This document shows positions 1 through 54,010 of a stretch of DNA of 54,010 bases, piece after piece; positions within the stretch are counted from its first letter, which is position 1; every line of letters starts with the position of its first letter. Below the pieces are notes generated by a model. That model searched no databases, had not been told where the DNA came from, and saw nothing but the letters and a program-made list of their open reading frames with translations. Source of the stretch: Acidobacteriota bacterium (lineage in GTDB: Bacteria > Acidobacteriota > Terriglobia > Terriglobales > Acidobacteriaceae); assembly GCA_003225075.1 (NCBI GenBank), contig QIAP01000050.1:1-54010 (forward strand), read 5' to 3'. A program made the translations under genes and the position numbers.

Positions 1-90
1 CCAAGGTGTCGCCTCCCCCGGCGCCAACCGGAGTCGCCGGACCAGGTAATTTCCGTGATGGTGCAACAGCTCCTGATGTCCTAGTTTCAT
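1..90 (-). CDS. Partial cupin-like protein (N-terminus only)
   Basis: An open frame on the minus strand starts at an ATG (complement of 88-90) and runs off the left edge, giving 30 codons. The start is preceded by GGAG about six bases upstream. The visible peptide begins MKLGHQELLHHHGNYLVRR and continues with a short segment ending PGEATPW, which resembles the first strand of small cupin-fold proteins where a PGxxTPWH stretch leads into the metal-binding motif. Too little is present to name a substrate. The cupin reading is inference; that a gene starts here is better supported. Confidence 0.5.
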   Translation of the reverse strand, partial: MKLGHQELLHHHGNYLVRRLRLAPGEATPW

Positions 91-242
91 AATTTCTCCG
101 TGCCGCATTCGCGCAGGCCGCTGCTGACATTCTTAGCAGAGCCGAAGGGTACACGAAAAGGCTGGGGAGCGGCGAGGAGCAAATACCTTCATGCAGCAGC
201 GTGGAGGGAGGGAGCAGCGGGGGTCCCTCGACTTCGCGAAAC

Positions 243-285
243 GATCCGCGTTGCGGATCATTTCGCTGCGCTCGGGAAGACAATG
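243..285. repeat. Degenerate dispersed-repeat patch with short hairpin
   Basis: A 7-bp inverted repeat (gatccgc/gcggatc, 3-base loop, 243-259) runs into GATC..TTCGCTGCGCTCGGGA.GACA. The second half resembles 10883-10910, which reads GATC..TTCACCTCGCTCAGGATGACA. Two imperfect copies of a roughly 28-base motif in separate intergenic regions suggest a genome-wide dispersed element. Its function is unknown. Confidence 0.4.
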
Positions 286-404
286 TCGTGGGGGATGACG
301 ATGTCTCGCTAGGGATGACAGTGTTTTTGGGGAGACTGGATTTGGCATCCTTGCGAAGAGCTAAGCTTGAGTACTGATGCAAAGACGTAACAGTGCAAAG
401 ACGA

Positions 405-445
405 ACTCGCCGCGCTCCTCCATTATGTGAGGCAGCGCGGCGAGT
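405..445 (-). terminator. Hairpin terminator of the PEGA-like gene
   Basis: A perfect 12-bp inverted repeat (405-416 with 434-445) encloses a 17-base loop that can pair four further bases (cctc/gagg). It lies 44 bases past the stop of the minus-strand gene ending at 489. On that strand the stem is followed by a partly T-rich run (TTCGTCTTTG), so it fits an imperfect intrinsic terminator. Confidence 0.6.
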
Positions 446-488
446 CAGGGTTTAGGAGTTTATGGGTAACGGCAAATCACCGCGACCG

Positions 489-980
489 TTAGCCAACGTG
501 GAGTTCGGTGGTTTTACCAACCAGTACGGCCACGCGCTCGCGGAATAAACTACGGCCGTCGGAATCGCGCAACTCGATCTCGTGGGTACCGGGTCGGAGG
601 GCAAATTTCTTGGCCTTCTCGACCTTGTCGGCAAAGCCGCCGTCCACGTAGACGTTGGCATCTTTGTGGTCCGTCTTGATTTTGACGTATCCGAAGTTGG
701 ACGCCATGTAGTCGGGCGGATAGGCATACGGATACGGGTAATCAAAGAACGGGTCAAAGACGCGGATTGGCTCAACGATGACCACGCGCCTCGACTGTTG
801 CGCAGGCGCCATTGCCGCCGAGGACCCTTGCGCGGCCGGGGCCGGGGGTCGCGTAGGCGCCATCGCTGTCGGGGGCCGTTTCATCGGCTCCGCGGATTGT
901 TGAGCAAGTGCCGTCGGCACCGAGCTCAAAAACAGCCCCGCTATGACCGCGGAGGTAAATGTCTTCCAAAAACGTCGCAT
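489..980 (-). CDS. Secreted PEGA-like domain protein
   Basis: This 163-aa protein has an N-terminal signal peptide (basic MRRF start, hydrophobic core, cleavage near ALAQQ). A low-complexity Pro/Ala-rich segment covers about residues 25-65 and a Tyr/Pro-rich linker about 75-92. The C-terminal 70 residues contain VKIKTDHKDANVYVDGGFAD followed by a GTHEIELRD strand, the pattern of PEGA-type beta domains found on bacterial cell-surface proteins. The start is supported by a GGGGGA ribosome site just upstream. It is probably exported to the periplasm or cell surface; its partner is unknown. It stands alone with its own terminator-like hairpin downstream. Confidence 0.75.
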   Translation of the reverse strand: MRRFWKTFTSAVIAGLFLSSVPTALAQQSAEPMKRPPTAMAPTRPPAPAAQGSSAAMAPAQQSRRVVIVEPIRVFDPFFDYPYPYAYPPDYMASNFGYVKIKTDHKDANVYVDGGFADKVEKAKKFALRPGTHEIELRDSDGRSLFRERVAVLVGKTTELHVG

Positions 981-1148
981 AGTTCCCCCTTTCTTTCCTA
1001 CCTAATTAGATGCCCAGGATGGGGAATTGCTGCTTAGGTAACGCATTGGCTGCAAACGACTGAAGCATAAAAAAGATGCGTCAGCCCGCGTCACAGGCTG
1101 CATTCCGGCTAGAGATTAGGGTTACGCGAAAAGGATTTGGTTATGCGG

Positions 1149-1649
1149 CTACGGCATCAGGAGCTGGCGGTAGATGCCAGCAGTTTCCGCGTCGAAGCAG
1201 ACGAACAGCAAGGTTTGAATGTCTCCAGCGAAGTCTCGTACTTCGTTCACGGCGATCCTGGCGGCGCGCTGCTTGGGAAAACCGTATATACCGGTGCTGA
1301 TTGCCGGGAAGGCAATGCTCCTGACGTTTAGCTGGCTAGCCACCTCAAGAGAGTTGCGATAACAAGAAGCCAGCAACTGATCTTCATCGGCGTTTCCGCC
1401 CTGCCACACTGGACCAACCGTGTGGATCACATATTTGGCTCGCAGATTGTATCCCTGGGTGGCCTTTGCGCTGCCGGTCTTGCACCCACCCAGTAGGCGA
1501 CATTCTTCGACCAGCCCCGGCCCAGCCGCGCGGTGGATTGCGCCATCCACCCCGCCTCCGCCGAGCAGAGAATTGTTCGCGGCGTTGACAATTGCGTCCA
1601 CGGCCTGCCGGGTGATGTCCCCTTGAATTACCTGGATGGTTTTGCCCAT
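1149..1649 (-). CDS. Macro-domain protein, O-acetyl-ADP-ribose deacetylase-like
   Basis: The 166-aa protein is a single macro domain. Visible landmarks are [37 protein letters not shown] near the N-terminus, with the Asn-Asn and GGGGVD elements that hold the ADP-ribose, then IHTVGPVW and the second loop [12 protein letters not shown]. This is the YmdB/MacroD-like pattern known to hydrolyse O-acetyl-ADP-ribose or remove mono-ADP-ribose from proteins. Its length matches the family and the domain looks intact. The start lies 117 bases from the transposase start on the opposite strand, so the IS110 insertion may have replaced its original promoter. No toxin partner (ADP-ribosyltransferase) is visible beside it. 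Confidence 0.9.
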
Positions 1650-1699
1650 GGAGTGTTAAGTGACACCGAAGTCATAGGCTGATGAGATAACCGTGTCGG

Positions 1700-3030
1700 C
1701 TCCTAACGGGCGAGTAGACTTGGAAGCGCTCAAAGCGACCAAGGCTCGGAGGAAAGGAGCCGAGCGATGATGATTATAGGGTGTGATTTGCATACACGCT
1801 ACCAGCAGATCGCAATGCTGGATACGGAGACGGGCGAGGAAGTGGAGCGGCGTCTGGAGCACGAGACGGGAGGGGCGCGAGCTTTTTACTCAGGGCTGCA
1901 GGGGCGGGTGCGAGTGGGCATCGAAGCCACCGGGCACACGCACTGGTTCGAGGCCATGCTGGCAGAGTTGGGGCACGAGCTGTGGATGGGAGATGCGGCC
2001 AAGATTCGGGCGTCGGTGATTCGCAAGCAGAAGACGGATGCGCGGGATGCGGCGCACTTGCTGGACCTATTGCGCCAGGATGGCTTTCCCCAGATCTGGC
2101 GGCCGTCGCCGGCGGAGCGGGATTTACGGCAATTGGTCTGGCACCGGCAGAAGCTGGTGTGGATGCGGGGCGCAGTGAAGAATCAACTGCACGCGCTGGC
2201 CATGGGCGAGGGCGTGTGCCGCAAGAAAAAGCTGTTCACCGCTAAGGGACGCAAGGAACTGGAGGGCTTGGCGCTAGGGCCGTGGGCCAGCTATCGGCGG
2301 CAAGAGTTGTTGCGGATGTTCGATGAGTTGGCGGCAGCGACGACACAACTGGATGCGGCGGTGGAGCAAGCCGCAAAGAATCAGCCGCTGGCGGTGCGGC
2401 GGATGACGCATCCGGGAGTGGGACCGGTGACGTCGCTGGCTTTCCTACTGATCATTGGGCCGGTGGAACGTTTCGAACGTAGCAAGCAGGTGGTGAGTTA
2501 TCTGGGACTGAATCCGCAGGAGCACAGTTCGGGCGGAAAGCAGCGGCTGGGAGCGATCAGCAAGCAAGGCAATCCCATGATGCGATGGCTGTTGGTGGAA
2601 GCGGGTCACACGGCGGCGCGCTTCGATCCCGCACTGCAACGCATGTATCAACGTTTGAAGTTTCGCCGTGGGGCCTCGGTGGCGAAAGTTGCCGTGGCCC
2701 GCAAGCTGGCCGTGAGGATGTACTGGATGCTGCGCAGCACGGCGGATTACGCGCAGCTGGTTCGCATGCAAGGCAGCCCGTGGGCCACCCTGGTGGAAAA
2801 CAGTCCATCGCTGGGCTGATTGGGCGCCTTGCCTCCCTGAATCGTCGGGGAGTCTGAACAACGAATCATGGTGCCAGAGACCGAATAGATGGTTGGTGGA
2901 ACTAGCTTCCACTGCGAGATTCTGAAAGCGAGCTGCAGTCGCGTGAGCAAAAGCAAGATCAAAAGCTCTCTAATAAGTAAAAAAAAACGGGTTCAGCGCC
3001 AACCCAACGGAAACGCTGACCTCGGACACT
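1700..3030 (+). mobile_element. IS110-family insertion sequence (ends not resolved)
   Basis: The element carries one transposase gene (1767-2819). IS110-type elements lack clear terminal inverted repeats and target duplications, and none is visible here, so the limits are estimates: the left end must lie between 1650 and 1766, and the right end between 2820 and about 3100. The left flank is short (at most 117 bases). The right non-coding flank is longer and contains several small hairpins, which would fit an arrangement with the guide (bridge) RNA on the 3' side as in IS1111-like members. That part is inference. Confidence 0.45.
1767..2819 (+). CDS. IS110-family transposase
   Basis: The 350-aa protein has the two domains of IS110 recombinases. 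The N-terminal RuvC-like DEDD domain shows D7 (IIGCDLH), E53 (GIEATG) and D91/D94 (KTDARDAAH). The C-terminal transposase_20 domain contains the helix-hairpin-helix-like stretch HPGVGPVTSLAFL and the HSSGGKQRLG..KQGNPMMRW motif that carries the conserved serine (S254 or S255). Length and motifs are complete, so the gene may be active. A strong Shine-Dalgarno (AGGAAAGGAG, 1750-1759) sits in the loop of a 6-bp hairpin (1744-1749 with 1760-1765) just before the ATG. Members of this family are guided by a structured RNA encoded in the element. Confidence 0.95.
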   Translation: MMIIGCDLHTRYQQIAMLDTETGEEVERRLEHETGGARAFYSGLQGRVRVGIEATGHTHWFEAMLAELGHELWMGDAAKIRASVIRKQKTDARDAAHLLDLLRQDGFPQIWRPSPAERDLRQLVWHRQKLVWMRGAVKNQLHALAMGEGVCRKKKLFTAKGRKELEGLALGPWASYRRQELLRMFDELAAATTQLDAAVEQAAKNQPLAVRRMTHPGVGPVTSLAFLLIIGPVERFERSKQVVSYLGLNPQEHSSGGKQRLGAISKQGNPMMRWLLVEAGHTAARFDPALQRMYQRLKFRRGASVAKVAVARKLAVRMYWMLRSTADYAQLVRMQGSPWATLVENSPSLG

Positions 3031-3186
3031 CTACGTGTCTCTTGACAACGCCGACAAGGTTATAAAGGGTGGCCTAGCCTATCACGCGCATTTCTACTCT
3101 CTGGGGTGCCCCCGTTCAAGCTTCGCTTGGGCGGGGATTTTTCTACCGGGGACTTGGCAGCGACCGAGATCTCCCAGAGTGCGCGC
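2820..3186 (+). other. Non-coding 3' flank of the IS110 element, candidate guide-RNA region
   Basis: No gene is supported in these 367 bases. The first 200 bases contain short hairpins: gtggaa/ttccac at 2896-2912 with a 5-base loop, a gcga/tcgc stem near 2939-2953, and ggttcagcg paired imperfectly with cgctgacc across about 2992-3020. A run of nine A residues lies before the last of these. A bridge RNA would be expected in one flank of an IS110 element, and this flank is the longer one. The last part (3098-3143) is a separate strong hairpin. Confidence 0.3.
3104..3142 (+). repeat. Hairpin repeat, copy A (terminator-like)
   Basis: A 12-bp stem (3110-3121 with 3125-3136, two G-U pairs) with a 3-base loop is followed by ATTTTT on the plus strand, so it can act as an intrinsic terminator. 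It is framed by GGTGCCCC on the left and GGCGGGGAT on the right, as is the hairpin at 4156-4203. The two copies differ in the inner stem, where compensating changes keep the pairing. Confidence 0.6.
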
Positions 3187-3558
3187 CTACGCACCGGCTG
3201 CCGATACGCGCTCGACTGGCTGCTTCCCCGGGGCCAGCGCGATCAGCGCTACACCAATGATAACGAACCCGGCCCCGCCGCCCAGCAGGTGTCCCCGTTC
3301 GTTCACATCACGGAGTGCCTGCACCGCCATAACCGCCGCGTGAGCAAGGCTCGACCATGCGGTGAAGGCGATCAAGCTGCGATTCGCCCATGGGTTCCGC
3401 GCCGCTATCAACAGAAAAATCCCCAGGGTGACATAGAGGCTAAGCATCATCGCAAGGGCGGCTTCCGACCATAAAAACATCGTCAAGGGATAAACGGTAG
3501 CCACAAAGAGCAATCCCACCAACACCAATAGACCCTTCAGCGCTCGTTCTCGATTCAT
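3187..3558 (-). CDS. Small four-helix membrane protein (DUF6632-like)
   Basis: The 123-aa protein starts MNRERALKGLLVLVGLLF and has about four hydrophobic segments (roughly residues 8-27, 30-53, 62-80 and 91-109). Charged residues sit between the helices and a short hydrophilic tail follows. The N-terminal RERALK..LVLVGLLF..YP..MFLW pattern matches the DUF6632 family as I recall it; no function is known. An AGGAGGG ribosome site lies six bases before the ATG. It is a single gene, with no obvious partner. Confidence 0.7.
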   Translation of the reverse strand: MNRERALKGLLVLVGLLFVATVYPLTMFLWSEAALAMMLSLYVTLGIFLLIAARNPWANRSLIAFTAWSSLAHAAVMAVQALRDVNERGHLLGGGAGFVIIGVALIALAPGKQPVERVSAAGA

Positions 3559-3676
3559 GGTGCCCTCCTGCTAAATCACGCTATGTGGAAAAGACAAATA
3601 CAGCCGGTGCCCCGTCTACCCTTGGTGCGATGCGAGACCTTTAATTCTCTCTCAATGTGGTATAAGGCATGGTCCC

Positions 3677-3856
3677 ATGCCCTACGCAGACCCTGAACTA
3701 AGCGCAAGCCGCTTAGATCGTTACGTTGGAGAAGGCGCCTGCTCCCTTTGCCTCGAGCAGATTCGGGTAGACCTGAACGCCAAGGATTTGCACCAAACCC
3801 TGCGTAAGCTGGAACACGCGTTTCTCGACCACGTCAAAGAAAAACATCCCAATTAA
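3677..3856 (+). CDS. 59-aa protein with CxxC and C-terminal His pair
   Basis: A short open frame starts at ATG 3677 and ends at TAA 3854-3856. The peptide begins MPYADPELSASRLDRYVGEG, then has ACSLCLEQIRVDLN and ends with a helix containing HAFLDHVKEKHPN. The CxxC in the first half and H-x4-H-x4-H spacing near the end resemble a small zinc-binding fold, and the amphipathic codon pattern looks coding. A perfect 6-bp inverted repeat (ggcatg/catgcc, 3666-3681) overlaps the start codon, with a TATAAG box at 3661. There is no clear Shine-Dalgarno. I do not recognise a family; the zinc reading is inference. Confidence 0.5.
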   Translation: MPYADPELSASRLDRYVGEGACSLCLEQIRVDLNAKDLHQTLRKLEHAFLDHVKEKHPN

Positions 3857-3883
3857 CTCAACAAGAATTTCTTCAATCGAAGT

Positions 3884-4129
3884 TCATAGTCTCAATGGCC
3901 GAACTTCGCTCGGATGATTCCTATCCTTGGCGTGCGCACGGTGGGCGGCATCGTCATAGGGAGCGTAGGCTTTCGTCACCACCGCGCTTGCCAGGCTCAC
4001 CAGTAGAGCAACGATCAGCCCGCTGGCCCAGCCCAGCAGAGGCAGGTCCACTACACAGATCAGAAACCCGATGGCGAAGCGATCCAGGAACGCGCCGAGA
4101 ATTGCGACGCGCTTGTCGGGGAAAGACAT
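3884..4129 (-). CDS. Small two-helix membrane protein of unknown function
   Basis: The 81-aa protein begins MSFPDKRVAILGAFLDRFAIG and has two hydrophobic stretches (about residues 11-29 and 33-53), the second followed by SAVVTKAYAP and a charged, histidine-containing tail. Small proteins with the RVAILGAFLxRFAIGFLI and ITKAYAP signatures recur in environmental genomes as conserved hypotheticals. An in-frame TTG six bases upstream (4135) is possible, but neither start has a clear ribosome site. It points away from the sdh operon. Confidence 0.6.
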   Translation of the reverse strand: MSFPDKRVAILGAFLDRFAIGFLICVVDLPLLGWASGLIVALLVSLASAVVTKAYAPYDDAAHRAHAKDRNHPSEVRPLRL

Positions 4130-4155
4130 TGGCAACGGTTCGCCACACTGGGCCG

Positions 4156-4203
4156 GGTGCCCCGTCCTCGTCTCTCCCGCTTTTGGAGAGACAGGGCGGG
4201 GAT
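4156..4203. repeat. Hairpin repeat, copy B
   Basis: A long inverted repeat pairs 4160-4177 with 4185-4201: an 8-bp perfect inner stem (gtctctcc/ggagagac) with a 7-base loop, then a bulged C at 4169 and nine more pairs including one G-U. It is flanked by GGGTGCCCC and GGCGGGGAT, the same frame as copy A at 3104-3142. No T-run follows on the plus strand, so a terminator role is less clear here. Confidence 0.6.
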
Positions 4204-4297
4204 GTTGATGCTGAACCGGACGCCCGCAGGACCTCTGTGACGACGAGCGTGGTAGTGATCAGTATTCACACCGACCCATTACCGATAACTACCTTCC

Positions 4298-4327
4298 TTG
4301 ACTTGGATTCTCACGCGACCCGATAAT
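4298..4327 (+). promoter_or_regulatory. Predicted sigma70-like promoter of the sdh operon
   Basis: TTGACT (4298-4303) and GATAAT (4322-4327) are separated by 18 bases, each matching the consensus at five of six positions. The predicted start of transcription is near 4334, leaving a leader of about 35 bases before the sdhC start with its AAGGAG site at 4358-4363. Confidence 0.6.
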
Positions 4328-4370
4328 AAAAAGTTCTCTTGTCAATTCTGAAATCATAAGGAGCGGTGTG

Positions 4371-5099
4371 GTGGGATCAAGTGCCGGTTCGGCGGCCCCC
4401 GCAGTCGTTAAACCTAAGATCAAGCAGGGAGTGGCTCCGCTTCGCGCCGGCGAAGGACATTCTTTCCTGCTGCGTCGCCTGCACTCGCTGACTGGCATCG
4501 TGCCCGTCGGATTATTTCTGATTGAGCACTTCATCTCCAACGCCTTCGCCGTCAATGGCCCGGCGGCATATACCAAGCAAGTCGAATTTCTCACCAGTTT
4601 CCCTTTTGTCGTCGCGCTGGAATTGTTCGGCATCTGGCTCCCGATTCTCTTTCACTCTCTCTATGGCTTCTACATCTGGTATCGCGGCGACTCCAATATT
4701 GGCGAGTATCCCTGGACCGGCAACTGGATGTACGCCGCACAACGCTGGACCGGCGCCATTGCCTTCTTCTATATGGGCTGGCATACCTGGCATATTCGCT
4801 TCACCGGCGTACATATTTTGAGCCATCCCGCATCAGCTTTCGGAAAAGTGCAGTTGGAATTTCAGAATACCTGGGTGGCGATGTTCTACCTGGTTGGCAT
4901 CATCGCCGCCTCGTGGCACTTTGCTTATGGTCTGTGGCTGTTCGCCGCGAAGTGGGGGATCGTCACCGGCGACCGCGCCCGGCGCAGGTTTGGATATGTG
5001 TGCGTCATCATCGCGGTGGTATTCATTGCGGTGGGGATGGCAACGATGCGGTCATTCTTCCATTGGCCATTGCACCCAGTGAATGGTGGGTCAAGTTAA
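4371..5099 (+). CDS. sdhC: Succinate dehydrogenase cytochrome b558 subunit
   Basis: This is the membrane anchor of a class with one large haem-binding subunit (about 242 aa). It passes electrons between the SdhA/SdhB head and the quinone pool in the inner membrane. About five hydrophobic helices are visible. The RRLHSLTGIVPVGLFLIEHF motif near residues 35-54 carries two conserved histidines, and further histidines (HSLYGFY, GWHTWHIRF, SWHFAYG) are candidate haem ligands. Two GTG codons (4368, 4371) compete as start; AAGGAG at 4358-4363 is four bases from the first and seven from the second, so 4371 is preferred. It is first in sdhC-sdhA-sdhB. Confidence 0.9.
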   Translation: MGSSAGSAAPAVVKPKIKQGVAPLRAGEGHSFLLRRLHSLTGIVPVGLFLIEHFISNAFAVNGPAAYTKQVEFLTSFPFVVALELFGIWLPILFHSLYGFYIWYRGDSNIGEYPWTGNWMYAAQRWTGAIAFFYMGWHTWHIRFTGVHILSHPASAFGKVQLEFQNTWVAMFYLVGIIAASWHFAYGLWLFAAKWGIVTGDRARRRFGYVCVIIAVVFIAVGMATMRSFFHWPLHPVNGGSS

Positions 5100-5189
5100 T
5101 ACGGCCGAGTTGAATACGATCGAGCTTGGAATCAATTCTGATGATGTGGTAGTTGCGCAACATCCTGGCAAACGGGAACTTCATTTCGC

Positions 5190-6557
5190 ATGGCAGCTAA
5201 TCCGAAAATCATAGTAATAGGCGGAGGACTGGCGGGACTCTCGGCGGTCATCAAGATTGCCGAGAAGGGCGGGCAGGTGGATCTGTTTTCCATCGTGCCG
5301 GTAAAGCGTTCGCATTCGGTATGCGCGCAAGGCGGCATTAACGCCGCCAAAAATCTCAAAGGCGAAGGCGATTCCACCTGGCAGCACTTCGATGACACCG
5401 TCTATGGCGGCGATTTCCTCGCCAACCAGCCTCCGGTAAGAGCAATGTGTGAGGCTGCCCCCGGCATTATTGATCTGCTCGATCGTATGGGAGTGCCGTT
5501 CAATCGCACTCCGGAAGGCTTGCTCGACTTTCGCCGCTTTGGAGGGACGCTCTATAACCGCACCGCGTTTGCCGGCGCCACCACCGGCCAGCAGCTACTC
5601 TATGCGCTCGACGAACAGGTCCGCCGCTACGAGTCCGAGGGCAAAGTCAAGAAGTTCGAGCACTGGGAGTTCCTCTCCGCCGTGCTCGATTCCAACCGGG
5701 TGTGCCGCGGCATCGCCGCCATGGATTTGCAGAGCATGGAAGTGCGCACCTTCCCTGCCGACGCCATCATCATCGCCACCGGCGGTATCGGCGCTATTTT
5801 TGGCAAGTCCACAAATTCTGTAGTGTGCACCGGATCGGCGCAGTCGGCCGTGTACCAGCAAGGCTGCTACTACGCCAACGGTGAATTCATACAGGTGCAC
5901 CCGACATCGATCCCGGGCGAGGACAAACTCCGATTGATGTCTGAATCGGCACGCGGCGAAGGTGGACGAGTCTGGGTCCCGAAAAAGCCGGGCGACAAGC
6001 GCGATCCGCGCAGCATCCCCGAAAAAGAACGCTGGTACTTCCTCGAAGAATGGTATCCCAAGTATGGCAACTTAGTGCCCCGCGACGTCGCCACCCGCGC
6101 AATTCACAAGGTAGTCTACGAACACAATCTCGGCATCGATGGCAAACCCATGGTCTATCTAGACCTAACCCACATCGACCGCAAAGTCCTGGATCGCAAA
6201 CTGGAAGGCATCCTGGAAATCTACGAAAAGTTCGTAGGCGACGACCCCCGCGAAGTCCCCATGAAAATCTTCCCTGGAATGCATTACTCAATGGGAGGGC
6301 TTTGGATTGATTACAGGCAGGCGACTAATATTCCGGGCATCTTTTCTGCCGGGGAGTGCGAATACCAGTATCACGGTGCTAACCGGCTGGGAGCGAATTC
6401 GCTAGTGTCCTGCATCTGGGGCGGATTTGTGGCGGGGCCGGCGGCGGTCGAATACGCGCGCGGGATGCAAGGCGTTTCTTTTGTGGCGCGAATTAGGAGA
6501 GGTGATGACCAGGGACTGCACAGTCATCCGCTACAACAAGAATCTCCAGCAGACTGA
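5190..6557 (+). CDS. sdhA: Succinate dehydrogenase flavoprotein, N-terminal part (frame broken near 6470)
   Basis: The frame begins MAANPKIIVIGGGLAGLSAV, a classic FAD-binding fingerprint, followed by VKRSHSVCAQGGIN, in which H42 is the usual covalent FAD ligand. Downstream are HPTSIPG, SESARGEGG, PRDVATRA, HYSMGGLW and HGANRLGANSLVSCIWGG, all as in SdhA/FrdA catalytic and flavin-contact regions. Family similarity stops after AAVEYARGMQ (about 6470). The last 28 codons to the stop at 6557 are out of frame, and the rest of SdhA continues in the +1 frame (6468-6882). A stretch of the helical domain normally present between these points is absent, so this is a deletion with frameshift or an assembly error. 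Confidence 0.9.
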   Translation: MAANPKIIVIGGGLAGLSAVIKIAEKGGQVDLFSIVPVKRSHSVCAQGGINAAKNLKGEGDSTWQHFDDTVYGGDFLANQPPVRAMCEAAPGIIDLLDRMGVPFNRTPEGLLDFRRFGGTLYNRTAFAGATTGQQLLYALDEQVRRYESEGKVKKFEHWEFLSAVLDSNRVCRGIAAMDLQSMEVRTFPADAIIIATGGIGAIFGKSTNSVVCTGSAQSAVYQQGCYYANGEFIQVHPTSIPGEDKLRLMSESARGEGGRVWVPKKPGDKRDPRSIPEKERWYFLEEWYPKYGNLVPRDVATRAIHKVVYEHNLGIDGKPMVYLDLTHIDRKVLDRKLEGILEIYEKFVGDDPREVPMKIFPGMHYSMGGLWIDYRQATNIPGIFSAGECEYQYHGANRLGANSLVSCIWGGFVAGPAAVEYARGMQGVSFVARIRRGDDQGLHSHPLQQESPAD

Positions 6558-6882
6558 CGCCAAACTGGTTGAATTGCTGCAGCGTTTCGAGCACATCAAC
6601 CTGAGCGACCGATCGCAGTGGGCCAATACCACCATTGTTTTTGCGCGCCACCTGTACAACATGTTGCAACTGTCACGCGTGATTGCGCAGGGCGCGGCCA
6701 TGCGGAACGAGTCCCGGGGCGCCCATTACAAACCGGAGTTTCCGGAGCGCGATGACAAGAACTGGCTGAAGACGACCAAAGCTAGCTTCGCGCCGGATGC
6801 GGACGAGCCAAAGTTTGAGTTCGAGCCGGTAGACATATCGCTGATTCCTCCGCGACCGCGAAGGTACGACGTGACGAAGTGA
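6468..6882 (+). pseudogene. sdhA: SdhA C-terminal part in the +1 frame
   Basis: Translation in the +1 frame relative to 5190 gives KAFLLWRELGEVMTRDCTVI and then the rest of the SdhA C-terminal helical domain (TDAKLVELLQRF, LYNMLQLSRVIAQGA, RNESRGAHYKPEFPERDD, WLKTTKASF). MRNESRGAHYKPEFP is the conserved segment that carries catalytic-face residues in this family. It ends 29 bases before sdhB. An internal ATG (6505) preceded by AGGAGA could in principle start a separate peptide, but similarity begins upstream of it, so this is the tail of sdhA. The combined parts total about 565 codons, with a gap of several tens of residues. Confidence 0.85.
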
Positions 6883-6911
6883 CTTGTCCTAAGAAGAATT
6901 TAAGGAAGTAA

Positions 6912-7664
6912 ATGGCTGACAACAAAACCGTCATTATTAAGATCAAGCGCCAGGCGAATCCCGACTCTAAAGCGTATTGGGAAGAATTTGAATTGCCTCA
7001 GACGCCGGGGAGAAATGTAACTTCGGCGCTGATGGAGATCGCCGTCAATCCGGTCACCCGCGATGGCAAGAAGACCACGCCGATCACCTATGATGCCAAC
7101 TGCCTGGAGGAAGTGTGCGGCTCTTGCGCCATGCTGGTCAACGGGAAGGCACGCATGGCCTGCTCCGCCTTGCTGGAGAAACTCGATCACCCAGTCAAGC
7201 TGGAGCCGTTTTCTAAGTTTCCGGTGGTTCGGGATCTCGCCGTAGACCGCAGCGTCCTGTTTGAAGATTTGAAGCGGGTGAAGGCGTGGGTTCCGATTGA
7301 TGGCACCTACGACCTGGGTCCTGGCCCTCGCGTGACCATGCAGGAACAAGAAGTGGCGTATCCCTTGTCCCGTTGCATTTCCTGCTGCTGCTGCATGGAA
7401 GCCTGCCCGCAGTTCAATGAATCCACCGATTTCGTGGGCGCCGCCGCTATCTCCCAGGTGCGGCTGTTCAACACCCATCCCACGGGCAAGGCGCTCAAGC
7501 GGGAGCGACTGGCAGCCCTGATGGGCGATGGCGGCATCCAAGAATGCGGCTATGCGCAGAACTGCGTCGAGATCTGCCCCAAGGACATCCCCTTGACCCG
7601 CTCTATTTCTGAGGTGGGCCGCGAGGTAATGAAACAGGCGATTGGTGATTTGTTTAGACGATAA
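6912..7664 (+). CDS. sdhB: Succinate dehydrogenase iron-sulfur subunit
   Basis: The 250-aa protein carries electrons from FAD to the anchor. The N-terminal ferredoxin domain holds the [2Fe-2S] motif CLEEVCGSCAMLVNGKARMAC (spacing 4, 2, 11). The C-terminal domain holds CISCCCCMEACP and CGYAQNCVEICPKDIPLTRSI for the [4Fe-4S] and [3Fe-4S] clusters. The first of these has four cysteines in a run of five residues, one or two more than needed. An AAGGAAG ribosome site precedes the ATG. It is last in the operon and is intact, unlike sdhA. Confidence 0.95.
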   Translation: MADNKTVIIKIKRQANPDSKAYWEEFELPQTPGRNVTSALMEIAVNPVTRDGKKTTPITYDANCLEEVCGSCAMLVNGKARMACSALLEKLDHPVKLEPFSKFPVVRDLAVDRSVLFEDLKRVKAWVPIDGTYDLGPGPRVTMQEQEVAYPLSRCISCCCCMEACPQFNESTDFVGAAAISQVRLFNTHPTGKALKRERLAALMGDGGIQECGYAQNCVEICPKDIPLTRSISEVGREVMKQAIGDLFRR

Positions 7665-7861
7665 GTGAAGGTGTGTGTCTTCAGCTGGATGCCGCTCTGG
7701 GCGCGGGAAGTAACCATTCGAATAACCAACGGTAATTGGTTACCGGAACATCCTTGCGTAACTGCCCCCAGCTTGATTTTGATTGTTCGCGTTATTCAAG
7801 TCTGATTAAATAGTTTCCTGCTGCATATTCAGGGCAGATTTAGCAGACTCGAGGCCGCTTC

Positions 7862-8590
7862 GTGGAAATGAAAACACGGCGATCCGTCACTCTGGCTCTC
7901 CTGATAACGGTCACGGTATGCGGGCAGGCTTTTGCAATGCATCGCTACACGGGCCGGCGAACGCGCCATTCGAGCAGCCGTCATTTTCGCTACTTGAGGT
8001 GGAACCCGATGTTCCGCCCCTCCCACGAATCCCTGCTGCGCCAAAACGAGGAGATTGATCGCCTCGAGCTGCCACGGATCGCAGACGATTACGAACTGGA
8101 AGACTTAAAGGCACGCGAAGTATTGGTACCAATCAATCAGAGCCAATATCTTCGTTTTGATCCCAGACTCGATCCTGCCCGTCGCTACTGCCGCGCATGG
8201 ACGCGCGATTTTCTGGGCGATCTGAGCCAGGCTTATTATCGGCGCTTCCATGAGCAGATCCAGGTGAATTCGGCGGTACGCACGGTGCTGGTGCAGCGCA
8301 AGCTGCGGCGGCACAATCGCAACGCCGCTCCCGAATCCGGAGAAACAGCCTCGTCACATCTGGCTGGACTTACAGTGGATATCCAACGCCGCGGCATGAC
8401 TCGTGACCAGGTCAGGTTCATGGAGCGATATTTGTTCTACCTCCGCGCGCTGGGTCTTGCAGAGCCCGAGGAAGAGCGCCGTCAATGGGTATTTCACGTG
8501 ATGGTCTCTGACCGCTACGGCGATTGGCGACAGAGCCAAACCGCCGCACGCTGGGAACCGACCGAAGAAGTCAGTCAGGAACTTCAGTAG
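7862..8590 (+). CDS. Secreted DUF5715-type protein with M15-peptidase-like motif
   Basis: The 242-aa protein starts at GTG 7862 (GAGG nine bases upstream) or at ATG 7868, and has a signal peptide ending near AFAMHR. The mature region is rich in Arg and His. Two segments stand out: SSHLAGLTVDIQRRGMT, which fits the SxHxxGxAxD(I) zinc motif of D-Ala-D-Ala carboxypeptidase/M15-type folds, and WVFHVMV near the C-terminus, which could supply the last His ligand. This matches DUF5715 as I know it. A role in trimming peptidoglycan stem peptides is inference. It stands alone, 197 bases after sdhB. Confidence 0.65.
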   Translation: MEMKTRRSVTLALLITVTVCGQAFAMHRYTGRRTRHSSSRHFRYLRWNPMFRPSHESLLRQNEEIDRLELPRIADDYELEDLKAREVLVPINQSQYLRFDPRLDPARRYCRAWTRDFLGDLSQAYYRRFHEQIQVNSAVRTVLVQRKLRRHNRNAAPESGETASSHLAGLTVDIQRRGMTRDQVRFMERYLFYLRALGLAEPEEERRQWVFHVMVSDRYGDWRQSQTAARWEPTEEVSQELQ

Positions 8591-8720
8591 TTCTCTGCAC
8601 CTGGTTCTCAGTTCCCCCTTTTCTCAGTTTTGTCACTGTTCTGAGCTGAAATCTTTCTGACTCGCCTTGTCCCGTATACAATCCATTGCTTGCGCCCGCG
8701 ATGAGTGGCGCACCAATCCT

Positions 8721-9992
8721 ATGATCGATCTACGTATCTACCTTGCGCTTTTTTCTTTCGTAACTGCTGTGGCGTTCGCACAAGGGGCGAAGTCGAACGC
8801 TGCGAATGTCACTCCCCGGGCACGCCAGATCCACAACTCGGCAATTGTCGTGGACACACATGCCGATACGCCGCAACGCTTTCTGGACGAGAACTTTGAT
8901 ATTGGCAACACCGATCCTAAAGACAATGGGCACGTGAGCCTGGACAAGGCGCGCGCCGGCAACCTAGGAGCTGAGTTTTTTTCCATCTGGGTTGAGCCTT
9001 CTTTCAAAGGTCAATACGCACACCGGGCCCTTGATCTCATCGATTCAGTTTACGAGCAGGCGGCGCGCCATCCCGACCGCATGATGATGGCATACACCGT
9101 CGACGATATTGAGCGCGCCCACAAACAGAAGAAGCTTGCTTCGCTGCTGGGAATCGAGGGCGGCCACGCGATTGAGAATGACATCCGTTTGCTGCGCGAT
9201 TTCTACAGGCTGGGCGTGCGCTATATGACGCTGACCTGGTCGAATACCAATGAGTGGGCCGATTCTTCCGGCGACATCAACGATGCCAAGGTCGAGCACC
9301 ACAACGGGCTGACGGATTTCGGCAAGCAAGTAGTGCTGGAGATGAATCGCCTGGGCATGATGGTGGACATTTCACATGTGGCGGATAAGACGTTTTATGA
9401 CGCTGTATCCACCAGTCACGCGCCGGTAATTGCGTCGCACTCGTGTGCGCGCGCTCTTTCTGATCACCCCCGCAACATGACTGATGACATGCTGCGGGCC
9501 ATGACTAAGAACGGCGGAGTCGTGCAGGTCAACTTCTATTCAGCGTTTGTAGATGAAAACTATCGCAAAGCAGCCGCGGCCCTAGAGAAGGACCGCGATG
9601 CCGCGATCGCAAAGTTTGTGGAAGAACATAAAGCGCAAGGCAAGCCGGTGCCCTATGCGGAGTACGACCGCGTCCAAAGAGAGTGGGCGGCAAAGATACC
9701 GCGGCCACCGTTTAAATCACTCATTGACCAGATCGACCATATTGCCAAAGTGGCAGGCGTGGATCATGTCGGCCTCGGCTCGGACTTTGACGGGGTGAGC
9801 GGAGCTACTCCGGAGGGAATTGATTCTGCTGCAGACCTGCCAAAGATCACCCAGGGGTTAGTGGACCGCGGCTATAGTGCAGGCGACATTCATAAGATTC
9901 TCGGCGGTAATACGCTACATGTCTTTCGCGAAGTTGAGCGTGTAAGCCGGCAGATGCAAGCAGAAAAAACGAACGCCGCGGCCAGCAAATGA
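8721..9992 (+). CDS. Membrane dipeptidase, peptidase family M19
   Basis: This 423-aa zinc dipeptidase begins with a signal peptide (MIDLRIYLALFSFVTAVAFAQ), which is why ATG 8721 is preferred over the longer frame from 8667. M19 landmarks are DTHADT (H47, D49), IEGGHAIEND, TLTWSNTNEWADSSGD, DISHVAD, ASHSCARALSDHPRN and the C-terminal GLGSDFDGV. Together these form the binuclear zinc site and substrate pocket. The family cleaves dipeptides and includes renal dipeptidase homologues; here the enzyme is probably periplasmic. An inserted charged helix (about residues 285-330) lies before the last metal motif. It appears to be a single gene. Confidence 0.92.
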   Translation: MIDLRIYLALFSFVTAVAFAQGAKSNAANVTPRARQIHNSAIVVDTHADTPQRFLDENFDIGNTDPKDNGHVSLDKARAGNLGAEFFSIWVEPSFKGQYAHRALDLIDSVYEQAARHPDRMMMAYTVDDIERAHKQKKLASLLGIEGGHAIENDIRLLRDFYRLGVRYMTLTWSNTNEWADSSGDINDAKVEHHNGLTDFGKQVVLEMNRLGMMVDISHVADKTFYDAVSTSHAPVIASHSCARALSDHPRNMTDDMLRAMTKNGGVVQVNFYSAFVDENYRKAAAALEKDRDAAIAKFVEEHKAQGKPVPYAEYDRVQREWAAKIPRPPFKSLIDQIDHIAKVAGVDHVGLGSDFDGVSGATPEGIDSAADLPKITQGLVDRGYSAGDIHKILGGNTLHVFREVERVSRQMQAEKTNAAASK

Positions 9993-10107
9993 TTCCTGGC
10001 TTATCCTGTCGTACAATTTATTTCAACCATTTTGCGGAGTTCGTCGGCGGAATCTGCGAAGTGCCGACAGAGGCCCGTTGATCATTTCCTCTCAAGGAGT
10101 ATTAGAA

Positions 10108-10830
10108 ATGCGCAAGTGTTTCGCCCTTTCATGTTTTGTCTGGCTGTTATCACTAATGGCCTGGTCGCAAGCTGCTCCTGCTTCCAACGCCGCCAAGAAG
10201 CCGGCAGGGGCTGCGAAACCTGCCGGTTCAGGCGAGCCCACGGCGGTTATTGATACCACCGCTGGAAAACTTACCTGCAAACTGTTTGCGAAACAAACAC
10301 CGGAGACGGTGGCAAATTTCATCGGCCTGGCGAACGGAACCAAGGATTGGAAGAATCCCATGAGCGGAGTCACCAAGCATGGGGTTCCGCTTTATAACGG
10401 CACGATCTTTCATCGTGTCATTCCCGGGTTCATGATCCAGGGTGGAGATCCCGCGGGTAACGGAACGGGCGATCCCGGTTACAAATTTAAGGACGAGATT
10501 GTTTCCGGTTTGACATTCGATAAGGCTGGGCGGCTGGCTATGGCCAATTCCGGTCCTAACACAAATGGCTCACAGTTCTTTATTACCGAGGTGCCGACCC
10601 CGCATCTGAATGGGCACTACAACCTCTTCGGGCAGTGTGACGAACCCAGCGTGGAACTGGTGAAGAAGATCGCACGCATGGCGCGCGATCCGCGTGACGA
10701 TCGGCCCTTCCGTCCGGTGAGGATCACTCACATCACGATTGTGAGTGCTAGCAGTGCAGCGGCTCCGGCGGCGAAACCCGGGAAACCAGCCGCCAAGAAG
10801 CCCTCCGCGGGGACGGCTAACGCACACTAG
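10108..10830 (+). CDS. Exported cyclophilin-type peptidyl-prolyl isomerase
   Basis: The start at 10108 is set by an AAGGAG site and by a signal peptide (MRKCFALSCFVWLLSLMAWSQ). An Ala/Pro/Lys-rich linker follows. The cyclophilin domain (about residues 38-205) shows IFHRVIPGFMIQGGDPAGNGTGDPGY, LAMANSGPNTNGSQFFIT and HLNGHYNLFGQ, all conserved catalytic or binding segments. The C-terminus is another Ala/Pro/Lys-rich tail. It would catalyse cis-trans isomerisation of proline bonds in exported proteins. A second, cytoplasmic cyclophilin gene follows at 10938; the spacer carries a repeat-like motif. Confidence 0.93.
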   Translation: MRKCFALSCFVWLLSLMAWSQAAPASNAAKKPAGAAKPAGSGEPTAVIDTTAGKLTCKLFAKQTPETVANFIGLANGTKDWKNPMSGVTKHGVPLYNGTIFHRVIPGFMIQGGDPAGNGTGDPGYKFKDEIVSGLTFDKAGRLAMANSGPNTNGSQFFITEVPTPHLNGHYNLFGQCDEPSVELVKKIARMARDPRDDRPFRPVRITHITIVSASSAAAPAAKPGKPAAKKPSAGTANAH

Positions 10831-10882
10831 GAGATTGCTCTCGGGCTGAGCGTTTGGTGAAGCAATGGAATGCGAAAAAGCA

Positions 10883-10910
10883 GATCCTTCACCTCGCTCA
10901 GGATGACAAA
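10883..10910. repeat. Dispersed intergenic repeat motif, second copy
   Basis: The motif GATCCTTCACCTCGCTCAGG followed by ATGACA lies between the two cyclophilin genes and resembles 256-285. Related motifs of this type are common between genes in many soil-bacterial genomes. No palindrome is visible in the copy itself. Confidence 0.35.
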
Positions 10911-10937
10911 TAACGAAAGACATCTGAAAGGATTCTC

Positions 10938-11465
10938 ATGACCCGTCAGCCCGGCACTTACGCGACGTTTAGCACCAGCGAGGGAACGATCGTTTGCCGC
11001 CTGTTCGAGAAGGAAGCGCCGAAGACGGTGCAGAACTTTATCGATCTCGCCGAAGGCAAACGCGAGTGGACCCATCCCGTTACCCACAAGAAAAGCAAAG
11101 ACCGTTTATACGACGGTACGATTTTTCACCGCGTGATTCCGAATTTCATGATTCAGGGTGGGGACCCCGCCGGCACCGGCTTCGGTGGTCCGGGATATCA
11201 ATTTGAAGACGAGACCAAGGGTTCTCCGCATAAATTCGACAAGCCGGGCAAGCTGGCCATGGCCAACGCGGGACCGAACACCAATGGATCCCAGTTCTTC
11301 ATAACGGTGGCTCCGACCCAGTGGCTTACCGGAAACCACACCATTTTCGGCGAGGTAGTCGAGGGGCAGGATGTCGTTGAAAAAATAGTGAGTGCCCCAC
11401 GCGGCAAACAGGATAAGCCGGTGAAAAACGTGGTGGTGCAATCAGTGGCAATTGAGCGAACATAG
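10938..11465 (+). CDS. Cytoplasmic cyclophilin-type peptidyl-prolyl isomerase
   Basis: The 175-aa protein has no signal peptide and is one cyclophilin domain: YDGTIFHRVIPNFMIQGGDPAG, KLAMANAGPNTNGSQFFIT and WLTGNHTIFGEVVEGQDVVEKI. Arg, Phe, Met and Gln of the active site (FHRVIPxFMIQGG) are all present. A GAAAGGA ribosome site precedes the ATG. Together with the preceding exported paralogue it gives one folding helper for each side of the membrane; the two are probably an old tandem duplication with later addition of a signal peptide to one copy. Confidence 0.93.
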   Translation: MTRQPGTYATFSTSEGTIVCRLFEKEAPKTVQNFIDLAEGKREWTHPVTHKKSKDRLYDGTIFHRVIPNFMIQGGDPAGTGFGGPGYQFEDETKGSPHKFDKPGKLAMANAGPNTNGSQFFITVAPTQWLTGNHTIFGEVVEGQDVVEKIVSAPRGKQDKPVKNVVVQSVAIERT

Positions 11466-11665
11466 CCGAGAACACCATAGTGATTCGGACACAGAACTGA
11501 CACTATCGAACCGCGAAAGCAAGCGCACTGCGGCGGTTTGAGCGGCTCTCCCTTTTCCCTCTATAATAGAAGGATTCCGTAGCCCTCCCGAAGCCACCAG
11601 CGGACCTGCCCCCGAGATATTGTTTGTGGGGGCAAAGAGGAGCGCTTGCGGCGGTCCCTTTTCCG

Positions 11666-14602
11666 ATGTCTAACGACAGTATCGTGGTTCGTGGCGCTCG
11701 GGTTCACAACCTTAAAAATATCGACTTCGAAATCCTGCACAACACTCTTACGGTGGTGACGGGAGTTTCGGGCTCGGGCAAGTCTTCACTCGCCTTCGAT
11801 ACGATTTATGCGGAGGGGCAACGCCGCTATGTTGAGTCGCTTTCTGCATATGCCCGGCAGTTCCTGGAGCGGATCGAAAAGCCTGATGCAGACATAATTG
11901 ATGGGATCGCTCCGGCCGTTGCCATCCGTCAGAAGAACACCACCCGCAATCCCCGGTCTACGGTCGCTACGGCCACCGAGATTTACGATTATCTGCGACT
12001 TCTCTTTGCTCGTATCGGGCGAACCTATTGCCTGAACTGCGGCAACGAAGTGAAGAAAGATACGGTGGACGACGTAGCCCGAGCCGTCCTCGCGCTGGGG
12101 GAGGGCACGCGACTGAACGTTCTGTTCCCGCTTCAGCCGCTTATCCCAGCGCCTGCCAGCGACCCAGCCAAGAAGGCACGCGGCAAGCGCAAGGCGTCCG
12201 CGCCTCAGGCGAGCGTCCTTTCTGATGCCCTGAAAACGCGCCTTTTCGATCTACGCCAGCGCGGCTTCAATCGGCTTTACCAGAATGGCCAGATTTTCGA
12301 GTTTTCAACGCCTGAATCGCTTCTGGAAATTGATTTTGATAAGCCGGTGTTCCTTCTGGTTGACCGGCTGGTTGTTTCGTCAGAGGGCCGCCATCGCATC
12401 GTTGATGCAACCGAGATTTCTTATCGCGAAGCCGGCGAAGTGATATTTGAAACAGCTTCAAGCGACGGTCAGCAGCCGCAGCAATTTTGGTTCTCTCAGC
12501 GCTTTGAATGCAAGCAGTGCAATATCCGCTACGAGGAGCCGGAGCCACGGTTGTTTTCTTTCAACAATCCCTACGGCGCGTGCCCGCGCTGTCAAGGCTT
12601 TGGTAACACCATTGACTTCGATCTCGATTTGGTCATTCCGGATAAATCGAAAACTTTAAATGAAGGCGCGATCGAGCCCTGGACCAAGCCGAAGTACCGT
12701 CCGCTGTCGACAGAATTGAAGCGGTTCGCAAAGCAGGCGGGAATACCACTGGATGTGCCCTGGGCGGAACTCGACATTGAACATCAGCGGCTAGTCATTG
12801 AAGGCGAGGGCCGGTTCCCCGGCGTGCGTGGCTTCTTCAATCATCTGGAACGGAAGAAATACAAACTGCATGTGCGGGTTTTCCTGAGCCGCTACCGCGG
12901 ATACTCGGTGTGCTCGACGTGCAATGGCGCGCGCCTGCGCCGGGAAGCCCGCCAGGTAAAGATCAATGGCAAGCACATTTGCGACGTATGCAGCATGACG
13001 GTGGAGGAAGCGTCAAAGTTTTTTGATGGGCTTGTCCTGAGTGAGCAGGAAGGAGCCATTGCGGAGAAGATCCTGGAGGAACTTCGGGAACGCCTGCTCT
13101 TCCTCAATGAAGTTGGCCTGGAGTATCTGACTCTCGACCGGCTGTCGTCAACACTGTCGGGAGGTGAGGCGCAGCGCATTCAGCTTGCAACATCTCTGGG
13201 ATCACGCCTGGTGGGAACACTTTACGTGCTGGATGAGCCGTCCATAGGCCTGCACAGCCGCGACACTCATCGCCTGATCAAGATACTTCATGACCTTCGC
13301 GAGCTGGGAAATACAATTCTCGTAGTCGAACACGATCCCGATATCATGCGCGCTGCGAATCGGATCCTCGACCTCGGTCCGGGGGCAGGGGAACATGGCG
13401 GCAAGGTTATTGCCGAAGGAACCTACGAGCAGATTAAGAAGACCCCGGCTTCGCTTACTGGACGCTATCTCGCTGAAGAGTTGCGGATCCAGTTGCCGGC
13501 TGCGCGCCGCAAGGCTGGGACACAAGCCATTCATATATTTGGGGCCCGCGCCCACAATCTGAAAAACATCGATTTGAAGATTCCTCTGGGGATGATCGTG
13601 GCTATAACCGGGGTCTCAGGATCGGGAAAATCGAGTTTGCTGCACGACGTACTGTTTCAGGCGCTGGCTGCGGCCAAAAGGCAAACTAATGGCACGCAGT
13701 TCACGGCTGCGACCTGGGACCGCTTGGAAGGGGCGGAGTTTATTGACGACGTGGTTCTGGTAGATCAATCGCCGATCGGCCGGACTCCACGATCGAATCC
13801 GGTAACCTATACCAAGGCTTTCGACGGAATCCGCGACTTGTTCGCTTCCCTTCCCGAGGCCCAGAAACGCGGCTTCAGCGCGGGACATTTCTCTTTCAAC
13901 ATTCCCGGCGGGCGTTGCGAAAATTGCCAGGGCGACGGCACGGTCACGGTAGAGATGCAGTTCCTTGCCGATGTCGAGCTGATCTGCGAGGAGTGCAAAG
14001 GGACACGCTTCAAACCTCAAGTACTCGAGGTCCGCTACAAGGGCAAGAATATTCATGATGTGCTGAACCTAACCGTGCGCGAAGCATTGAAGTTTTTTGC
14101 CGAAGTGCCAAAGATCACGGAAAAGTTGCGGGTGCTCGAGGAGGTTGGACTTGGCTATCTGCGGCTGGGGCAATCGGCGACGACACTCTCCGGTGGCGAA
14201 GCCCAACGCATGAAATTGGCGGCACACTTGCAGCCCGCGGCGCGGGAGGCGGGACGGGCTTCGATTGGCGAGGGCGGACAGCGCCGTCGCCGGCGTGTGC
14301 TGTATATCTTTGATGAGCCGACGACTGGGCTGCACTTCGACGATGTGAGCAAGCTGCTTTCCGCCTTCCGCCGTCTGATTGACGCGGGCGGATCGATCAT
14401 TGTGATCGAGCATAATCTGGAGGTGATCAAGACGGCCGATTGGGTCGTGGATCTCGGGCCCGAAGGCGGCGATCGCGGCGGCTATGTGGTGGGGTCGGGG
14501 ACGCCCGAGGCTATCGCTAAACTGCCCAATTCTTATACCGGTAAGTACCTTGCCCGCATCTTAAATGGTAACGGAGCCGCTCGTTCCAATGGCAAGAAGT
14601 AG
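11666..14602 (+). CDS. uvrA: Excinuclease ABC subunit A
   Basis: This 978-aa protein is the damage-recognition ATPase of nucleotide excision repair. The start at 11666 ([20 protein letters not shown]) gives the usual UvrA N-terminus; the longer frame from 11624 does not. Visible parts are the first Walker A ([15 protein letters not shown]), the CxxC pairs of the zinc modules ([27 protein letters not shown] with CPRCQGFG, and CENCQGDGT with CEECKGTRF), two LSGGEAQR signatures, DEPSIGLH and [11 protein letters not shown]. Two departures stand out: a Lys/Arg-rich insert near residues 165-185 and a roughly 18-residue basic insert between the second signature and Walker B. The TPR gene overlaps its 3' end. 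Confidence 0.95.
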
Positions 14603-15908
14603 AGGACTTGTTGCAGGTTTACTGACCGCAGAACTATTGTGCGGTTGGACTCTGGCTGCGCAGACGACCGGTAAGACAGTGCGGCATCACCGAGAGGCGG
14701 TCGTCGATCAGACCTCGCAGGAGCTCGCGCGAGCTGAAAATGCCATCGAGAAGAAGGACTACGCCTCGGCAGAGCCGTTATTAAGGAAAATAGTGGACAG
14801 CGATCCGTCTGATTATCAGGCCTGGTTCGATCTAGGTTTTGTTTACAACGCGCAGGGGAAGCTGGAAGATTCAATCAATGCTTATCGCAGATCTGTTACA
14901 GCTAAGCCGGATATTTTCGAGTCGAATCTGAATCTGGGTTTGATGCTTGCGAAAGCCCGCCAGGCGGATGCCGAGCGTTATCTTCGTGCTGCCACCAGGC
15001 TGACACCGACCGACCATGCGGCAGAGGGTCGTGAGCGCGCGTGGCTATCCCTGGCACGCGTTCTCGAAAACAGAAAACCGCAAGAAGCGCTGGCTGCGTA
15101 TCGCGAGGCTGCTGCATTGCAACCAAATGATACCGAGCCTCACATCTCCGCTGGTTTGCTACTTGAACGGGAAAATGATCTAAACAGTGCAGAGAAAGAG
15201 TACCAACAGGTATTGGGCCTCGATCCCCGATCAGTTGAGGCGCTCAGTGCCTTAGCCAACATCTATATGCGCGGCAAGCGGCTGCCCGAGGCGGAAAACG
15301 CGCTGCGAAGAGTGGTTGTGCTCCGGCCACAGGATGGCGGAATCCACGTGCAACTGGGACGTATATTGGCGGCTTCGGAAAAGCATGACGATGCTATCGC
15401 CGAGCTTCAGGCAGGTTTAAAACTAGCTCCCGGCGATACCGCTGCGGAACGCGATCTCGCGGATGTATACGCCGCTGCGGGAAATTACAATCAGGCAGAA
15501 GCTCTGTACCGGCCACTCCTGGCGGCGACGCCCAACGATGCCGAACTTCACCAGGGACTTGGGCAGGCGCTGATGAAGCAAAGAAAATTTCCAGAGGCGC
15601 AGCAGGAATTTCTGCAAGCCGTCAAGCTCAAACCGAATGATCCAGCGGTTTACGGAGACTTGGCCGCCGTCGCCAACGAAAACAAAGACTATTCACTTGT
15701 AATTAAGGCACTCGACGCGCGCGCCAAACTTGCGCCAGAGACTCCGCCAATCAGCCATTTCTTTCGGGCCACAGCCTACGACCATTTACGGGACTACAAG
15801 CAGGCGGCCGCGAACTATCGTCTCTTTCTACAAGCTGCTGACGGCAAGTTTCCCGATCAAGAGTGGCAGGCTCGACACCGGCTGATCGCCATCGAACCGA
15901 AGAAATAG
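14589..15908 (+). CDS. Exported tetratricopeptide-repeat protein
   Basis: The frame from ATG 14589 (439 aa) overlaps the end of uvrA by 14 bases and begins with a signal-peptide-like segment ([17 protein letters not shown], cleavage near AAQTT). From about residue 45 to the end it is a chain of roughly ten TPR units, recognisable from repeated W/Y-x2-L-G-x2-Y and A-x4-A-x3-Y-x3-L-x-L-x-P patterns (for example NPFLxG replaced here by DAELHQGLGQAL and DPAVYGDLAAVA). TPR arrays are protein-binding scaffolds; no partner can be named. The following two small exported proteins are probably in the same transcript. Confidence 0.85.
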   Translation: MARSRGLVAGLLTAELLCGWTLAAQTTGKTVRHHREAVVDQTSQELARAENAIEKKDYASAEPLLRKIVDSDPSDYQAWFDLGFVYNAQGKLEDSINAYRRSVTAKPDIFESNLNLGLMLAKARQADAERYLRAATRLTPTDHAAEGRERAWLSLARVLENRKPQEALAAYREAAALQPNDTEPHISAGLLLERENDLNSAEKEYQQVLGLDPRSVEALSALANIYMRGKRLPEAENALRRVVVLRPQDGGIHVQLGRILAASEKHDDAIAELQAGLKLAPGDTAAERDLADVYAAAGNYNQAEALYRPLLAATPNDAELHQGLGQALMKQRKFPEAQQEFLQAVKLKPNDPAVYGDLAAVANENKDYSLVIKALDARAKLAPETPPISHFFRATAYDHLRDYKQAAANYRLFLQAADGKFPDQEWQARHRLIAIEPKK

Positions 15909-15913
15909 ATGCT

Positions 15914-16354
15914 ATGAAAAAGTGCGGCATCATTTTGGCTCTCTTTTTCTCTGCTGCGATTGGGTCGGCGGGTACGGAACAGACTGTGGCGGAGCTCAAG
16001 GCGCGGGTGGAGTCTGCGCGGGAGGAGGACCGGCCCGGGATTTGCGTTGGTATAGCCGCGCGCCAGCTCGATGCCGCCGCCAAGCTCTATACTGCCGGCA
16101 ACCCACAAGAGGCGCGCAACGCCATTGAGGATGTGGCCACCTTCTCAGAAAAAGCCCGCGACGCGGCCAGCAAATCGGGGAAAAAACTGAAGCCTACAGA
16201 AATAGCAGTTCGAAAAATGGCACACAAGTTGCGCGATATGAAACGAACTCTGAGCTTCGAAGATCAGGCCCCGGTACAAGATGCCATCGATCGTCTGGAG
16301 CACGTGCGTACCGACCTGCTCACTAAAATGTTCGGCATCAAGGGTGAAAAATGA
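15914..16354 (+). CDS. Small secreted protein of unknown function
   Basis: ATG 15914 gives a 146-aa protein with a clear signal peptide (MKKCGIILALFFSAAIGSAG). The longer frame from 15863 would bury it. The mature part is mainly helical and charged, with an Ala-rich segment IAARQLDAAAKLYTAGNPQEARNAIEDV that resembles a TPR-like helical hairpin. I recognise no family. It starts five bases after the TPR gene stop, and its own stop overlaps the next start (ATGA at 16351-16354), so translation of the three genes is probably coupled. Confidence 0.7.
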   Translation: MKKCGIILALFFSAAIGSAGTEQTVAELKARVESAREEDRPGICVGIAARQLDAAAKLYTAGNPQEARNAIEDVATFSEKARDAASKSGKKLKPTEIAVRKMAHKLRDMKRTLSFEDQAPVQDAIDRLEHVRTDLLTKMFGIKGEK

Positions 16355-16890
16355 CTGCTTCCCGGCTCTCATCCTGTCTCAGCGTGGTGCTGCTTTTGTT
16401 GGCCTCCAGCACCGCTCAGCGCATGCACGAACCTCTTAGTCCCGCAGAAATTGACCAGCTCCGAGATACGGCGATGGAACCCGAACTGCGCCTCAAGCTG
16501 TTCGTCAAATTCAGCCGCGCCAGGCTAGCAACCCTCGAACAGATGCGCAGCGATCCCAAGGTAACCGATCGCGGCCTGAAGACCCACGATCAACTGGAAG
16601 ATTTTGTCGCCCTCTACGACGAGCTCAACGACAACATTGACACCTATGTGGATCGCAAGGATGACGTTCGCAAGCCCCTCAAAGCAGTTATCGAAGCTGA
16701 CACTGAATTTCAAGCCAAGTTACGCGCCTTCAAGAATGCCGCGGGCGTGCAGGAAGCCGAAGCCAAACAGTACGAATTTGTTCTGTCCAATGCGATGGAG
16801 GCCCTGGATAATAGCGCCGCTGACCATCGCAAGCTGCTGGTCGAGGAAGAAGAAGCGGCCAAGCACAAGAAGAAAAAAGCGAGTCATTAA
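16351..16890 (+). CDS. Small secreted helical protein of unknown function
   Basis: The 179-aa protein starts in the ATGA overlap with the previous gene. It has a signal peptide (MTASRLSSCLSVVLLLLASS, cleavage near STAQR). The mature region is almost entirely charged helix, with a basic C-terminal tail (EEEEAAKHKKKKASH). No known domain is recognised. Its co-translation with the 146-aa protein suggests the two act together, possibly as a periplasmic pair scaffolded by the TPR protein; that is inference. Confidence 0.7.
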   Translation: MTASRLSSCLSVVLLLLASSTAQRMHEPLSPAEIDQLRDTAMEPELRLKLFVKFSRARLATLEQMRSDPKVTDRGLKTHDQLEDFVALYDELNDNIDTYVDRKDDVRKPLKAVIEADTEFQAKLRAFKNAAGVQEAEAKQYEFVLSNAMEALDNSAADHRKLLVEEEEAAKHKKKKASH

Positions 16891-17009
16891 GAAATCGTGT
16901 TGCGATCCACGACGACTTATTTGTGGGTGTCGCGTGTCTCGCGTAGCTTTCGCAAAGCGAACCCTGGCTGCACTCTCCTGTTTGGTTTTCTCATGCTAAC
17001 CTAACCCAA

Positions 17010-17696
17010 ATGAGAGAAGGTCTGCTCGAATTTTTTCAGGAAAGTTATCGCGAACTGCGTCCGCGGGCGCCCTTGCCCGACTTCGTCGTCGAGTTCTTCG
17101 CCTTCGCCAACGTGAACAACACCATCCGTTTGCGCGAGGGCAGGCTTTTGGTTCGACTTTCCGATTTGCTGGAAGGGGCTCCGGAATCTGTATTGCGCGC
17201 CATTGCTCACATCCTGGTAGCCAAGATGTATCGCAAGCCGGTTGAACGTGCGCATGCGACGCGCTATCGCAAGTACGTTTCAAGCCACAAAATCGCCAGC
17301 AAGATACATCTAGTGCGCCAAATGCGGGGACGTAAACGTATAGAAACCGCCCGTGGCAAGGTCTATGACCTGGACATTATCTTCGAAGACTTGAACGCGC
17401 GTTACTTTCATGGCCTGCTCGCCCGGCCAAACATGACCTGGAGCCGCGACCATGCGCGCAACATTCTCGGACATTACGATCCAGCGCACAATACGATTGT
17501 CGTGAGCCGGGTATTCGACCATCCGCGGGTGCCGCGTTATGCCGTCGAGTACATCGTTTACCATGAGATGCTGCACCTCAAGCACCCCGTAAGGTTGCGT
17601 GGCAGTCGTCGCTGTGTCCATCCCGCGGAGTTTGCCGCCGAGGAGAAACTCTTCCCTCAACTGGAAGACGCGAAAAGCTTTCTCAAGTGCCTCTAG
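17010..17696 (+). CDS. SprT-like zinc metalloprotein
   Basis: The 228-aa protein ends with a zincin motif: HEMLH at residues 185-189 (YHEMLHLKHP), with H204 (CVHPAEF) as the likely third ligand. The preceding region (DLNARYFHGLLARPNMTWSR...GHYDPAHNTIVVSRVFDHP) matches SprT-like and related M48/DUF45-type folds, where NxxYF and YDP are characteristic. The N-terminal 100 residues form a helical domain. The protein has no signal peptide and is probably cytoplasmic. It might be a DNA-protein crosslink protease like Spartan/SprT, but without the C-terminal zinc finger this is uncertain. Confidence 0.75.
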   Translation: MREGLLEFFQESYRELRPRAPLPDFVVEFFAFANVNNTIRLREGRLLVRLSDLLEGAPESVLRAIAHILVAKMYRKPVERAHATRYRKYVSSHKIASKIHLVRQMRGRKRIETARGKVYDLDIIFEDLNARYFHGLLARPNMTWSRDHARNILGHYDPAHNTIVVSRVFDHPRVPRYAVEYIVYHEMLHLKHPVRLRGSRRCVHPAEFAAEEKLFPQLEDAKSFLKCL

Positions 17697-17765
17697 CTCA
17701 GTGGGTCGTTTGGGCCACGTTTCATGCCACTTCGCGCCGGAAATGCCTGTGTTTACTGCTTCTCG

Positions 17766-17808
17766 TTGACGCTTCCGCAGCCAGCAGACTATCCTAGAAG
17801 TTGAACTT
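17766..17808 (+). promoter_or_regulatory. Possible promoter and small palindrome upstream of the iron operon
   Basis: TTGACG (17766-17771) and TATCCT (17790-17795) lie 18 bases apart, giving a predicted start near 17802. An 11-base palindrome AAGTTGAACTT (17798-17808) covers that point and would be a candidate operator. It is shorter than classical DtxR or Fur boxes, so an iron-dependent role is only a guess. Confidence 0.3.
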
Positions 17809-17857
17809 GAAACTCCTTTTTATAGTGATTTTCAGAGGGCTGAGGGCCCATTTCTAA

Positions 17858-19108
17858 ATGATTCAGGCTTTTATTGTGACCTTGCGTGAGGGTGTCGAGG
17901 CCGCCCTGATCGTTGCCATCACGCTGGCCTATCTAAGCAAGATCGGCCGTAATGATCTGCGCAAATCGGTCTATGCGGCGCTGGTTGCCGCATTTGTCGG
18001 CAGCATTGGCGTGGCCGTCCTGCTCTCCCGAACGAAGTGGAATCAGGATGTTTTCGAAGGCTGGATCATGCTGGCCGCCGCTGTCTTCGTCGCGACCATG
18101 ATCATCTTCATGATGAGGACCGGACGCAAGCTTAAAGGTCAAATCGAAGGCAAGCTTGGCTCGCTCGCGCAGGAAGGTTCCCACTCGGGTATTTTTCTAT
18201 TCATCTTTCTGATGGTGCTACGGGAAGGGGTTGAGACGGTGCTGACCCTCACGGGCGTCTCCCTGACCTCCACCGAGCTGATGAGTTTTCTGGGCACGCT
18301 GTTTGGCGTGATTGCGGCCGTTCTCTTTGGTGTGATGTTTGTGAAGGGTAGCGTACGGATCAACCTGCAGAAATTCTTCCGCATCACCACCGTCATCCTG
18401 TTCTTCGTGGCGGCACAACTCGTCATCTCCGGTCTGCACGAGCTTTCCGAATATGGTGTTCTGCCCTCCTCTCGCCAGGAGATGGCTATCATCGGTCCGA
18501 TTGTTCGAAACGAAATGTTCTTTGTCGTGACCATCCTTGCCCTGGCGGCATTGATGGTGCTATTTGAGGTGAAGCGGCGCGAACCTGTGCCCGCTTCTGC
18601 ATCCCCAGCGGAACAGCGCAAAGCCACGTGGAGCGCCCGCCGCGAGCGGCTGTGGATGGCTTCGGTGTATGCCAGTTCTTTTCTGTTCATCGTGATGGTG
18701 ACGGCCCAATTTATCTACGAAAAGAGCGTGAGCGCGGTTTCTCCTGCGAGCCCGGTGACCTTTGTCAACGGCAAAGTGTCTATTCCGCTCCCCCAGATTT
18801 CAGGGGGCGACCTGCATGCCTTCACCGCGAGTGAAAACGGCGTCAATGTTCGTTTCTGGCTCTATCAGAAAACCGACGGAAAGGTCGCTACTGTGTTAGA
18901 CGCGTGTCAGATCTGCGGCCCTGTGGGCTTCCGCAAGGGACCCAACGGCGTCATTTGCCGCAATTGTGCCGCCCCTATTAATGCCCAGTCGGTGGGTAAC
19001 ACCGGTGGATGCAATCCCATTCCTCTTCAAGCGACCGTCACTTCGGACGCGGTTGTGATCAGTGAGGCGGACGTGGCGGCTGGCAGCCGTTACTTCCGGC
19101 AGCAGTAA
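17858..19108 (+). CDS. FTR1-type iron permease fused to a DUF2318 cysteine domain
   Basis: The 416-aa protein combines two usually separate modules. Residues 1-245 are a polytopic FTR1/EfeU-type permease with both REGVE motifs (R10-E14 and R122-E126), the iron-coordinating signature of the family. A further hydrophobic helix near 268-290 leads into an extracytoplasmic C-terminal domain (about 300-416) containing CQIC (C350, C353), C367-RN-C370, C385 and the VGNTGGCNPIPL segment of DUF2318 proteins. In the Campylobacter P19 locus and the Ftr systems these parts are separate gene products; fusion should place the redox/iron-binding domain at the pore mouth. It is first of four tightly spaced genes. 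Confidence 0.88.
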   Translation: MIQAFIVTLREGVEAALIVAITLAYLSKIGRNDLRKSVYAALVAAFVGSIGVAVLLSRTKWNQDVFEGWIMLAAAVFVATMIIFMMRTGRKLKGQIEGKLGSLAQEGSHSGIFLFIFLMVLREGVETVLTLTGVSLTSTELMSFLGTLFGVIAAVLFGVMFVKGSVRINLQKFFRITTVILFFVAAQLVISGLHELSEYGVLPSSRQEMAIIGPIVRNEMFFVVTILALAALMVLFEVKRREPVPASASPAEQRKATWSARRERLWMASVYASSFLFIVMVTAQFIYEKSVSAVSPASPVTFVNGKVSIPLPQISGGDLHAFTASENGVNVRFWLYQKTDGKVATVLDACQICGPVGFRKGPNGVICRNCAAPINAQSVGNTGGCNPIPLQATVTSDAVVISEADVAAGSRYFRQQ

Positions 19109-19111
19109 TTC

Positions 19112-20377
19112 ATGTTTTTCCGCATGGTTTACGAATCGTTCCGCCGCCAGAAACGGCGCAAGCTTCTGGCCGGCGTTGCGGTCACGCTGGGCGTTGCCGT
19201 GGCGACAGCGATGATCGGCGTTGCCACCGATATTGGCGACAAGATCAGTCGCGAATTGCGCAGCTACGGCGCCAACCTGGTAGTCACGCCGCAGGAGGAT
19301 ACGGTTGACGTCGAAATCGGCGGCGTGAACCTGAAACCGCCGAGTGATGGCGCTTTTCTCAACGAAGCGGACCTGCCAAAAATCAAAGAGATTTTCTGGC
19401 GCAACAATATTGTCGGCTTCGCTCCCATGCTGCTGGTGAATGTGAAAGTTGGCGGCCCAAGCGATACGAAAGTTGTGACCTTGCTGGGAACTTATTTTTC
19501 AAAGCGGCTCAAGTCCGGCACGCAAGAATTTGTTACCGGAGTTCGCATCACAAATCCGTGGTGGAAGGTGCAGGGATCCTGGCCTGACGACAACTCCAAC
19601 GAAGTCCTACTTGGCGAGCGACTGGCGGCAAAGCTTCATCGCCGGCCAGGCGATCGAATCGATGTTAACGGCCGGGAGCTTCGGATAGCGGGGATCCTAT
19701 CCACCGGCAGCAATGAAGATGAGGGAATTGATGCGCCCCTGGCGGTGGCGCAGCAAATAGTCGGCAAACCTGGGGCGGTCCGCCGTATTTACGTTAGCGC
19801 ATTGACCAAACCAGAAGACGCATTTGCCCGTCGCGATCCGAAGTCACTGAGCCCGGCGGATTTGGAACGCTGGTCCTGCTCACCCTATGCGCAGTCAATC
19901 GCCTATCAGTTGCAAGGGGCGATCCCACATTCGCGTGCCGAGCAGATTCGTCAGGTGGCGCAGAACGAAGGCACGGTGCTCTCACGCATTAAAGGCCTGA
20001 TGCTGCTGCTGACCGTGGCCGCACTATTCGCGTCGGCGCTTGCGGTCTCGGCAGCCATGGCGACGGCTATCTTTGAGCGCCGCCATGAAGTTGGGCTGAT
20101 GAAGGCCCTGGGGGCAGATAATGCGACGGTTGCATCGCTATTTTTCGCCGAAGCCACCCTGCTGGCTATATTAGGCGGATTGATAGGGTTTGCGGGTGGC
20201 GCGCTGCTGGCCAGAAAGATTGGACTTGCAGTTTTTGCTTCCGAGATTACGATCCAACCGGTGCTTTTGCCGGTCATTCTCGCCATTGCAGTGGCAGTAA
20301 CCTTCGCCGGCAGCGCAGCCGCGATTCTTCGCGCCGTGCGCTTCGATCCGGTATTCGCACTGCGAGGTGAGGCATGA
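19112..20377 (+). CDS. FtsX-type ABC permease, first of pair
   Basis: The 421-aa protein has an N-terminal transmembrane helix (about residues 20-42) followed by a long periplasmic MacB_PCD-like domain (about 45-290) with RSYGANLVVTP. Three C-terminal helices (about 293-320, 345-370 and 385-410) have the FtsX pattern FERRHEVGLMKALGADNATV between the first two. This family moves substrates by mechanotransmission or works on periplasmic partners rather than forming a classical channel. It starts three bases after the FTR1 fusion stop and overlaps the next gene by four bases (ATGA). The same gene order is known beside FTR1 and DUF2318 genes in P19-type iron loci. Confidence 0.88.
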   Translation: MFFRMVYESFRRQKRRKLLAGVAVTLGVAVATAMIGVATDIGDKISRELRSYGANLVVTPQEDTVDVEIGGVNLKPPSDGAFLNEADLPKIKEIFWRNNIVGFAPMLLVNVKVGGPSDTKVVTLLGTYFSKRLKSGTQEFVTGVRITNPWWKVQGSWPDDNSNEVLLGERLAAKLHRRPGDRIDVNGRELRIAGILSTGSNEDEGIDAPLAVAQQIVGKPGAVRRIYVSALTKPEDAFARRDPKSLSPADLERWSCSPYAQSIAYQLQGAIPHSRAEQIRQVAQNEGTVLSRIKGLMLLLTVAALFASALAVSAAMATAIFERRHEVGLMKALGADNATVASLFFAEATLLAILGGLIGFAGGALLARKIGLAVFASEITIQPVLLPVILAIAVAVTFAGSAAAILRAVRFDPVFALRGEA

Positions 20378-21555
20378 GTGTCCAAGGCCCGCCGCCGATT
20401 CGCACTGAAGCAAACGCTCTTAACACAAACGGGGCTCAGCAGCGTAGTGGTTCCCCACATCAATCGATGCTTCTGCGAATGCTGTTTCGGTCCGCGGTGC
20501 GGCGTCGAGGACGCGTAGTGACAGCGCTTTCGGCGATGGTCGTGGCAGCTGCGGTTACCACTGCCGTGTTAAATCTTTATGCCGACGTGCAAGCCAAGTT
20601 AGGCACAGAGTTTCGCAGTTACGGCGCTAACATCATCGTCGTGGCGAAGGAGGGTATGCCTCTACCGGCTGATGCGTTACAGGTTGTCGAATCCGCGCTT
20701 GAAGGTCGAGGAATAGCTGTCCCTTTCGCCTACGTAGTTGCCCGCACCAGTGATGGGCATTCTGTCGTGGTCGCAGGCACTGATTTCGATCGGATCCGCA
20801 GGCTGGATCGTTGGTGGAAGGTAAGCGCGTGGCCCGCAACTTCGGGCGAAGTTCTTGTGGGACGGCGAGCCGCTGCGGTCGTGAATCCCCAGTCTGGACA
20901 CTTCGAGCTCAGCTTTCAGGGGCACGCAATAAAGCTGACGTCCGCTGGATTTCTTGAAACGGGCGCCGGCGAAGATAGCCGAATCTACATGCCGCTTGGC
21001 GATTTTGTGAAGTGGACTGGCGTGCAGCCCTCCACGATCGAAGTTGCTGCTACAGGTTCTACCAAGGAAATATCGGCCGTCTTACGCAAACTCGAGGATG
21101 CGCTTCCAACCGCCGATGTCCGCCCCGTGCGACAGATCGTGGAAGGTGAAGCCAATGTGCTCAACAAGACTCGGGCCACGCTGCTTGCGGCCTCGGTGTT
21201 GATCATTCTGACTGCCGCTCTTTGCGTTCTGGCCACACTGACAGGTTGGGTCTTTGATCGAAGACGCGATTTTGCCATCATGAAAGCACTGGGCGCCTCA
21301 CAACGTTTAATTAACGGGTTCTTTGCTACTCAAGCTGCCGCAATGGGAGTGGCAGGCGCATTGCTGGGTTTTGCGGTCGGCATCGGAGTCGCTTCATGGA
21401 TCGGTCGAGTTAATTTTCATGCCCCGGTAACACCGCGATTTGTTGTCCTGCCCCTGGTTCTGGCGGGCAGCGTGGTGGTGGCACTCCTCGCCGCGGTCCT
21501 GCCGATTGGATTGTTGCGGCGTGTGCAGCCTGCTAACATCCTGAGGGGGGAGTGA
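20374..21555 (+). CDS. FtsX-type ABC permease, second of pair
   Basis: This 393-aa paralogue of the preceding gene carries an extra hydrophilic N-terminal tail (about 30 residues) before its first helix. The periplasmic domain contains FRSYGANIIVVAKEG, parallel to RSYGANLVV in the first copy, and the C-terminal part contains FDRRRDFAIMKALGASQRLI flanked by hydrophobic helices. Two different FtsX subunits plus one ATPase suggest a heterodimeric transporter. It starts in an ATGA overlap and ends one base before the TTG start of the ATPase gene. Confidence 0.88.
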   Translation: MSVQGPPPIRTEANALNTNGAQQRSGSPHQSMLLRMLFRSAVRRRGRVVTALSAMVVAAAVTTAVLNLYADVQAKLGTEFRSYGANIIVVAKEGMPLPADALQVVESALEGRGIAVPFAYVVARTSDGHSVVVAGTDFDRIRRLDRWWKVSAWPATSGEVLVGRRAAAVVNPQSGHFELSFQGHAIKLTSAGFLETGAGEDSRIYMPLGDFVKWTGVQPSTIEVAATGSTKEISAVLRKLEDALPTADVRPVRQIVEGEANVLNKTRATLLAASVLIILTAALCVLATLTGWVFDRRRDFAIMKALGASQRLINGFFATQAAAMGVAGALLGFAVGIGVASWIGRVNFHAPVTPRFVVLPLVLAGSVVVALLAAVLPIGLLRRVQPANILRGE

Positions 21556-21556
21556 A

Positions 21557-22783
21557 TTGATCAAGCTGAAAAATGTCAGCAAACTGTATCCGGCCCAGGC
21601 CGAAGAGTTTAGCGGTGTAGTTCGCGCGCTTGACGATGTTTCTCTTTCGGTAGAGCCCGGGGAGTGGCTGGCAGTCATGGGTCCTTCGGGATCGGGCAAG
21701 AGCACTCTCATAAATCTGATCGGTTGTCTTGACCGCCCGAGCGCCGGTGAAATCTGGCTTGACGGGCAAGATGTCGCGAAAATCTCGACGGCAGAGTTGA
21801 ATCGCGTGCGGGCCGAGAAAATCGGCTTTATTTTTCAGCAATTTCATCTGATTCCATATTTAACGTCGATTGAAAATGTCATGCTGGCGCAGTACTTCCA
21901 CAGCATGACGGATGAGCGGCAGGCGCTCGACGCTCTCGACCGCGTGGGTTTAAGGGAACGGGCCCACCATCTGCCCTCGCAACTATCGGGCGGCGAGCAG
22001 CAGCGCGTGTGCATCGCACGAGCGCTGATTAATGATCCCAAAATTGTGTTGGCCGATGAACCTACCGGCAATCTCGACGCCCAGAACGAGGAAATCGTCC
22101 TGCGGATTCTTCGCGAATTGCATCAGCAGGGACGCACCATCATCATGGTGACGCATGATCCCGTAGTCGCCAGGCTGGCTGATCGGCGCATCGAGTTGCA
22201 CCATGGAAAGATCGCTGCTCAGGAAGTCTTTTCTATGGTGGACGAAGAGCAGTTCGACGAGGTTCTCGAAGAACTATGGGCGTTGAACGAGCACGGCCAG
22301 ATCGCCGAACTGGAACACATGGAAGTTCATGGCGCACTGCCGGTAAGTATTGCGGTCGAGAAAATGGTTGGGCTCGGACTGGTTACTACTACGCCCCACC
22401 CGCCACAAGCGCACGATCACAAGCGTTTTGTGAATCCTTGTCACGAGGCGCTGAAGCCGGCCAGCGTGTCGATTGGGGACGGCAGCATGATTGTCGAACT
22501 GACCGCCAGCGGCCGTCAGCGCGCGGCTGACATCATTCGCCGTCATCGCCTCGCCGAGCGTCTTTTCACCGACAGTCTGGCGATGGACAGCGAAACCGAA
22601 ATCGAGCAGCAGGCCTGCAAGTTCGAGCACATTCTTTCACCCGAGGCTACAGACAAGATCTGCGCCTTTCTGGGCCATCCCCGCACATGCCCGCATGGCG
22701 CACCAATTCCTCCGGGACCGTGTTGCGGAAGACAAGCTGAATTCGTTTCGACCGCAGTGGACAGCACTAAGTCGGTTCGCTAG
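21557..22783 (+). CDS. ABC ATPase fused to a DtxR-type iron-dependent regulator module
   Basis: The 408-aa frame starts at TTG 21557, seven bases after GGGGGAG. Residues 1-220 are a MacB/LolD-like ATPase with Walker A GPSGSGKST (K48), signature LSGGEQQR, Walker B VLADEPTGNLD and switch THD. From about M227 the sequence is unlike any ABC tail. A winged-helix-like stretch (QFDEVLEELWALNEHG...VEKMVGLGLV) is followed by the DtxR dimerisation/metal domain: ELTASGRQRAADIIRRHRLAE (H330, E334), ACKFEH (C354, E357, H358) and FLGHPRTCPHGAPIP. These match most DtxR metal ligands; the H98 equivalent appears to be E350. One continuous frame joins both parts. It may couple iron status to transport, to transcription, or to both. 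Confidence 0.88.
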   Translation: MIKLKNVSKLYPAQAEEFSGVVRALDDVSLSVEPGEWLAVMGPSGSGKSTLINLIGCLDRPSAGEIWLDGQDVAKISTAELNRVRAEKIGFIFQQFHLIPYLTSIENVMLAQYFHSMTDERQALDALDRVGLRERAHHLPSQLSGGEQQRVCIARALINDPKIVLADEPTGNLDAQNEEIVLRILRELHQQGRTIIMVTHDPVVARLADRRIELHHGKIAAQEVFSMVDEEQFDEVLEELWALNEHGQIAELEHMEVHGALPVSIAVEKMVGLGLVTTTPHPPQAHDHKRFVNPCHEALKPASVSIGDGSMIVELTASGRQRAADIIRRHRLAERLFTDSLAMDSETEIEQQACKFEHILSPEATDKICAFLGHPRTCPHGAPIPPGPCCGRQAEFVSTAVDSTKSVR

Positions 22784-22890
22784 CTTCCGCTGTTGTTCCC
22801 GCTGAATCTTCCCCTTTTCTCTGCACAGGCTGGAACGCATCTTTCTAATAACCGGCTCGGCTGTATTCTCCAGCTATGATTGGGGCAGAC

Positions 22891-23727
22891 ATGAGCAACC
22901 ACAAGCCATGCATCGGCGTGTTCGATTCAGGCGTGGGCGGCCTGACCGTCCTTAAAGCGTTACTTGAAGTTATTCCCGGTGCTGACTACCTCTACTTTGG
23001 AGACACGGCGCGCCTGCCCTACGGCTCCAAATCGGCTGAGACGGTGACCAAGTATGCGGTGGGGGCTTGCGAATATTTGCACAGCCATGGCACAGACCTG
23101 CTGGTGATTGCCTGCAATACGGCTACGGCGCTGGCACTACCGAAAATAGAAAGGGTCGTTGGGGTCGGAGTCGTGGGCGTCATCGAACCTGGGGCTCAGT
23201 CGGCGAGTGGCGCCAGCCAGAATCGTAAGGTAGTAGTCATCGGAACCGATGCCACAATTAGCAGTCATGCATATCTGCGCGCTCTAAAATCTCGCGGCGT
23301 GGAGGCCAGAGAGAAGGCCTGTCCTCTGCTGGTTCCGTTAGTCGAAGAAGGCTGGATTGCGCACCCGGTTACCGAACAAGTCGCACGCATTTACCTGGAT
23401 GAGGCTTTCGCCGGGGAATTTGAGTCTGCCGATGTCCTGGTTCTGGGCTGCACACATTACCCGCTGCTCAAGCCAATACTGCGTCGGGTGGCGCCAGCGC
23501 AAGTAAAGATTGTGGATTCGGCGGAATCTACGGCAAGGGCTGTTGCCCAGCAAATCAGGCTCGATCCAAAACTCAGCGGAGCGGAGTCTGTAAACGAAGA
23601 AAGAGGTCGCGGGTCTTCCCACATACGGTTCTTTGCCACCGACTCTGTGCAAAAATTCCGTAGCCTCGGAGAGAGATTCTTAGGCCGGAAGATCGAAGAT
23701 GTCCAGCACGTTGATCTGAAGGAGTAA
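22891..23727 (+). CDS. murI: Glutamate racemase
   Basis: This enzyme interconverts L- and D-glutamate for peptidoglycan precursors in the cytoplasm. The 278-aa protein (from MSNHKPCIG; an in-frame ATG at 22876 is also possible but lacks a ribosome site) shows IGVFDSGVGGLTVLKAL, YFGDTARLPYGSKS, VIACNTATALALP with the first catalytic Cys, and VLGCTHYPLLKP with the second. Length and motifs match the family. It starts about 107 bases after the iron operon and faces tonB across a shared hairpin. Confidence 0.95.
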   Translation: MSNHKPCIGVFDSGVGGLTVLKALLEVIPGADYLYFGDTARLPYGSKSAETVTKYAVGACEYLHSHGTDLLVIACNTATALALPKIERVVGVGVVGVIEPGAQSASGASQNRKVVVIGTDATISSHAYLRALKSRGVEAREKACPLLVPLVEEGWIAHPVTEQVARIYLDEAFAGEFESADVLVLGCTHYPLLKPILRRVAPAQVKIVDSAESTARAVAQQIRLDPKLSGAESVNEERGRGSSHIRFFATDSVQKFRSLGERFLGRKIEDVQHVDLKE

Positions 23728-23764
23728 TTTTGGATCGACATTCGTAACTCTCGGGAGCAACAAA

Positions 23765-23789
23765 AAGCGGCCGCAATCTGCGGCCGCTT
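23765..23789 (-). terminator. Intrinsic terminator between murI and tonB
   Basis: An 11-bp perfect inverted repeat (23765-23775 with 23779-23789) encloses a 3-base loop. Read on the minus strand it is followed by TTTTT, so it should terminate tonB transcription; it also lies 37 bases past murI and may limit transcription in the other direction. Confidence 0.8.
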
Positions 23790-23820
23790 AGAAATTCACA
23801 CTGTTGATCTGCTGCTGCGA

Positions 23821-24822
23821 TTAGTACAACCGGAAACTCACTTCCACGTTGATCTGCACCGCCACTGGCTTGCCATCTTTCATGGCGGGTTCGAATTTCC
23901 ACTGCTTCACAGCTTCGATTGCCTTTTCATCCAAGCCTAGGCCGAGTGTTCTTGCTACCTTAATATCGCGCGGACGCCCATCCGGCCCTACAACCAACCA
24001 GAGCACGCACGTACCCTGATACTTGGCTTTACGGGCTTCCTCTGAATACTCCGGATCTGGCGCAAAAACCGCCTTGGGTGCGGATACGCCGCCGCCGACG
24101 CGGAATACGCCGCCACCGGTGCCGCCACCGCGACCCGGACCAAATCCTGGACCCTCGCCAGAACCTACCCCACCACCATTGCCAGAACCGATTCCGCTGC
24201 CCGAACCAACTCCGTTTGACGGCGGTCCAGAGGGCAGGTGCGACATGGGGTCACCCAAATTCGGCATGTTGTTCGACGCCAGGTGAACTTGAGGTGGAAT
24301 CACAACCGTGGGTTCGGCGGTCAACTTGGGGTGATCGTTGCGCACCACCATGGCGGGCGGCGTGATCTGTTCCATTGCCTGCTTGGGCAGCTTGCCTTTG
24401 GGCGCCTGGAATTTGTCGCGATCGCCGCCACCACCACCTCCGCCCGCTACAGTCTTCGAAGGCGGCAACGGCGGAACTTCGTCAGGCGTGATCAGCGTAA
24501 CAGTTTCATGAGGCTTGGTAACTTCCTGTACGACTCTGCGGCCGAGAATCGTTCCACCAATGATCGCTACAATCGCCAGTGCGTGGACGACGCTGGAACC
24601 GAGCGCTCCACCCTTTTTATAGTTGTAATCTCCCCAAATCTCTCGTACCGGGACCGGCTTGGAAGTTAGAACCAGCGGCGGAAGTTTCTTGGGAAAGAAA
24701 AATTCGTCAATGTTCCCGAATAGCGACTTCCACAAAGGCTCGTCAAGGGTGCTCTTGGGAAGCAGGAGATTGAGTTCGGGTTCGGCCTGTGTGCGCGGAG
24801 GTTCCATGTTTATAGTTGCCAT
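23821..24822 (-). CDS. Energy transducer TonB
   Basis: This 333-aa protein has a cytoplasmic N-terminus of about 75 residues, one transmembrane helix (about 76-97, SSVVHALAIVAIIGGTIL), and a Pro-rich then Gly/Ser-rich linker (about 110-235, with GSGSGIGSGNGGG repeats). The C-terminal TonB domain reads APDPEYSEEARKAKYQGTC, then GPDGRPRDIKVARTLG and AIEAVKQWKFEPAMKDGKPV. TonB domains contact TonB boxes of outer-membrane receptors and use the proton gradient through ExbB/ExbD, which are not in this window. The cytoplasmic extension before the helix is longer than in enterobacterial TonB. Its terminator is the hairpin at 23765-23789. Confidence 0.92.
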   Translation of the reverse strand: MATINMEPPRTQAEPELNLLLPKSTLDEPLWKSLFGNIDEFFFPKKLPPLVLTSKPVPVREIWGDYNYKKGGALGSSVVHALAIVAIIGGTILGRRVVQEVTKPHETVTLITPDEVPPLPPSKTVAGGGGGGGDRDKFQAPKGKLPKQAMEQITPPAMVVRNDHPKLTAEPTVVIPPQVHLASNNMPNLGDPMSHLPSGPPSNGVGSGSGIGSGNGGGVGSGEGPGFGPGRGGGTGGGVFRVGGGVSAPKAVFAPDPEYSEEARKAKYQGTCVLWLVVGPDGRPRDIKVARTLGLGLDEKAIEAVKQWKFEPAMKDGKPVAVQINVEVSFRLY

Positions 24823-25191
24823 ATATTGACCCGATTTATGCCCCGTCTCCTTCTGTAGGCGGGAGAAAAGCCGCTCAGCGAATCAACTCTACTACTCAAT
24901 GATGAGCACATTCCGTGCCACAGTTGCTTGCGCGTTGCTAACCTCAAGCCAACTTTGGCTTAATGCAGGCGGAGCACTTGGCTGCGAGTCCGCAGAACGC
25001 CTTCCTTTCAGACGTTTAGATGCGCAAAAAGTTACTTTGGACAAAAATTGTACACGCTTTTTGTGCCCACCTATAGTACTTTTCAAGTTCCTATAGGTCC
25101 GGTACTTTCGTCTTCCACAGTGATCCGATGGACGTGGTTTCCACCCATCCCTATAATGAGATAAATCAACCATTTGGGAGAGAACAAGCAA
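24823..25191. other. Divergent intergenic region between tonB and ileS
   Basis: These 369 bases separate two divergent genes and should hold both promoters. The ileS promoter is visible at 25129-25157. CCTATAG occurs twice near 25069-25097, each followed within a few bases by GTACTTT, an imperfect direct repeat that could bind a regulator. A 65-codon open frame at 24899-25096 has no recognisable content. I see no T-box leader ahead of ileS: the predicted leader is only about 28 bases. Confidence 0.5.
25129..25157 (+). promoter_or_regulatory. Predicted promoter of ileS-lspA
   Basis: TGGACG (25129-25134) and a perfect TATAAT (25152-25157) are 17 bases apart. Transcription would start near 25164, ahead of the GGGAGAGA ribosome site at 25176-25183. 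Confidence 0.6.
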
Positions 25192-28041
25192 GTGCCGCTC
25201 GATCTGAAATCCACTATTAATCTGCCCCGAACGCGATTTCCCATGAAGGCCAACCTGCCGCAGAATGAGCCCAAATTGTTGGCCAGATGGGAACAGGAGC
25301 AGATTTATGAGCAGATTCGCCAGTCCCGTGTAGGGGCACCCAGTTATGTTTTGCATGACGGGCCTCCCTATGCCAATGGTCCGATTCATCTTGGGCACGC
25401 TCTCAACAAGTGTCTCAAGGACTTCATCGTCAAGTCGAAGACAATGTCCGGATTCGACTCGCCCTATGTCCCGGGATGGGATTGCCATGGTCTGCCCATC
25501 GAGATCAAAGTTGACCAGATGCTGGGTGGCAAAAAATTGCAGATGAAGACAGTAGATGTTCGTTTGGAGTGCCGGCGTTACGCCCAAAAATTTCTTGATC
25601 TTCAGCGCGAGCAGTTCAAACGCATTGGCGTGTTCGGCCGTTTCGATAATCCTTACTCGACCATGAGTCCGCAGTATGAGTCGGTCGTGCTGGAAACTTT
25701 TTACACTTTTCTTGAGAAGGGATTTGTCTACAAGGGGCTGCGCTCGGTGTACTGGTGCATTCACGACAAAACCGCCTTAGCAGAAGCCGAACTCGAATAC
25801 GAAAACCATACCAGCACCACGGTCTGGGTGAAATATCGTTTCACGGGCGACCCGACTTCGCTCGATCCGGGGCTCGTGGGTAAAAACATCTTCACCGTAA
25901 TCTGGACAACCACACCTTGGACGCTGCCAGCCTCCATGGCCGTTGCTTTTCATCCCGAGGAAGAATATGTAGCTCTGGTATCAGGCAGTGAGGTTTTCAT
26001 TGTAGCCGCCAAACTCGCGGCTGAATTCTCCGCAAAAGTTGGCTTGACTGAAGCAAAAGAAATCGCGCGGTTCGCGGGAAGAAAGCTCGAGCACACGAGT
26101 TTTGCACATCCATTCCTGGACAGGAAGATTCTTGGCGTGCTCGCCGATTACGTCACCATGGACCAAGGCACTGGCGTAGTGCACACCGCTCCCTCTCACG
26201 GCGCGGAAGATTTTGCGACGGGACTTAAGTACAAGCTCGACACGACCACCAACGTTGACGAAGCCGGTTTCATGCGAAATGGCCTTCCCGAATACGAAGG
26301 CAAGAAGGTCTTCGACGCCAATGCACCGATTGTAGAGCTACTGAAGACGCGGGGCGTGCTCATGCACAGTGAGAAAATTGAGCACTCCTACCCGCATTGC
26401 TGGCGGTGTCATAATCCCGTCATTTTCCGGGCCACGGAACAGTGGTTCATCTCCATGGAAACCCCGATGCAAGGGGGCACGTTGCGCACCCGAACCCTGG
26501 AAGAAACCAAGAAAGTGAAGTGGGACCCGGCATGGGGTGAGGAGCGCATCTCGAACATGATCGCCACCCGTCCCGACTGGTGCGTCTCGCGCCAGCGTAT
26601 CTGGGGGGTGCCCATCGCTGTCTTCCTATGCGAGGGATGCGGCAAACCGCTGAACGATCCCGCAATCAACCGTGGGGTGGTTGAACTTTTTGCGCGCGCC
26701 GGCGCAGATTCCTGGTACACGCCAGAGGCTGATGCGTTGCTCTCTGCCGCTACAAAGTGTCCTGCATGTGGTGGACAAAAGTTCAAGAAGGAAACCGACA
26801 TCCTCGACGTCTGGTTCGAATCGGGATGCAGCCATGCCGCCGTGCTCGGACACGAACCTAATCTGCCCTGGCCGGCCGATCTTTACCTTGAGGGCGGCGA
26901 CCAGCATCGCGGATGGTTCCATTCTTCCCTGCTCTGTGCCATGGGCACGCGCGGCGCGCCCCCATATCGCATGGTGGCCACTAATGGCTGGACGCTTGAC
27001 GAGCACGGCAGTGCGTTGTCGAAGTCTCGGGGAAACGACGTAGATCCGGTGGACATCGCCAACCGTCTGGGTGGCGAGGTCGTCCGCCTGTGGGTTGCTT
27101 CGGTGGATTTTCGGGAAGACGTGGTCGGATCAGAACAACTGATGCAGCGGGTGGCCGAGAATTACAAGAAGATCCGCAACTCGCTATTTCGCTACATCCT
27201 GGGCAATCTGTACGATTTCGATCCGCAACGTGACGCAATTCCTTTGGCTCAGATGCAGGCAGTTGATCAATACATGCTGCGGCAAACTGCCGAAATTGCC
27301 GAACAGGTGACGCGCTGGTACGACGAATTTGCCTTCCATAAGATTTACCAGGCGATAAACCACTTCTGCATCGTCGAACTGAGCGCGTTCTACTTCGACA
27401 TCTTGAAGGATCGTCTTTACACCTCAGCGCCCCGCTCGGTCGCTCGCCGGGCCGCGCAAACTGCGATCTGGAGAATCGGCGAGGCACTGGTCCGCCTGCT
27501 CGCGCCTATCATGAGCTTCACCTGCGAAGAGGTATGGCAATACTTGCCTCAAGTGCCCGAGCGGGCGGCGAGTGTTCATGTAGCACGCTTCTCTTCTGCC
27601 GACGATATTTTCGGACGAGAGTTGCCGGCAGGTGACCCAAAGCAGTCGGCAAATGACTGGAGCACGCTTCGCGCCGTACGCGAAGAAGTACTGAAAGCCC
27701 TGGAAGAAGCCCGCGCTGATAAGCTCATCGGCGGTGGACTTGACGCTGAGATTACGATTGCCTCTGCGGAACCAGTGTATTCTGTACTTACCCGCTACCA
27801 GGACCAGTTGCGCTATCTCTTTATTGTGTCAGGCGTGAAGCTTCAGCAGGCTGGATCAACCAATGGTACTGGGGGGATTATCGTCCAGGTGAATAAGGCC
27901 GCAGGAAGGAAGTGCGAGCGCTGCTGGAATTATTCAACTCACGTTGGCGAGGACTCGTCCTATCCCAGCGTGTGTGAACGCTGCAGCGCCGTCCTAAAAG
28001 AGATCGCAGCCGGCAACGATTTCGCACAATCCAATGGATAG
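25192..28041 (+). CDS. ileS: Isoleucyl-tRNA synthetase
   Basis: The class I synthetase charges tRNA-Ile. The GTG at 25192 is preferred (949 aa) because GGGAGAGA lies about eight bases upstream; a TTG at 25174 would include that site in the coding region. Landmarks are the HIGH-type motif PYANGPIHLGHALNK, WDCHGLPIE, the CP1 editing segment with TTPWTLPASMA and GTGVVHTAPSHG, DVWFESG, and the KMSKS loop in the form SALSKSRGND. The C-terminal zinc module KCERCWNY...CERC is present. The first two residues of the KMSKS loop are A-L instead of K-M; the key Lys is kept. lspA follows after 14 bases. Confidence 0.95.
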   Translation: MPLDLKSTINLPRTRFPMKANLPQNEPKLLARWEQEQIYEQIRQSRVGAPSYVLHDGPPYANGPIHLGHALNKCLKDFIVKSKTMSGFDSPYVPGWDCHGLPIEIKVDQMLGGKKLQMKTVDVRLECRRYAQKFLDLQREQFKRIGVFGRFDNPYSTMSPQYESVVLETFYTFLEKGFVYKGLRSVYWCIHDKTALAEAELEYENHTSTTVWVKYRFTGDPTSLDPGLVGKNIFTVIWTTTPWTLPASMAVAFHPEEEYVALVSGSEVFIVAAKLAAEFSAKVGLTEAKEIARFAGRKLEHTSFAHPFLDRKILGVLADYVTMDQGTGVVHTAPSHGAEDFATGLKYKLDTTTNVDEAGFMRNGLPEYEGKKVFDANAPIVELLKTRGVLMHSEKIEHSYPHCWRCHNPVIFRATEQWFISMETPMQGGTLRTRTLEETKKVKWDPAWGEERISNMIATRPDWCVSRQRIWGVPIAVFLCEGCGKPLNDPAINRGVVELFARAGADSWYTPEADALLSAATKCPACGGQKFKKETDILDVWFESGCSHAAVLGHEPNLPWPADLYLEGGDQHRGWFHSSLLCAMGTRGAPPYRMVATNGWTLDEHGSALSKSRGNDVDPVDIANRLGGEVVRLWVASVDFREDVVGSEQLMQRVAENYKKIRNSLFRYILGNLYDFDPQRDAIPLAQMQAVDQYMLRQTAEIAEQVTRWYDEFAFHKIYQAINHFCIVELSAFYFDILKDRLYTSAPRSVARRAAQTAIWRIGEALVRLLAPIMSFTCEEVWQYLPQVPERAASVHVARFSSADDIFGRELPAGDPKQSANDWSTLRAVREEVLKALEEARADKLIGGGLDAEITIASAEPVYSVLTRYQDQLRYLFIVSGVKLQQAGSTNGTGGIIVQVNKAAGRKCERCWNYSTHVGEDSSYPSVCERCSAVLKEIAAGNDFAQSNG

Positions 28042-28055
28042 GCGCTCAACACGTC

Positions 28056-28544
28056 ATGCGTAGGTACCATCTTCTAATTGCTGTTTTCGTTGTATTTCTC
28101 GACCGTCTGGCAAAATGGTCGGTAGAGCGCAGCATTTCGCTCCACGAAAGCATCCAGATCATTCCCGGCTTTTTCCGCATTACTCATGTGGAAAACCGTG
28201 GCGCCGCTTTCGGCCTTTTTGCGGATTCGCCTTCACAATGGAAAATCGCAATGCTGGTCTTGTTCTCAGTGGTCGCGCTGGTCATCATTTCCGCTTTGCT
28301 GTGGAAGAACAGTCATTCCATGAGTACAACAGGCATCGGACTGGCACTGATTCTAGGCGGCGCGGTCGGCAATCTTTGGGATCGCCTGGTCAGTGGCCAT
28401 GTTGTTGACTTTCTTCTTTTCTATATTGGCCAGTATCAGTGGCCAGCCTTCAATGTTGCCGATAGCGCTATTGTGATTGGGGCCGGCCTGCTGGTATTTG
28501 AAATTCTTTCTACCAAGTCGCCGGCACAAGAAAAGTCCGCATAA
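28056..28544 (+). CDS. lspA: Lipoprotein signal peptidase II
   Basis: The 162-aa inner-membrane aspartyl protease removes signal peptides from diacylated prolipoproteins. Four hydrophobic helices are visible, together with the family motifs ITHVENRGAAFGLF, GGAVGNLWDRL (first catalytic Asp) and FNVADSAIVIGAGLL (second catalytic Asp). Its length is typical. It lies downstream of ileS, an arrangement seen in many bacteria, and is probably co-transcribed. A likely substrate in this window is the RND adaptor with its lipobox (43623-44768). Confidence 0.95.
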   Translation: MRRYHLLIAVFVVFLDRLAKWSVERSISLHESIQIIPGFFRITHVENRGAAFGLFADSPSQWKIAMLVLFSVVALVIISALLWKNSHSMSTTGIGLALILGGAVGNLWDRLVSGHVVDFLLFYIGQYQWPAFNVADSAIVIGAGLLVFEILSTKSPAQEKSA

Positions 28545-28903
28545 CCCCTGCCAACAATGTATCCCCTGGGCCGAGACTCGATCTTCCGTCGGCGAGGAAG
28601 TGCCGGCCAAAAAAACTCAAAAACTCTTGCCCCAAGACCGCCTTAATTTGAGAGACTATCGAGAATCCAATCCGTAGTGATAGGTCGATAGTGTGCAAGA
28701 AATTGTCACCCAAGGGAATGTCTCGGGTTATGATGAACGCAGCAGTTTCAGATAGGAACCGCTTCCTCGCGCAACTTATTGATTTTGCTCAGAAATTAGG
28801 GAGACTCCGCGAAGAATCGGGAGTGCGCCCCTAATTGCACAGAATCAAGTGGTCTGTCTGCTTGCGGGTCTGGCTCGAGGAGCCGGTATTTAAGGAGTTC
28901 AGC
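28545..28903. other. Intergenic leader region before flp
   Basis: The 359 bases between lspA and flp probably carry the promoter of the pilus cluster. TATGAT at 28729-28734 resembles a -10 box, but the nearest -35-like TTGTCA (28703-28708) is 20 bases away. A 38-codon open frame (28718-28834, ATG to TAA) reads MSRVMMNAAVSDRNRFLAQL onwards with a GGGA directly at its start. I cannot support it as a gene, though its helical composition is reasonable. No sigma54-type site was found by eye. Confidence 0.4.
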
Positions 28904-29071
28904 ATGAATAATTTTCTACAACGACTGTGGTGCGACGAGGAAGGACAGGACATCGCCGAGTACGCGGTAATGCTGGCAGTGATCCTGGTGATCGTGGTTG
29001 GTACGATTCGGCTGATCGGGTCGAACGCTAATAACGTTTTCTCCTCGGTCGCCAGTTCGATTCAACAGTAG
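28904..29071 (+). CDS. flp: Flp-type pilin subunit
   Basis: ATG 28904, preceded by TAAGGAG, gives a 55-aa prepilin. The sequence CDEEGQDIAEYAVMLAVILV contains the Flp cleavage site (after the Gly) and the conserved Glu-Tyr pair of the mature N-terminus, followed by one hydrophobic helix and a short Ser/Asn/Gln tail. The longer frame from 28835 is not needed. It would be processed by a TadV/CpaA-type peptidase, which is not encoded in this window, and polymerised by the cluster that follows. Confidence 0.93.
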   Translation: MNNFLQRLWCDEEGQDIAEYAVMLAVILVIVVGTIRLIGSNANNVFSSVASSIQQ

Positions 29072-29142
29072 CGAGCGATTCAGAGCAGAAATGCTAGAAC
29101 GCCGCGAACTGGTGGTGACAGGCGTAAGATAACGGCGTCTTG

Positions 29143-29177
29143 GTGGCAAGCGTCTTGGTGAAAGGCAATCTTGCCAC
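29143..29177 (+). terminator. Hairpin between flp and cpaB (possible attenuator)
   Basis: A perfect 8-bp inverted repeat (gtggcaag 29143-29150, cttgccac 29170-29177) with a 19-base loop lies 72 bases after flp. No strong T-run follows. It could stabilise the abundant pilin mRNA or partly terminate before cpaB, which would give more pilin than machinery. Confidence 0.4.
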
Positions 29178-29318
29178 TCTTGTCGCCCCTTATAGTTTTG
29201 ACTTTCCCAGCCGACGATGGTCACAACAGGGACAAGTAGCCAGATCTTGAGACGAAATTTCGAGCGTTTCTGTGCGCGCCGAGCTTGCTGGGGATTATGG
29301 GGGTTTTGAGGAGTAGCG

Positions 29319-30137
29319 ATGAATCGTACTCGACTGTTGTTTATTGGAGTGGTGGCATTGGTGCTGGGAGCCTGGGTCAGCTACATGGTCTACCATACGC
29401 TGCAAGCTGGAACTAACGCCAACAAAGAGCCTGGCGTGGATGTAGTGGTGGCAGCGAATGACATTGCCGTGGGAGCCAAAATCGAAGATAAGGACATTAA
29501 GGTGGCTCGTTTCCCTGCCAGCGATGCACCCCCGGGGTACTATTCGAGAAAACAGCAGATCCTTGGACGAGGGGTCATCCAGCAGATCGGAAAAGGCGAG
29601 TTTCTCCTGTCTAACAAACTCGCGGCGGAAAACGCAGGGTCCGGACTGCCGGGTCTAATTCCACCCGGCATGCGGGCAGTTTCAGTGCGCGTGAATGAAG
29701 TGGTAGGAGTTGCTGGTTTCGTGCAACCGGGCACGCGAGTAGATGTGCTACTGACCGGTAATCCCGGCAGTGGTCAGCAACAAACCACTACCGTTCTAGA
29801 GAACGTGGGCGTTATTGCCGCTGGGCAACGACTGGAGCGCAATGCGGCCGGCGAAGCCCAAATGGCTCCGGTGATCACCTTGCTGGTTTCTCCCGACGAT
29901 GCGCAGAAGCTTACGCTCGCCAGTACGGAGGGTCGGATCCAGTTATCGCTGCGCAATCCTCTCGATACCCGGCAGGAGTCCCTTGGGTCGGTGAAAACGG
30001 ACTCCCTTTACCGGAACCTGAGCGCGCCCGTAGTCCGGCCAAAAATAAGAAAGACCGCGGTTCCAGTCACACCAGTGCCAGGTTTTTACACCATAGAAGT
30101 GATTCGCGGGAACAAGAAGGAAGAGGATAAATTCTGA
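29319..30137 (+). CDS. cpaB: Flp pilus assembly protein CpaB/RcpC
   Basis: The 272-aa protein has one N-terminal membrane helix (about residues 6-25) and an SAF domain (about 40-105: VVVAANDIAVGAKIEDKDIKVARFP, then GRGVIQQIGKGEFLL). The RcpC/CpaB domain follows, with PPGMRAVSVRVNEVVGVAGFVQPGTRVDVLLT. CpaB lies in the periplasm and supports the secretin in Tad systems. A 247-base gap with a hairpin separates it from flp; cpaC follows 64 bases later. Confidence 0.92.
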   Translation: MNRTRLLFIGVVALVLGAWVSYMVYHTLQAGTNANKEPGVDVVVAANDIAVGAKIEDKDIKVARFPASDAPPGYYSRKQQILGRGVIQQIGKGEFLLSNKLAAENAGSGLPGLIPPGMRAVSVRVNEVVGVAGFVQPGTRVDVLLTGNPGSGQQQTTTVLENVGVIAAGQRLERNAAGEAQMAPVITLLVSPDDAQKLTLASTEGRIQLSLRNPLDTRQESLGSVKTDSLYRNLSAPVVRPKIRKTAVPVTPVPGFYTIEVIRGNKKEEDKF

Positions 30138-30201
30138 AAACGCCAGACGGATACCGTTCTGCGGGATCCGGTTGCTTCTTGCTTGGGAGAGAAAATTACA
30201 G

Positions 30202-31680
30202 ATGAACCTTCCCCGAAAGTTTTGGGGGGCAGCGGCAAGCCTCATTTTTATGGCAAGCGCAATGGCCCAGTCGGCGGGACAAGGCGCCGTTCCAAACCCA
30301 CCCCCGGCTGCACAACCTTCCGTTCCGGGAGCTCCCGCTCAGGAGACCCCGGGACAATCGTCGGCTTCGACTCAATCCACTACCAGGACAGCTGCGACTT
30401 CGCTGCCTCCCCAAGGTGAGGCGCAAGGATCCGCACCTTTGCGCGTTATGGTGGGCAAGTCACTCCTGATCAATACGACGGAGCGCCTGAAACGGGTTTC
30501 TGTTACCGATCCGGGCGTGGCTGATGCGCTAGTGCTTACTCCAACTCAGATCCTGGTGCACGGCCGTTCTCCCGGCGAGGTTTCGCTGCTGATCTGGGAC
30601 GAACTGGAACGCTCCCGTAGTTTCGATCTGCGAGTGGACGTTGACGTAAGCGCAGCCGCGGAACAAGAAAAACGGGTATTTCCCGACGAACAGATCACTG
30701 TTACTCCTTCGCGCTCGGCAATTGTTCTTTCGGGACATGTCTCCACGGAAGACGTTGCCAAGAAAGCCGGCATGATTGCCGATGCTTTCTCGAAAAATGT
30801 GGTGAATGTCCTGACGTTTGGCCCAGTAGGCGCACAGGAAGTGCTTCTCGAAGTCAAGTTCGCAGAGGTGGATCGCTCGGCCTTGACTCAGTTGGGCGTA
30901 AATCTGTTCAGCACCGGTGCGGGCAATACTTTAGGCAGTGTTACAACCGGACAATTTGGCGGTACGAGGATCGGAACGATTACTCAGTCAACTGGCCCAG
31001 CAACCGGCCCATTCCCAAGCACCTTCACTGTAAACGATCTTTTGAATGTCTTTCTGTTCCGCCCTGACATTCATTTGGGGGCGGTTGTCAAAGCGTTAGA
31101 GACGAAGAATCTCTTACAGATCCTTGCGGAACCGAACTTGATCGCGGTCAACGGCAAAGAGGCCAGTTTCCTGGCGGGCGGCGAGTTTCCCTTTCCTATC
31201 GTGCAACCGGGAGCGGGCTTTACGGCGGTAAGTATTCAGTTCAAGGAATTCGGTGTTCGACTGAAATTTACCCCGGTAATTATGCCCAGCGGGAATATCC
31301 ATCTGCGGGTTGTACCGGAAGTCAGCACCCTCGATTTCGCCAACGCGCTGACGATTTCCGGCTTCACGGTTCCGGCTCTGAGCACGCGTCGCGCTGATAC
31401 CGAATTCGAACTGCAAGATGGCCAGAGTTTTGTGATTGCTGGATTGATGGACAATCGCGTGACTAATATCGTGAACAAGGTGCCCGGCTTGGGCGATATC
31501 CCCATTCTGGGTTACTTCTTTAAGAGCAAAAGCACCCAGAAGAGCAATGCGGAATTAATGGTTTTATGCACGGTGCGGCGGGTCTCAGCCAGCGGGCAAC
31601 CGCCAGCGCCACCTCAAAATCCGCTGCCGCTGCTGGACAAAGATAAATTTGATGGAAGGAAGCCTTCGGGAAACAAATAA
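30202..31680 (+). CDS. cpaC: Tad pilus secretin CpaC/RcpA
   Basis: ATG 30202 is chosen because it gives a signal peptide (MNLPRKFWGAAASLIFMASA, cleavage near AMAQ) and follows GAGAG. A Pro/Ala/Ser-rich segment (about 20-75) leads into the pilus-type N-terminal domain (PLRVMVGKSLLINTTERLKR, ILVHGRSPGEVSLLIWD), a BON-like segment and the secretin core: VLLEVKFAEVDRSALTQLGV, EFPFPIVQPG, VRLKFTPVIM and the terminal RADTEFELQDGQSFVIAGLM with VPGLGDIPILGYFFKS. It forms the outer-membrane pore for the pilus. The length (492 aa) is typical. Confidence 0.93.
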   Translation: MNLPRKFWGAAASLIFMASAMAQSAGQGAVPNPPPAAQPSVPGAPAQETPGQSSASTQSTTRTAATSLPPQGEAQGSAPLRVMVGKSLLINTTERLKRVSVTDPGVADALVLTPTQILVHGRSPGEVSLLIWDELERSRSFDLRVDVDVSAAAEQEKRVFPDEQITVTPSRSAIVLSGHVSTEDVAKKAGMIADAFSKNVVNVLTFGPVGAQEVLLEVKFAEVDRSALTQLGVNLFSTGAGNTLGSVTTGQFGGTRIGTITQSTGPATGPFPSTFTVNDLLNVFLFRPDIHLGAVVKALETKNLLQILAEPNLIAVNGKEASFLAGGEFPFPIVQPGAGFTAVSIQFKEFGVRLKFTPVIMPSGNIHLRVVPEVSTLDFANALTISGFTVPALSTRRADTEFELQDGQSFVIAGLMDNRVTNIVNKVPGLGDIPILGYFFKSKSTQKSNAELMVLCTVRRVSASGQPPAPPQNPLPLLDKDKFDGRKPSGNK

Positions 31681-31781
31681 CGGGTTGGGCAAAATTGCGC
31701 CGGGTGGACGACCCGCCCTGGCGCCGACGTTCCAAGCGGGATTATGTCTTTGAGAAAGATTTGGGGTTACGCAGTAGGGCC

Positions 31782-32954
31782 ATGTCTGAACTTTCGGTCG
31801 TCATAATCGCCACAGATAGCGAGCAACGTGCCGTCCTCCAGGTATTAGTGGACGGCACCGGCGTAGCACGCACGGTTCACAGCTGCGCCAGTTTTCCAAT
31901 GGCAGGGACTGACCCTGTCGTGCGCAGAATTCACAGCGCCGGTCCGGGCGTGGCCTTGGTGGACATTCCCTCTGACAATCCCACCCCGGCTCTGCATGCC
32001 ATTGAGGTTCTACATCAGGACCTACCCCAGTGTGCGGTGTTTGCCATCGGCATCATGACTCAGCCGCAAGTGATCGTAAACGCGATGCGGGCCGGAGCCC
32101 GCGAATTCATTGAACGGCCGACGACGACCACTGATTTGCTGGAAGCCTTCGTACGGCTCAGTGCGGCTCAACGCAAAGTACGGCGAGACGAAGCCCGAGG
32201 CAAGGTCTTTACCGTTGTAAATGCAAAAGGCGGAAGCGGAGCGACGACGATTGCCGTTAACCTGGCTCTGGCACTGCAATCGGCACATAGTAATGTTGGG
32301 CTGGTGGATATTGCTTCGCTCGGCCACGCCGCTCTGCACCTGAATCTTAAACCCGCATTTAGTGTCGCCGATGCAATTCGGAACCTGCACCGGCTGGACA
32401 GTTCCCTGCTTGAAAGTTTCATGACGCGTCATGCCGGTGGCTTGCAGGTGCTCGCCGGGGCGAATACACCTGCTGCGTTGGAACCTTCCACTGCGGAATT
32501 CGCCAGGTTGTTCGACATGATGGTGAGCCATTTCCGCTACGTGGTCGTAGACGCGTCCACACGTTTGGATGGAGCTACCCGGTTAGTGTGTAACCTTTCA
32601 GAAACCGTATTGCTGGTCGCGCACACTGACGTGGCTTCATTGTGGAGTGCCGCGCGCGTGCTGCAGTATGTAGCCGACACCGGTTCCCGTGAGCGGGTTC
32701 GGTTGGTTCTCAATCGATTCCGCAAAATCCCCGGTTTCAGCGAGGCGGATGCCGAGGCGGCAGCTGGCGCAAGTTTGTTGTGGAAGATTCCCAATCAGTA
32801 CTTCGCAGTATCCGCGGCGATTGATCGCGGCATACCCCTGATGCAGCAGAACCATACCGACATCGCACGCTCGTTTACCGGTCTGGCTTCTGCCCTGACC
32901 CAGAATGATGACGACGTCAAACGGTCGGCCTGGTCGCTATTCAAGACGGTTTAG
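31782..32954 (+). CDS. cpaE: CpaE-like pilus-localising ATPase
   Basis: From ATG 31782 the protein is 390 aa. Residues 1-125 form a receiver-like domain (SELSVVIIATDSEQRAVL ... MRAGAREFIERPTTTTDL) without an obvious phospho-acceptor in the usual place. Residues 135-390 are a MinD/ParA-like ATPase with KGGSGATTIAVNLALAL as the P-loop; the Ala before the Thr pair is usual for CpaE. VVVDASTRLDGATRL fits the switch region. In Caulobacter the homologue positions the Tad machine at the pole. It starts about 100 bases after cpaC. Confidence 0.88.
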   Translation: MSELSVVIIATDSEQRAVLQVLVDGTGVARTVHSCASFPMAGTDPVVRRIHSAGPGVALVDIPSDNPTPALHAIEVLHQDLPQCAVFAIGIMTQPQVIVNAMRAGAREFIERPTTTTDLLEAFVRLSAAQRKVRRDEARGKVFTVVNAKGGSGATTIAVNLALALQSAHSNVGLVDIASLGHAALHLNLKPAFSVADAIRNLHRLDSSLLESFMTRHAGGLQVLAGANTPAALEPSTAEFARLFDMMVSHFRYVVVDASTRLDGATRLVCNLSETVLLVAHTDVASLWSAARVLQYVADTGSRERVRLVLNRFRKIPGFSEADAEAAAGASLLWKIPNQYFAVSAAIDRGIPLMQQNHTDIARSFTGLASALTQNDDDVKRSAWSLFKTV

Positions 32955-32968
32955 GAAACTAGGAAAAG

Positions 32969-34264
32969 ATGGCAAACTTACAGACTTTTGAGCGAACCGA
33001 ATACCAGCAGGTAAAGGCTGACCTACATCGTAAGATCCTTGACCGTCTTGATCTCGAAAAATTGGGACGCACGGCGGGCGATGCCGCTCGCGAAGAAGTC
33101 CTCATCCTGATACGCAACTCAGTTAACAGTGAGGCTGTTCCCCTAAGCTTCGCCGAGCGCGAACGTTTGTCGCGTGAAATCCTGGACGAAATTTTTGGTC
33201 TTGGGCCACTAGAGCCGCTTCTCAAAGATCCCAGCATTTCCGACATTCTGGTGAACCGCTTCGATCGCGTCTATATTGAGCGCGCCGGCAAATTGGAACT
33301 TACCGGATTGTCGTTCAAGGATGATGCGCATCTGATGCAGATCATCGATCGCATCGTCTCCCGGGTAGGCCGGCGAGTCGATGAATCCTCGCCCATGGTG
33401 GATGCCCGCCTTGCTGACGGCTCCCGCGTCAATGCGATTATTCCCCCGCTGGCGATTGATGGCCCCTGCCTCTCCATACGGCGCTTTGGCCGCGACCCGA
33501 TTACCGCGCGCAACATGATCGAGAACAAGACCCTGACCGAACCAATGTTGGAGCTACTCTCCACCATGGTTAAAGGACGGCTGAATCTGCTCATTTCAGG
33601 AGGAACCGGCGCCGGTAAAACAACCCTGCTGAACGTGCTCTCCGGTTACATTCCAAACTCAGAGCGTATTGTCACCATTGAAGATGCCGCCGAACTGCAA
33701 ATGAAACAGGAGCACGTGGTCCGGCTGGAAACCCGGCCGCCCAACATCGAAGGAAAGGGCGCCGTGCGGCAGCGCCAACTCGTGATCAACAGTCTTCGTA
33801 TGCGTCCCGACCGCATCGTGGTGGGCGAGGTGCGCGGCGAAGAAGCATTTGACATGCTGCAAGCCATGAACACCGGCCATGAGGGCTCGCTGACAACGGT
33901 CCACGCCAATTCGCAGCGCGACGCCCTGGCCCGGGTGGAAAATATGGTTTCAATGGCCAATCTGAACATCCCCGAACGAGCGGTGCGTCACCAAATCGCT
34001 TCCGCGGTTCATGCTGTGGTTCAAATTGCTCGCATGGCCGATGGATCCCGCAAAGTCATCACCGTCTCAGAAATCACGGGCATGGAAGGCGATGTGGTCA
34101 GCATGCAGGACATTTTCGTCTTCGAGCGCCAGGGGATTGATGAAAGCGGAAAAGTGCGAGGGATGTTCCGTGCCACCGGGATTCGTCCGAAATTTGCGGA
34201 TCGCCTGGCGATAGCCGGGTGCCGTCTGCGGCCAGCACTGTTTGAATCCAAAATGGAGGTATAA
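32969..34264 (+). CDS. cpaF: Tad secretion ATPase CpaF/TadA
   Basis: The 431-aa hexameric ATPase powers Flp pilus polymerisation. An N-terminal helical region (1-75) is followed by [21 protein letters not shown], then the T2SSE core with Walker [19 protein letters not shown], the Asp box TIEDAAELQ, Walker [21 protein letters not shown] and the His box [14 protein letters not shown]. The conserved C-terminal [21 protein letters not shown] is present. It lies 14 bases after cpaE, and tadB follows after 24 bases. Confidence 0.95.
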
Positions 34265-34288
34265 CCCTGGCAGGGCCAGGAGAATAAA

Positions 34289-35269
34289 ATGCTGGGACTG
34301 ATTGCCGTCATGGCTTTTGTGGTCGTCGCGATGGGAGCTTTTGCCATCGGCTCCCTGCTTGATGAGCGCAACGCGCGGGCGCGCTTGATGCGTGAGCGCC
34401 TCACCTCTGTTCGAAAAGCGGCCGAACGCCAGCCCAGCGAAGAACTTGCACTTCTGCGCGATGAAATGTTGAGCGAGATTCCGGCGCTCGACAGTATCCT
34501 GCGCCGTTCCGGACGCGTCTCGCAGCTGCAGAAACTTCTCTCCCAAGGCGACATCGATGTGCGCGCAGGAAATTTCCTGTTGTTTTGCGGGGCTACCGGA
34601 GTAGTTCTCGGTCTCCTGCTCCTGATCTTTAATCGTGATTCAAACCTGGGCCCTATTCTCGGTTGGGTGGGGATGCTCTTCGGTTTTTTCCTTCCCTACG
34701 CTTATGCCTCATATCGGAGGACAAAGCGCTTTGAAAAATTTGAAGAACTCTTTCCCGAGGCCATTGATACGCTGGCCCGCGCGGTGCGCGCCGGGCACGC
34801 GTTCACTACTGCCTTGGAAATGATCGCGGACGAAGTCTCAGAACCAGTTGCTGGCGAGTTTCGCAAGCTCTTCGAAGAACAAAAATTCGGACTTCCGGTA
34901 CGTGATGCGCTGCTCAACCTGGTAGACCGCATGCCCCTGGTGGACGTCAAATTCTTCGTGACTGCGGTTATGTTGCAGCGCGAAACTGGTGGAAATCTCG
35001 CTGAGATTCTGGACAACCTTTCCTTTGTGATCCGTGAGCGTTTCAAAATTATGCGACAGGTCCGGGTTTACACTGCGCAGGGCCGTCTTACAATGATGCT
35101 GTTGATGGGACTGTCGCCTCTGATTGTCGCCACCATGTTGGTGTTGAACCCCGGATTCATCCGGCCTCTATTTGTAGATCCCTTCGGACACATTCTGCTC
35201 GTGCTCGGCATTACTTTGCAGACGATCGGATACTTTGTAATTCGAAGAATTGTTCGCATTCAGGTGTAA
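34289..35269 (+). CDS. tadB: Tad pilus inner-membrane platform protein TadB
   Basis: The 326-aa protein has an N-terminal helix (about residues 2-22), a pair of helices (about 95-135), a cytoplasmic T2SSF domain (about 150-275: FPEAIDTLARAVRAGHAFTTALEMIADEV, FFVTAVMLQRETGGNLAEILDNLS) and two C-terminal helices. With TadC it forms the platform that CpaF acts on. Codon use and length fit the family, and it is clearly co-transcribed with cpaF and tadC. Confidence 0.93.
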   Translation: MLGLIAVMAFVVVAMGAFAIGSLLDERNARARLMRERLTSVRKAAERQPSEELALLRDEMLSEIPALDSILRRSGRVSQLQKLLSQGDIDVRAGNFLLFCGATGVVLGLLLLIFNRDSNLGPILGWVGMLFGFFLPYAYASYRRTKRFEKFEELFPEAIDTLARAVRAGHAFTTALEMIADEVSEPVAGEFRKLFEEQKFGLPVRDALLNLVDRMPLVDVKFFVTAVMLQRETGGNLAEILDNLSFVIRERFKIMRQVRVYTAQGRLTMMLLMGLSPLIVATMLVLNPGFIRPLFVDPFGHILLVLGITLQTIGYFVIRRIVRIQV

Positions 35270-35316
35270 CGCTGTCAGCGTAAACGCGGTAGGTTTAGTG
35301 AATTTCAGAGCAGACC

Positions 35317-36222
35317 ATGACATTCGTACTTGCGATACTGATTTTCGTAACCGTGACTCTGGCGGTATTCGCTTTTGGAGCTGCGGCCATGGCTCCCACG
35401 TCCGTCCTCGGCTCGCGTTTGAGAGCTTTGGGGTGGCAGAGGCCCGAGGTCGAGGAGAAGGCGGCGATCAAAGAACGGTTCGAGCAGGCCCTCAACCCCC
35501 TCAGCAAGGCTTTACCCCTATCGGCCAGCGAGATGTCAAGGACGCGTGCCTGGCTGGTCCAGGCAGGCTATCGTGATGCGCGCCACCTGACAATTTATTC
35601 CGGCATCCGGATGCTACTGGGCTTGGTGGGGCTGGCGGCGGTTGTGCTGTCGGGAGCCGGCCTCAACTCCCCGATGCTGCTGGTGGGAATTCCTGCCTTG
35701 GGTTTTTTTATCCCGCGTTTCATATTGAAACGCATGATCAAGGATCGGCAACTTCGCATCCGCCTGGCGCTGCCCGATGCTCTCGACCTCACCGTTATCT
35801 GCGTGGAAGCCGGACTTGCACTGGATCAGGCCATGATGCGCGTCGGCGAGGACTTGCGTCCTTCGCACCCCGACTTGAGCGATGAATTTCATCTGCTGAC
35901 ACTGGAGATGCGCGCCGGCAAGCCTCGTGCTGAGGCATTGCGAAATTTGGTGGTTCGCACCGGAGTTGACGATGTTCGCTCCCTGGTAGCGACGTTGGTA
36001 CAGACCGATAGATTTGGTACCAGCGTAGCGCAGGCGCTGCGTGTGCACTCCGATTCGTTGCGCACCGAACGCCGCCAGCGAGCGGAGGAGCAGGCCGCAA
36101 AAACCACTATTAAGATGGTCCCTCCCCTGGTCGTATTCGTCCTGGTACCCATCCTCTTCGTGACCATCGGACCGGCGGTAATTCAACTCGTTCGCATGCT
36201 TCTGCCGGAGGGTGGGCGCTAA
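35317..36222 (+). CDS. tadC: Tad pilus inner-membrane platform protein TadC
   Basis: The 301-aa protein parallels TadB: an N-terminal helix, then two helices near residues 95-130 and a T2SSF domain (LPDALDLTVICVEAGLALDQAMMRVGED, HLLTLEMRAGKPRAEALRNLV, LVATLVQTDRFGTSVAQALRVHSDSL). It has a final hydrophobic helix with PPLVVFVLVPILFVTIGPAVI. The RAEEQAAKTTIKM motif before the last helix is typical of TadC. It is separated from tadB by 47 bases. Confidence 0.93.
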   Translation: MTFVLAILIFVTVTLAVFAFGAAAMAPTSVLGSRLRALGWQRPEVEEKAAIKERFEQALNPLSKALPLSASEMSRTRAWLVQAGYRDARHLTIYSGIRMLLGLVGLAAVVLSGAGLNSPMLLVGIPALGFFIPRFILKRMIKDRQLRIRLALPDALDLTVICVEAGLALDQAMMRVGEDLRPSHPDLSDEFHLLTLEMRAGKPRAEALRNLVVRTGVDDVRSLVATLVQTDRFGTSVAQALRVHSDSLRTERRQRAEEQAAKTTIKMVPPLVVFVLVPILFVTIGPAVIQLVRMLLPEGGR

Positions 36223-36282
36223 GGGGGCCGGTGGGCAGATTGTCTCGAAGACCAAAGTTAGGAGATCAAGGAGTAGTGTTAT

Positions 36283-36681
36283 ATGTCGGCCCCGGTTCCT
36301 AATAAGTACGCTTTCAATCGTACGCGTTGTCAATATCTCGCAACCCGGTTGGAAGTAGCGCAAACGCATTGGACAAGGCTTTGTGGCCTCATCGCGACTG
36401 ATCCTCAGGCGTTTCGAAAAGGTTGCGGGCTATGGATCGTTCCTTGCCACGGCGTGCACACGCTGGCCATGCGTTTCGCAATTGATGCGGTTTATCTCGA
36501 CGCGAACAAGATTGTCGTGCACCTGGAGGAAAATATAGGACCCTGGCGCATCGCTCCGGTCCGTATGCACGCTACCTCAGTGCTGGAGTTGCCAGGAAAT
36601 ACCGTCAAGGCGACTGGGACCATATTAGGGGATGAAATTGAAATTGCCGTGGAGAACACCGGAACAGCGAAGTACGCATGA
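36283..36681 (+). CDS. DUF192 family protein
   Basis: The 132-aa protein matches DUF192: an N-terminal strand, then WTRLCGLIATDPQAFRKGCGLWIVPCHGVHTLAMRFAIDAVYLD, in which the GLW-I-x-PC-x-x-VHT-x-MRF core is characteristic, and later VLELPGNTVKATG. No signal peptide is evident, whereas many family members are exported. The function is not established. It starts 60 bases after tadC and its stop overlaps the next start (ATGA, 36678-36681), tying it to the pilus cluster. DUF192 genes next to tad genes suggest a related role, but that is inference. Confidence 0.85.
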   Translation: MSAPVPNKYAFNRTRCQYLATRLEVAQTHWTRLCGLIATDPQAFRKGCGLWIVPCHGVHTLAMRFAIDAVYLDANKIVVHLEENIGPWRIAPVRMHATSVLELPGNTVKATGTILGDEIEIAVENTGTAKYA

Positions 36682-38684
36682 ATGATGCGCCCAAACTGCT
36701 GATTGAATGGTCGTCACCGTGGGAGGAGTTTGTCTCCGCTATTCGGCCCGCTCTTGGCCGTTCTCCGGCAAGACTGGCGGGCGAAGCGCGCACCGGCCTG
36801 GTTCCTTATCCCGGTATTCTCGTATCCTGGGTCATCGAGGCCTTGTTGCTTTTGGCGGTCATCGTCCTGCCGGGAAAACTGGCGAGCTTGCGGCCATATG
36901 TTCCCCCTCCGCCGCCTAAATATGAAGTCATCTATTTTTCAGGCGAAGAGTTACCCCGAACCGAAGACTCTGGCGGCGCCCAAGCCGGCCGCAGCGGACG
37001 CGCTGGCGGACATGAGGCTTACCATCGCACGCAAACAATTCGCGTGGCGCGCGGCAATTCTCCCGCCGAGAAAGTAGTGGATGCGCCCAAGCTCAATCTG
37101 CCTCGCTCCGATTCCCCCGTAGCGAATCTGCTCGCGTTCAGGAACATCCCCGGACCCGCGCCGGCTGAGGGCCTGAGGAGTTCTCTGCCGACTTCGTCGT
37201 TGCCGCAAATGACCGTCGTACCTCCGGCACCCGACGTTCCTCGCGACAAAATGCGCGCTACTCCGGTACTGAACTCCGGGATCATCGCGCCGTCTCCTGA
37301 AATTTCACGAAACAACCTGCGCCTGGCGCCACAGCTCAATGCCGCCGTCATTGCGCCAGCGCCCAGCGATACCCATCGCGGCATAGCAGCGCTGCATGTT
37401 CCCGTGGTTAGCGCCCAGGATATAATCCCGCCTCCGGTCTCCGCACCCGAGCGTGAATCGACCGTGACTGCCAGGCTCTCGCTCCCTGCGCCCAGCATAA
37501 TCGCGCCACCCCCCAGCCACGTAACTCGTGAGCTGGGCGCAGTTGGCGGCGCAGGCGCTGATCTCAATGCCCAGGTCGTACCGCCTCCAACCCAGGCGGG
37601 CATCCGGTCATTGGACAAGCAAGCAGTGGGTGAGCTGCTGGGAAGCACAAGCGTAATTGCTCCTCCCGTGCAAGGTGGCTCGCGCTCCCTCGACAAGCAA
37701 TCTATCGGAGGAATTCTGGGTAGCACGAATATCGTCCCGCCTGCCCCCGCTATTGGCGACGGCGCTTCGGCCTCCGGCCGCGGCCTTGGCACCAAAGGTA
37801 ATGGAGCGGGTGCGGCAAGGGATATCGGCTCAGCGGTTGCGCCGCCTAGCGCCGGAGGGGGAAGCGGAGGGGGAAATGGAATCGTCGTTTCCAGTAAGCC
37901 GGGAGCGAAGGTGGGAGTGCCTGGAAAGGGCGGAGCAGGCTCTCTCGCCATGTCACCTGGCGGGGAAGATAAATCGGGATTGGGCGGGTCCGGTGGCGGC
38001 GCTGGCATCGGTCGCGGAAACGGCGCCGGAAGCGGCCTTCAAGGCGAAGGGCCGGGTGCCGGAAAAGACGGCGTTGGGCGCGGCTCAGATTCAACCGCCC
38101 GTGCCGGGTTATCGCCTTATCCAGGCCCCGGCGGTGCAGGTAGCGGTACCAAAGGATCACCGCCCATACCGGGAGTTTCTGTCCATGGCGGCAGCACGAT
38201 CACATTACCCAGCTTCGGCGAAAACGGAACCGATGCGACTGTCGCGGGACGCTCTTCTGCGGCCTCGAAACATGGATTAGGCATCACCGTGATTGCGAGT
38301 TCGCGGGCCGGCGGCGCTTTTAATTTCTATGACAAGCTGAAGGGCGATAACTACAGTATCTACATTGAGACTTCCGCCGGTACTGCTGTCATGCAATTTG
38401 CCGATCCCAATTCAGCGACCCATTCCTACTCGCAAGCTCTCACTGCACCTGAGCCCCTGCGTGCCGATCTGCCGGCTGGGCTTGGCCGCTCAAGACTTGT
38501 GATCGCCTGCGTGCTCGACCGCTCTGGATTAATTAAAAATATCCGGGTGCTCGAGGCGGGAGGTCCAGATATGACGACCAAAGTCCTGGCGGCATTACCA
38601 AGTTGGAAGTTTCGGCCGGTATTGCGCAGCGATCAACCGGTCGAGGTCAATGCGATTCTGGGGTTCAACATCGACACCCGATAG
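36678..38684 (+). CDS. Large TonB-like protein with Pro-rich repeats and Gly-rich region
   Basis: The 668-aa protein has one membrane helix (about residues 50-70) after a cytoplasmic segment, then PPPPPKYEVIYFSGEELPR. Residues 150-370 consist of imperfect units of about 35 residues centred on VIAPxP or VVPPP; two adjacent units share RSLDKQAVGELLGST and RSLDKQSIGGILGST. Residues 370-500 are Gly/Ala/Ser-rich. The end (about 545-668) resembles a TonB_C domain, with RLVIACVLDRSGLIKNIRVL and ALPSWKFRPVLRSDQPVEVN. It probably spans the periplasm and links an inner-membrane motor to an outer-membrane partner. Its coupling to the tad cluster by overlap with the DUF192 gene is unusual. Confidence 0.75.
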   Translation: MNDAPKLLIEWSSPWEEFVSAIRPALGRSPARLAGEARTGLVPYPGILVSWVIEALLLLAVIVLPGKLASLRPYVPPPPPKYEVIYFSGEELPRTEDSGGAQAGRSGRAGGHEAYHRTQTIRVARGNSPAEKVVDAPKLNLPRSDSPVANLLAFRNIPGPAPAEGLRSSLPTSSLPQMTVVPPAPDVPRDKMRATPVLNSGIIAPSPEISRNNLRLAPQLNAAVIAPAPSDTHRGIAALHVPVVSAQDIIPPPVSAPERESTVTARLSLPAPSIIAPPPSHVTRELGAVGGAGADLNAQVVPPPTQAGIRSLDKQAVGELLGSTSVIAPPVQGGSRSLDKQSIGGILGSTNIVPPAPAIGDGASASGRGLGTKGNGAGAARDIGSAVAPPSAGGGSGGGNGIVVSSKPGAKVGVPGKGGAGSLAMSPGGEDKSGLGGSGGGAGIGRGNGAGSGLQGEGPGAGKDGVGRGSDSTARAGLSPYPGPGGAGSGTKGSPPIPGVSVHGGSTITLPSFGENGTDATVAGRSSAASKHGLGITVIASSRAGGAFNFYDKLKGDNYSIYIETSAGTAVMQFADPNSATHSYSQALTAPEPLRADLPAGLGRSRLVIACVLDRSGLIKNIRVLEAGGPDMTTKVLAALPSWKFRPVLRSDQPVEVNAILGFNIDTR

Positions 38685-38738
38685 CTTGCAATAATCAGGA
38701 AGCCCTTTCCGTTTTCGGCAGCATCGCGAAGCCTCACG

Positions 38739-40406
38739 TCAGTGGACTCCTGCATCTCGCCCGAAAAGAATCGCTGTGTCATCCTGGTGAATGATCTTCC
38801 ATTCGGGAGTCATTTTCAGAATACTTGTCAGTGATGAACTCACCGGTACTAGAATCCAGTTCACATGACTTTCTATGAGCAGCTTGTCCCACCCAGGTTC
38901 ACCCCGTACCGTCTTCAAGTAATCCTTTAAGAATGATTCGCCGTATAAATCATGGCGATCGTCAACCACGACCTTTAATTGCGGATATAAACGATAGATC
39001 AGGTACCCGCCCCATAAATCGAGGCTGAACACCGGTTCGCGCACCTGCTTCTCGGCTATGACCTGAGCTGCCTGTACTGGAAAGCGTCTCATATCAAAGT
39101 GCGCATCCATGATTTGAAGCGAGCCAAGGCGGCCTTGGTGCAAAGCAATTCCCAACCCGAGCACCACTACGGCCGCTGGCCAGAAATGCCCACTCGCTCG
39201 AGCTTCTATGATTCCCATACGCTCCGAAAAAGATCGCAGGCGCGAAAGATATGCACGAAATCTCGACGAAGTGTCGCTACCGGCTGCAGCCTCGGCAAAC
39301 GCCTGCGACAGCATTGGCGCCGCAATGAGGCACAGCAGAATCGATGAAATCGGAATATTACGTGTGGCGTACAGACCTGCCCAGGTCGCGAATAGAATCA
39401 CAAGCAGGTGGCTCAATCGCGGCCGTTGGCGCGCTGTTGCGAGAGCAATCAGTGTAATTAGCAGGAGCAGTGCAAAGCACTTTTGAGGAAAGCCGTGGAA
39501 GTTCGGCGAAAGGAATTCGTCAATATGATCCATCAGAAAACGATTTGATAGGTATTGATACACGTGGACATGCAGCTTGTAGCCATACGGATTGATGAAA
39601 CTGGCGAGGACGCACAACCCCGTCGTCGTCCCTAAAGTCTTCGCCCATCCTCGTGTCCGTAGGCGTTGCTGACTATCCTTAGTCGAGAAGTATCGCTTTC
39701 CGGCGGCGACAAGATAAATTGCAAGCAAAACAAGACCCATCAAGAATCCGCCATGCAAGTTAACCCAGAGCACCATCAGTACTGGAAGCCAGAAGGTCTT
39801 CGCTGCCTTACTGCCGGCGGTAATCGAGCTTGCTTCACCGGAATCCAGCATTTGAAACCAGATCAGCGTCATCAACCAACTCAGTAAGTGGGGCCGCGCG
39901 AGAAAATGAATGGTCGATGCCGAAGCCGCCAACAACACAAAAAACACTGCGCCAGGCAGCATCGTGCCACGCACCAACAGCAAATGGAAAAGATAAGCAA
40001 ACGTAAACGCGATAATTACCGCACTAAGAAATGCCACGCCGTTGAGGCCAGCGTGGTCATGAACGATCCCGACGCCCGCGTCGTAGAGCCATTCCCACGC
40101 GTACCAGGGCTTCCCTTCCATCGTCGAGGAAAATAGATCACTTCGAGGAACCGTGTGTGTGCTGACGATCTGCGCGCCGTCGCGGATGTGCCAACCGATG
40201 CCGGCATCCCCGAATAGCTTTTGCGCCAGCGTTCCACCCGCCAAAGAACCCAACAACAAAACAAAGATCAGGTCCGTAACCGACGGAAGAACTGCGCGAA
40301 GCCAAGACGGTGAGGCAACTCGCTGTGAAGCGGTATGGGGCGAAGTGGCCCCGGCCACTTCGGTTTCCTCGGCATGACTTTCGGTCTGTGATGGCTTCGA
40401 TGGCAA
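38739..40406 (-). CDS. Polytopic membrane protein, GT-C-like topology
   Basis: The 555-aa protein has a short hydrophilic N-terminus, then about ten to twelve hydrophobic helices between residues 40 and 430, and a soluble C-terminal domain of about 120 residues (RRFPVQAAQVIAEKQVREPV ... YPQLKVVVDDRHDLYGESFL). The first extracytoplasmic loop contains GDAGIGWHIRDGAQIV and PWYAWEWLYDAG, with acidic and aromatic residues as in GT-C glycosyltransferases and their relatives. I cannot name the substrate. It begins 55 bases after the RND gene on the same strand, so it could be read from the efflux operon. Confidence 0.65.
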   Translation of the reverse strand: MPSKPSQTESHAEETEVAGATSPHTASQRVASPSWLRAVLPSVTDLIFVLLLGSLAGGTLAQKLFGDAGIGWHIRDGAQIVSTHTVPRSDLFSSTMEGKPWYAWEWLYDAGVGIVHDHAGLNGVAFLSAVIIAFTFAYLFHLLLVRGTMLPGAVFFVLLAASASTIHFLARPHLLSWLMTLIWFQMLDSGEASSITAGSKAAKTFWLPVLMVLWVNLHGGFLMGLVLLAIYLVAAGKRYFSTKDSQQRLRTRGWAKTLGTTTGLCVLASFINPYGYKLHVHVYQYLSNRFLMDHIDEFLSPNFHGFPQKCFALLLLITLIALATARQRPRLSHLLVILFATWAGLYATRNIPISSILLCLIAAPMLSQAFAEAAAGSDTSSRFRAYLSRLRSFSERMGIIEARASGHFWPAAVVVLGLGIALHQGRLGSLQIMDAHFDMRRFPVQAAQVIAEKQVREPVFSLDLWGGYLIYRLYPQLKVVVDDRHDLYGESFLKDYLKTVRGEPGWDKLLIESHVNWILVPVSSSLTSILKMTPEWKIIHQDDTAILFGRDAGVH

Positions 40407-40461
40407 GGCGTTTCGCAGGAACCTGACGGGGTCATGTTACCCGAAGCGATGCCGAAACGCT

Positions 40462-43400
40462 TCATTTCCCCGACTTCCCGGCGAATGCGGGCTCTCTGGT
40501 GAACCCTTCGTTCACGATAAGTTCCGGCTTCTTGCGATGCCTAAACCAGTTCTGGAAGGATTCCATGTAGATGTAATAAACCGGAGTGATATATAGGGTG
40601 AGTAGCTGAGAAAATACCAAGCCACCGACCACCGCCAACCCGAGAGGCCTTCGCGATTCGGCCCCGGCTCCAAAGCCCAGCGCAATCGGAAGCGTGCCCA
40701 TCAGGGCCGCCATGGTAGTCATCATGATGGGCCGGAAGCGTAGCAGCGCACCCTGATAAATGGCGTCATGCGCCGCCTCCCCTGTCTCACGCTGTTTCTC
40801 GAGCGCCACGTCAATCATCATGATGGCATTCTTCTTCACGATACCCACCAACATGATGATCCCGACGAAGGCATAGAGGTTCAGGTCAAGGTGGAAAAGC
40901 TTCAGCGTCAGTAAGGCTCCGAATCCGGCGGATGGCAAGCCGGAAAGAATGGTCAGGGGATGAATGAAGCTCTCATACAGTATTCCCAGCACGAGATAGA
41001 TGACCGCAATCGCCATGAACAGCAGCATTCCTAGGCCGCTCAGAGACGACTGGAAGGCCTGCGCAGTTCCCTGGAAACTTGTGCTGATGGTTGCCGGAAG
41101 CATCTCGCGGGCCACGCGGTTAACCGCGTTCACCGCGTCGCCCAGCGCCACCCCTGGCCGCAAGTTGAAAGAGAGCGTAACTGCCGGCAATTGTCCCAGA
41201 TGGTTGATAGTCAGCGGACCCACCGTCCGCGTGAGCTTGGCGACAGCGTTCAAGGGAACCAGCTGTCCCAATTGCCCATTGCCGCTTGCTTTTGAAGATC
41301 GCACATATAGCAGGGAGAGCTCTGACGGATCCATCTGGTATTGCGGCAGCAGTTCGGTGATGACCCGATACGCATTGTTCGGCGCATAGATCGTCGATAT
41401 CTGCCTCTGACCGTACGCGGTGTAAAGCGCGTCTTCAATCTGCTGCGCCGTCACTCCTAAAGCCGACGCCTTATCTCGATCAATTTCCACATTCACCTGT
41501 GGGTTGGTGATGTAGAGATCGCTAGTAACGTCCTGCAACATATTGTGCAACTGCGGATCATTGCGCAGGTTGGCTTCCAGCTTGGGTGCGTAACTGTACA
41601 GTTCATTGGTATCCGGAGTCTGCAAAGTAAATTGATACTGGCTCTTGGTCAGATTCCCGCCGATGCGAATAGGCGGCAGCATCTGTGGGAAAGCCATAAT
41701 GCCGGGCACTGCCGCCAGCTTGGGACGCAGCTCCTGGATAATTTCCTGCGCTGACTTACGCTGATTCCGCGGCTTCATGCGGACAAAAATACGCCCCGCA
41801 TTTCCGCCTGCTGCCGTGGACATGTACGAGTCTACCCAGGGCTCTTTCGCCACCACCTCGTTCAGGGCGTTTTGGTGACGCACCATGTTGTCAAACGAGA
41901 TCCCTTGCGGGCCTTCGGTGAAGATAAAAATCTGTCCCTGATCTTCATCCGGCAGGAATCCTTTCGGCATCACCATGAACAGATAGACGGTGCCAACTAT
42001 CACCAGCACGGAAACCGCCATGGTCGCGACTTTATGACGCATCGTCACTTGCAGGGTACGGTCATAAAGCCGCAGCAAGCCGTCGAAGAAACGTTCAAAC
42101 GCAGTATAGAAACGTCCGTGACCTTCGGCCCGCGGCGGACGCAGGAAGCGGCTGGACAACATCGGGGTAAGACTGAGAGAAACAAAGCCGGAAACCAGAA
42201 TGGCGACGCCAATGGTCACCGCGAACTCGTGCAGCAACCGTCCCACCAGTCCACCCATAAACAGCACAGGGATAAACACCGCGGCCAACGACAGCGTCAT
42301 GGAAACGATGGTGAAGCCAATTTCCTTCGCGCCATTGAGAGCCGCTTGCATCGGTCGCTCGCCGTGTTCCATGTGACGCACGATGTTTTCTAACATCACG
42401 ATCGCATCATCCACCACGAAACCGACCGACAGTGTCAACGCCATCAGCGATAAATTATCCAGAGAGTAGCCCAGCAAATACATCACAGCGAACGTGCCCA
42501 CAATCGACATGGGCAATGCCATGCTCGGTATGGCGGTCGCGGACAGGTTACGCAAGAAAATGAAGATGACGAGGATGACCAGCACTAGCGCCAGGAATAA
42601 CGTGAATTTCACGTCATCCACGGACGACCGAATGGTGAGCGAGCGGTCGTACAAAGTATCAACGTTCACAGATGGCGGCATCACTGCTTTGAAGGTAGGC
42701 AGCAGTTGCTTAATCCCGTCCACCACTTCTACGGTATTGGTTCCGGGCTGTCGCTGGATTGCAAGCACGATGGCGCGACGAATGCCTCCCTTCGTGTCGT
42801 AGTACCAGCTTGCGGTCTTATCCACCTCCACACCGTCAACCGCAGCGCCAATATCAGTCACCCGAACCGGCGCACCATTGCGGTAGGCCACAATGAGTGG
42901 TCTGTAATCCGCAGCTTTGTTCAACTGCCCGTTGGCCTGCACCACGAATTGCTGGTGCGTTCCGTATAACGTCCCAGTAGGAAGATTTACGTTGCCGCTC
43001 TGGATTGCCGATTGAACCTCGTCAATGCCGATTTGGCGGCTGGCCAGCGCCCTGGGATCGAGCTTGATGTGCACGGCGTATTTCTGTGCTCCAAAAACAC
43101 TGACCTGTGCCACCCCACTGACCATCGAGATGCGTTGCGCAATCAAAGTTTCCGCGTATTCATCAACGTCAGACAACCGCATCGTCGGCGAATTCAAAGA
43201 AAGATAAAGAATCGGCTGATCGGCGGGGTTCACCTTCTGATACGAAGGCGGGCTGGGCATGTTCTGCGGCAGATCGCGAGACGCCTTCGCGATCATCGAA
43301 TTCACGTCTTGCGCAGCAGCGTCGAGACTACGGCTCAAGTTGAATTGAAGAGTAATCTGCGTCGAGCCCTGCGAACTCGAAGAGGTCATGGAATCGAGGC

Positions 43401-43626
43401 CCGCAATGGTCGAGAACTGCTTTTCCAGCGGCATGGCCACCGCTGAGGCCATGGTATCTGGAGTGGCCCCCGGCAGGCTCGCCGACACTTGGATGGTAGG
43501 AAAATCCACGTTCGGCAAATCACTCACCGGCAAGCTGCGGTAGGCGGTGATGCCAAACATCAGAATTGCCAACATGACCAACGTGGTCATGATCGGTCGT
43601 CGAATGAATGGTTCCGCAATATTCAT
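40462..43626 (-). CDS. RND-family multidrug efflux permease (HAE1/AcrB-MdtB type)
   Basis: The 1054-aa inner-membrane pump has the standard RND start ([20 protein letters not shown]), twelve helices in two sets, two large periplasmic loops, and the proton-relay aspartates in TM4 (GFVVDDAIVMLENIVRHME). The porter domains contain SQGSTQITLQFNLSRSLDAA and PLEKQFSTIAGLDSMTSSSS, typical of MdtB/MdtC-like exporters rather than metal pumps. The ATG overlaps the adaptor stop (ATGA, 43623-43626), so the two are translationally coupled. An outer-membrane TolC-type partner is not in the operon. Substrates cannot be deduced. Confidence 0.95.
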   Translation of the reverse strand: MNIAEPFIRRPIMTTLVMLAILMFGITAYRSLPVSDLPNVDFPTIQVSASLPGATPDTMASAVAMPLEKQFSTIAGLDSMTSSSSQGSTQITLQFNLSRSLDAAAQDVNSMIAKASRDLPQNMPSPPSYQKVNPADQPILYLSLNSPTMRLSDVDEYAETLIAQRISMVSGVAQVSVFGAQKYAVHIKLDPRALASRQIGIDEVQSAIQSGNVNLPTGTLYGTHQQFVVQANGQLNKAADYRPLIVAYRNGAPVRVTDIGAAVDGVEVDKTASWYYDTKGGIRRAIVLAIQRQPGTNTVEVVDGIKQLLPTFKAVMPPSVNVDTLYDRSLTIRSSVDDVKFTLFLALVLVILVIFIFLRNLSATAIPSMALPMSIVGTFAVMYLLGYSLDNLSLMALTLSVGFVVDDAIVMLENIVRHMEHGERPMQAALNGAKEIGFTIVSMTLSLAAVFIPVLFMGGLVGRLLHEFAVTIGVAILVSGFVSLSLTPMLSSRFLRPPRAEGHGRFYTAFERFFDGLLRLYDRTLQVTMRHKVATMAVSVLVIVGTVYLFMVMPKGFLPDEDQGQIFIFTEGPQGISFDNMVRHQNALNEVVAKEPWVDSYMSTAAGGNAGRIFVRMKPRNQRKSAQEIIQELRPKLAAVPGIMAFPQMLPPIRIGGNLTKSQYQFTLQTPDTNELYSYAPKLEANLRNDPQLHNMLQDVTSDLYITNPQVNVEIDRDKASALGVTAQQIEDALYTAYGQRQISTIYAPNNAYRVITELLPQYQMDPSELSLLYVRSSKASGNGQLGQLVPLNAVAKLTRTVGPLTINHLGQLPAVTLSFNLRPGVALGDAVNAVNRVAREMLPATISTSFQGTAQAFQSSLSGLGMLLFMAIAVIYLVLGILYESFIHPLTILSGLPSAGFGALLTLKLFHLDLNLYAFVGIIMLVGIVKKNAIMMIDVALEKQRETGEAAHDAIYQGALLRFRPIMMTTMAALMGTLPIALGFGAGAESRRPLGLAVVGGLVFSQLLTLYITPVYYIYMESFQNWFRHRKKPELIVNEGFTREPAFAGKSGK

Positions 43627-44768
43627 GACTGCGGTTCCTGTTGGGACGGCTGATTGAGAGCTTGCTTGACCTGAACTTTGCTGCCTGGCACCAGGCGCAA
43701 TTGTCCGTCGGTTACCACGCGTTCGCCCGGAGCAAGTCCGCTTTGAACCACTGCCTGCCCGTTTTCATTCTGGCTGACTACGATCGGCCTGGCTTCCACC
43801 GTCATGTCACTCTTAATGACAAAGACAAACTGCCCCTGCTGGCCGTTCTGCACCGCCTGTGAGGGCACCACAATTGCATTCGGCAAATCGTGCAGCGTGA
43901 GGATCGCGTCCACAAATTGTCCCGGCCATAGCCGCCGGTCGGCATTGGGAAATTGTCCTTTCAGCTTGATGGTTCCAGTGCTCTGGTCAACTGCGTTATC
44001 AATGAAGCTGAGTGTGCCTACCACTTTTCCGCGGCTATCATTTGGAATGTTGGCGTCAACCCGCAGTTTCTTTTGGCTGGCATATTTCTTGATCTCCGCC
44101 AGATTCTGCTCCGGCACCGTGAAGGTAACGTAAATGGGTTCGACCTGATTGATATTTACCAGCGGGGGCACGTCGTTGGCCTTGACCTCGTTGCCCTGGT
44201 GCACCATGAGACCGCCGGTCCGGCCATTGATAGGGGAATAAATGGAGCAGTACAAGAGCTGTACGCGGGCATTCTCAACGTCGGCCTTGTCGGCTGCCAC
44301 TGCCGCTTCCATCGTCTTCGCACTGGACCGGAATTGTTCGTACTCTTCCTTCGAAACAACGCCCGCGTTTAATAACGCTTCGTAGCGCCGCTGTTGAACG
44401 CGGGCGTGCTCCGCCTGCGCCTGGTCCTTGGCCAGAGTGCCTTCTGCCTTTTTCAGTTCTGCCTCGAGCGGCCGCTTGTCGAGGGTAAAAAGCAGTTGAC
44501 GCTTCCTGACGTCCTGACCTTCCTTGAAAAATACTCCCGTCAGTTCACCCGTTACTTGAGTTTTAACCGCAACCGTGGAATAGGGCTCGACCACCCCAAT
44601 CGCGCGCAACTGCTGGGGAATGTCCTTCTGTTCGACAGTCGCCGCCACTACCGGCACGGCACTTGGCGGAGGTGACGCCGCTTTCGTACCTGTGCAAGAA
44701 GCCAGTAGGCCGAGCAGGCCCGCTAACAGGAACAACCTCATCACGCCATGAACAATCTTACTTGCCAT
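43623..44768 (-). CDS. RND efflux periplasmic adaptor lipoprotein
   Basis: ATG 44768 ([20 protein letters not shown]) gives a lipoprotein signal with lipobox LLASC and a mature protein of about 355 residues; the longer frame from 44867 lacks one. Lipoyl/barrel-sandwich halves ([40 protein letters not shown]) flank a coiled-coil hairpin (about residues 100-160), followed by beta-barrel and membrane-proximal domains ([37 protein letters not shown]). It bridges the pump to an outer-membrane channel. Its start overlaps the last 11 bases of the TetR gene. Confidence 0.94.
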
Positions 44769-45477
44769 CAATCTGAACTCCACGTTGCTGCGCTTGGGGA
44801 CGACGCGAACCAATTCCATTTTTAGATTTCGGCAGGCTCTGTGCAGGTGCAACTTTGCTATCCGCAAGCATTCCCTGAAGCCAGATTCGGGTCAGAGTTT
44901 CGCTTACTTCTTGGACGTGGAACTTTTGAAAACGTTTGCCGCCAAATAAATCCTGAATCCAGGAATGATAGATGACCATGCCCAGAAAGCCGCGGGCGGC
45001 GAGCACAGGATCTATGTCACGAAAACGCTTTTCCGCGATTCGTTTGCGGACGAAGTCCGCCATTAGCCCGTAATATTCGGCAACATAAGTGCTAAAAAAG
45101 CGGTGGGATAAACGATGATTTTCCAGCGCGCTGAAGAGCAAGAGACGGGAAAGAGTCTGGTCTTTGGCCCTTCTTTCCAGAATCTCAGAGGCCAGCCGGC
45201 TGAACACTGCCAAATCGTCCCCGGCGACCTCGAGATTCTGGCGGAGGCGCTCCCGCGGCGCAGCACTCGTGATCTTGCGCGCGATCACGGCCCAGTACAA
45301 CTCATCCTTGCTGGGAAAGTGACGGAAGATCAAAGCTTCGTTCACCCCCGCCCGCTCAGAGATTTGTCTAGTGGTTGTGCCTTGGAATCCTTGCCGGGCA
45401 AACAGACTGGTAGCAACGTCGAGAATCTGCTCGCGACGATCAGCCGCCGAGAATCGAATTTGAGGGGTCGCCGCCAT
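44758..45477 (-). CDS. TetR-family repressor of the efflux operon
   Basis: The 239-aa protein has an N-terminal helix-turn-helix ([20 protein letters not shown] followed by [21 protein letters not shown]) and a helical ligand-binding domain ([24 protein letters not shown]). A basic C-terminal tail runs into the adaptor gene. It is first in a three-gene operon (TetR, adaptor, pump), with tandem palindromes directly upstream of its start. It most likely represses its own operon and is released by a pump substrate; the inducer is unknown. Confidence 0.92.
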
Positions 45478-45479
45478 GG

Positions 45480-45539
45480 GTAAGTGTTCACTTACTAAGT
45501 GATCACTTACTTGTAAACTCGTTGGATACTAACTGTCAA
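45480..45539 (-). promoter_or_regulatory. Promoter with tandem TetR-type operators
   Basis: On the minus strand TTGACA (complement of 45534-45539) and TTACAA (complement of 45511-45516) are 17 bases apart. Directly downstream, covering the expected start of transcription, are two adjacent palindromes: taagtgatcactta (45496-45509, perfect) and gtaagtgttcacttac (45480-45495, 7-bp arms, 2-base centre). They share the half-site GTAAGTG/CACTTAC. This is the layout expected of an autorepressed TetR promoter. Confidence 0.8.
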
Positions 45540-45575
45540 GCAGGGGCACAGCCAGACCTGATGAGAGACGAAAAC

Positions 45576-46289
45576 CTAATGAAACTGGAGGTAGCCCAGT
45601 CCTACCCGCATATGCCGAAGCAGGGCGTCAGGAAAGCTCGCGGCCAGAGAAAGCCCCAGCATCGCATGCACGATGCCCAGAGGATAGATACTCCGGTAGC
45701 GGCGGAACATCTCGCAGAAGAACAGGGCACCCAGCAGGGTAGCTAGCGTTAAAACTGGATTCGGAATGTGCGCTGACGCAAACAAAACCGCCGCCACCCA
45801 CACCGCCCACCTGCTGCCTAAGATCGATTCCAGCCGCAGGTAAAAGAAAGTCTGCAGGATGAACTGCTGCACAATGGCCCAGATGGCGTATTGCCAGACG
45901 CCATTCCATCTTGGCCAGCCCGGATTCGCCGGAATTGGTTGTCCTCGCAAAGTTGCAACGGCAATGATCATCGCTGCTGCAGCTAACCCAATCGCAAGTA
46001 TCGTAAAAGCACGTTGAGCAGACGGTAGCCGGAGACCAAGTTCGTACGTGGAATAGTCGCTGAATGCCACGAATAGGAAAATGCAAACGGTAGCGAGGAT
46101 CATGACTCCCGTATGAAAGCGACCAAGGGGAGTCCACAACACGACCTCGATTAGCATGTAGCCAAGCGCGATCTGAAGCAATGTTGCTGCACTGCTTTGT
46201 ACTGTTCCGGTTCCCTTCCCCGTCTCTGCGTTGCTGACCCAAGGTTCGGAAGGAACATCCCGAGGAAAACTTTTGGACCCGACTGCCAT
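45576..46289 (-). CDS. CPBP-like membrane protein lacking the catalytic Glu pair
   Basis: From ATG 46289 the protein is 237 aa with about seven hydrophobic helices. The pattern IWAIVQQFILQTFFYLRLE, LFASAHIPNPVLTLATLLGALFFCEMFRRY and PLGIVHAMLGLSLAA parallels the CPBP/Abi (CAAX-processing) fold with its three motifs, EExxxR, FxxxH and HxxxN/S. The His residues of motifs 2 and 3 are kept, but the Glu-Glu of motif 1 is Gln-Gln here, so proteolysis is doubtful. It is divergent from ndh with only 25 bases between the starts. Confidence 0.65.
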   Translation of the reverse strand: MAVGSKSFPRDVPSEPWVSNAETGKGTGTVQSSAATLLQIALGYMLIEVVLWTPLGRFHTGVMILATVCIFLFVAFSDYSTYELGLRLPSAQRAFTILAIGLAAAAMIIAVATLRGQPIPANPGWPRWNGVWQYAIWAIVQQFILQTFFYLRLESILGSRWAVWVAAVLFASAHIPNPVLTLATLLGALFFCEMFRRYRSIYPLGIVHAMLGLSLAASFPDALLRHMRVGLGYLQFH

Positions 46290-46314
46290 TGATCGAATCT
46301 TATAAGCAGAGACG

Positions 46315-47649
46315 ATGGACAGCAAACGCACCCCTCGTGTAGTCATTGTCGGCGCGGGCTTTGGCGGCTTGAATGCCGCTCGCTTGCTCGCACGCCGTCC
46401 CGTCCAAGTGATAGTAGTCGACCGAAAAAATCACCACACGTTCCAGCCCCTGCTGTATCAGGTGGCAACCGCCGGATTATCGCCAGGCGAAATTGCTGCA
46501 CCCATCCGCTGGATCTTAGGTGGCCGCAAGAATGTGGAAGTCCTGATGGAAGAAGTCACTAATTTCGACCTCGATCGCCATCTCGTCATCACTCGAGAGC
46601 AGGAAATCCCTTATGACTATTTGATCGTCGCCGCGGGTGCCACGCACGCTTATTTCGGCCACGAGGAGTGGGAACCAATCGCGCCCGGACTGAAGACGAT
46701 TGAGGATGCTCTGGAAATTCGCCGTCGTGTTTTGCTTGCCTTCGAACTGGCGGAACGGCGTGCCGGCGACGACGCGTCACTGAATTTTGTGGTTGTGGGC
46801 GGCGGTCCCACCGGAGTGGAGTTGGCGGGCACATTGGCCGAGATTTCTCGGCACGTTCTGGCTCACGAATTCCGCAACATCGATCCCCGGAGCACTCACA
46901 TCATTTTGCTCGAAGGCAGCCCCCGAGTTCTGCCTGCCTATCCCGAAGATCTCTCGCATAGCGCTGAGAATCAACTGCGCCGTCTGGGGGTCGATGTCCG
47001 GACTTTCACTATGGTAACGGGAGTAGAGCCCGGCGCGATTCGCATGGGCGAGAAGTGCCTGCCCGCAGCAGTAATCCTGTGGGCGGCGGGTGTGGCCGCG
47101 TCGCCACTCGGCAGCAAGCTGGGAGCCCAGGTTGATCGCGCCGGACGGGTGCTGGTGCAGCCGGACCTGAGTTTGCCGGATCATCCCGAGGTGTTCGTGG
47201 TGGGCGATCTTGCGGCGCTCAAAGACGAGCACGGCGACATGCTCCCCGGCGTCGCCCCGGTGGCCATACAGGAGGGCAAGTTCGTCGCGCATACCATCGC
47301 ACGCGAACTCAACGGCCAAGGACGCACAAATTTTCATTATTTCGATAAAGGCAGCCTGGCCACAATAGGCCGGGCTGCCGCCGTTGCCCAGTTTGGGAAA
47401 ATCCACATTTCAGGTTTCATCGCCTGGCTGTCATGGCTGTTTATCCACATTTTCTTTCTAATTGGCTTCCGCAACCGGCTGATTGTGCTGATCCAGTGGG
47501 CATGGTCGTATTTCACCTATCAGCGCGGGGCCAGGCTGATCACCGGCAGCACAACCCTGCCTGGCTGGTCGGAGTCCAAAGTCGCGAGCCAAACTTGTGA
47601 GGAGGAGGGAGCCTTAAGGAAACCGTCTAAAATCGCTGCTCTGAAGTAG
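46315..47649 (+). CDS. ndh: Type II NADH:quinone oxidoreductase
   Basis: The 444-aa flavoprotein oxidises NADH and reduces quinone without pumping protons. It has an FAD fingerprint (VVIVGAGFGGLNAARLLARR), the quinone-side segment HTFQPLLYQVATAGLSPGEI, an NADH-binding fingerprint (FVVVGGGPTGVELAGTLAEI), and the second FAD motif EVFVVGDLAAL with the AIQEGKF segment. The C-terminal hydrophobic region (AWLSWLFIHIFFLIGFRNRL) anchors it to the membrane, as in NDH-2 enzymes. nfeD follows directly. Confidence 0.94.
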   Translation: MDSKRTPRVVIVGAGFGGLNAARLLARRPVQVIVVDRKNHHTFQPLLYQVATAGLSPGEIAAPIRWILGGRKNVEVLMEEVTNFDLDRHLVITREQEIPYDYLIVAAGATHAYFGHEEWEPIAPGLKTIEDALEIRRRVLLAFELAERRAGDDASLNFVVVGGGPTGVELAGTLAEISRHVLAHEFRNIDPRSTHIILLEGSPRVLPAYPEDLSHSAENQLRRLGVDVRTFTMVTGVEPGAIRMGEKCLPAAVILWAAGVAASPLGSKLGAQVDRAGRVLVQPDLSLPDHPEVFVVGDLAALKDEHGDMLPGVAPVAIQEGKFVAHTIARELNGQGRTNFHYFDKGSLATIGRAAAVAQFGKIHISGFIAWLSWLFIHIFFLIGFRNRLIVLIQWAWSYFTYQRGARLITGSTTLPGWSESKVASQTCEEEGALRKPSKIAALK

Positions 47650-47662
47650 CTATAATCATTTG

Positions 47663-48427
47663 GTGAAAATAGTCCTACCCAGCCGCCGTTGGCTTCATGG
47701 CCTTGCGTTGCTTTTTGTGTTCTGCCTCAGTGCGTCGGCACAAGTCCTGAAAATTGTGATCAATGACACAATTCATCCCATCACCGACGAATATATCGGC
47801 CGCGCCCTCACGACCGCCGCGCAAAACAAATATCGGGCGGTATTGATCGAGCTCAACACCCCGGGCGGCTTACTCGACTCCACGCGCGACATCATGGAAA
47901 AGATTCTGGCCTCGACCGTGCCCGTCATTGTCTATGTCACTCCCAGCGGTAGCCGTGCTGGTTCGGCGGGATTTTTCATCCTTCAAGCCGCAGACGTGGC
48001 CGCCATGGCGCCGGGCACCAATACCGGCGCTGCCCACCCCGTCACCCTGGGAGGAGGCAAGATAGACGACGTCATGAAGCAGAAAATCGAAAATGATTCG
48101 GCTGCGCTCATGCGATCCGTGGTTTCCAAGCGGGGCCGAAATGCCGGAATAGCGGAAACCGCCGTTCGCGAATCCAAGTCTTTTACTGATCAGGAAGCTC
48201 TGTCCCAGAAACTCATCGACTACGTCGCCACCAACGAAGACGATTTGTTCAAGCAGATTGACGCCCATCCCATCAAGCGTTTCAACGGACAAACCATTAC
48301 CTTGAAGCTCTCGGGCGAACCAATCCTGCCGTACGATATGACGCTGAAGCAGAAGATACTGGCGTTCATTATGGATACCGGGCACCGTCGGCATAGTTTT
48401 CATTTTGTTGGCGGCGTTCGCGCTTAA
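47663..48427 (+). CDS. NfeD-type membrane serine protease, N-terminal part (frame broken near 48377)
   Basis: A GTG at 47663 starts a signal peptide (VKIVLPSRRWLHGLALLFVF, cleavage near ASAQ), followed by a ClpP-like protease domain: LIELNTPGGLLDSTRDIM, VIVYVTPSGSRAGSAGFFIL with the catalytic Ser in RAGSAG, and APGTNTGAAHPV. Homology continues to KQKILAFIMD and then stops. The remaining codons to 48427 are out of frame, and the NfeD membrane part continues in the +1 frame from about 48378. The first membrane segment normally found here is missing. A TATAAT box at 47651-47656 sits just before the start. Confidence 0.85.
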   Translation: MKIVLPSRRWLHGLALLFVFCLSASAQVLKIVINDTIHPITDEYIGRALTTAAQNKYRAVLIELNTPGGLLDSTRDIMEKILASTVPVIVYVTPSGSRAGSAGFFILQAADVAAMAPGTNTGAAHPVTLGGGKIDDVMKQKIENDSAALMRSVVSKRGRNAGIAETAVRESKSFTDQEALSQKLIDYVATNEDDLFKQIDAHPIKRFNGQTITLKLSGEPILPYDMTLKQKILAFIMDTGHRRHSFHFVGGVRA

Positions 48428-48911
48428 CCTGCTGCCCACACGCTTTGCCGCCCTGGCCATGATCGTGGGAGCGTTTGTGCTGTTCGCGCTCGAAGCCAAA
48501 TTTGTAAGCCACGGTGTCCTCACCATCGGCGGCATCGTCCTGCTCACTCTCGGTGCATTGATGCTGGTAGATGCGCCCATCCCCGAAATGCGAGTCCACC
48601 TTTTAACCGCCCTGGCTGTCAGCATTCCTTTCGGCTTTATTACCGCCTTCCTGATGAGCATCGCGCTGAAGGCGCGACGCAACAAAGTCGTGACTGGAGC
48701 GCAAGGTCTGGTCGGCGAGTTGGGCATAGCACAATCCGCGCTGGCCCCCCAGGGCAAGATCTTCGTCCATGGCGAGCTCTGGGATGCCGTGTCCTCCACC
48801 AATCTGCCTGCCGGTGCCAGCGTGGTTGTCCGCAGTGTGGAAGGGTTGCAGTTACGTGTGGATCCCGTCACTGTGCCGCAAACTGCTCAAACTCCCGCGC
48901 ACGCTTCGTAA
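48378..48911 (+). pseudogene. NfeD membrane and OB-fold part in the +1 frame
   Basis: The +1 frame reads PGTVGIVFILLAAFALNLLP from 48378. It then gives further helices (MIVGAFVLFALEAKFVSHGV, TIGGIVLLTLGALMLVDAPI) and a C-terminal NfeD OB-fold (GAQGLVGELGIAQSALAPQG, VHGELWDAVS). In full-length NfeD proteins the PG-x-x-G segment follows a first helix of about 20 residues after the protease domain; that helix is absent, so a deletion plus frameshift separates the two parts. A TTG at 48405 could start a short product. The slipin partner follows 136 bases later. Confidence 0.8.
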
Positions 48912-49047
48912 CGAAATTCTGTTGCGCGCCTGCCGCTCCCGTATCAGGGCTGACAACTCCACACGCTCTGGAAATGCCGCTTGGACCCAATAAATTGAGA
49001 TACAATCCGCGACAGGGGCTTTCCTTACAATTTATCGGAGGGCGCAG

Positions 49048-49845
49048 ATGGAGATCGGATTCGGCTTTTCTACCATCGTCATCATCATCGTCATTCTCTA
49101 TCTCTTGAGCTCCATAAAGATTCTGGCTGAGTATGAACGCGGCGTGATCTTTCGCTTGGGTCGCCTGTTGCCGCAAGCCAAGGGTCCCGGGATCATCCTG
49201 GTGTTTGCGCCGGTTGATCGCATGGTGCGGATCTCGCTGCGGCAGGAAGCTCTCGAAGTGCCGCCGCAGGACATCATCACGCGAGACAATGTCACGCTGA
49301 AAGTCAACGCCGTAATCTTTCTGCGGGTGATCGATCCATCCAAAGCAGTCGTGGAAGTTTCCAATTACGTCTATCAGACTTCGCAATTCGCCCAGACCAC
49401 GCTTCGGTCGGTCCTCGGCGAACAGGAATTGGACGAACTGCTGGCGCATCGCGAGAAAATCAATTTGCGCCTGCAGAGTATTCTCGATACCCACACCGCG
49501 CCCTGGGGCGTGAAAGTAGCGAATGTCGAGGTTAAGCAGGTAGACATGCCCGAGTCCATGCTGCGAGCCATGGCAAAGCAGGCGGAAGCCGAACGCGAGA
49601 AGCGTTCGAAAATCATTCACGCCGAAGGTGAATTCGCAGCCGCCCAACGCCTGGTGGATGCTGCCAAATTGCTGGCGACAGAACCGGTCAGTGTGCAGCT
49701 TCGCTATTTGCAGACGTTGACCGAAATCGGGGTAGAGAAGAATACGACCGTGGTCTTCCCCGTCCCAGTGGATTTCTTTTCAGGATTGCAAAAAATGCTG
49801 GGCAAGCCGGACGGGACAGAGACACCTGGTGGATCGAGGAGTTGA
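49048..49845 (+). CDS. Slipin (SPFH/band 7 family, stomatin-like)
   Basis: The 265-aa protein has an N-terminal hydrophobic segment (STIVIIIVILYLLSSIKI) and the SPFH core: EYERGVIFRLGRLLPQAKGP, QEALEVPPQDIITRDNVTLK, QTTLRSVLGEQELDELLAHR and VEVKQVDMPESMLRAMAKQA, with the helical tail RKIIHAEGEFAAAQ-type segment after it. A GGAGGG ribosome site precedes the ATG. Slipins form membrane-bound rings and are usually encoded next to an NfeD protease that cleaves their C-terminus. The NfeD gene here is broken as sequenced, so the pair may be non-functional or misassembled. Confidence 0.93.
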   Translation: MEIGFGFSTIVIIIVILYLLSSIKILAEYERGVIFRLGRLLPQAKGPGIILVFAPVDRMVRISLRQEALEVPPQDIITRDNVTLKVNAVIFLRVIDPSKAVVEVSNYVYQTSQFAQTTLRSVLGEQELDELLAHREKINLRLQSILDTHTAPWGVKVANVEVKQVDMPESMLRAMAKQAEAEREKRSKIIHAEGEFAAAQRLVDAAKLLATEPVSVQLRYLQTLTEIGVEKNTTVVFPVPVDFFSGLQKMLGKPDGTETPGGSRS

Positions 49846-49889
49846 TACCAGCTTAATTCACTCAAAAGTGAAAACTGCGGAGCTAAAAC

Positions 49890-50483
49890 ATGGCACATTC
49901 AGAAGACACAGAAATCACTTTGGGAACGGGGAAAATGTTGGTGCTGTTTTTCGGGTTAGTGGCGGTCTGCGCCGTGTTCTTTGGACTCGGCTTTTCCCTA
50001 GGACGAAATGCCACAGGTTCGACGACGCTGGCTGCGATCGCCTCGTCCGCTACAACCAATGCAGCCGTACGGCCCTCCGTAAGCAAATCAACGACATCCC
50101 CGAATTCGTCTGCCGATCAAGCGGCGCTCTACAAACCGGTGGATCAAAAACAAACAGACGCAACCTTGGCAACAAAGGAATCTCAGGACACCGGCGGCAG
50201 CACTGCAACGGAGAATTCCACCCCATCCTCCGCTTCCGATCCCATAGTACCGCCGCCTCTGCACGCCTATTACGTCCAGGTGGCCGCCGTCAGCACGCAG
50301 GGAGATGCTGAAGCTCTGGTGAGTGCGTTAAAGAATAAACAGTATCAGGCATTTTCAGCCTCCAACTCGCCCACCGACAAATTCATTCACGTGCAAGTCG
50401 GCCCATTCGCCGACATCAAAGACGCGGAAGCAACCCGCAGCAAGCTGATCAGCGATGGATACAATCCCATCTTGAAGAAATAA
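49890..50483 (+). CDS. SPOR-domain membrane protein
   Basis: The 197-aa protein has a short cytoplasmic N-terminus, one helix (about residues 17-37, MLVLFFGLVAVCAVFFGLGF), a Ser/Thr/Ala-rich periplasmic linker and a C-terminal SPOR domain (about 120-197: YYVQVAAVSTQGDAEALVSA, HVQVGPFADIKDAEATRSKL). SPOR domains bind glycan strands stripped of stem peptides at the division septum. A GGAG site precedes the ATG. It lies 44 bases after the slipin gene and may be co-transcribed. Confidence 0.88.
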   Translation: MAHSEDTEITLGTGKMLVLFFGLVAVCAVFFGLGFSLGRNATGSTTLAAIASSATTNAAVRPSVSKSTTSPNSSADQAALYKPVDQKQTDATLATKESQDTGGSTATENSTPSSASDPIVPPPLHAYYVQVAAVSTQGDAEALVSALKNKQYQAFSASNSPTDKFIHVQVGPFADIKDAEATRSKLISDGYNPILKK

Positions 50484-50622
50484 GAATCCTCCAAAGAACT
50501 TCAGAGAGACTAGTTGACGAATTTTCTTTTTCGTCCCTAGCGATCCCTTAATCCTTCGCGGTCAGTTTTTTAGGCGTCTTGCCATATTGACAACCATCGA
50601 TTCTAAGTTTATTGCTGAGGAT

Positions 50623-50922
50623 ATGGGCGAACCAGATCAATCCTTAAATCGCATCTTGCAGGCCATCGCAGACACCACGCGCCGCCGCATCCTGCAAGCA
50701 TTAAAGGAACGGGGCGGATGCTCCATTGGCAAGGAAATCGGTCTTTGTGCCTGCGACATCGAACAACGCATTCATCTTTCTCAGCCTACAATCTCGCATC
50801 ACATGTCAGTGCTGAAGAAGGCTGGTCTGGTGGAGGCCAGGAAACACGGCCAATGGATCGTGTACCGGCGCAATGAGAAAGCCATCGGGGACCTGACGCG
50901 CGCACTTCGTGAAACACTTTAG
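50623..50922 (+). CDS. ArsR-family metal-responsive-type repressor
   Basis: The winged-helix repressor of about 99 aa (from ATG 50623; a TTG at 50587 would add 12 residues, and neither start has a well-spaced ribosome site) has LQAIADTTRRRILQALKERG, the recognition region LSQPTISHHMSVLKKAGLVE and the wing GQWIVYRRN. Cys42 and Cys44 (GLCACDIEQ), with C33 ahead, fit the alpha3-type thiol site of arsenite/antimonite sensors (ELCVCDL). No ars transport or reductase gene is adjacent, so the target is unknown. It is convergent with the sensor kinase gene. Confidence 0.9.
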   Translation: MGEPDQSLNRILQAIADTTRRRILQALKERGGCSIGKEIGLCACDIEQRIHLSQPTISHHMSVLKKAGLVEARKHGQWIVYRRNEKAIGDLTRALRETL

Positions 50923-50978
50923 GATTAGCTTGGAAGGTACTGATCTACAATAAACAACTGTATTGAAGTACGAGGAAC

Positions 50979-53900
50979 CTAACCGGCCATAGCTGCCTGG
51001 GCTTTTTGCAACAACCGCCGGGCCTGTGAGATAAGCTCGGCTATTTCAAAAGGTTTTACCAGCGACGCAGAATTGTTTTCCTGCAACACCGCGCGTACCT
51101 CCGGTTCCGGAACGCTTGAGAAAGTAAAGAGCACCCGCTTTTCCATGCCCGGGCAATTTTGCGACAGCCAGCCATAAACCTCCGATACTCCCCACCCCCC
51201 TGGCATCTTGCCGTTGATGACCAGTGCGTCGAACACTTCAGTGCGCAGACGGCTCCTAACCTCATCGCTGCTCATCACAGTCACGACCTGCGCGCCTGCG
51301 CCTGCCAGCACGTCCCGTTCGAATTCCAGCACCGCTTCTTCATCTTCTGCCAGCAGTACTCGACCCTGAATGGCCAGCTCGCGGCGAGGTGTAGTTGTGG
51401 CGGCATCGCTGGAGACGACCCTTCCGGAAGCGGGTAAACGAACCTCCACAACCGCGCCACCGTCCGCGGGATTATGCGCGATGATGTCTCCACCGTGTTC
51501 CTTGACAATGCCGTAGCAGATGCTTAGGCCGAGCCCGGTTCCCTTGCCCACGCTCTTGGTCGTATAAAACGGGTCAAAAATACGCTTTGGATCCTTGATG
51601 CCTGGTCCGCTGTCACGGAATTCAGCGCGTACCTGGCCGCTTTGGTTTGAAACCCGAACTTTTAATGTGCCACCTTGGCCAGTTTCTAAAATGGCATCTA
51701 CCGCGTTGTTGATGATGTTCAGGAACACTTGCTCGAGCTGATGGGGATCCCCGGTTACGGCCGGTAGGTCAGGTTCCAGGTCTCGTTCCAAGGTAATGTT
51801 GTTCACCTTCAAATCGTAATCGCGCAGCGCCAAGGTCTCCTCAAGCACTTTGCGAATGTCAATTTCTTGCTTCTGCGGTGTGCGTTGTCGGGCGAATGAC
51901 AGCAGGTTCTGCACCACCCGATGGGTACGCTGCGCCTGTTTGAACAGTTTGCGCACAAAGTCTGAAGCCCGATCGTTCAGGCCTTCACTCTCCAAAAGTT
52001 GCGCGTACCCCAGAATTGCGGTGAGCGGATTATTAAGCTCGTGTGCGACTCCAGCGATGAGTTGCCCCACAGCGGACATTTTTTCGCTCTGCAGCAACTG
52101 CTCTTGAGTGCGCCGCAAGTCTTCGTAGGCACGGCATGTTTCCTCGTACAGACGCACCTTCTCGATGGTAGTGGCCAGTTGTCGCCCGACCGCCACCAGC
52201 AGGCTTTCATCATTGCTGCTGTATTCGTGCGCTTCCCGACTGCTGACGCCCATGATCGCCATTGGCGCGTCTTTGCTCCACAACAGCACCCAGATCCATG
52301 AACACATGCCATCGGCGCGAACGAAATCAGCCACCAACGGGGGCAAATGCGGTAGGTATTCCTGCGTGATGACTTCTGTCCGCGAGCGCATGATCAGGTC
52401 CCCGAATCCATCCGGGAATTTGACCTCGGCAGCGCGGCCCCGATCCTGGTTGCGCTGCCCCCAGCCCGCGCGCCTGCGGAAAATACACTCATCTTCATCA
52501 GCGAGATAGATGGACCCATTTTGTGCGCCAAATAATGAGACCACCTGGCGCAGTGTCAGGTTCAGGATTTCATCCAGATCGAACGACTGTGTAGCAATGA
52601 CCGCCATGGCGTTCAGCGCATTGAGCTCGCGATTGCGCCGCCGCATGTCGTCTTCCACTCGCTTTTTCTCGCTCATATCGAGCACGAATCCCTGATAGCG
52701 GTCGATCCGGCCGGCAGCATCGCGAGTACCAAAACTGCTTTCTGCTGCGGTGAGCAACATGCCACCCTTCTTGCGAAGCGTGATCTCAAAATTGCGCACG
52801 TAGTTGTGCTGCTCTACCTCGCGGCGGAAGGCCTCGCGCTGTTCTGGCGACGCGTAGAGCTCACTCTCGATATTCAAGACCATCAATTCTTCGCGATTAT
52901 CGTAGCCCAGCATCTTCACGAACGCGTCATTGCAATCCAGCAGTTTGCCTTCAGGAGTAGCAACAAATACCCCTTCCTGCACCTGTTCAAACAGGAGACG
53001 ATATTTCTCTTCCGCCACGCGTCTGTCAGTGGTGTCCCGTACGACGTGAATGGTTCCCTTTTGCTTGCTGCCCTGCTCGTTGTAAGACGAAGTCGAGACC
53101 ATCGAGAAGCCGCCAAAGCAGGGATCGGCTCCCTCCACAAAGTCAGCGTCCCCGCGCGCGCAGTATGGGCAGCCCTTCCAATCGCTGTGCTTCCGCGGGA
53201 GAACCAACTCACAATAATTGCCGACAACATCGAAGGGCGCCTGTTCCAGGCGTTGCAGCAGCGACTGGTTAGCCTTGATAATGCGGAATTCCGAATCGTG
53301 CGCCAGGATGATGTCCTGAATCGAATCAAAGGTATTCATCCACTGCCGCTGGGAGCGCAGGACCTGTTCCAAAAGTCTTAGGTTCTCGACGGCAATGCCC
53401 AATTGATTGGCGGCAGCTGCAACAAACTCCATCTCTTCCGGCGTGTAAGACCGGCGGCCGGTGGTAGCCAGCGCAAGCGTCCCAATCGCCGATTTCTTTC
53501 CCAGCACCGGGGCAATGAGTACGTGATGAAAACCCTCAACCTCCAGGTGTTCTCGAACTGCATCGCCGACCGAGGAGGTCATCACCACCGCCGGCTTGCC
53601 CTCGTGCAGAATGCCGCGCAGGGTTTCGTCGATATCCAGACTTCCCATCGCGCGTAGAAATTCCTGGGAGACGCCAAGGTGCTGGGTGATCACCAGCCTG
53701 TCACCCTCCAGTACCCGGAACCATGCACCACGGGCCCTCATCAGACCCTTAAGTTCTTCCAGCGCCGTGGTCATCATCGGTTCGTATTGCCTGGCTTTCG
53801 CGATACTCGTGGTCAGGGCGTTAATGACTCGGAGCCGCCTGCCCCGCGCTTTGGCATCGTCGAAAACTAAGAGCAGCATGCTCAAGCCCAACAGGACATC

Positions 53901-54010
53901 TGCCGCGAAGCCAACGCCAGTGGGAACTTGCTGCGTTACAGGCCTCCAATCAAGATGAAGCAACAGGAAGCAACCACTGAGCAACCACGGTGCGATTTCC
54001 CAACGGCCCC
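50979..54010 (-). CDS. Hybrid sensor histidine kinase with GAF and PAS domains (5' end outside window)
   Basis: The minus-strand frame stays open to the right edge, so the true start is outside; the TTG at 53984 (residue 1 for numbering) is probably internal. A membrane segment near the start is followed by GAF (about 45-205), a PAS-like domain with GCPYCARGDAD (about 215-330), a second PAS (about 335-450), a second GAF (about 470-620), HisKA with H648 (GVAHELNNPLTAILGYAQL), HATPase (NIINNAVDAI, DSGPGIKDP, GTGLGLSICYGI) and a C-terminal receiver. The receiver keeps its acidic pair (LLAEDEE) and Lys (LVKPFE) but has N924 (LVINGKMPG) where the phospho-acceptor Asp should be. No response-regulator gene is adjacent. 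Confidence 0.92.
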   Translation of the reverse strand, partial: GRWEIAPWLLSGCFLLLHLDWRPVTQQVPTGVGFAADVLLGLSMLLLVFDDAKARGRRLRVINALTTSIAKARQYEPMMTTALEELKGLMRARGAWFRVLEGDRLVITQHLGVSQEFLRAMGSLDIDETLRGILHEGKPAVVMTSSVGDAVREHLEVEGFHHVLIAPVLGKKSAIGTLALATTGRRSYTPEEMEFVAAAANQLGIAVENLRLLEQVLRSQRQWMNTFDSIQDIILAHDSEFRIIKANQSLLQRLEQAPFDVVGNYCELVLPRKHSDWKGCPYCARGDADFVEGADPCFGGFSMVSTSSYNEQGSKQKGTIHVVRDTTDRRVAEEKYRLLFEQVQEGVFVATPEGKLLDCNDAFVKMLGYDNREELMVLNIESELYASPEQREAFRREVEQHNYVRNFEITLRKKGGMLLTAAESSFGTRDAAGRIDRYQGFVLDMSEKKRVEDDMRRRNRELNALNAMAVIATQSFDLDEILNLTLRQVVSLFGAQNGSIYLADEDECIFRRRAGWGQRNQDRGRAAEVKFPDGFGDLIMRSRTEVITQEYLPHLPPLVADFVRADGMCSWIWVLLWSKDAPMAIMGVSSREAHEYSSNDESLLVAVGRQLATTIEKVRLYEETCRAYEDLRRTQEQLLQSEKMSAVGQLIAGVAHELNNPLTAILGYAQLLESEGLNDRASDFVRKLFKQAQRTHRVVQNLLSFARQRTPQKQEIDIRKVLEETLALRDYDLKVNNITLERDLEPDLPAVTGDPHQLEQVFLNIINNAVDAILETGQGGTLKVRVSNQSGQVRAEFRDSGPGIKDPKRIFDPFYTTKSVGKGTGLGLSICYGIVKEHGGDIIAHNPADGGAVVEVRLPASGRVVSSDAATTTPRRELAIQGRVLLAEDEEAVLEFERDVLAGAGAQVVTVMSSDEVRSRLRTEVFDALVINGKMPGGWGVSEVYGWLSQNCPGMEKRVLFTFSSVPEPEVRAVLQENNSASLVKPFEIAELISQARRLLQKAQAAMAG

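Follow-up and report, generated by a model that had tools for sequence, protein, structure and literature searches.

The fusion gene

Control of bacterial iron uptake is usually described as transcriptional, exerted through Fur or DtxR. In the window analysed here (the whole stretch of 54,010 nucleotides from an Acidobacteriota bacterium, to which all positions refer), a single gene (21557–22783, + strand; 408 aa) joins a FetD-type ABC ATPase to a Cys-rich DtxR-like module, an assignment based on Pfam, the reading frame and relatives. What does a module of the repressor type do on the ATPase of a transporter?

The fusion starts at a TTG codon, and its frame is open throughout 408 codons. The initial annotation had described it as one continuous frame, and the relatives bear this out. 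A genome scan with the C-terminal part of the fusion, which reached close kin only, gave 102 relatives; the 80 of these loci that were analysed are from Acidobacteriota. The ABC signature and Walker B lie in the frame of the module at 77 of the 80 loci, and Walker A also at 76. Of the three exceptions, L027 and L056 are truncated at a contig end and L076 has a broken frame upstream. A frameshift, chimera or assembly artefact is ruled out by this shared frame.

The nucleotide-binding domain (residues 1–220; 21557–22216, +) has intact Walker A and B motifs, signature (LSGGEQQR) and H-loop. Residues 25–170 match ABC_tran in Pfam with an E-value of 9.8e-37, and the domain is the complete MacB/LolD-like ATPase that had been proposed. 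Its MacB/LolD-like scores in NCBIfam (233 and 213 bits) are both below the equivalog cut-offs; among the matches listed (the best 25 of 200), no NCBIfam model scores above its own cut-off for the fusion.

A winged-helix region follows (residues 226–315; 22232–22501, +), degenerate and acidic, recognized from the structural model, VIA alignment and charge, without a PF01325 match. Next comes a DtxR-type metal-binding/dimerisation domain (residues 316–390; 22502–22726, +), which ends in CPHGAPIPPGPCC and is defined by PF02742, conserved ligands and cysteines; the frame stops 18 residues past C390. Residues 316–385 match Fe_dep_repr_C (PF02742) with an E-value of 2.1e-26 and 92 bits against a 27-bit cut-off, and solved IdeR/DtxR chains match the C-terminal half over the dimer domain only (best E 2.5e-15). 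The claim of a DtxR-family C-terminal half therefore holds. The Pfam domains expected by the initial annotation were recovered in part: ABC_tran and Fe_dep_repr_C were found, and the DNA-binding domain Fe_dep_repress (PF01325) is not listed for the fusion at E ≤ 10.

An AlphaFold2 model of residues 218–408, built from a 65-row alignment, has a mean pLDDT of 76.6 and a pTM of 0.70. The fold comparison, which covered solved structures only, aligns this model to DtxR/IdeR in VIA with a best Z of 12.4 and an rmsd of 2.7 over 121 residues; the alignment to DtxR spans model residues 9–173, that is, winged-helix and dimer domains. Foldseek gives a weaker match (best E 2.3e-5, TM-score 0.48 on the query). 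Single-sequence structure prediction of the full-length fusion gave a pLDDT of 38 and no usable model. A chance match of the C-terminal half is ruled out by the Pfam score, the IdeR/DtxR chain matches and the VIA alignment. With the module placed C-terminally and a predicted DtxR dimer-domain fold (Pfam, VIA), the fusion may have a layout of the trans-inhibited type.

Operon and genomic context

The fusion gene is the last gene of a tight operon, in which neighbours are separated or overlap by a few bases. The first gene (17858–19108, +) encodes an FTR1 iron permease fused to an FtrD-like (DUF2318) domain, the equivalent of FetM plus FetA (PF03239, 6.6e-40; PF10080, 8.2e-27). It is followed by a MacB/FtsX-type permease A, FetB-like (19112–20377, +; PF12704, 1e-15; PF02687, 3.7e-15), and an FtsX-type permease B, FetC-like (20374–21555, +; PF02687, 3e-16), whose stop is separated from the ATPase start by one base. 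The iron-operon setting noted earlier is thus confirmed, and the predicted gene set matches Campylobacter fetM-A-B-C-D. The FTR1, FtrD/DUF2318 and two FtsX-type permease genes are common to most relatives read; they were not seen at L239 and L240.

In the window's genome, the FTR1-FtrD protein has a single match, PF02742 has one match (the fusion itself), and the match to Fur is cut by a contig end. No match of FeoB strength was found in this genome: its highest FeoB_N score, 69.7 bits, comes from a frame of 503 aa that contains two hits of this kind, against 143–181 bits in the FeoB neighbours of the free-standing kin described below. Elsewhere in the window, positions 28835–36219 hold by eye a Tad/Flp pilus-like run (pilin, CpaB, secretin, CpaE-, CpaF- and TadB/C-like), and a macro-domain protein (1152–1655, −) adjoins an IS110-like transposase (1707–2816, +), also by eye.

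Metal-site residues and the Cys-rich subfamily

Alignment confirms the ligands that the initial annotation named (H330, E334, C354, E357 and H358, with E350 standing at the H98 position). It overlooked four cysteines, C369, C378, C389 and C390, of which C378 lies in the CPHGAPIP loop it had cited. It was also correct in seeing a DtxR dimerisation domain, and missed that the module belongs to a Cys-rich subfamily whose free-standing members mostly lie beside feoB.

Of 94 fused relatives, with the window's protein additional, all 94 retain E334 and C354, 93 retain E357 and H358, 90 retain E350 and 88 retain H330; C378 is present in 94 of 94, and C369, C389 and C390 in 93 of 94 each. This count skipped 4 rows and includes the decayed L199; its 73 Terriglobia rows are 72 distinct sequences of close kin. 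The position of C102 is Glu in 33 of 35 free-standing DtxRs of the phylum and Cys in 94 of 94 fused proteins, whereas that of H98 is His in 34 of the 35 and Glu in 90 of the 94; the 35 rows are 33 distinct sequences, one of them a Cys-rich Pelobacter protein. The four extra cysteines are absent from the 34 other free-standing rows and from 16 other DtxR rows compared. H380 is not distinctive, being common to all classes compared except the DtxR reference row.

C354, E357 and H358, the equivalents of the primary metal site C102/E105/H106, are invariant in 50 fused rows with L199 left out. A wider signature of E238, E334, C354, E357, H358, C369, C378, C389 and C390 is invariant in 24 chosen rows of fused and free-standing proteins, L199 excluded, and E235, H330 and E350 occur in at least 90% of the same rows. 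Within residues 226–390, the positions fully invariant across 15 deep rows including the window fall only in helix 1 (E238, E245) or the dimer domain. Judged by these residues, the module is a member of a distinct Cys-rich DtxR-like subfamily, in which E350 is usual and no loss peculiar to the window's protein.

Some of these cysteines also turn up outside the subfamily: by eye, Cys occupies the C354 place in L219 and L221, the C378 place in L219, L223 and L241, and the C369 place also in L219. In the chain alignment, the IdeR residue aligned to C378 is a serine, and a serine at this position helps to hold an anion at the DtxR ancillary site. By a hand alignment to the DtxR and MntR sequences, we take helix-1 E235 and E238 to fall at DtxR M10 and MntR D8/E11.

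Distribution among Acidobacteriota

The architecture, which the initial annotation proposed to seek in other genomes, recurs in nine Acidobacteriota families (f1, f18, f22, f43, f48, f60, f66, f80 and f81), and a recent private fusion is rejected; f68 holds a decayed copy of the fused module. An FtrD-like match was present in 53 genomes of an evenly drawn Acidobacteriota sample of 297, and the operon stretches of these 53 were read manually. Operons with FTR1 and FtrD number 38, with a fused ATPase in 22 and an unfused one in 16. One of the 22 (G200/L199) has a decayed module. The unfused operons include 14 within one genus (g4), one in which the ATPase lies about 4 kb on (G147) and one in which FTR1 and FtrD are two frames (G005). 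The rest of the 53 genomes comprise 6 with FtrD without FTR1 and an unfused ATPase, 4 with the ATPase out of view and 5 without such an operon. The module is evidently not essential to the pump, 16 of the 38 operons being without it.

In f81, a further family of the same order as the window's, the fusion was found in 6 of 7 genomes read. G317 of this family has a DtxR frame only (295 codons, without the ATPase), and in G321 and G323 the fusion is present but the stretch read shows no gene for FTR1, FtrD or a permease; the surroundings contain, by eye, riboflavin- and respiratory-type genes. The loci at which the ABC-DtxR fusion lies outside a Fet operon are L239:5245–6360 and L240:2557–3666, in two genomes of one genus (g191), with unrelated neighbours.

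Several variants of the protein itself were seen. The decayed copy (L199:6313–7341) has a divergent FetD, keeps the C354 and C378 places and has lost E357/H358, C369, C389 and C390. The unfused FetD of G291 (L208:122–1135) has a CPNC-motif tail (ACPNCGMNLFKKHEH), perhaps another metal-binding add-on. Five Terriglobia proteins (L035, L043, L059, L062, L076) share a TRDEMNER-like extra tail after the CC pair; the tail is otherwise variable.

The winged helix and transcriptional control

The DNA-binding half of the module has diverged from that of canonical DtxRs. PF01325 is not listed for two further fused proteins either, whereas 5 of 5 canonical DtxR controls score above its cut-off; it is above cut-off in none of 3 FeoB-linked proteins, with a weak score of 18.3 bits, below the cut-off, in L218. 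The mean net charge of the winged helix is −13.3 in 73 relatives of the window's kind and −6.2 in 21 other fused proteins, against 0.0 in 35 free-standing DtxRs and +3.0 in 8 others. This comparison sets a helix-1-anchored region in the fused rows against a fixed 62 residues in the free rows, leaves out 12 DtxR rows without the anchor motif and counts the Cys-rich L213 in the free class. In 15 FeoB-linked kin the winged helix measures about 46–59 residues with a mean charge of −5.9, row L224 being cut short by the helix-1 pattern.

Conservation follows the same division. Across 50 fused rows, mean column identity is 0.825 in the dimer domain and 0.802 in the ATPase, then 0.761 in helix 1, 0.724 in the wing with its insert and 0.636 in the HTH core. 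The wing insertion, of about 25 residues, is present in the window's family and absent in other families. We infer that the module has lost DNA reading; the argument is one of sequence and charge, not of fold, because the predicted structure keeps a winged helix that can be aligned to DtxR/IdeR over both domains.

The operon has a candidate operator of another kind. A motif, TTGAAATTGAAATTCATTTTCAA, is conserved upstream of the relatives' operons: at least 21 of its 23 bases are matched in 49 of 59 regions upstream of the FTR1-FtrD gene, taken from the window and from those 58 of the 80 loci where the gene start is visible. The match usually lies about 45 bases ahead of that start. The window has a degenerate copy (17801–17823, +) matching 18 of 23 bases. 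The consensus agrees with the Fur box at 14 of 19 bases, a score that 0.2% of shuffles equal. It agrees with the IdeR box, as given in PMC8464063, at 6 of 19, and no IdeR-like box with 7 or fewer mismatches of 19 occurs on the + strand of 17601–17900. From this Fur-like, not IdeR-like, consensus, the transcriptional regulator of the operon is likely to be Fur rather than the module. Tethering of the transporter to its own promoter, one of three functions first suggested for the fusion, is unlikely given this operator, the acidic, variable winged helix and the missing PF01325 match.

Free-standing FeoB-linked relatives and origin of the module

The Cys-rich signature is also found in 15 free-standing proteins, 14 from Acidobacteriota and one from Pelobacter propionicus (PPRO_RS18310, plasmid pPRO1), the last annotated as a transcriptional regulator. 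The candidates were 20 places chosen by score and frame length among the matches listed, of which 14 had the signature; the Pelobacter record is the one examined from plasmid searches that matched 56 and 60 records. Their frames are 212–273 codons long from stop to stop. A feoB gene adjoins 14 of the 15, the exception being L220; nine of these neighbours are confirmed by Pfam, one by annotation, three by a P-loop motif and one by eye on a fragment. A feoB-type neighbour was seen at one (L219) of seven further DtxRs read for comparison.

FeoA is in contact with FeoB and reduces the rate of its GTPase (PMC8980893). A C-terminal FeoA domain is present in 4 of 4 free-standing Cys-rich proteins tested in Pfam. 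Canonical DtxRs of the phylum carry it too (5 of 5 tested), so the domain is no special tie to FeoB, and the free proteins are linked to FeoB by gene neighbourhood only. By eye, the free-standing MntR-like genes of g4 (L229, L230, L231) adjoin an NRAMP (MntH)-like gene.

Two trees bear on the origin of the fusion. In a midpoint-rooted tree of the dimer domain (78 columns, long branches flagged, L199 left out), a branch with support 97/76, recovered in 97% of 200 bootstrap trees, separates 28 fused rows from the rest; these 28 nest among FeoB-linked rows by forks of middling support, apart from 13 of 14 canonical rows. In the ATPase tree, which used 13 of the 14 unfused g4 rows and included L199, g4 pairs as sister group with the fused proteins of the window's family (100/95), and the other fused families come next at 82/73, which is not strong. 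The fused label needs 4 changes on this tree, of which the starred branches force 2. The simplest joint reading of both trees is that the module was probably captured once and later lost in g4.

Proposed mechanism and alternatives

We consider the protein to be the FetD ATPase of a Fet/P19-type system for ferrous-iron uptake, on which the module probably acts as a post-translational iron sensor. An ABC unit has two ATPase copies, so two modules would come together beneath the nucleotide-binding domains and might pair via the DtxR dimer interface; a dimerising metal sensor suits FetD because the unit unites two FetD copies. Binding of cytoplasmic Fe2+ to the paired modules, or of a metal or cluster by way of their additional cysteines, would alter how the two ATPases are set against each other and most likely slow them when iron is sufficient. 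The winged helix would act as a linker and a lever between metal site and ATPase, without reading DNA. Inhibition of the ATPase by iron seems clearly more probable than activation.

Feedback of this kind would resemble the trans-inhibition of MetN or ModC by substrate. In MetNI and ModABC, C-terminal substrate-binding domains at the dimer interface inhibit or lock the ABC ATPases, as described in PMC10710835. In C. jejuni, single deletions of fetA to fetD impair growth, that of fetD at all iron levels tested (PMC10783030), which makes FetD a sensible control point. The substrate of the FetBCD unit is given as unknown in PMC6083913, so “substrate feedback” may be the wrong phrase. Among the three ideas of the initial annotation, iron gating of the ATPase is the best supported; iron-dependent dimerisation is possible, as part of the favoured mechanism.

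Other roles can be weighed against the same observations. The module might handle iron rather than sense it, its Cys-rich site taking Fe2+ arriving via FetM (or holding an Fe-S cluster or redox thiols) and passing it on or supplying electrons for reductive uptake. The four extra cysteines, which 93 or 94 of the 94 fused rows share with the FeoB-linked modules and which the 34 other free-standing and 16 other DtxR rows compared lack, would fit such a role, and the C. jejuni authors predict that reducing power comes from FetBCD and FetA (PMC10783030); the DtxR metal site is kept and sensor-like, however, and the module is attached to the ATPase rather than to the permease or FetA, which makes this role unlikely. 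Quite unlikely is a module that is still an iron-responsive DNA-binding repressor, the fusion then being a membrane-tied factor or a bifunctional repressor of its own operon. The acidic, variable winged helix, with its negative charge shared by 15 FeoB-linked kin, argues against it, as do the absence of PF01325 from the listed matches of the window's and two other fused proteins (against 5 of 5 controls) and an operator closer to a Fur box than to an IdeR box. Such a repressor would nevertheless agree with a fold match that takes in winged helix and dimer domain, with the annotation of the Pelobacter relative, with the occurrence of the fusion outside the operon in two genomes, and with the lack of a second PF02742 match in the window's genome.

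A mere dimerisation or stability tag that joins two ATPase subunits would need neither metal ligands nor cysteines, yet these are kept across nine fused families and FeoB-linked kin; PF02742 being a dimerisation domain and one genus managing without the module speak for a tag, which we regard as improbable. Very improbable is the production of two proteins, the full fusion and a free module made from an internal ATG at M227 (22235–22237, +), with AGGA upstream. The codons before M227 (22217–22240) do give an AGGA at ribosome-site spacing. The ATG is present in 63 of 71 relatives (CTG in 4, CTC in 3 and TTG in 1 of the others), a Shine-Dalgarno-like tetramer precedes it in 57 of 69, the figure at other sites of these genes being 9%, and 60 of 64 use CAG as the Gln codon that forms the tetramer, compared with 75% elsewhere. 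On the other hand, the stronger CAGGAG is avoided, the Glu codon being GAA in 64 of 68 against 54% elsewhere; the deep rows shown have no Met at this place, the residues Q and E are for the most part conserved at the protein level, and the rows are close kin.

The post-translational sensor thus remains the preferred reading, and it extends, more tentatively, to the free-standing proteins. A branch of DtxR proteins may have come off DNA to serve as a plug-in iron sensor of two unrelated pumps, as a partner protein of FeoB and as a fusion on the Fet ATPase, with a mixed Glu/His/Cys site and possibly a second, Cys4 metal or Fe-S site; we give this somewhat less than an even chance. A repressor-fold sensor placed on the ATPase of a transporter would let iron feed back on its own entry directly and fast, in a system in which the ABC part has no known function. 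As the module also lies next to feoB, a single biochemical study might inform on both pumps, and some proteins annotated as “metal-dependent transcriptional regulator” may turn out to regulate transporters, not genes.

Comparison with known systems

The closest known system is that of C. jejuni FetD (fetMP-fetABCDEF, genes 1649–1656), which shares the FTR1 permease, DUF2318/FtrD, two FtsX-type permeases and one ATPase. In the window, by contrast, FetM and FetA are one gene, the flanks tested (16351–16890, 17010–17696 and 22876–23727) are not P19 or thioredoxin, and FetD bears the DtxR-like module; the word “DtxR” occurs 0 times in the main text of PMC10783030 and PMC6083913. The free-standing Cys-rich proteins share the signature and the degenerate, short winged helix, and the fused modules nest among them, but the window's fusion has neither the FeoA domain nor a feoB neighbour. 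With DtxR/IdeR, the module has in common the predicted winged-helix and dimer fold and the equivalents of C102/E105/H106 and H79/E83; it differs in having Glu at the M10 (hand alignment) and H98 positions, extra cysteines, an acidic winged helix and an ATPase, and in lacking the SH3 domain. In MetN (MetNI) and ModC (ModABC), a regulatory domain at the C-terminus of the ATPase is paired across the dimer (PMC10710835), an arrangement that the fusion may share. Their regulatory folds are unrelated, and they are binding-protein importers (MetQ is named), unlike the MacB/FtsX-type fusion, for which inhibition is suggested by analogy.

C-terminal regulatory domains on ABC ATPases and DtxR domains were already known separately. 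The union of a DtxR domain with an ABC ATPase, and a DtxR branch common to two iron pumps, appear to be new; among the titles listed by a literature search, with subscription journals mostly outside its scope, none concerns an ABC-DtxR fusion or a transporter role for the subfamily.

A second DtxR-transporter fusion in Acidobacteriota, as read from domain matches and frames, is that of ABC-3 permeases. In L113:3901–5253, L114:7152–8516 and L123:3711–5294, an ABC-3 permease is followed by a C-terminal winged helix/DtxR part (Pfam), near an ABC ATPase gene; L118 and L124 are such fusions too, by frame and tree only. As in the window's protein, a DtxR module sits on a subunit of a metal transporter, but here on the permease, with a Glu/His (MntR-like) site and without the cysteines, and four such rows form a separate branch. 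Proteins with a DtxR domain and a FeoA domain were also seen (L112:4678–5805, L115:4517–5563, L116:4538–5716, L127:4542–5747). Two of them (L112, L115) have by eye an N-terminal hydrophobic stretch that could anchor in the membrane, and at L115 a second DtxR gene is divergently adjacent.
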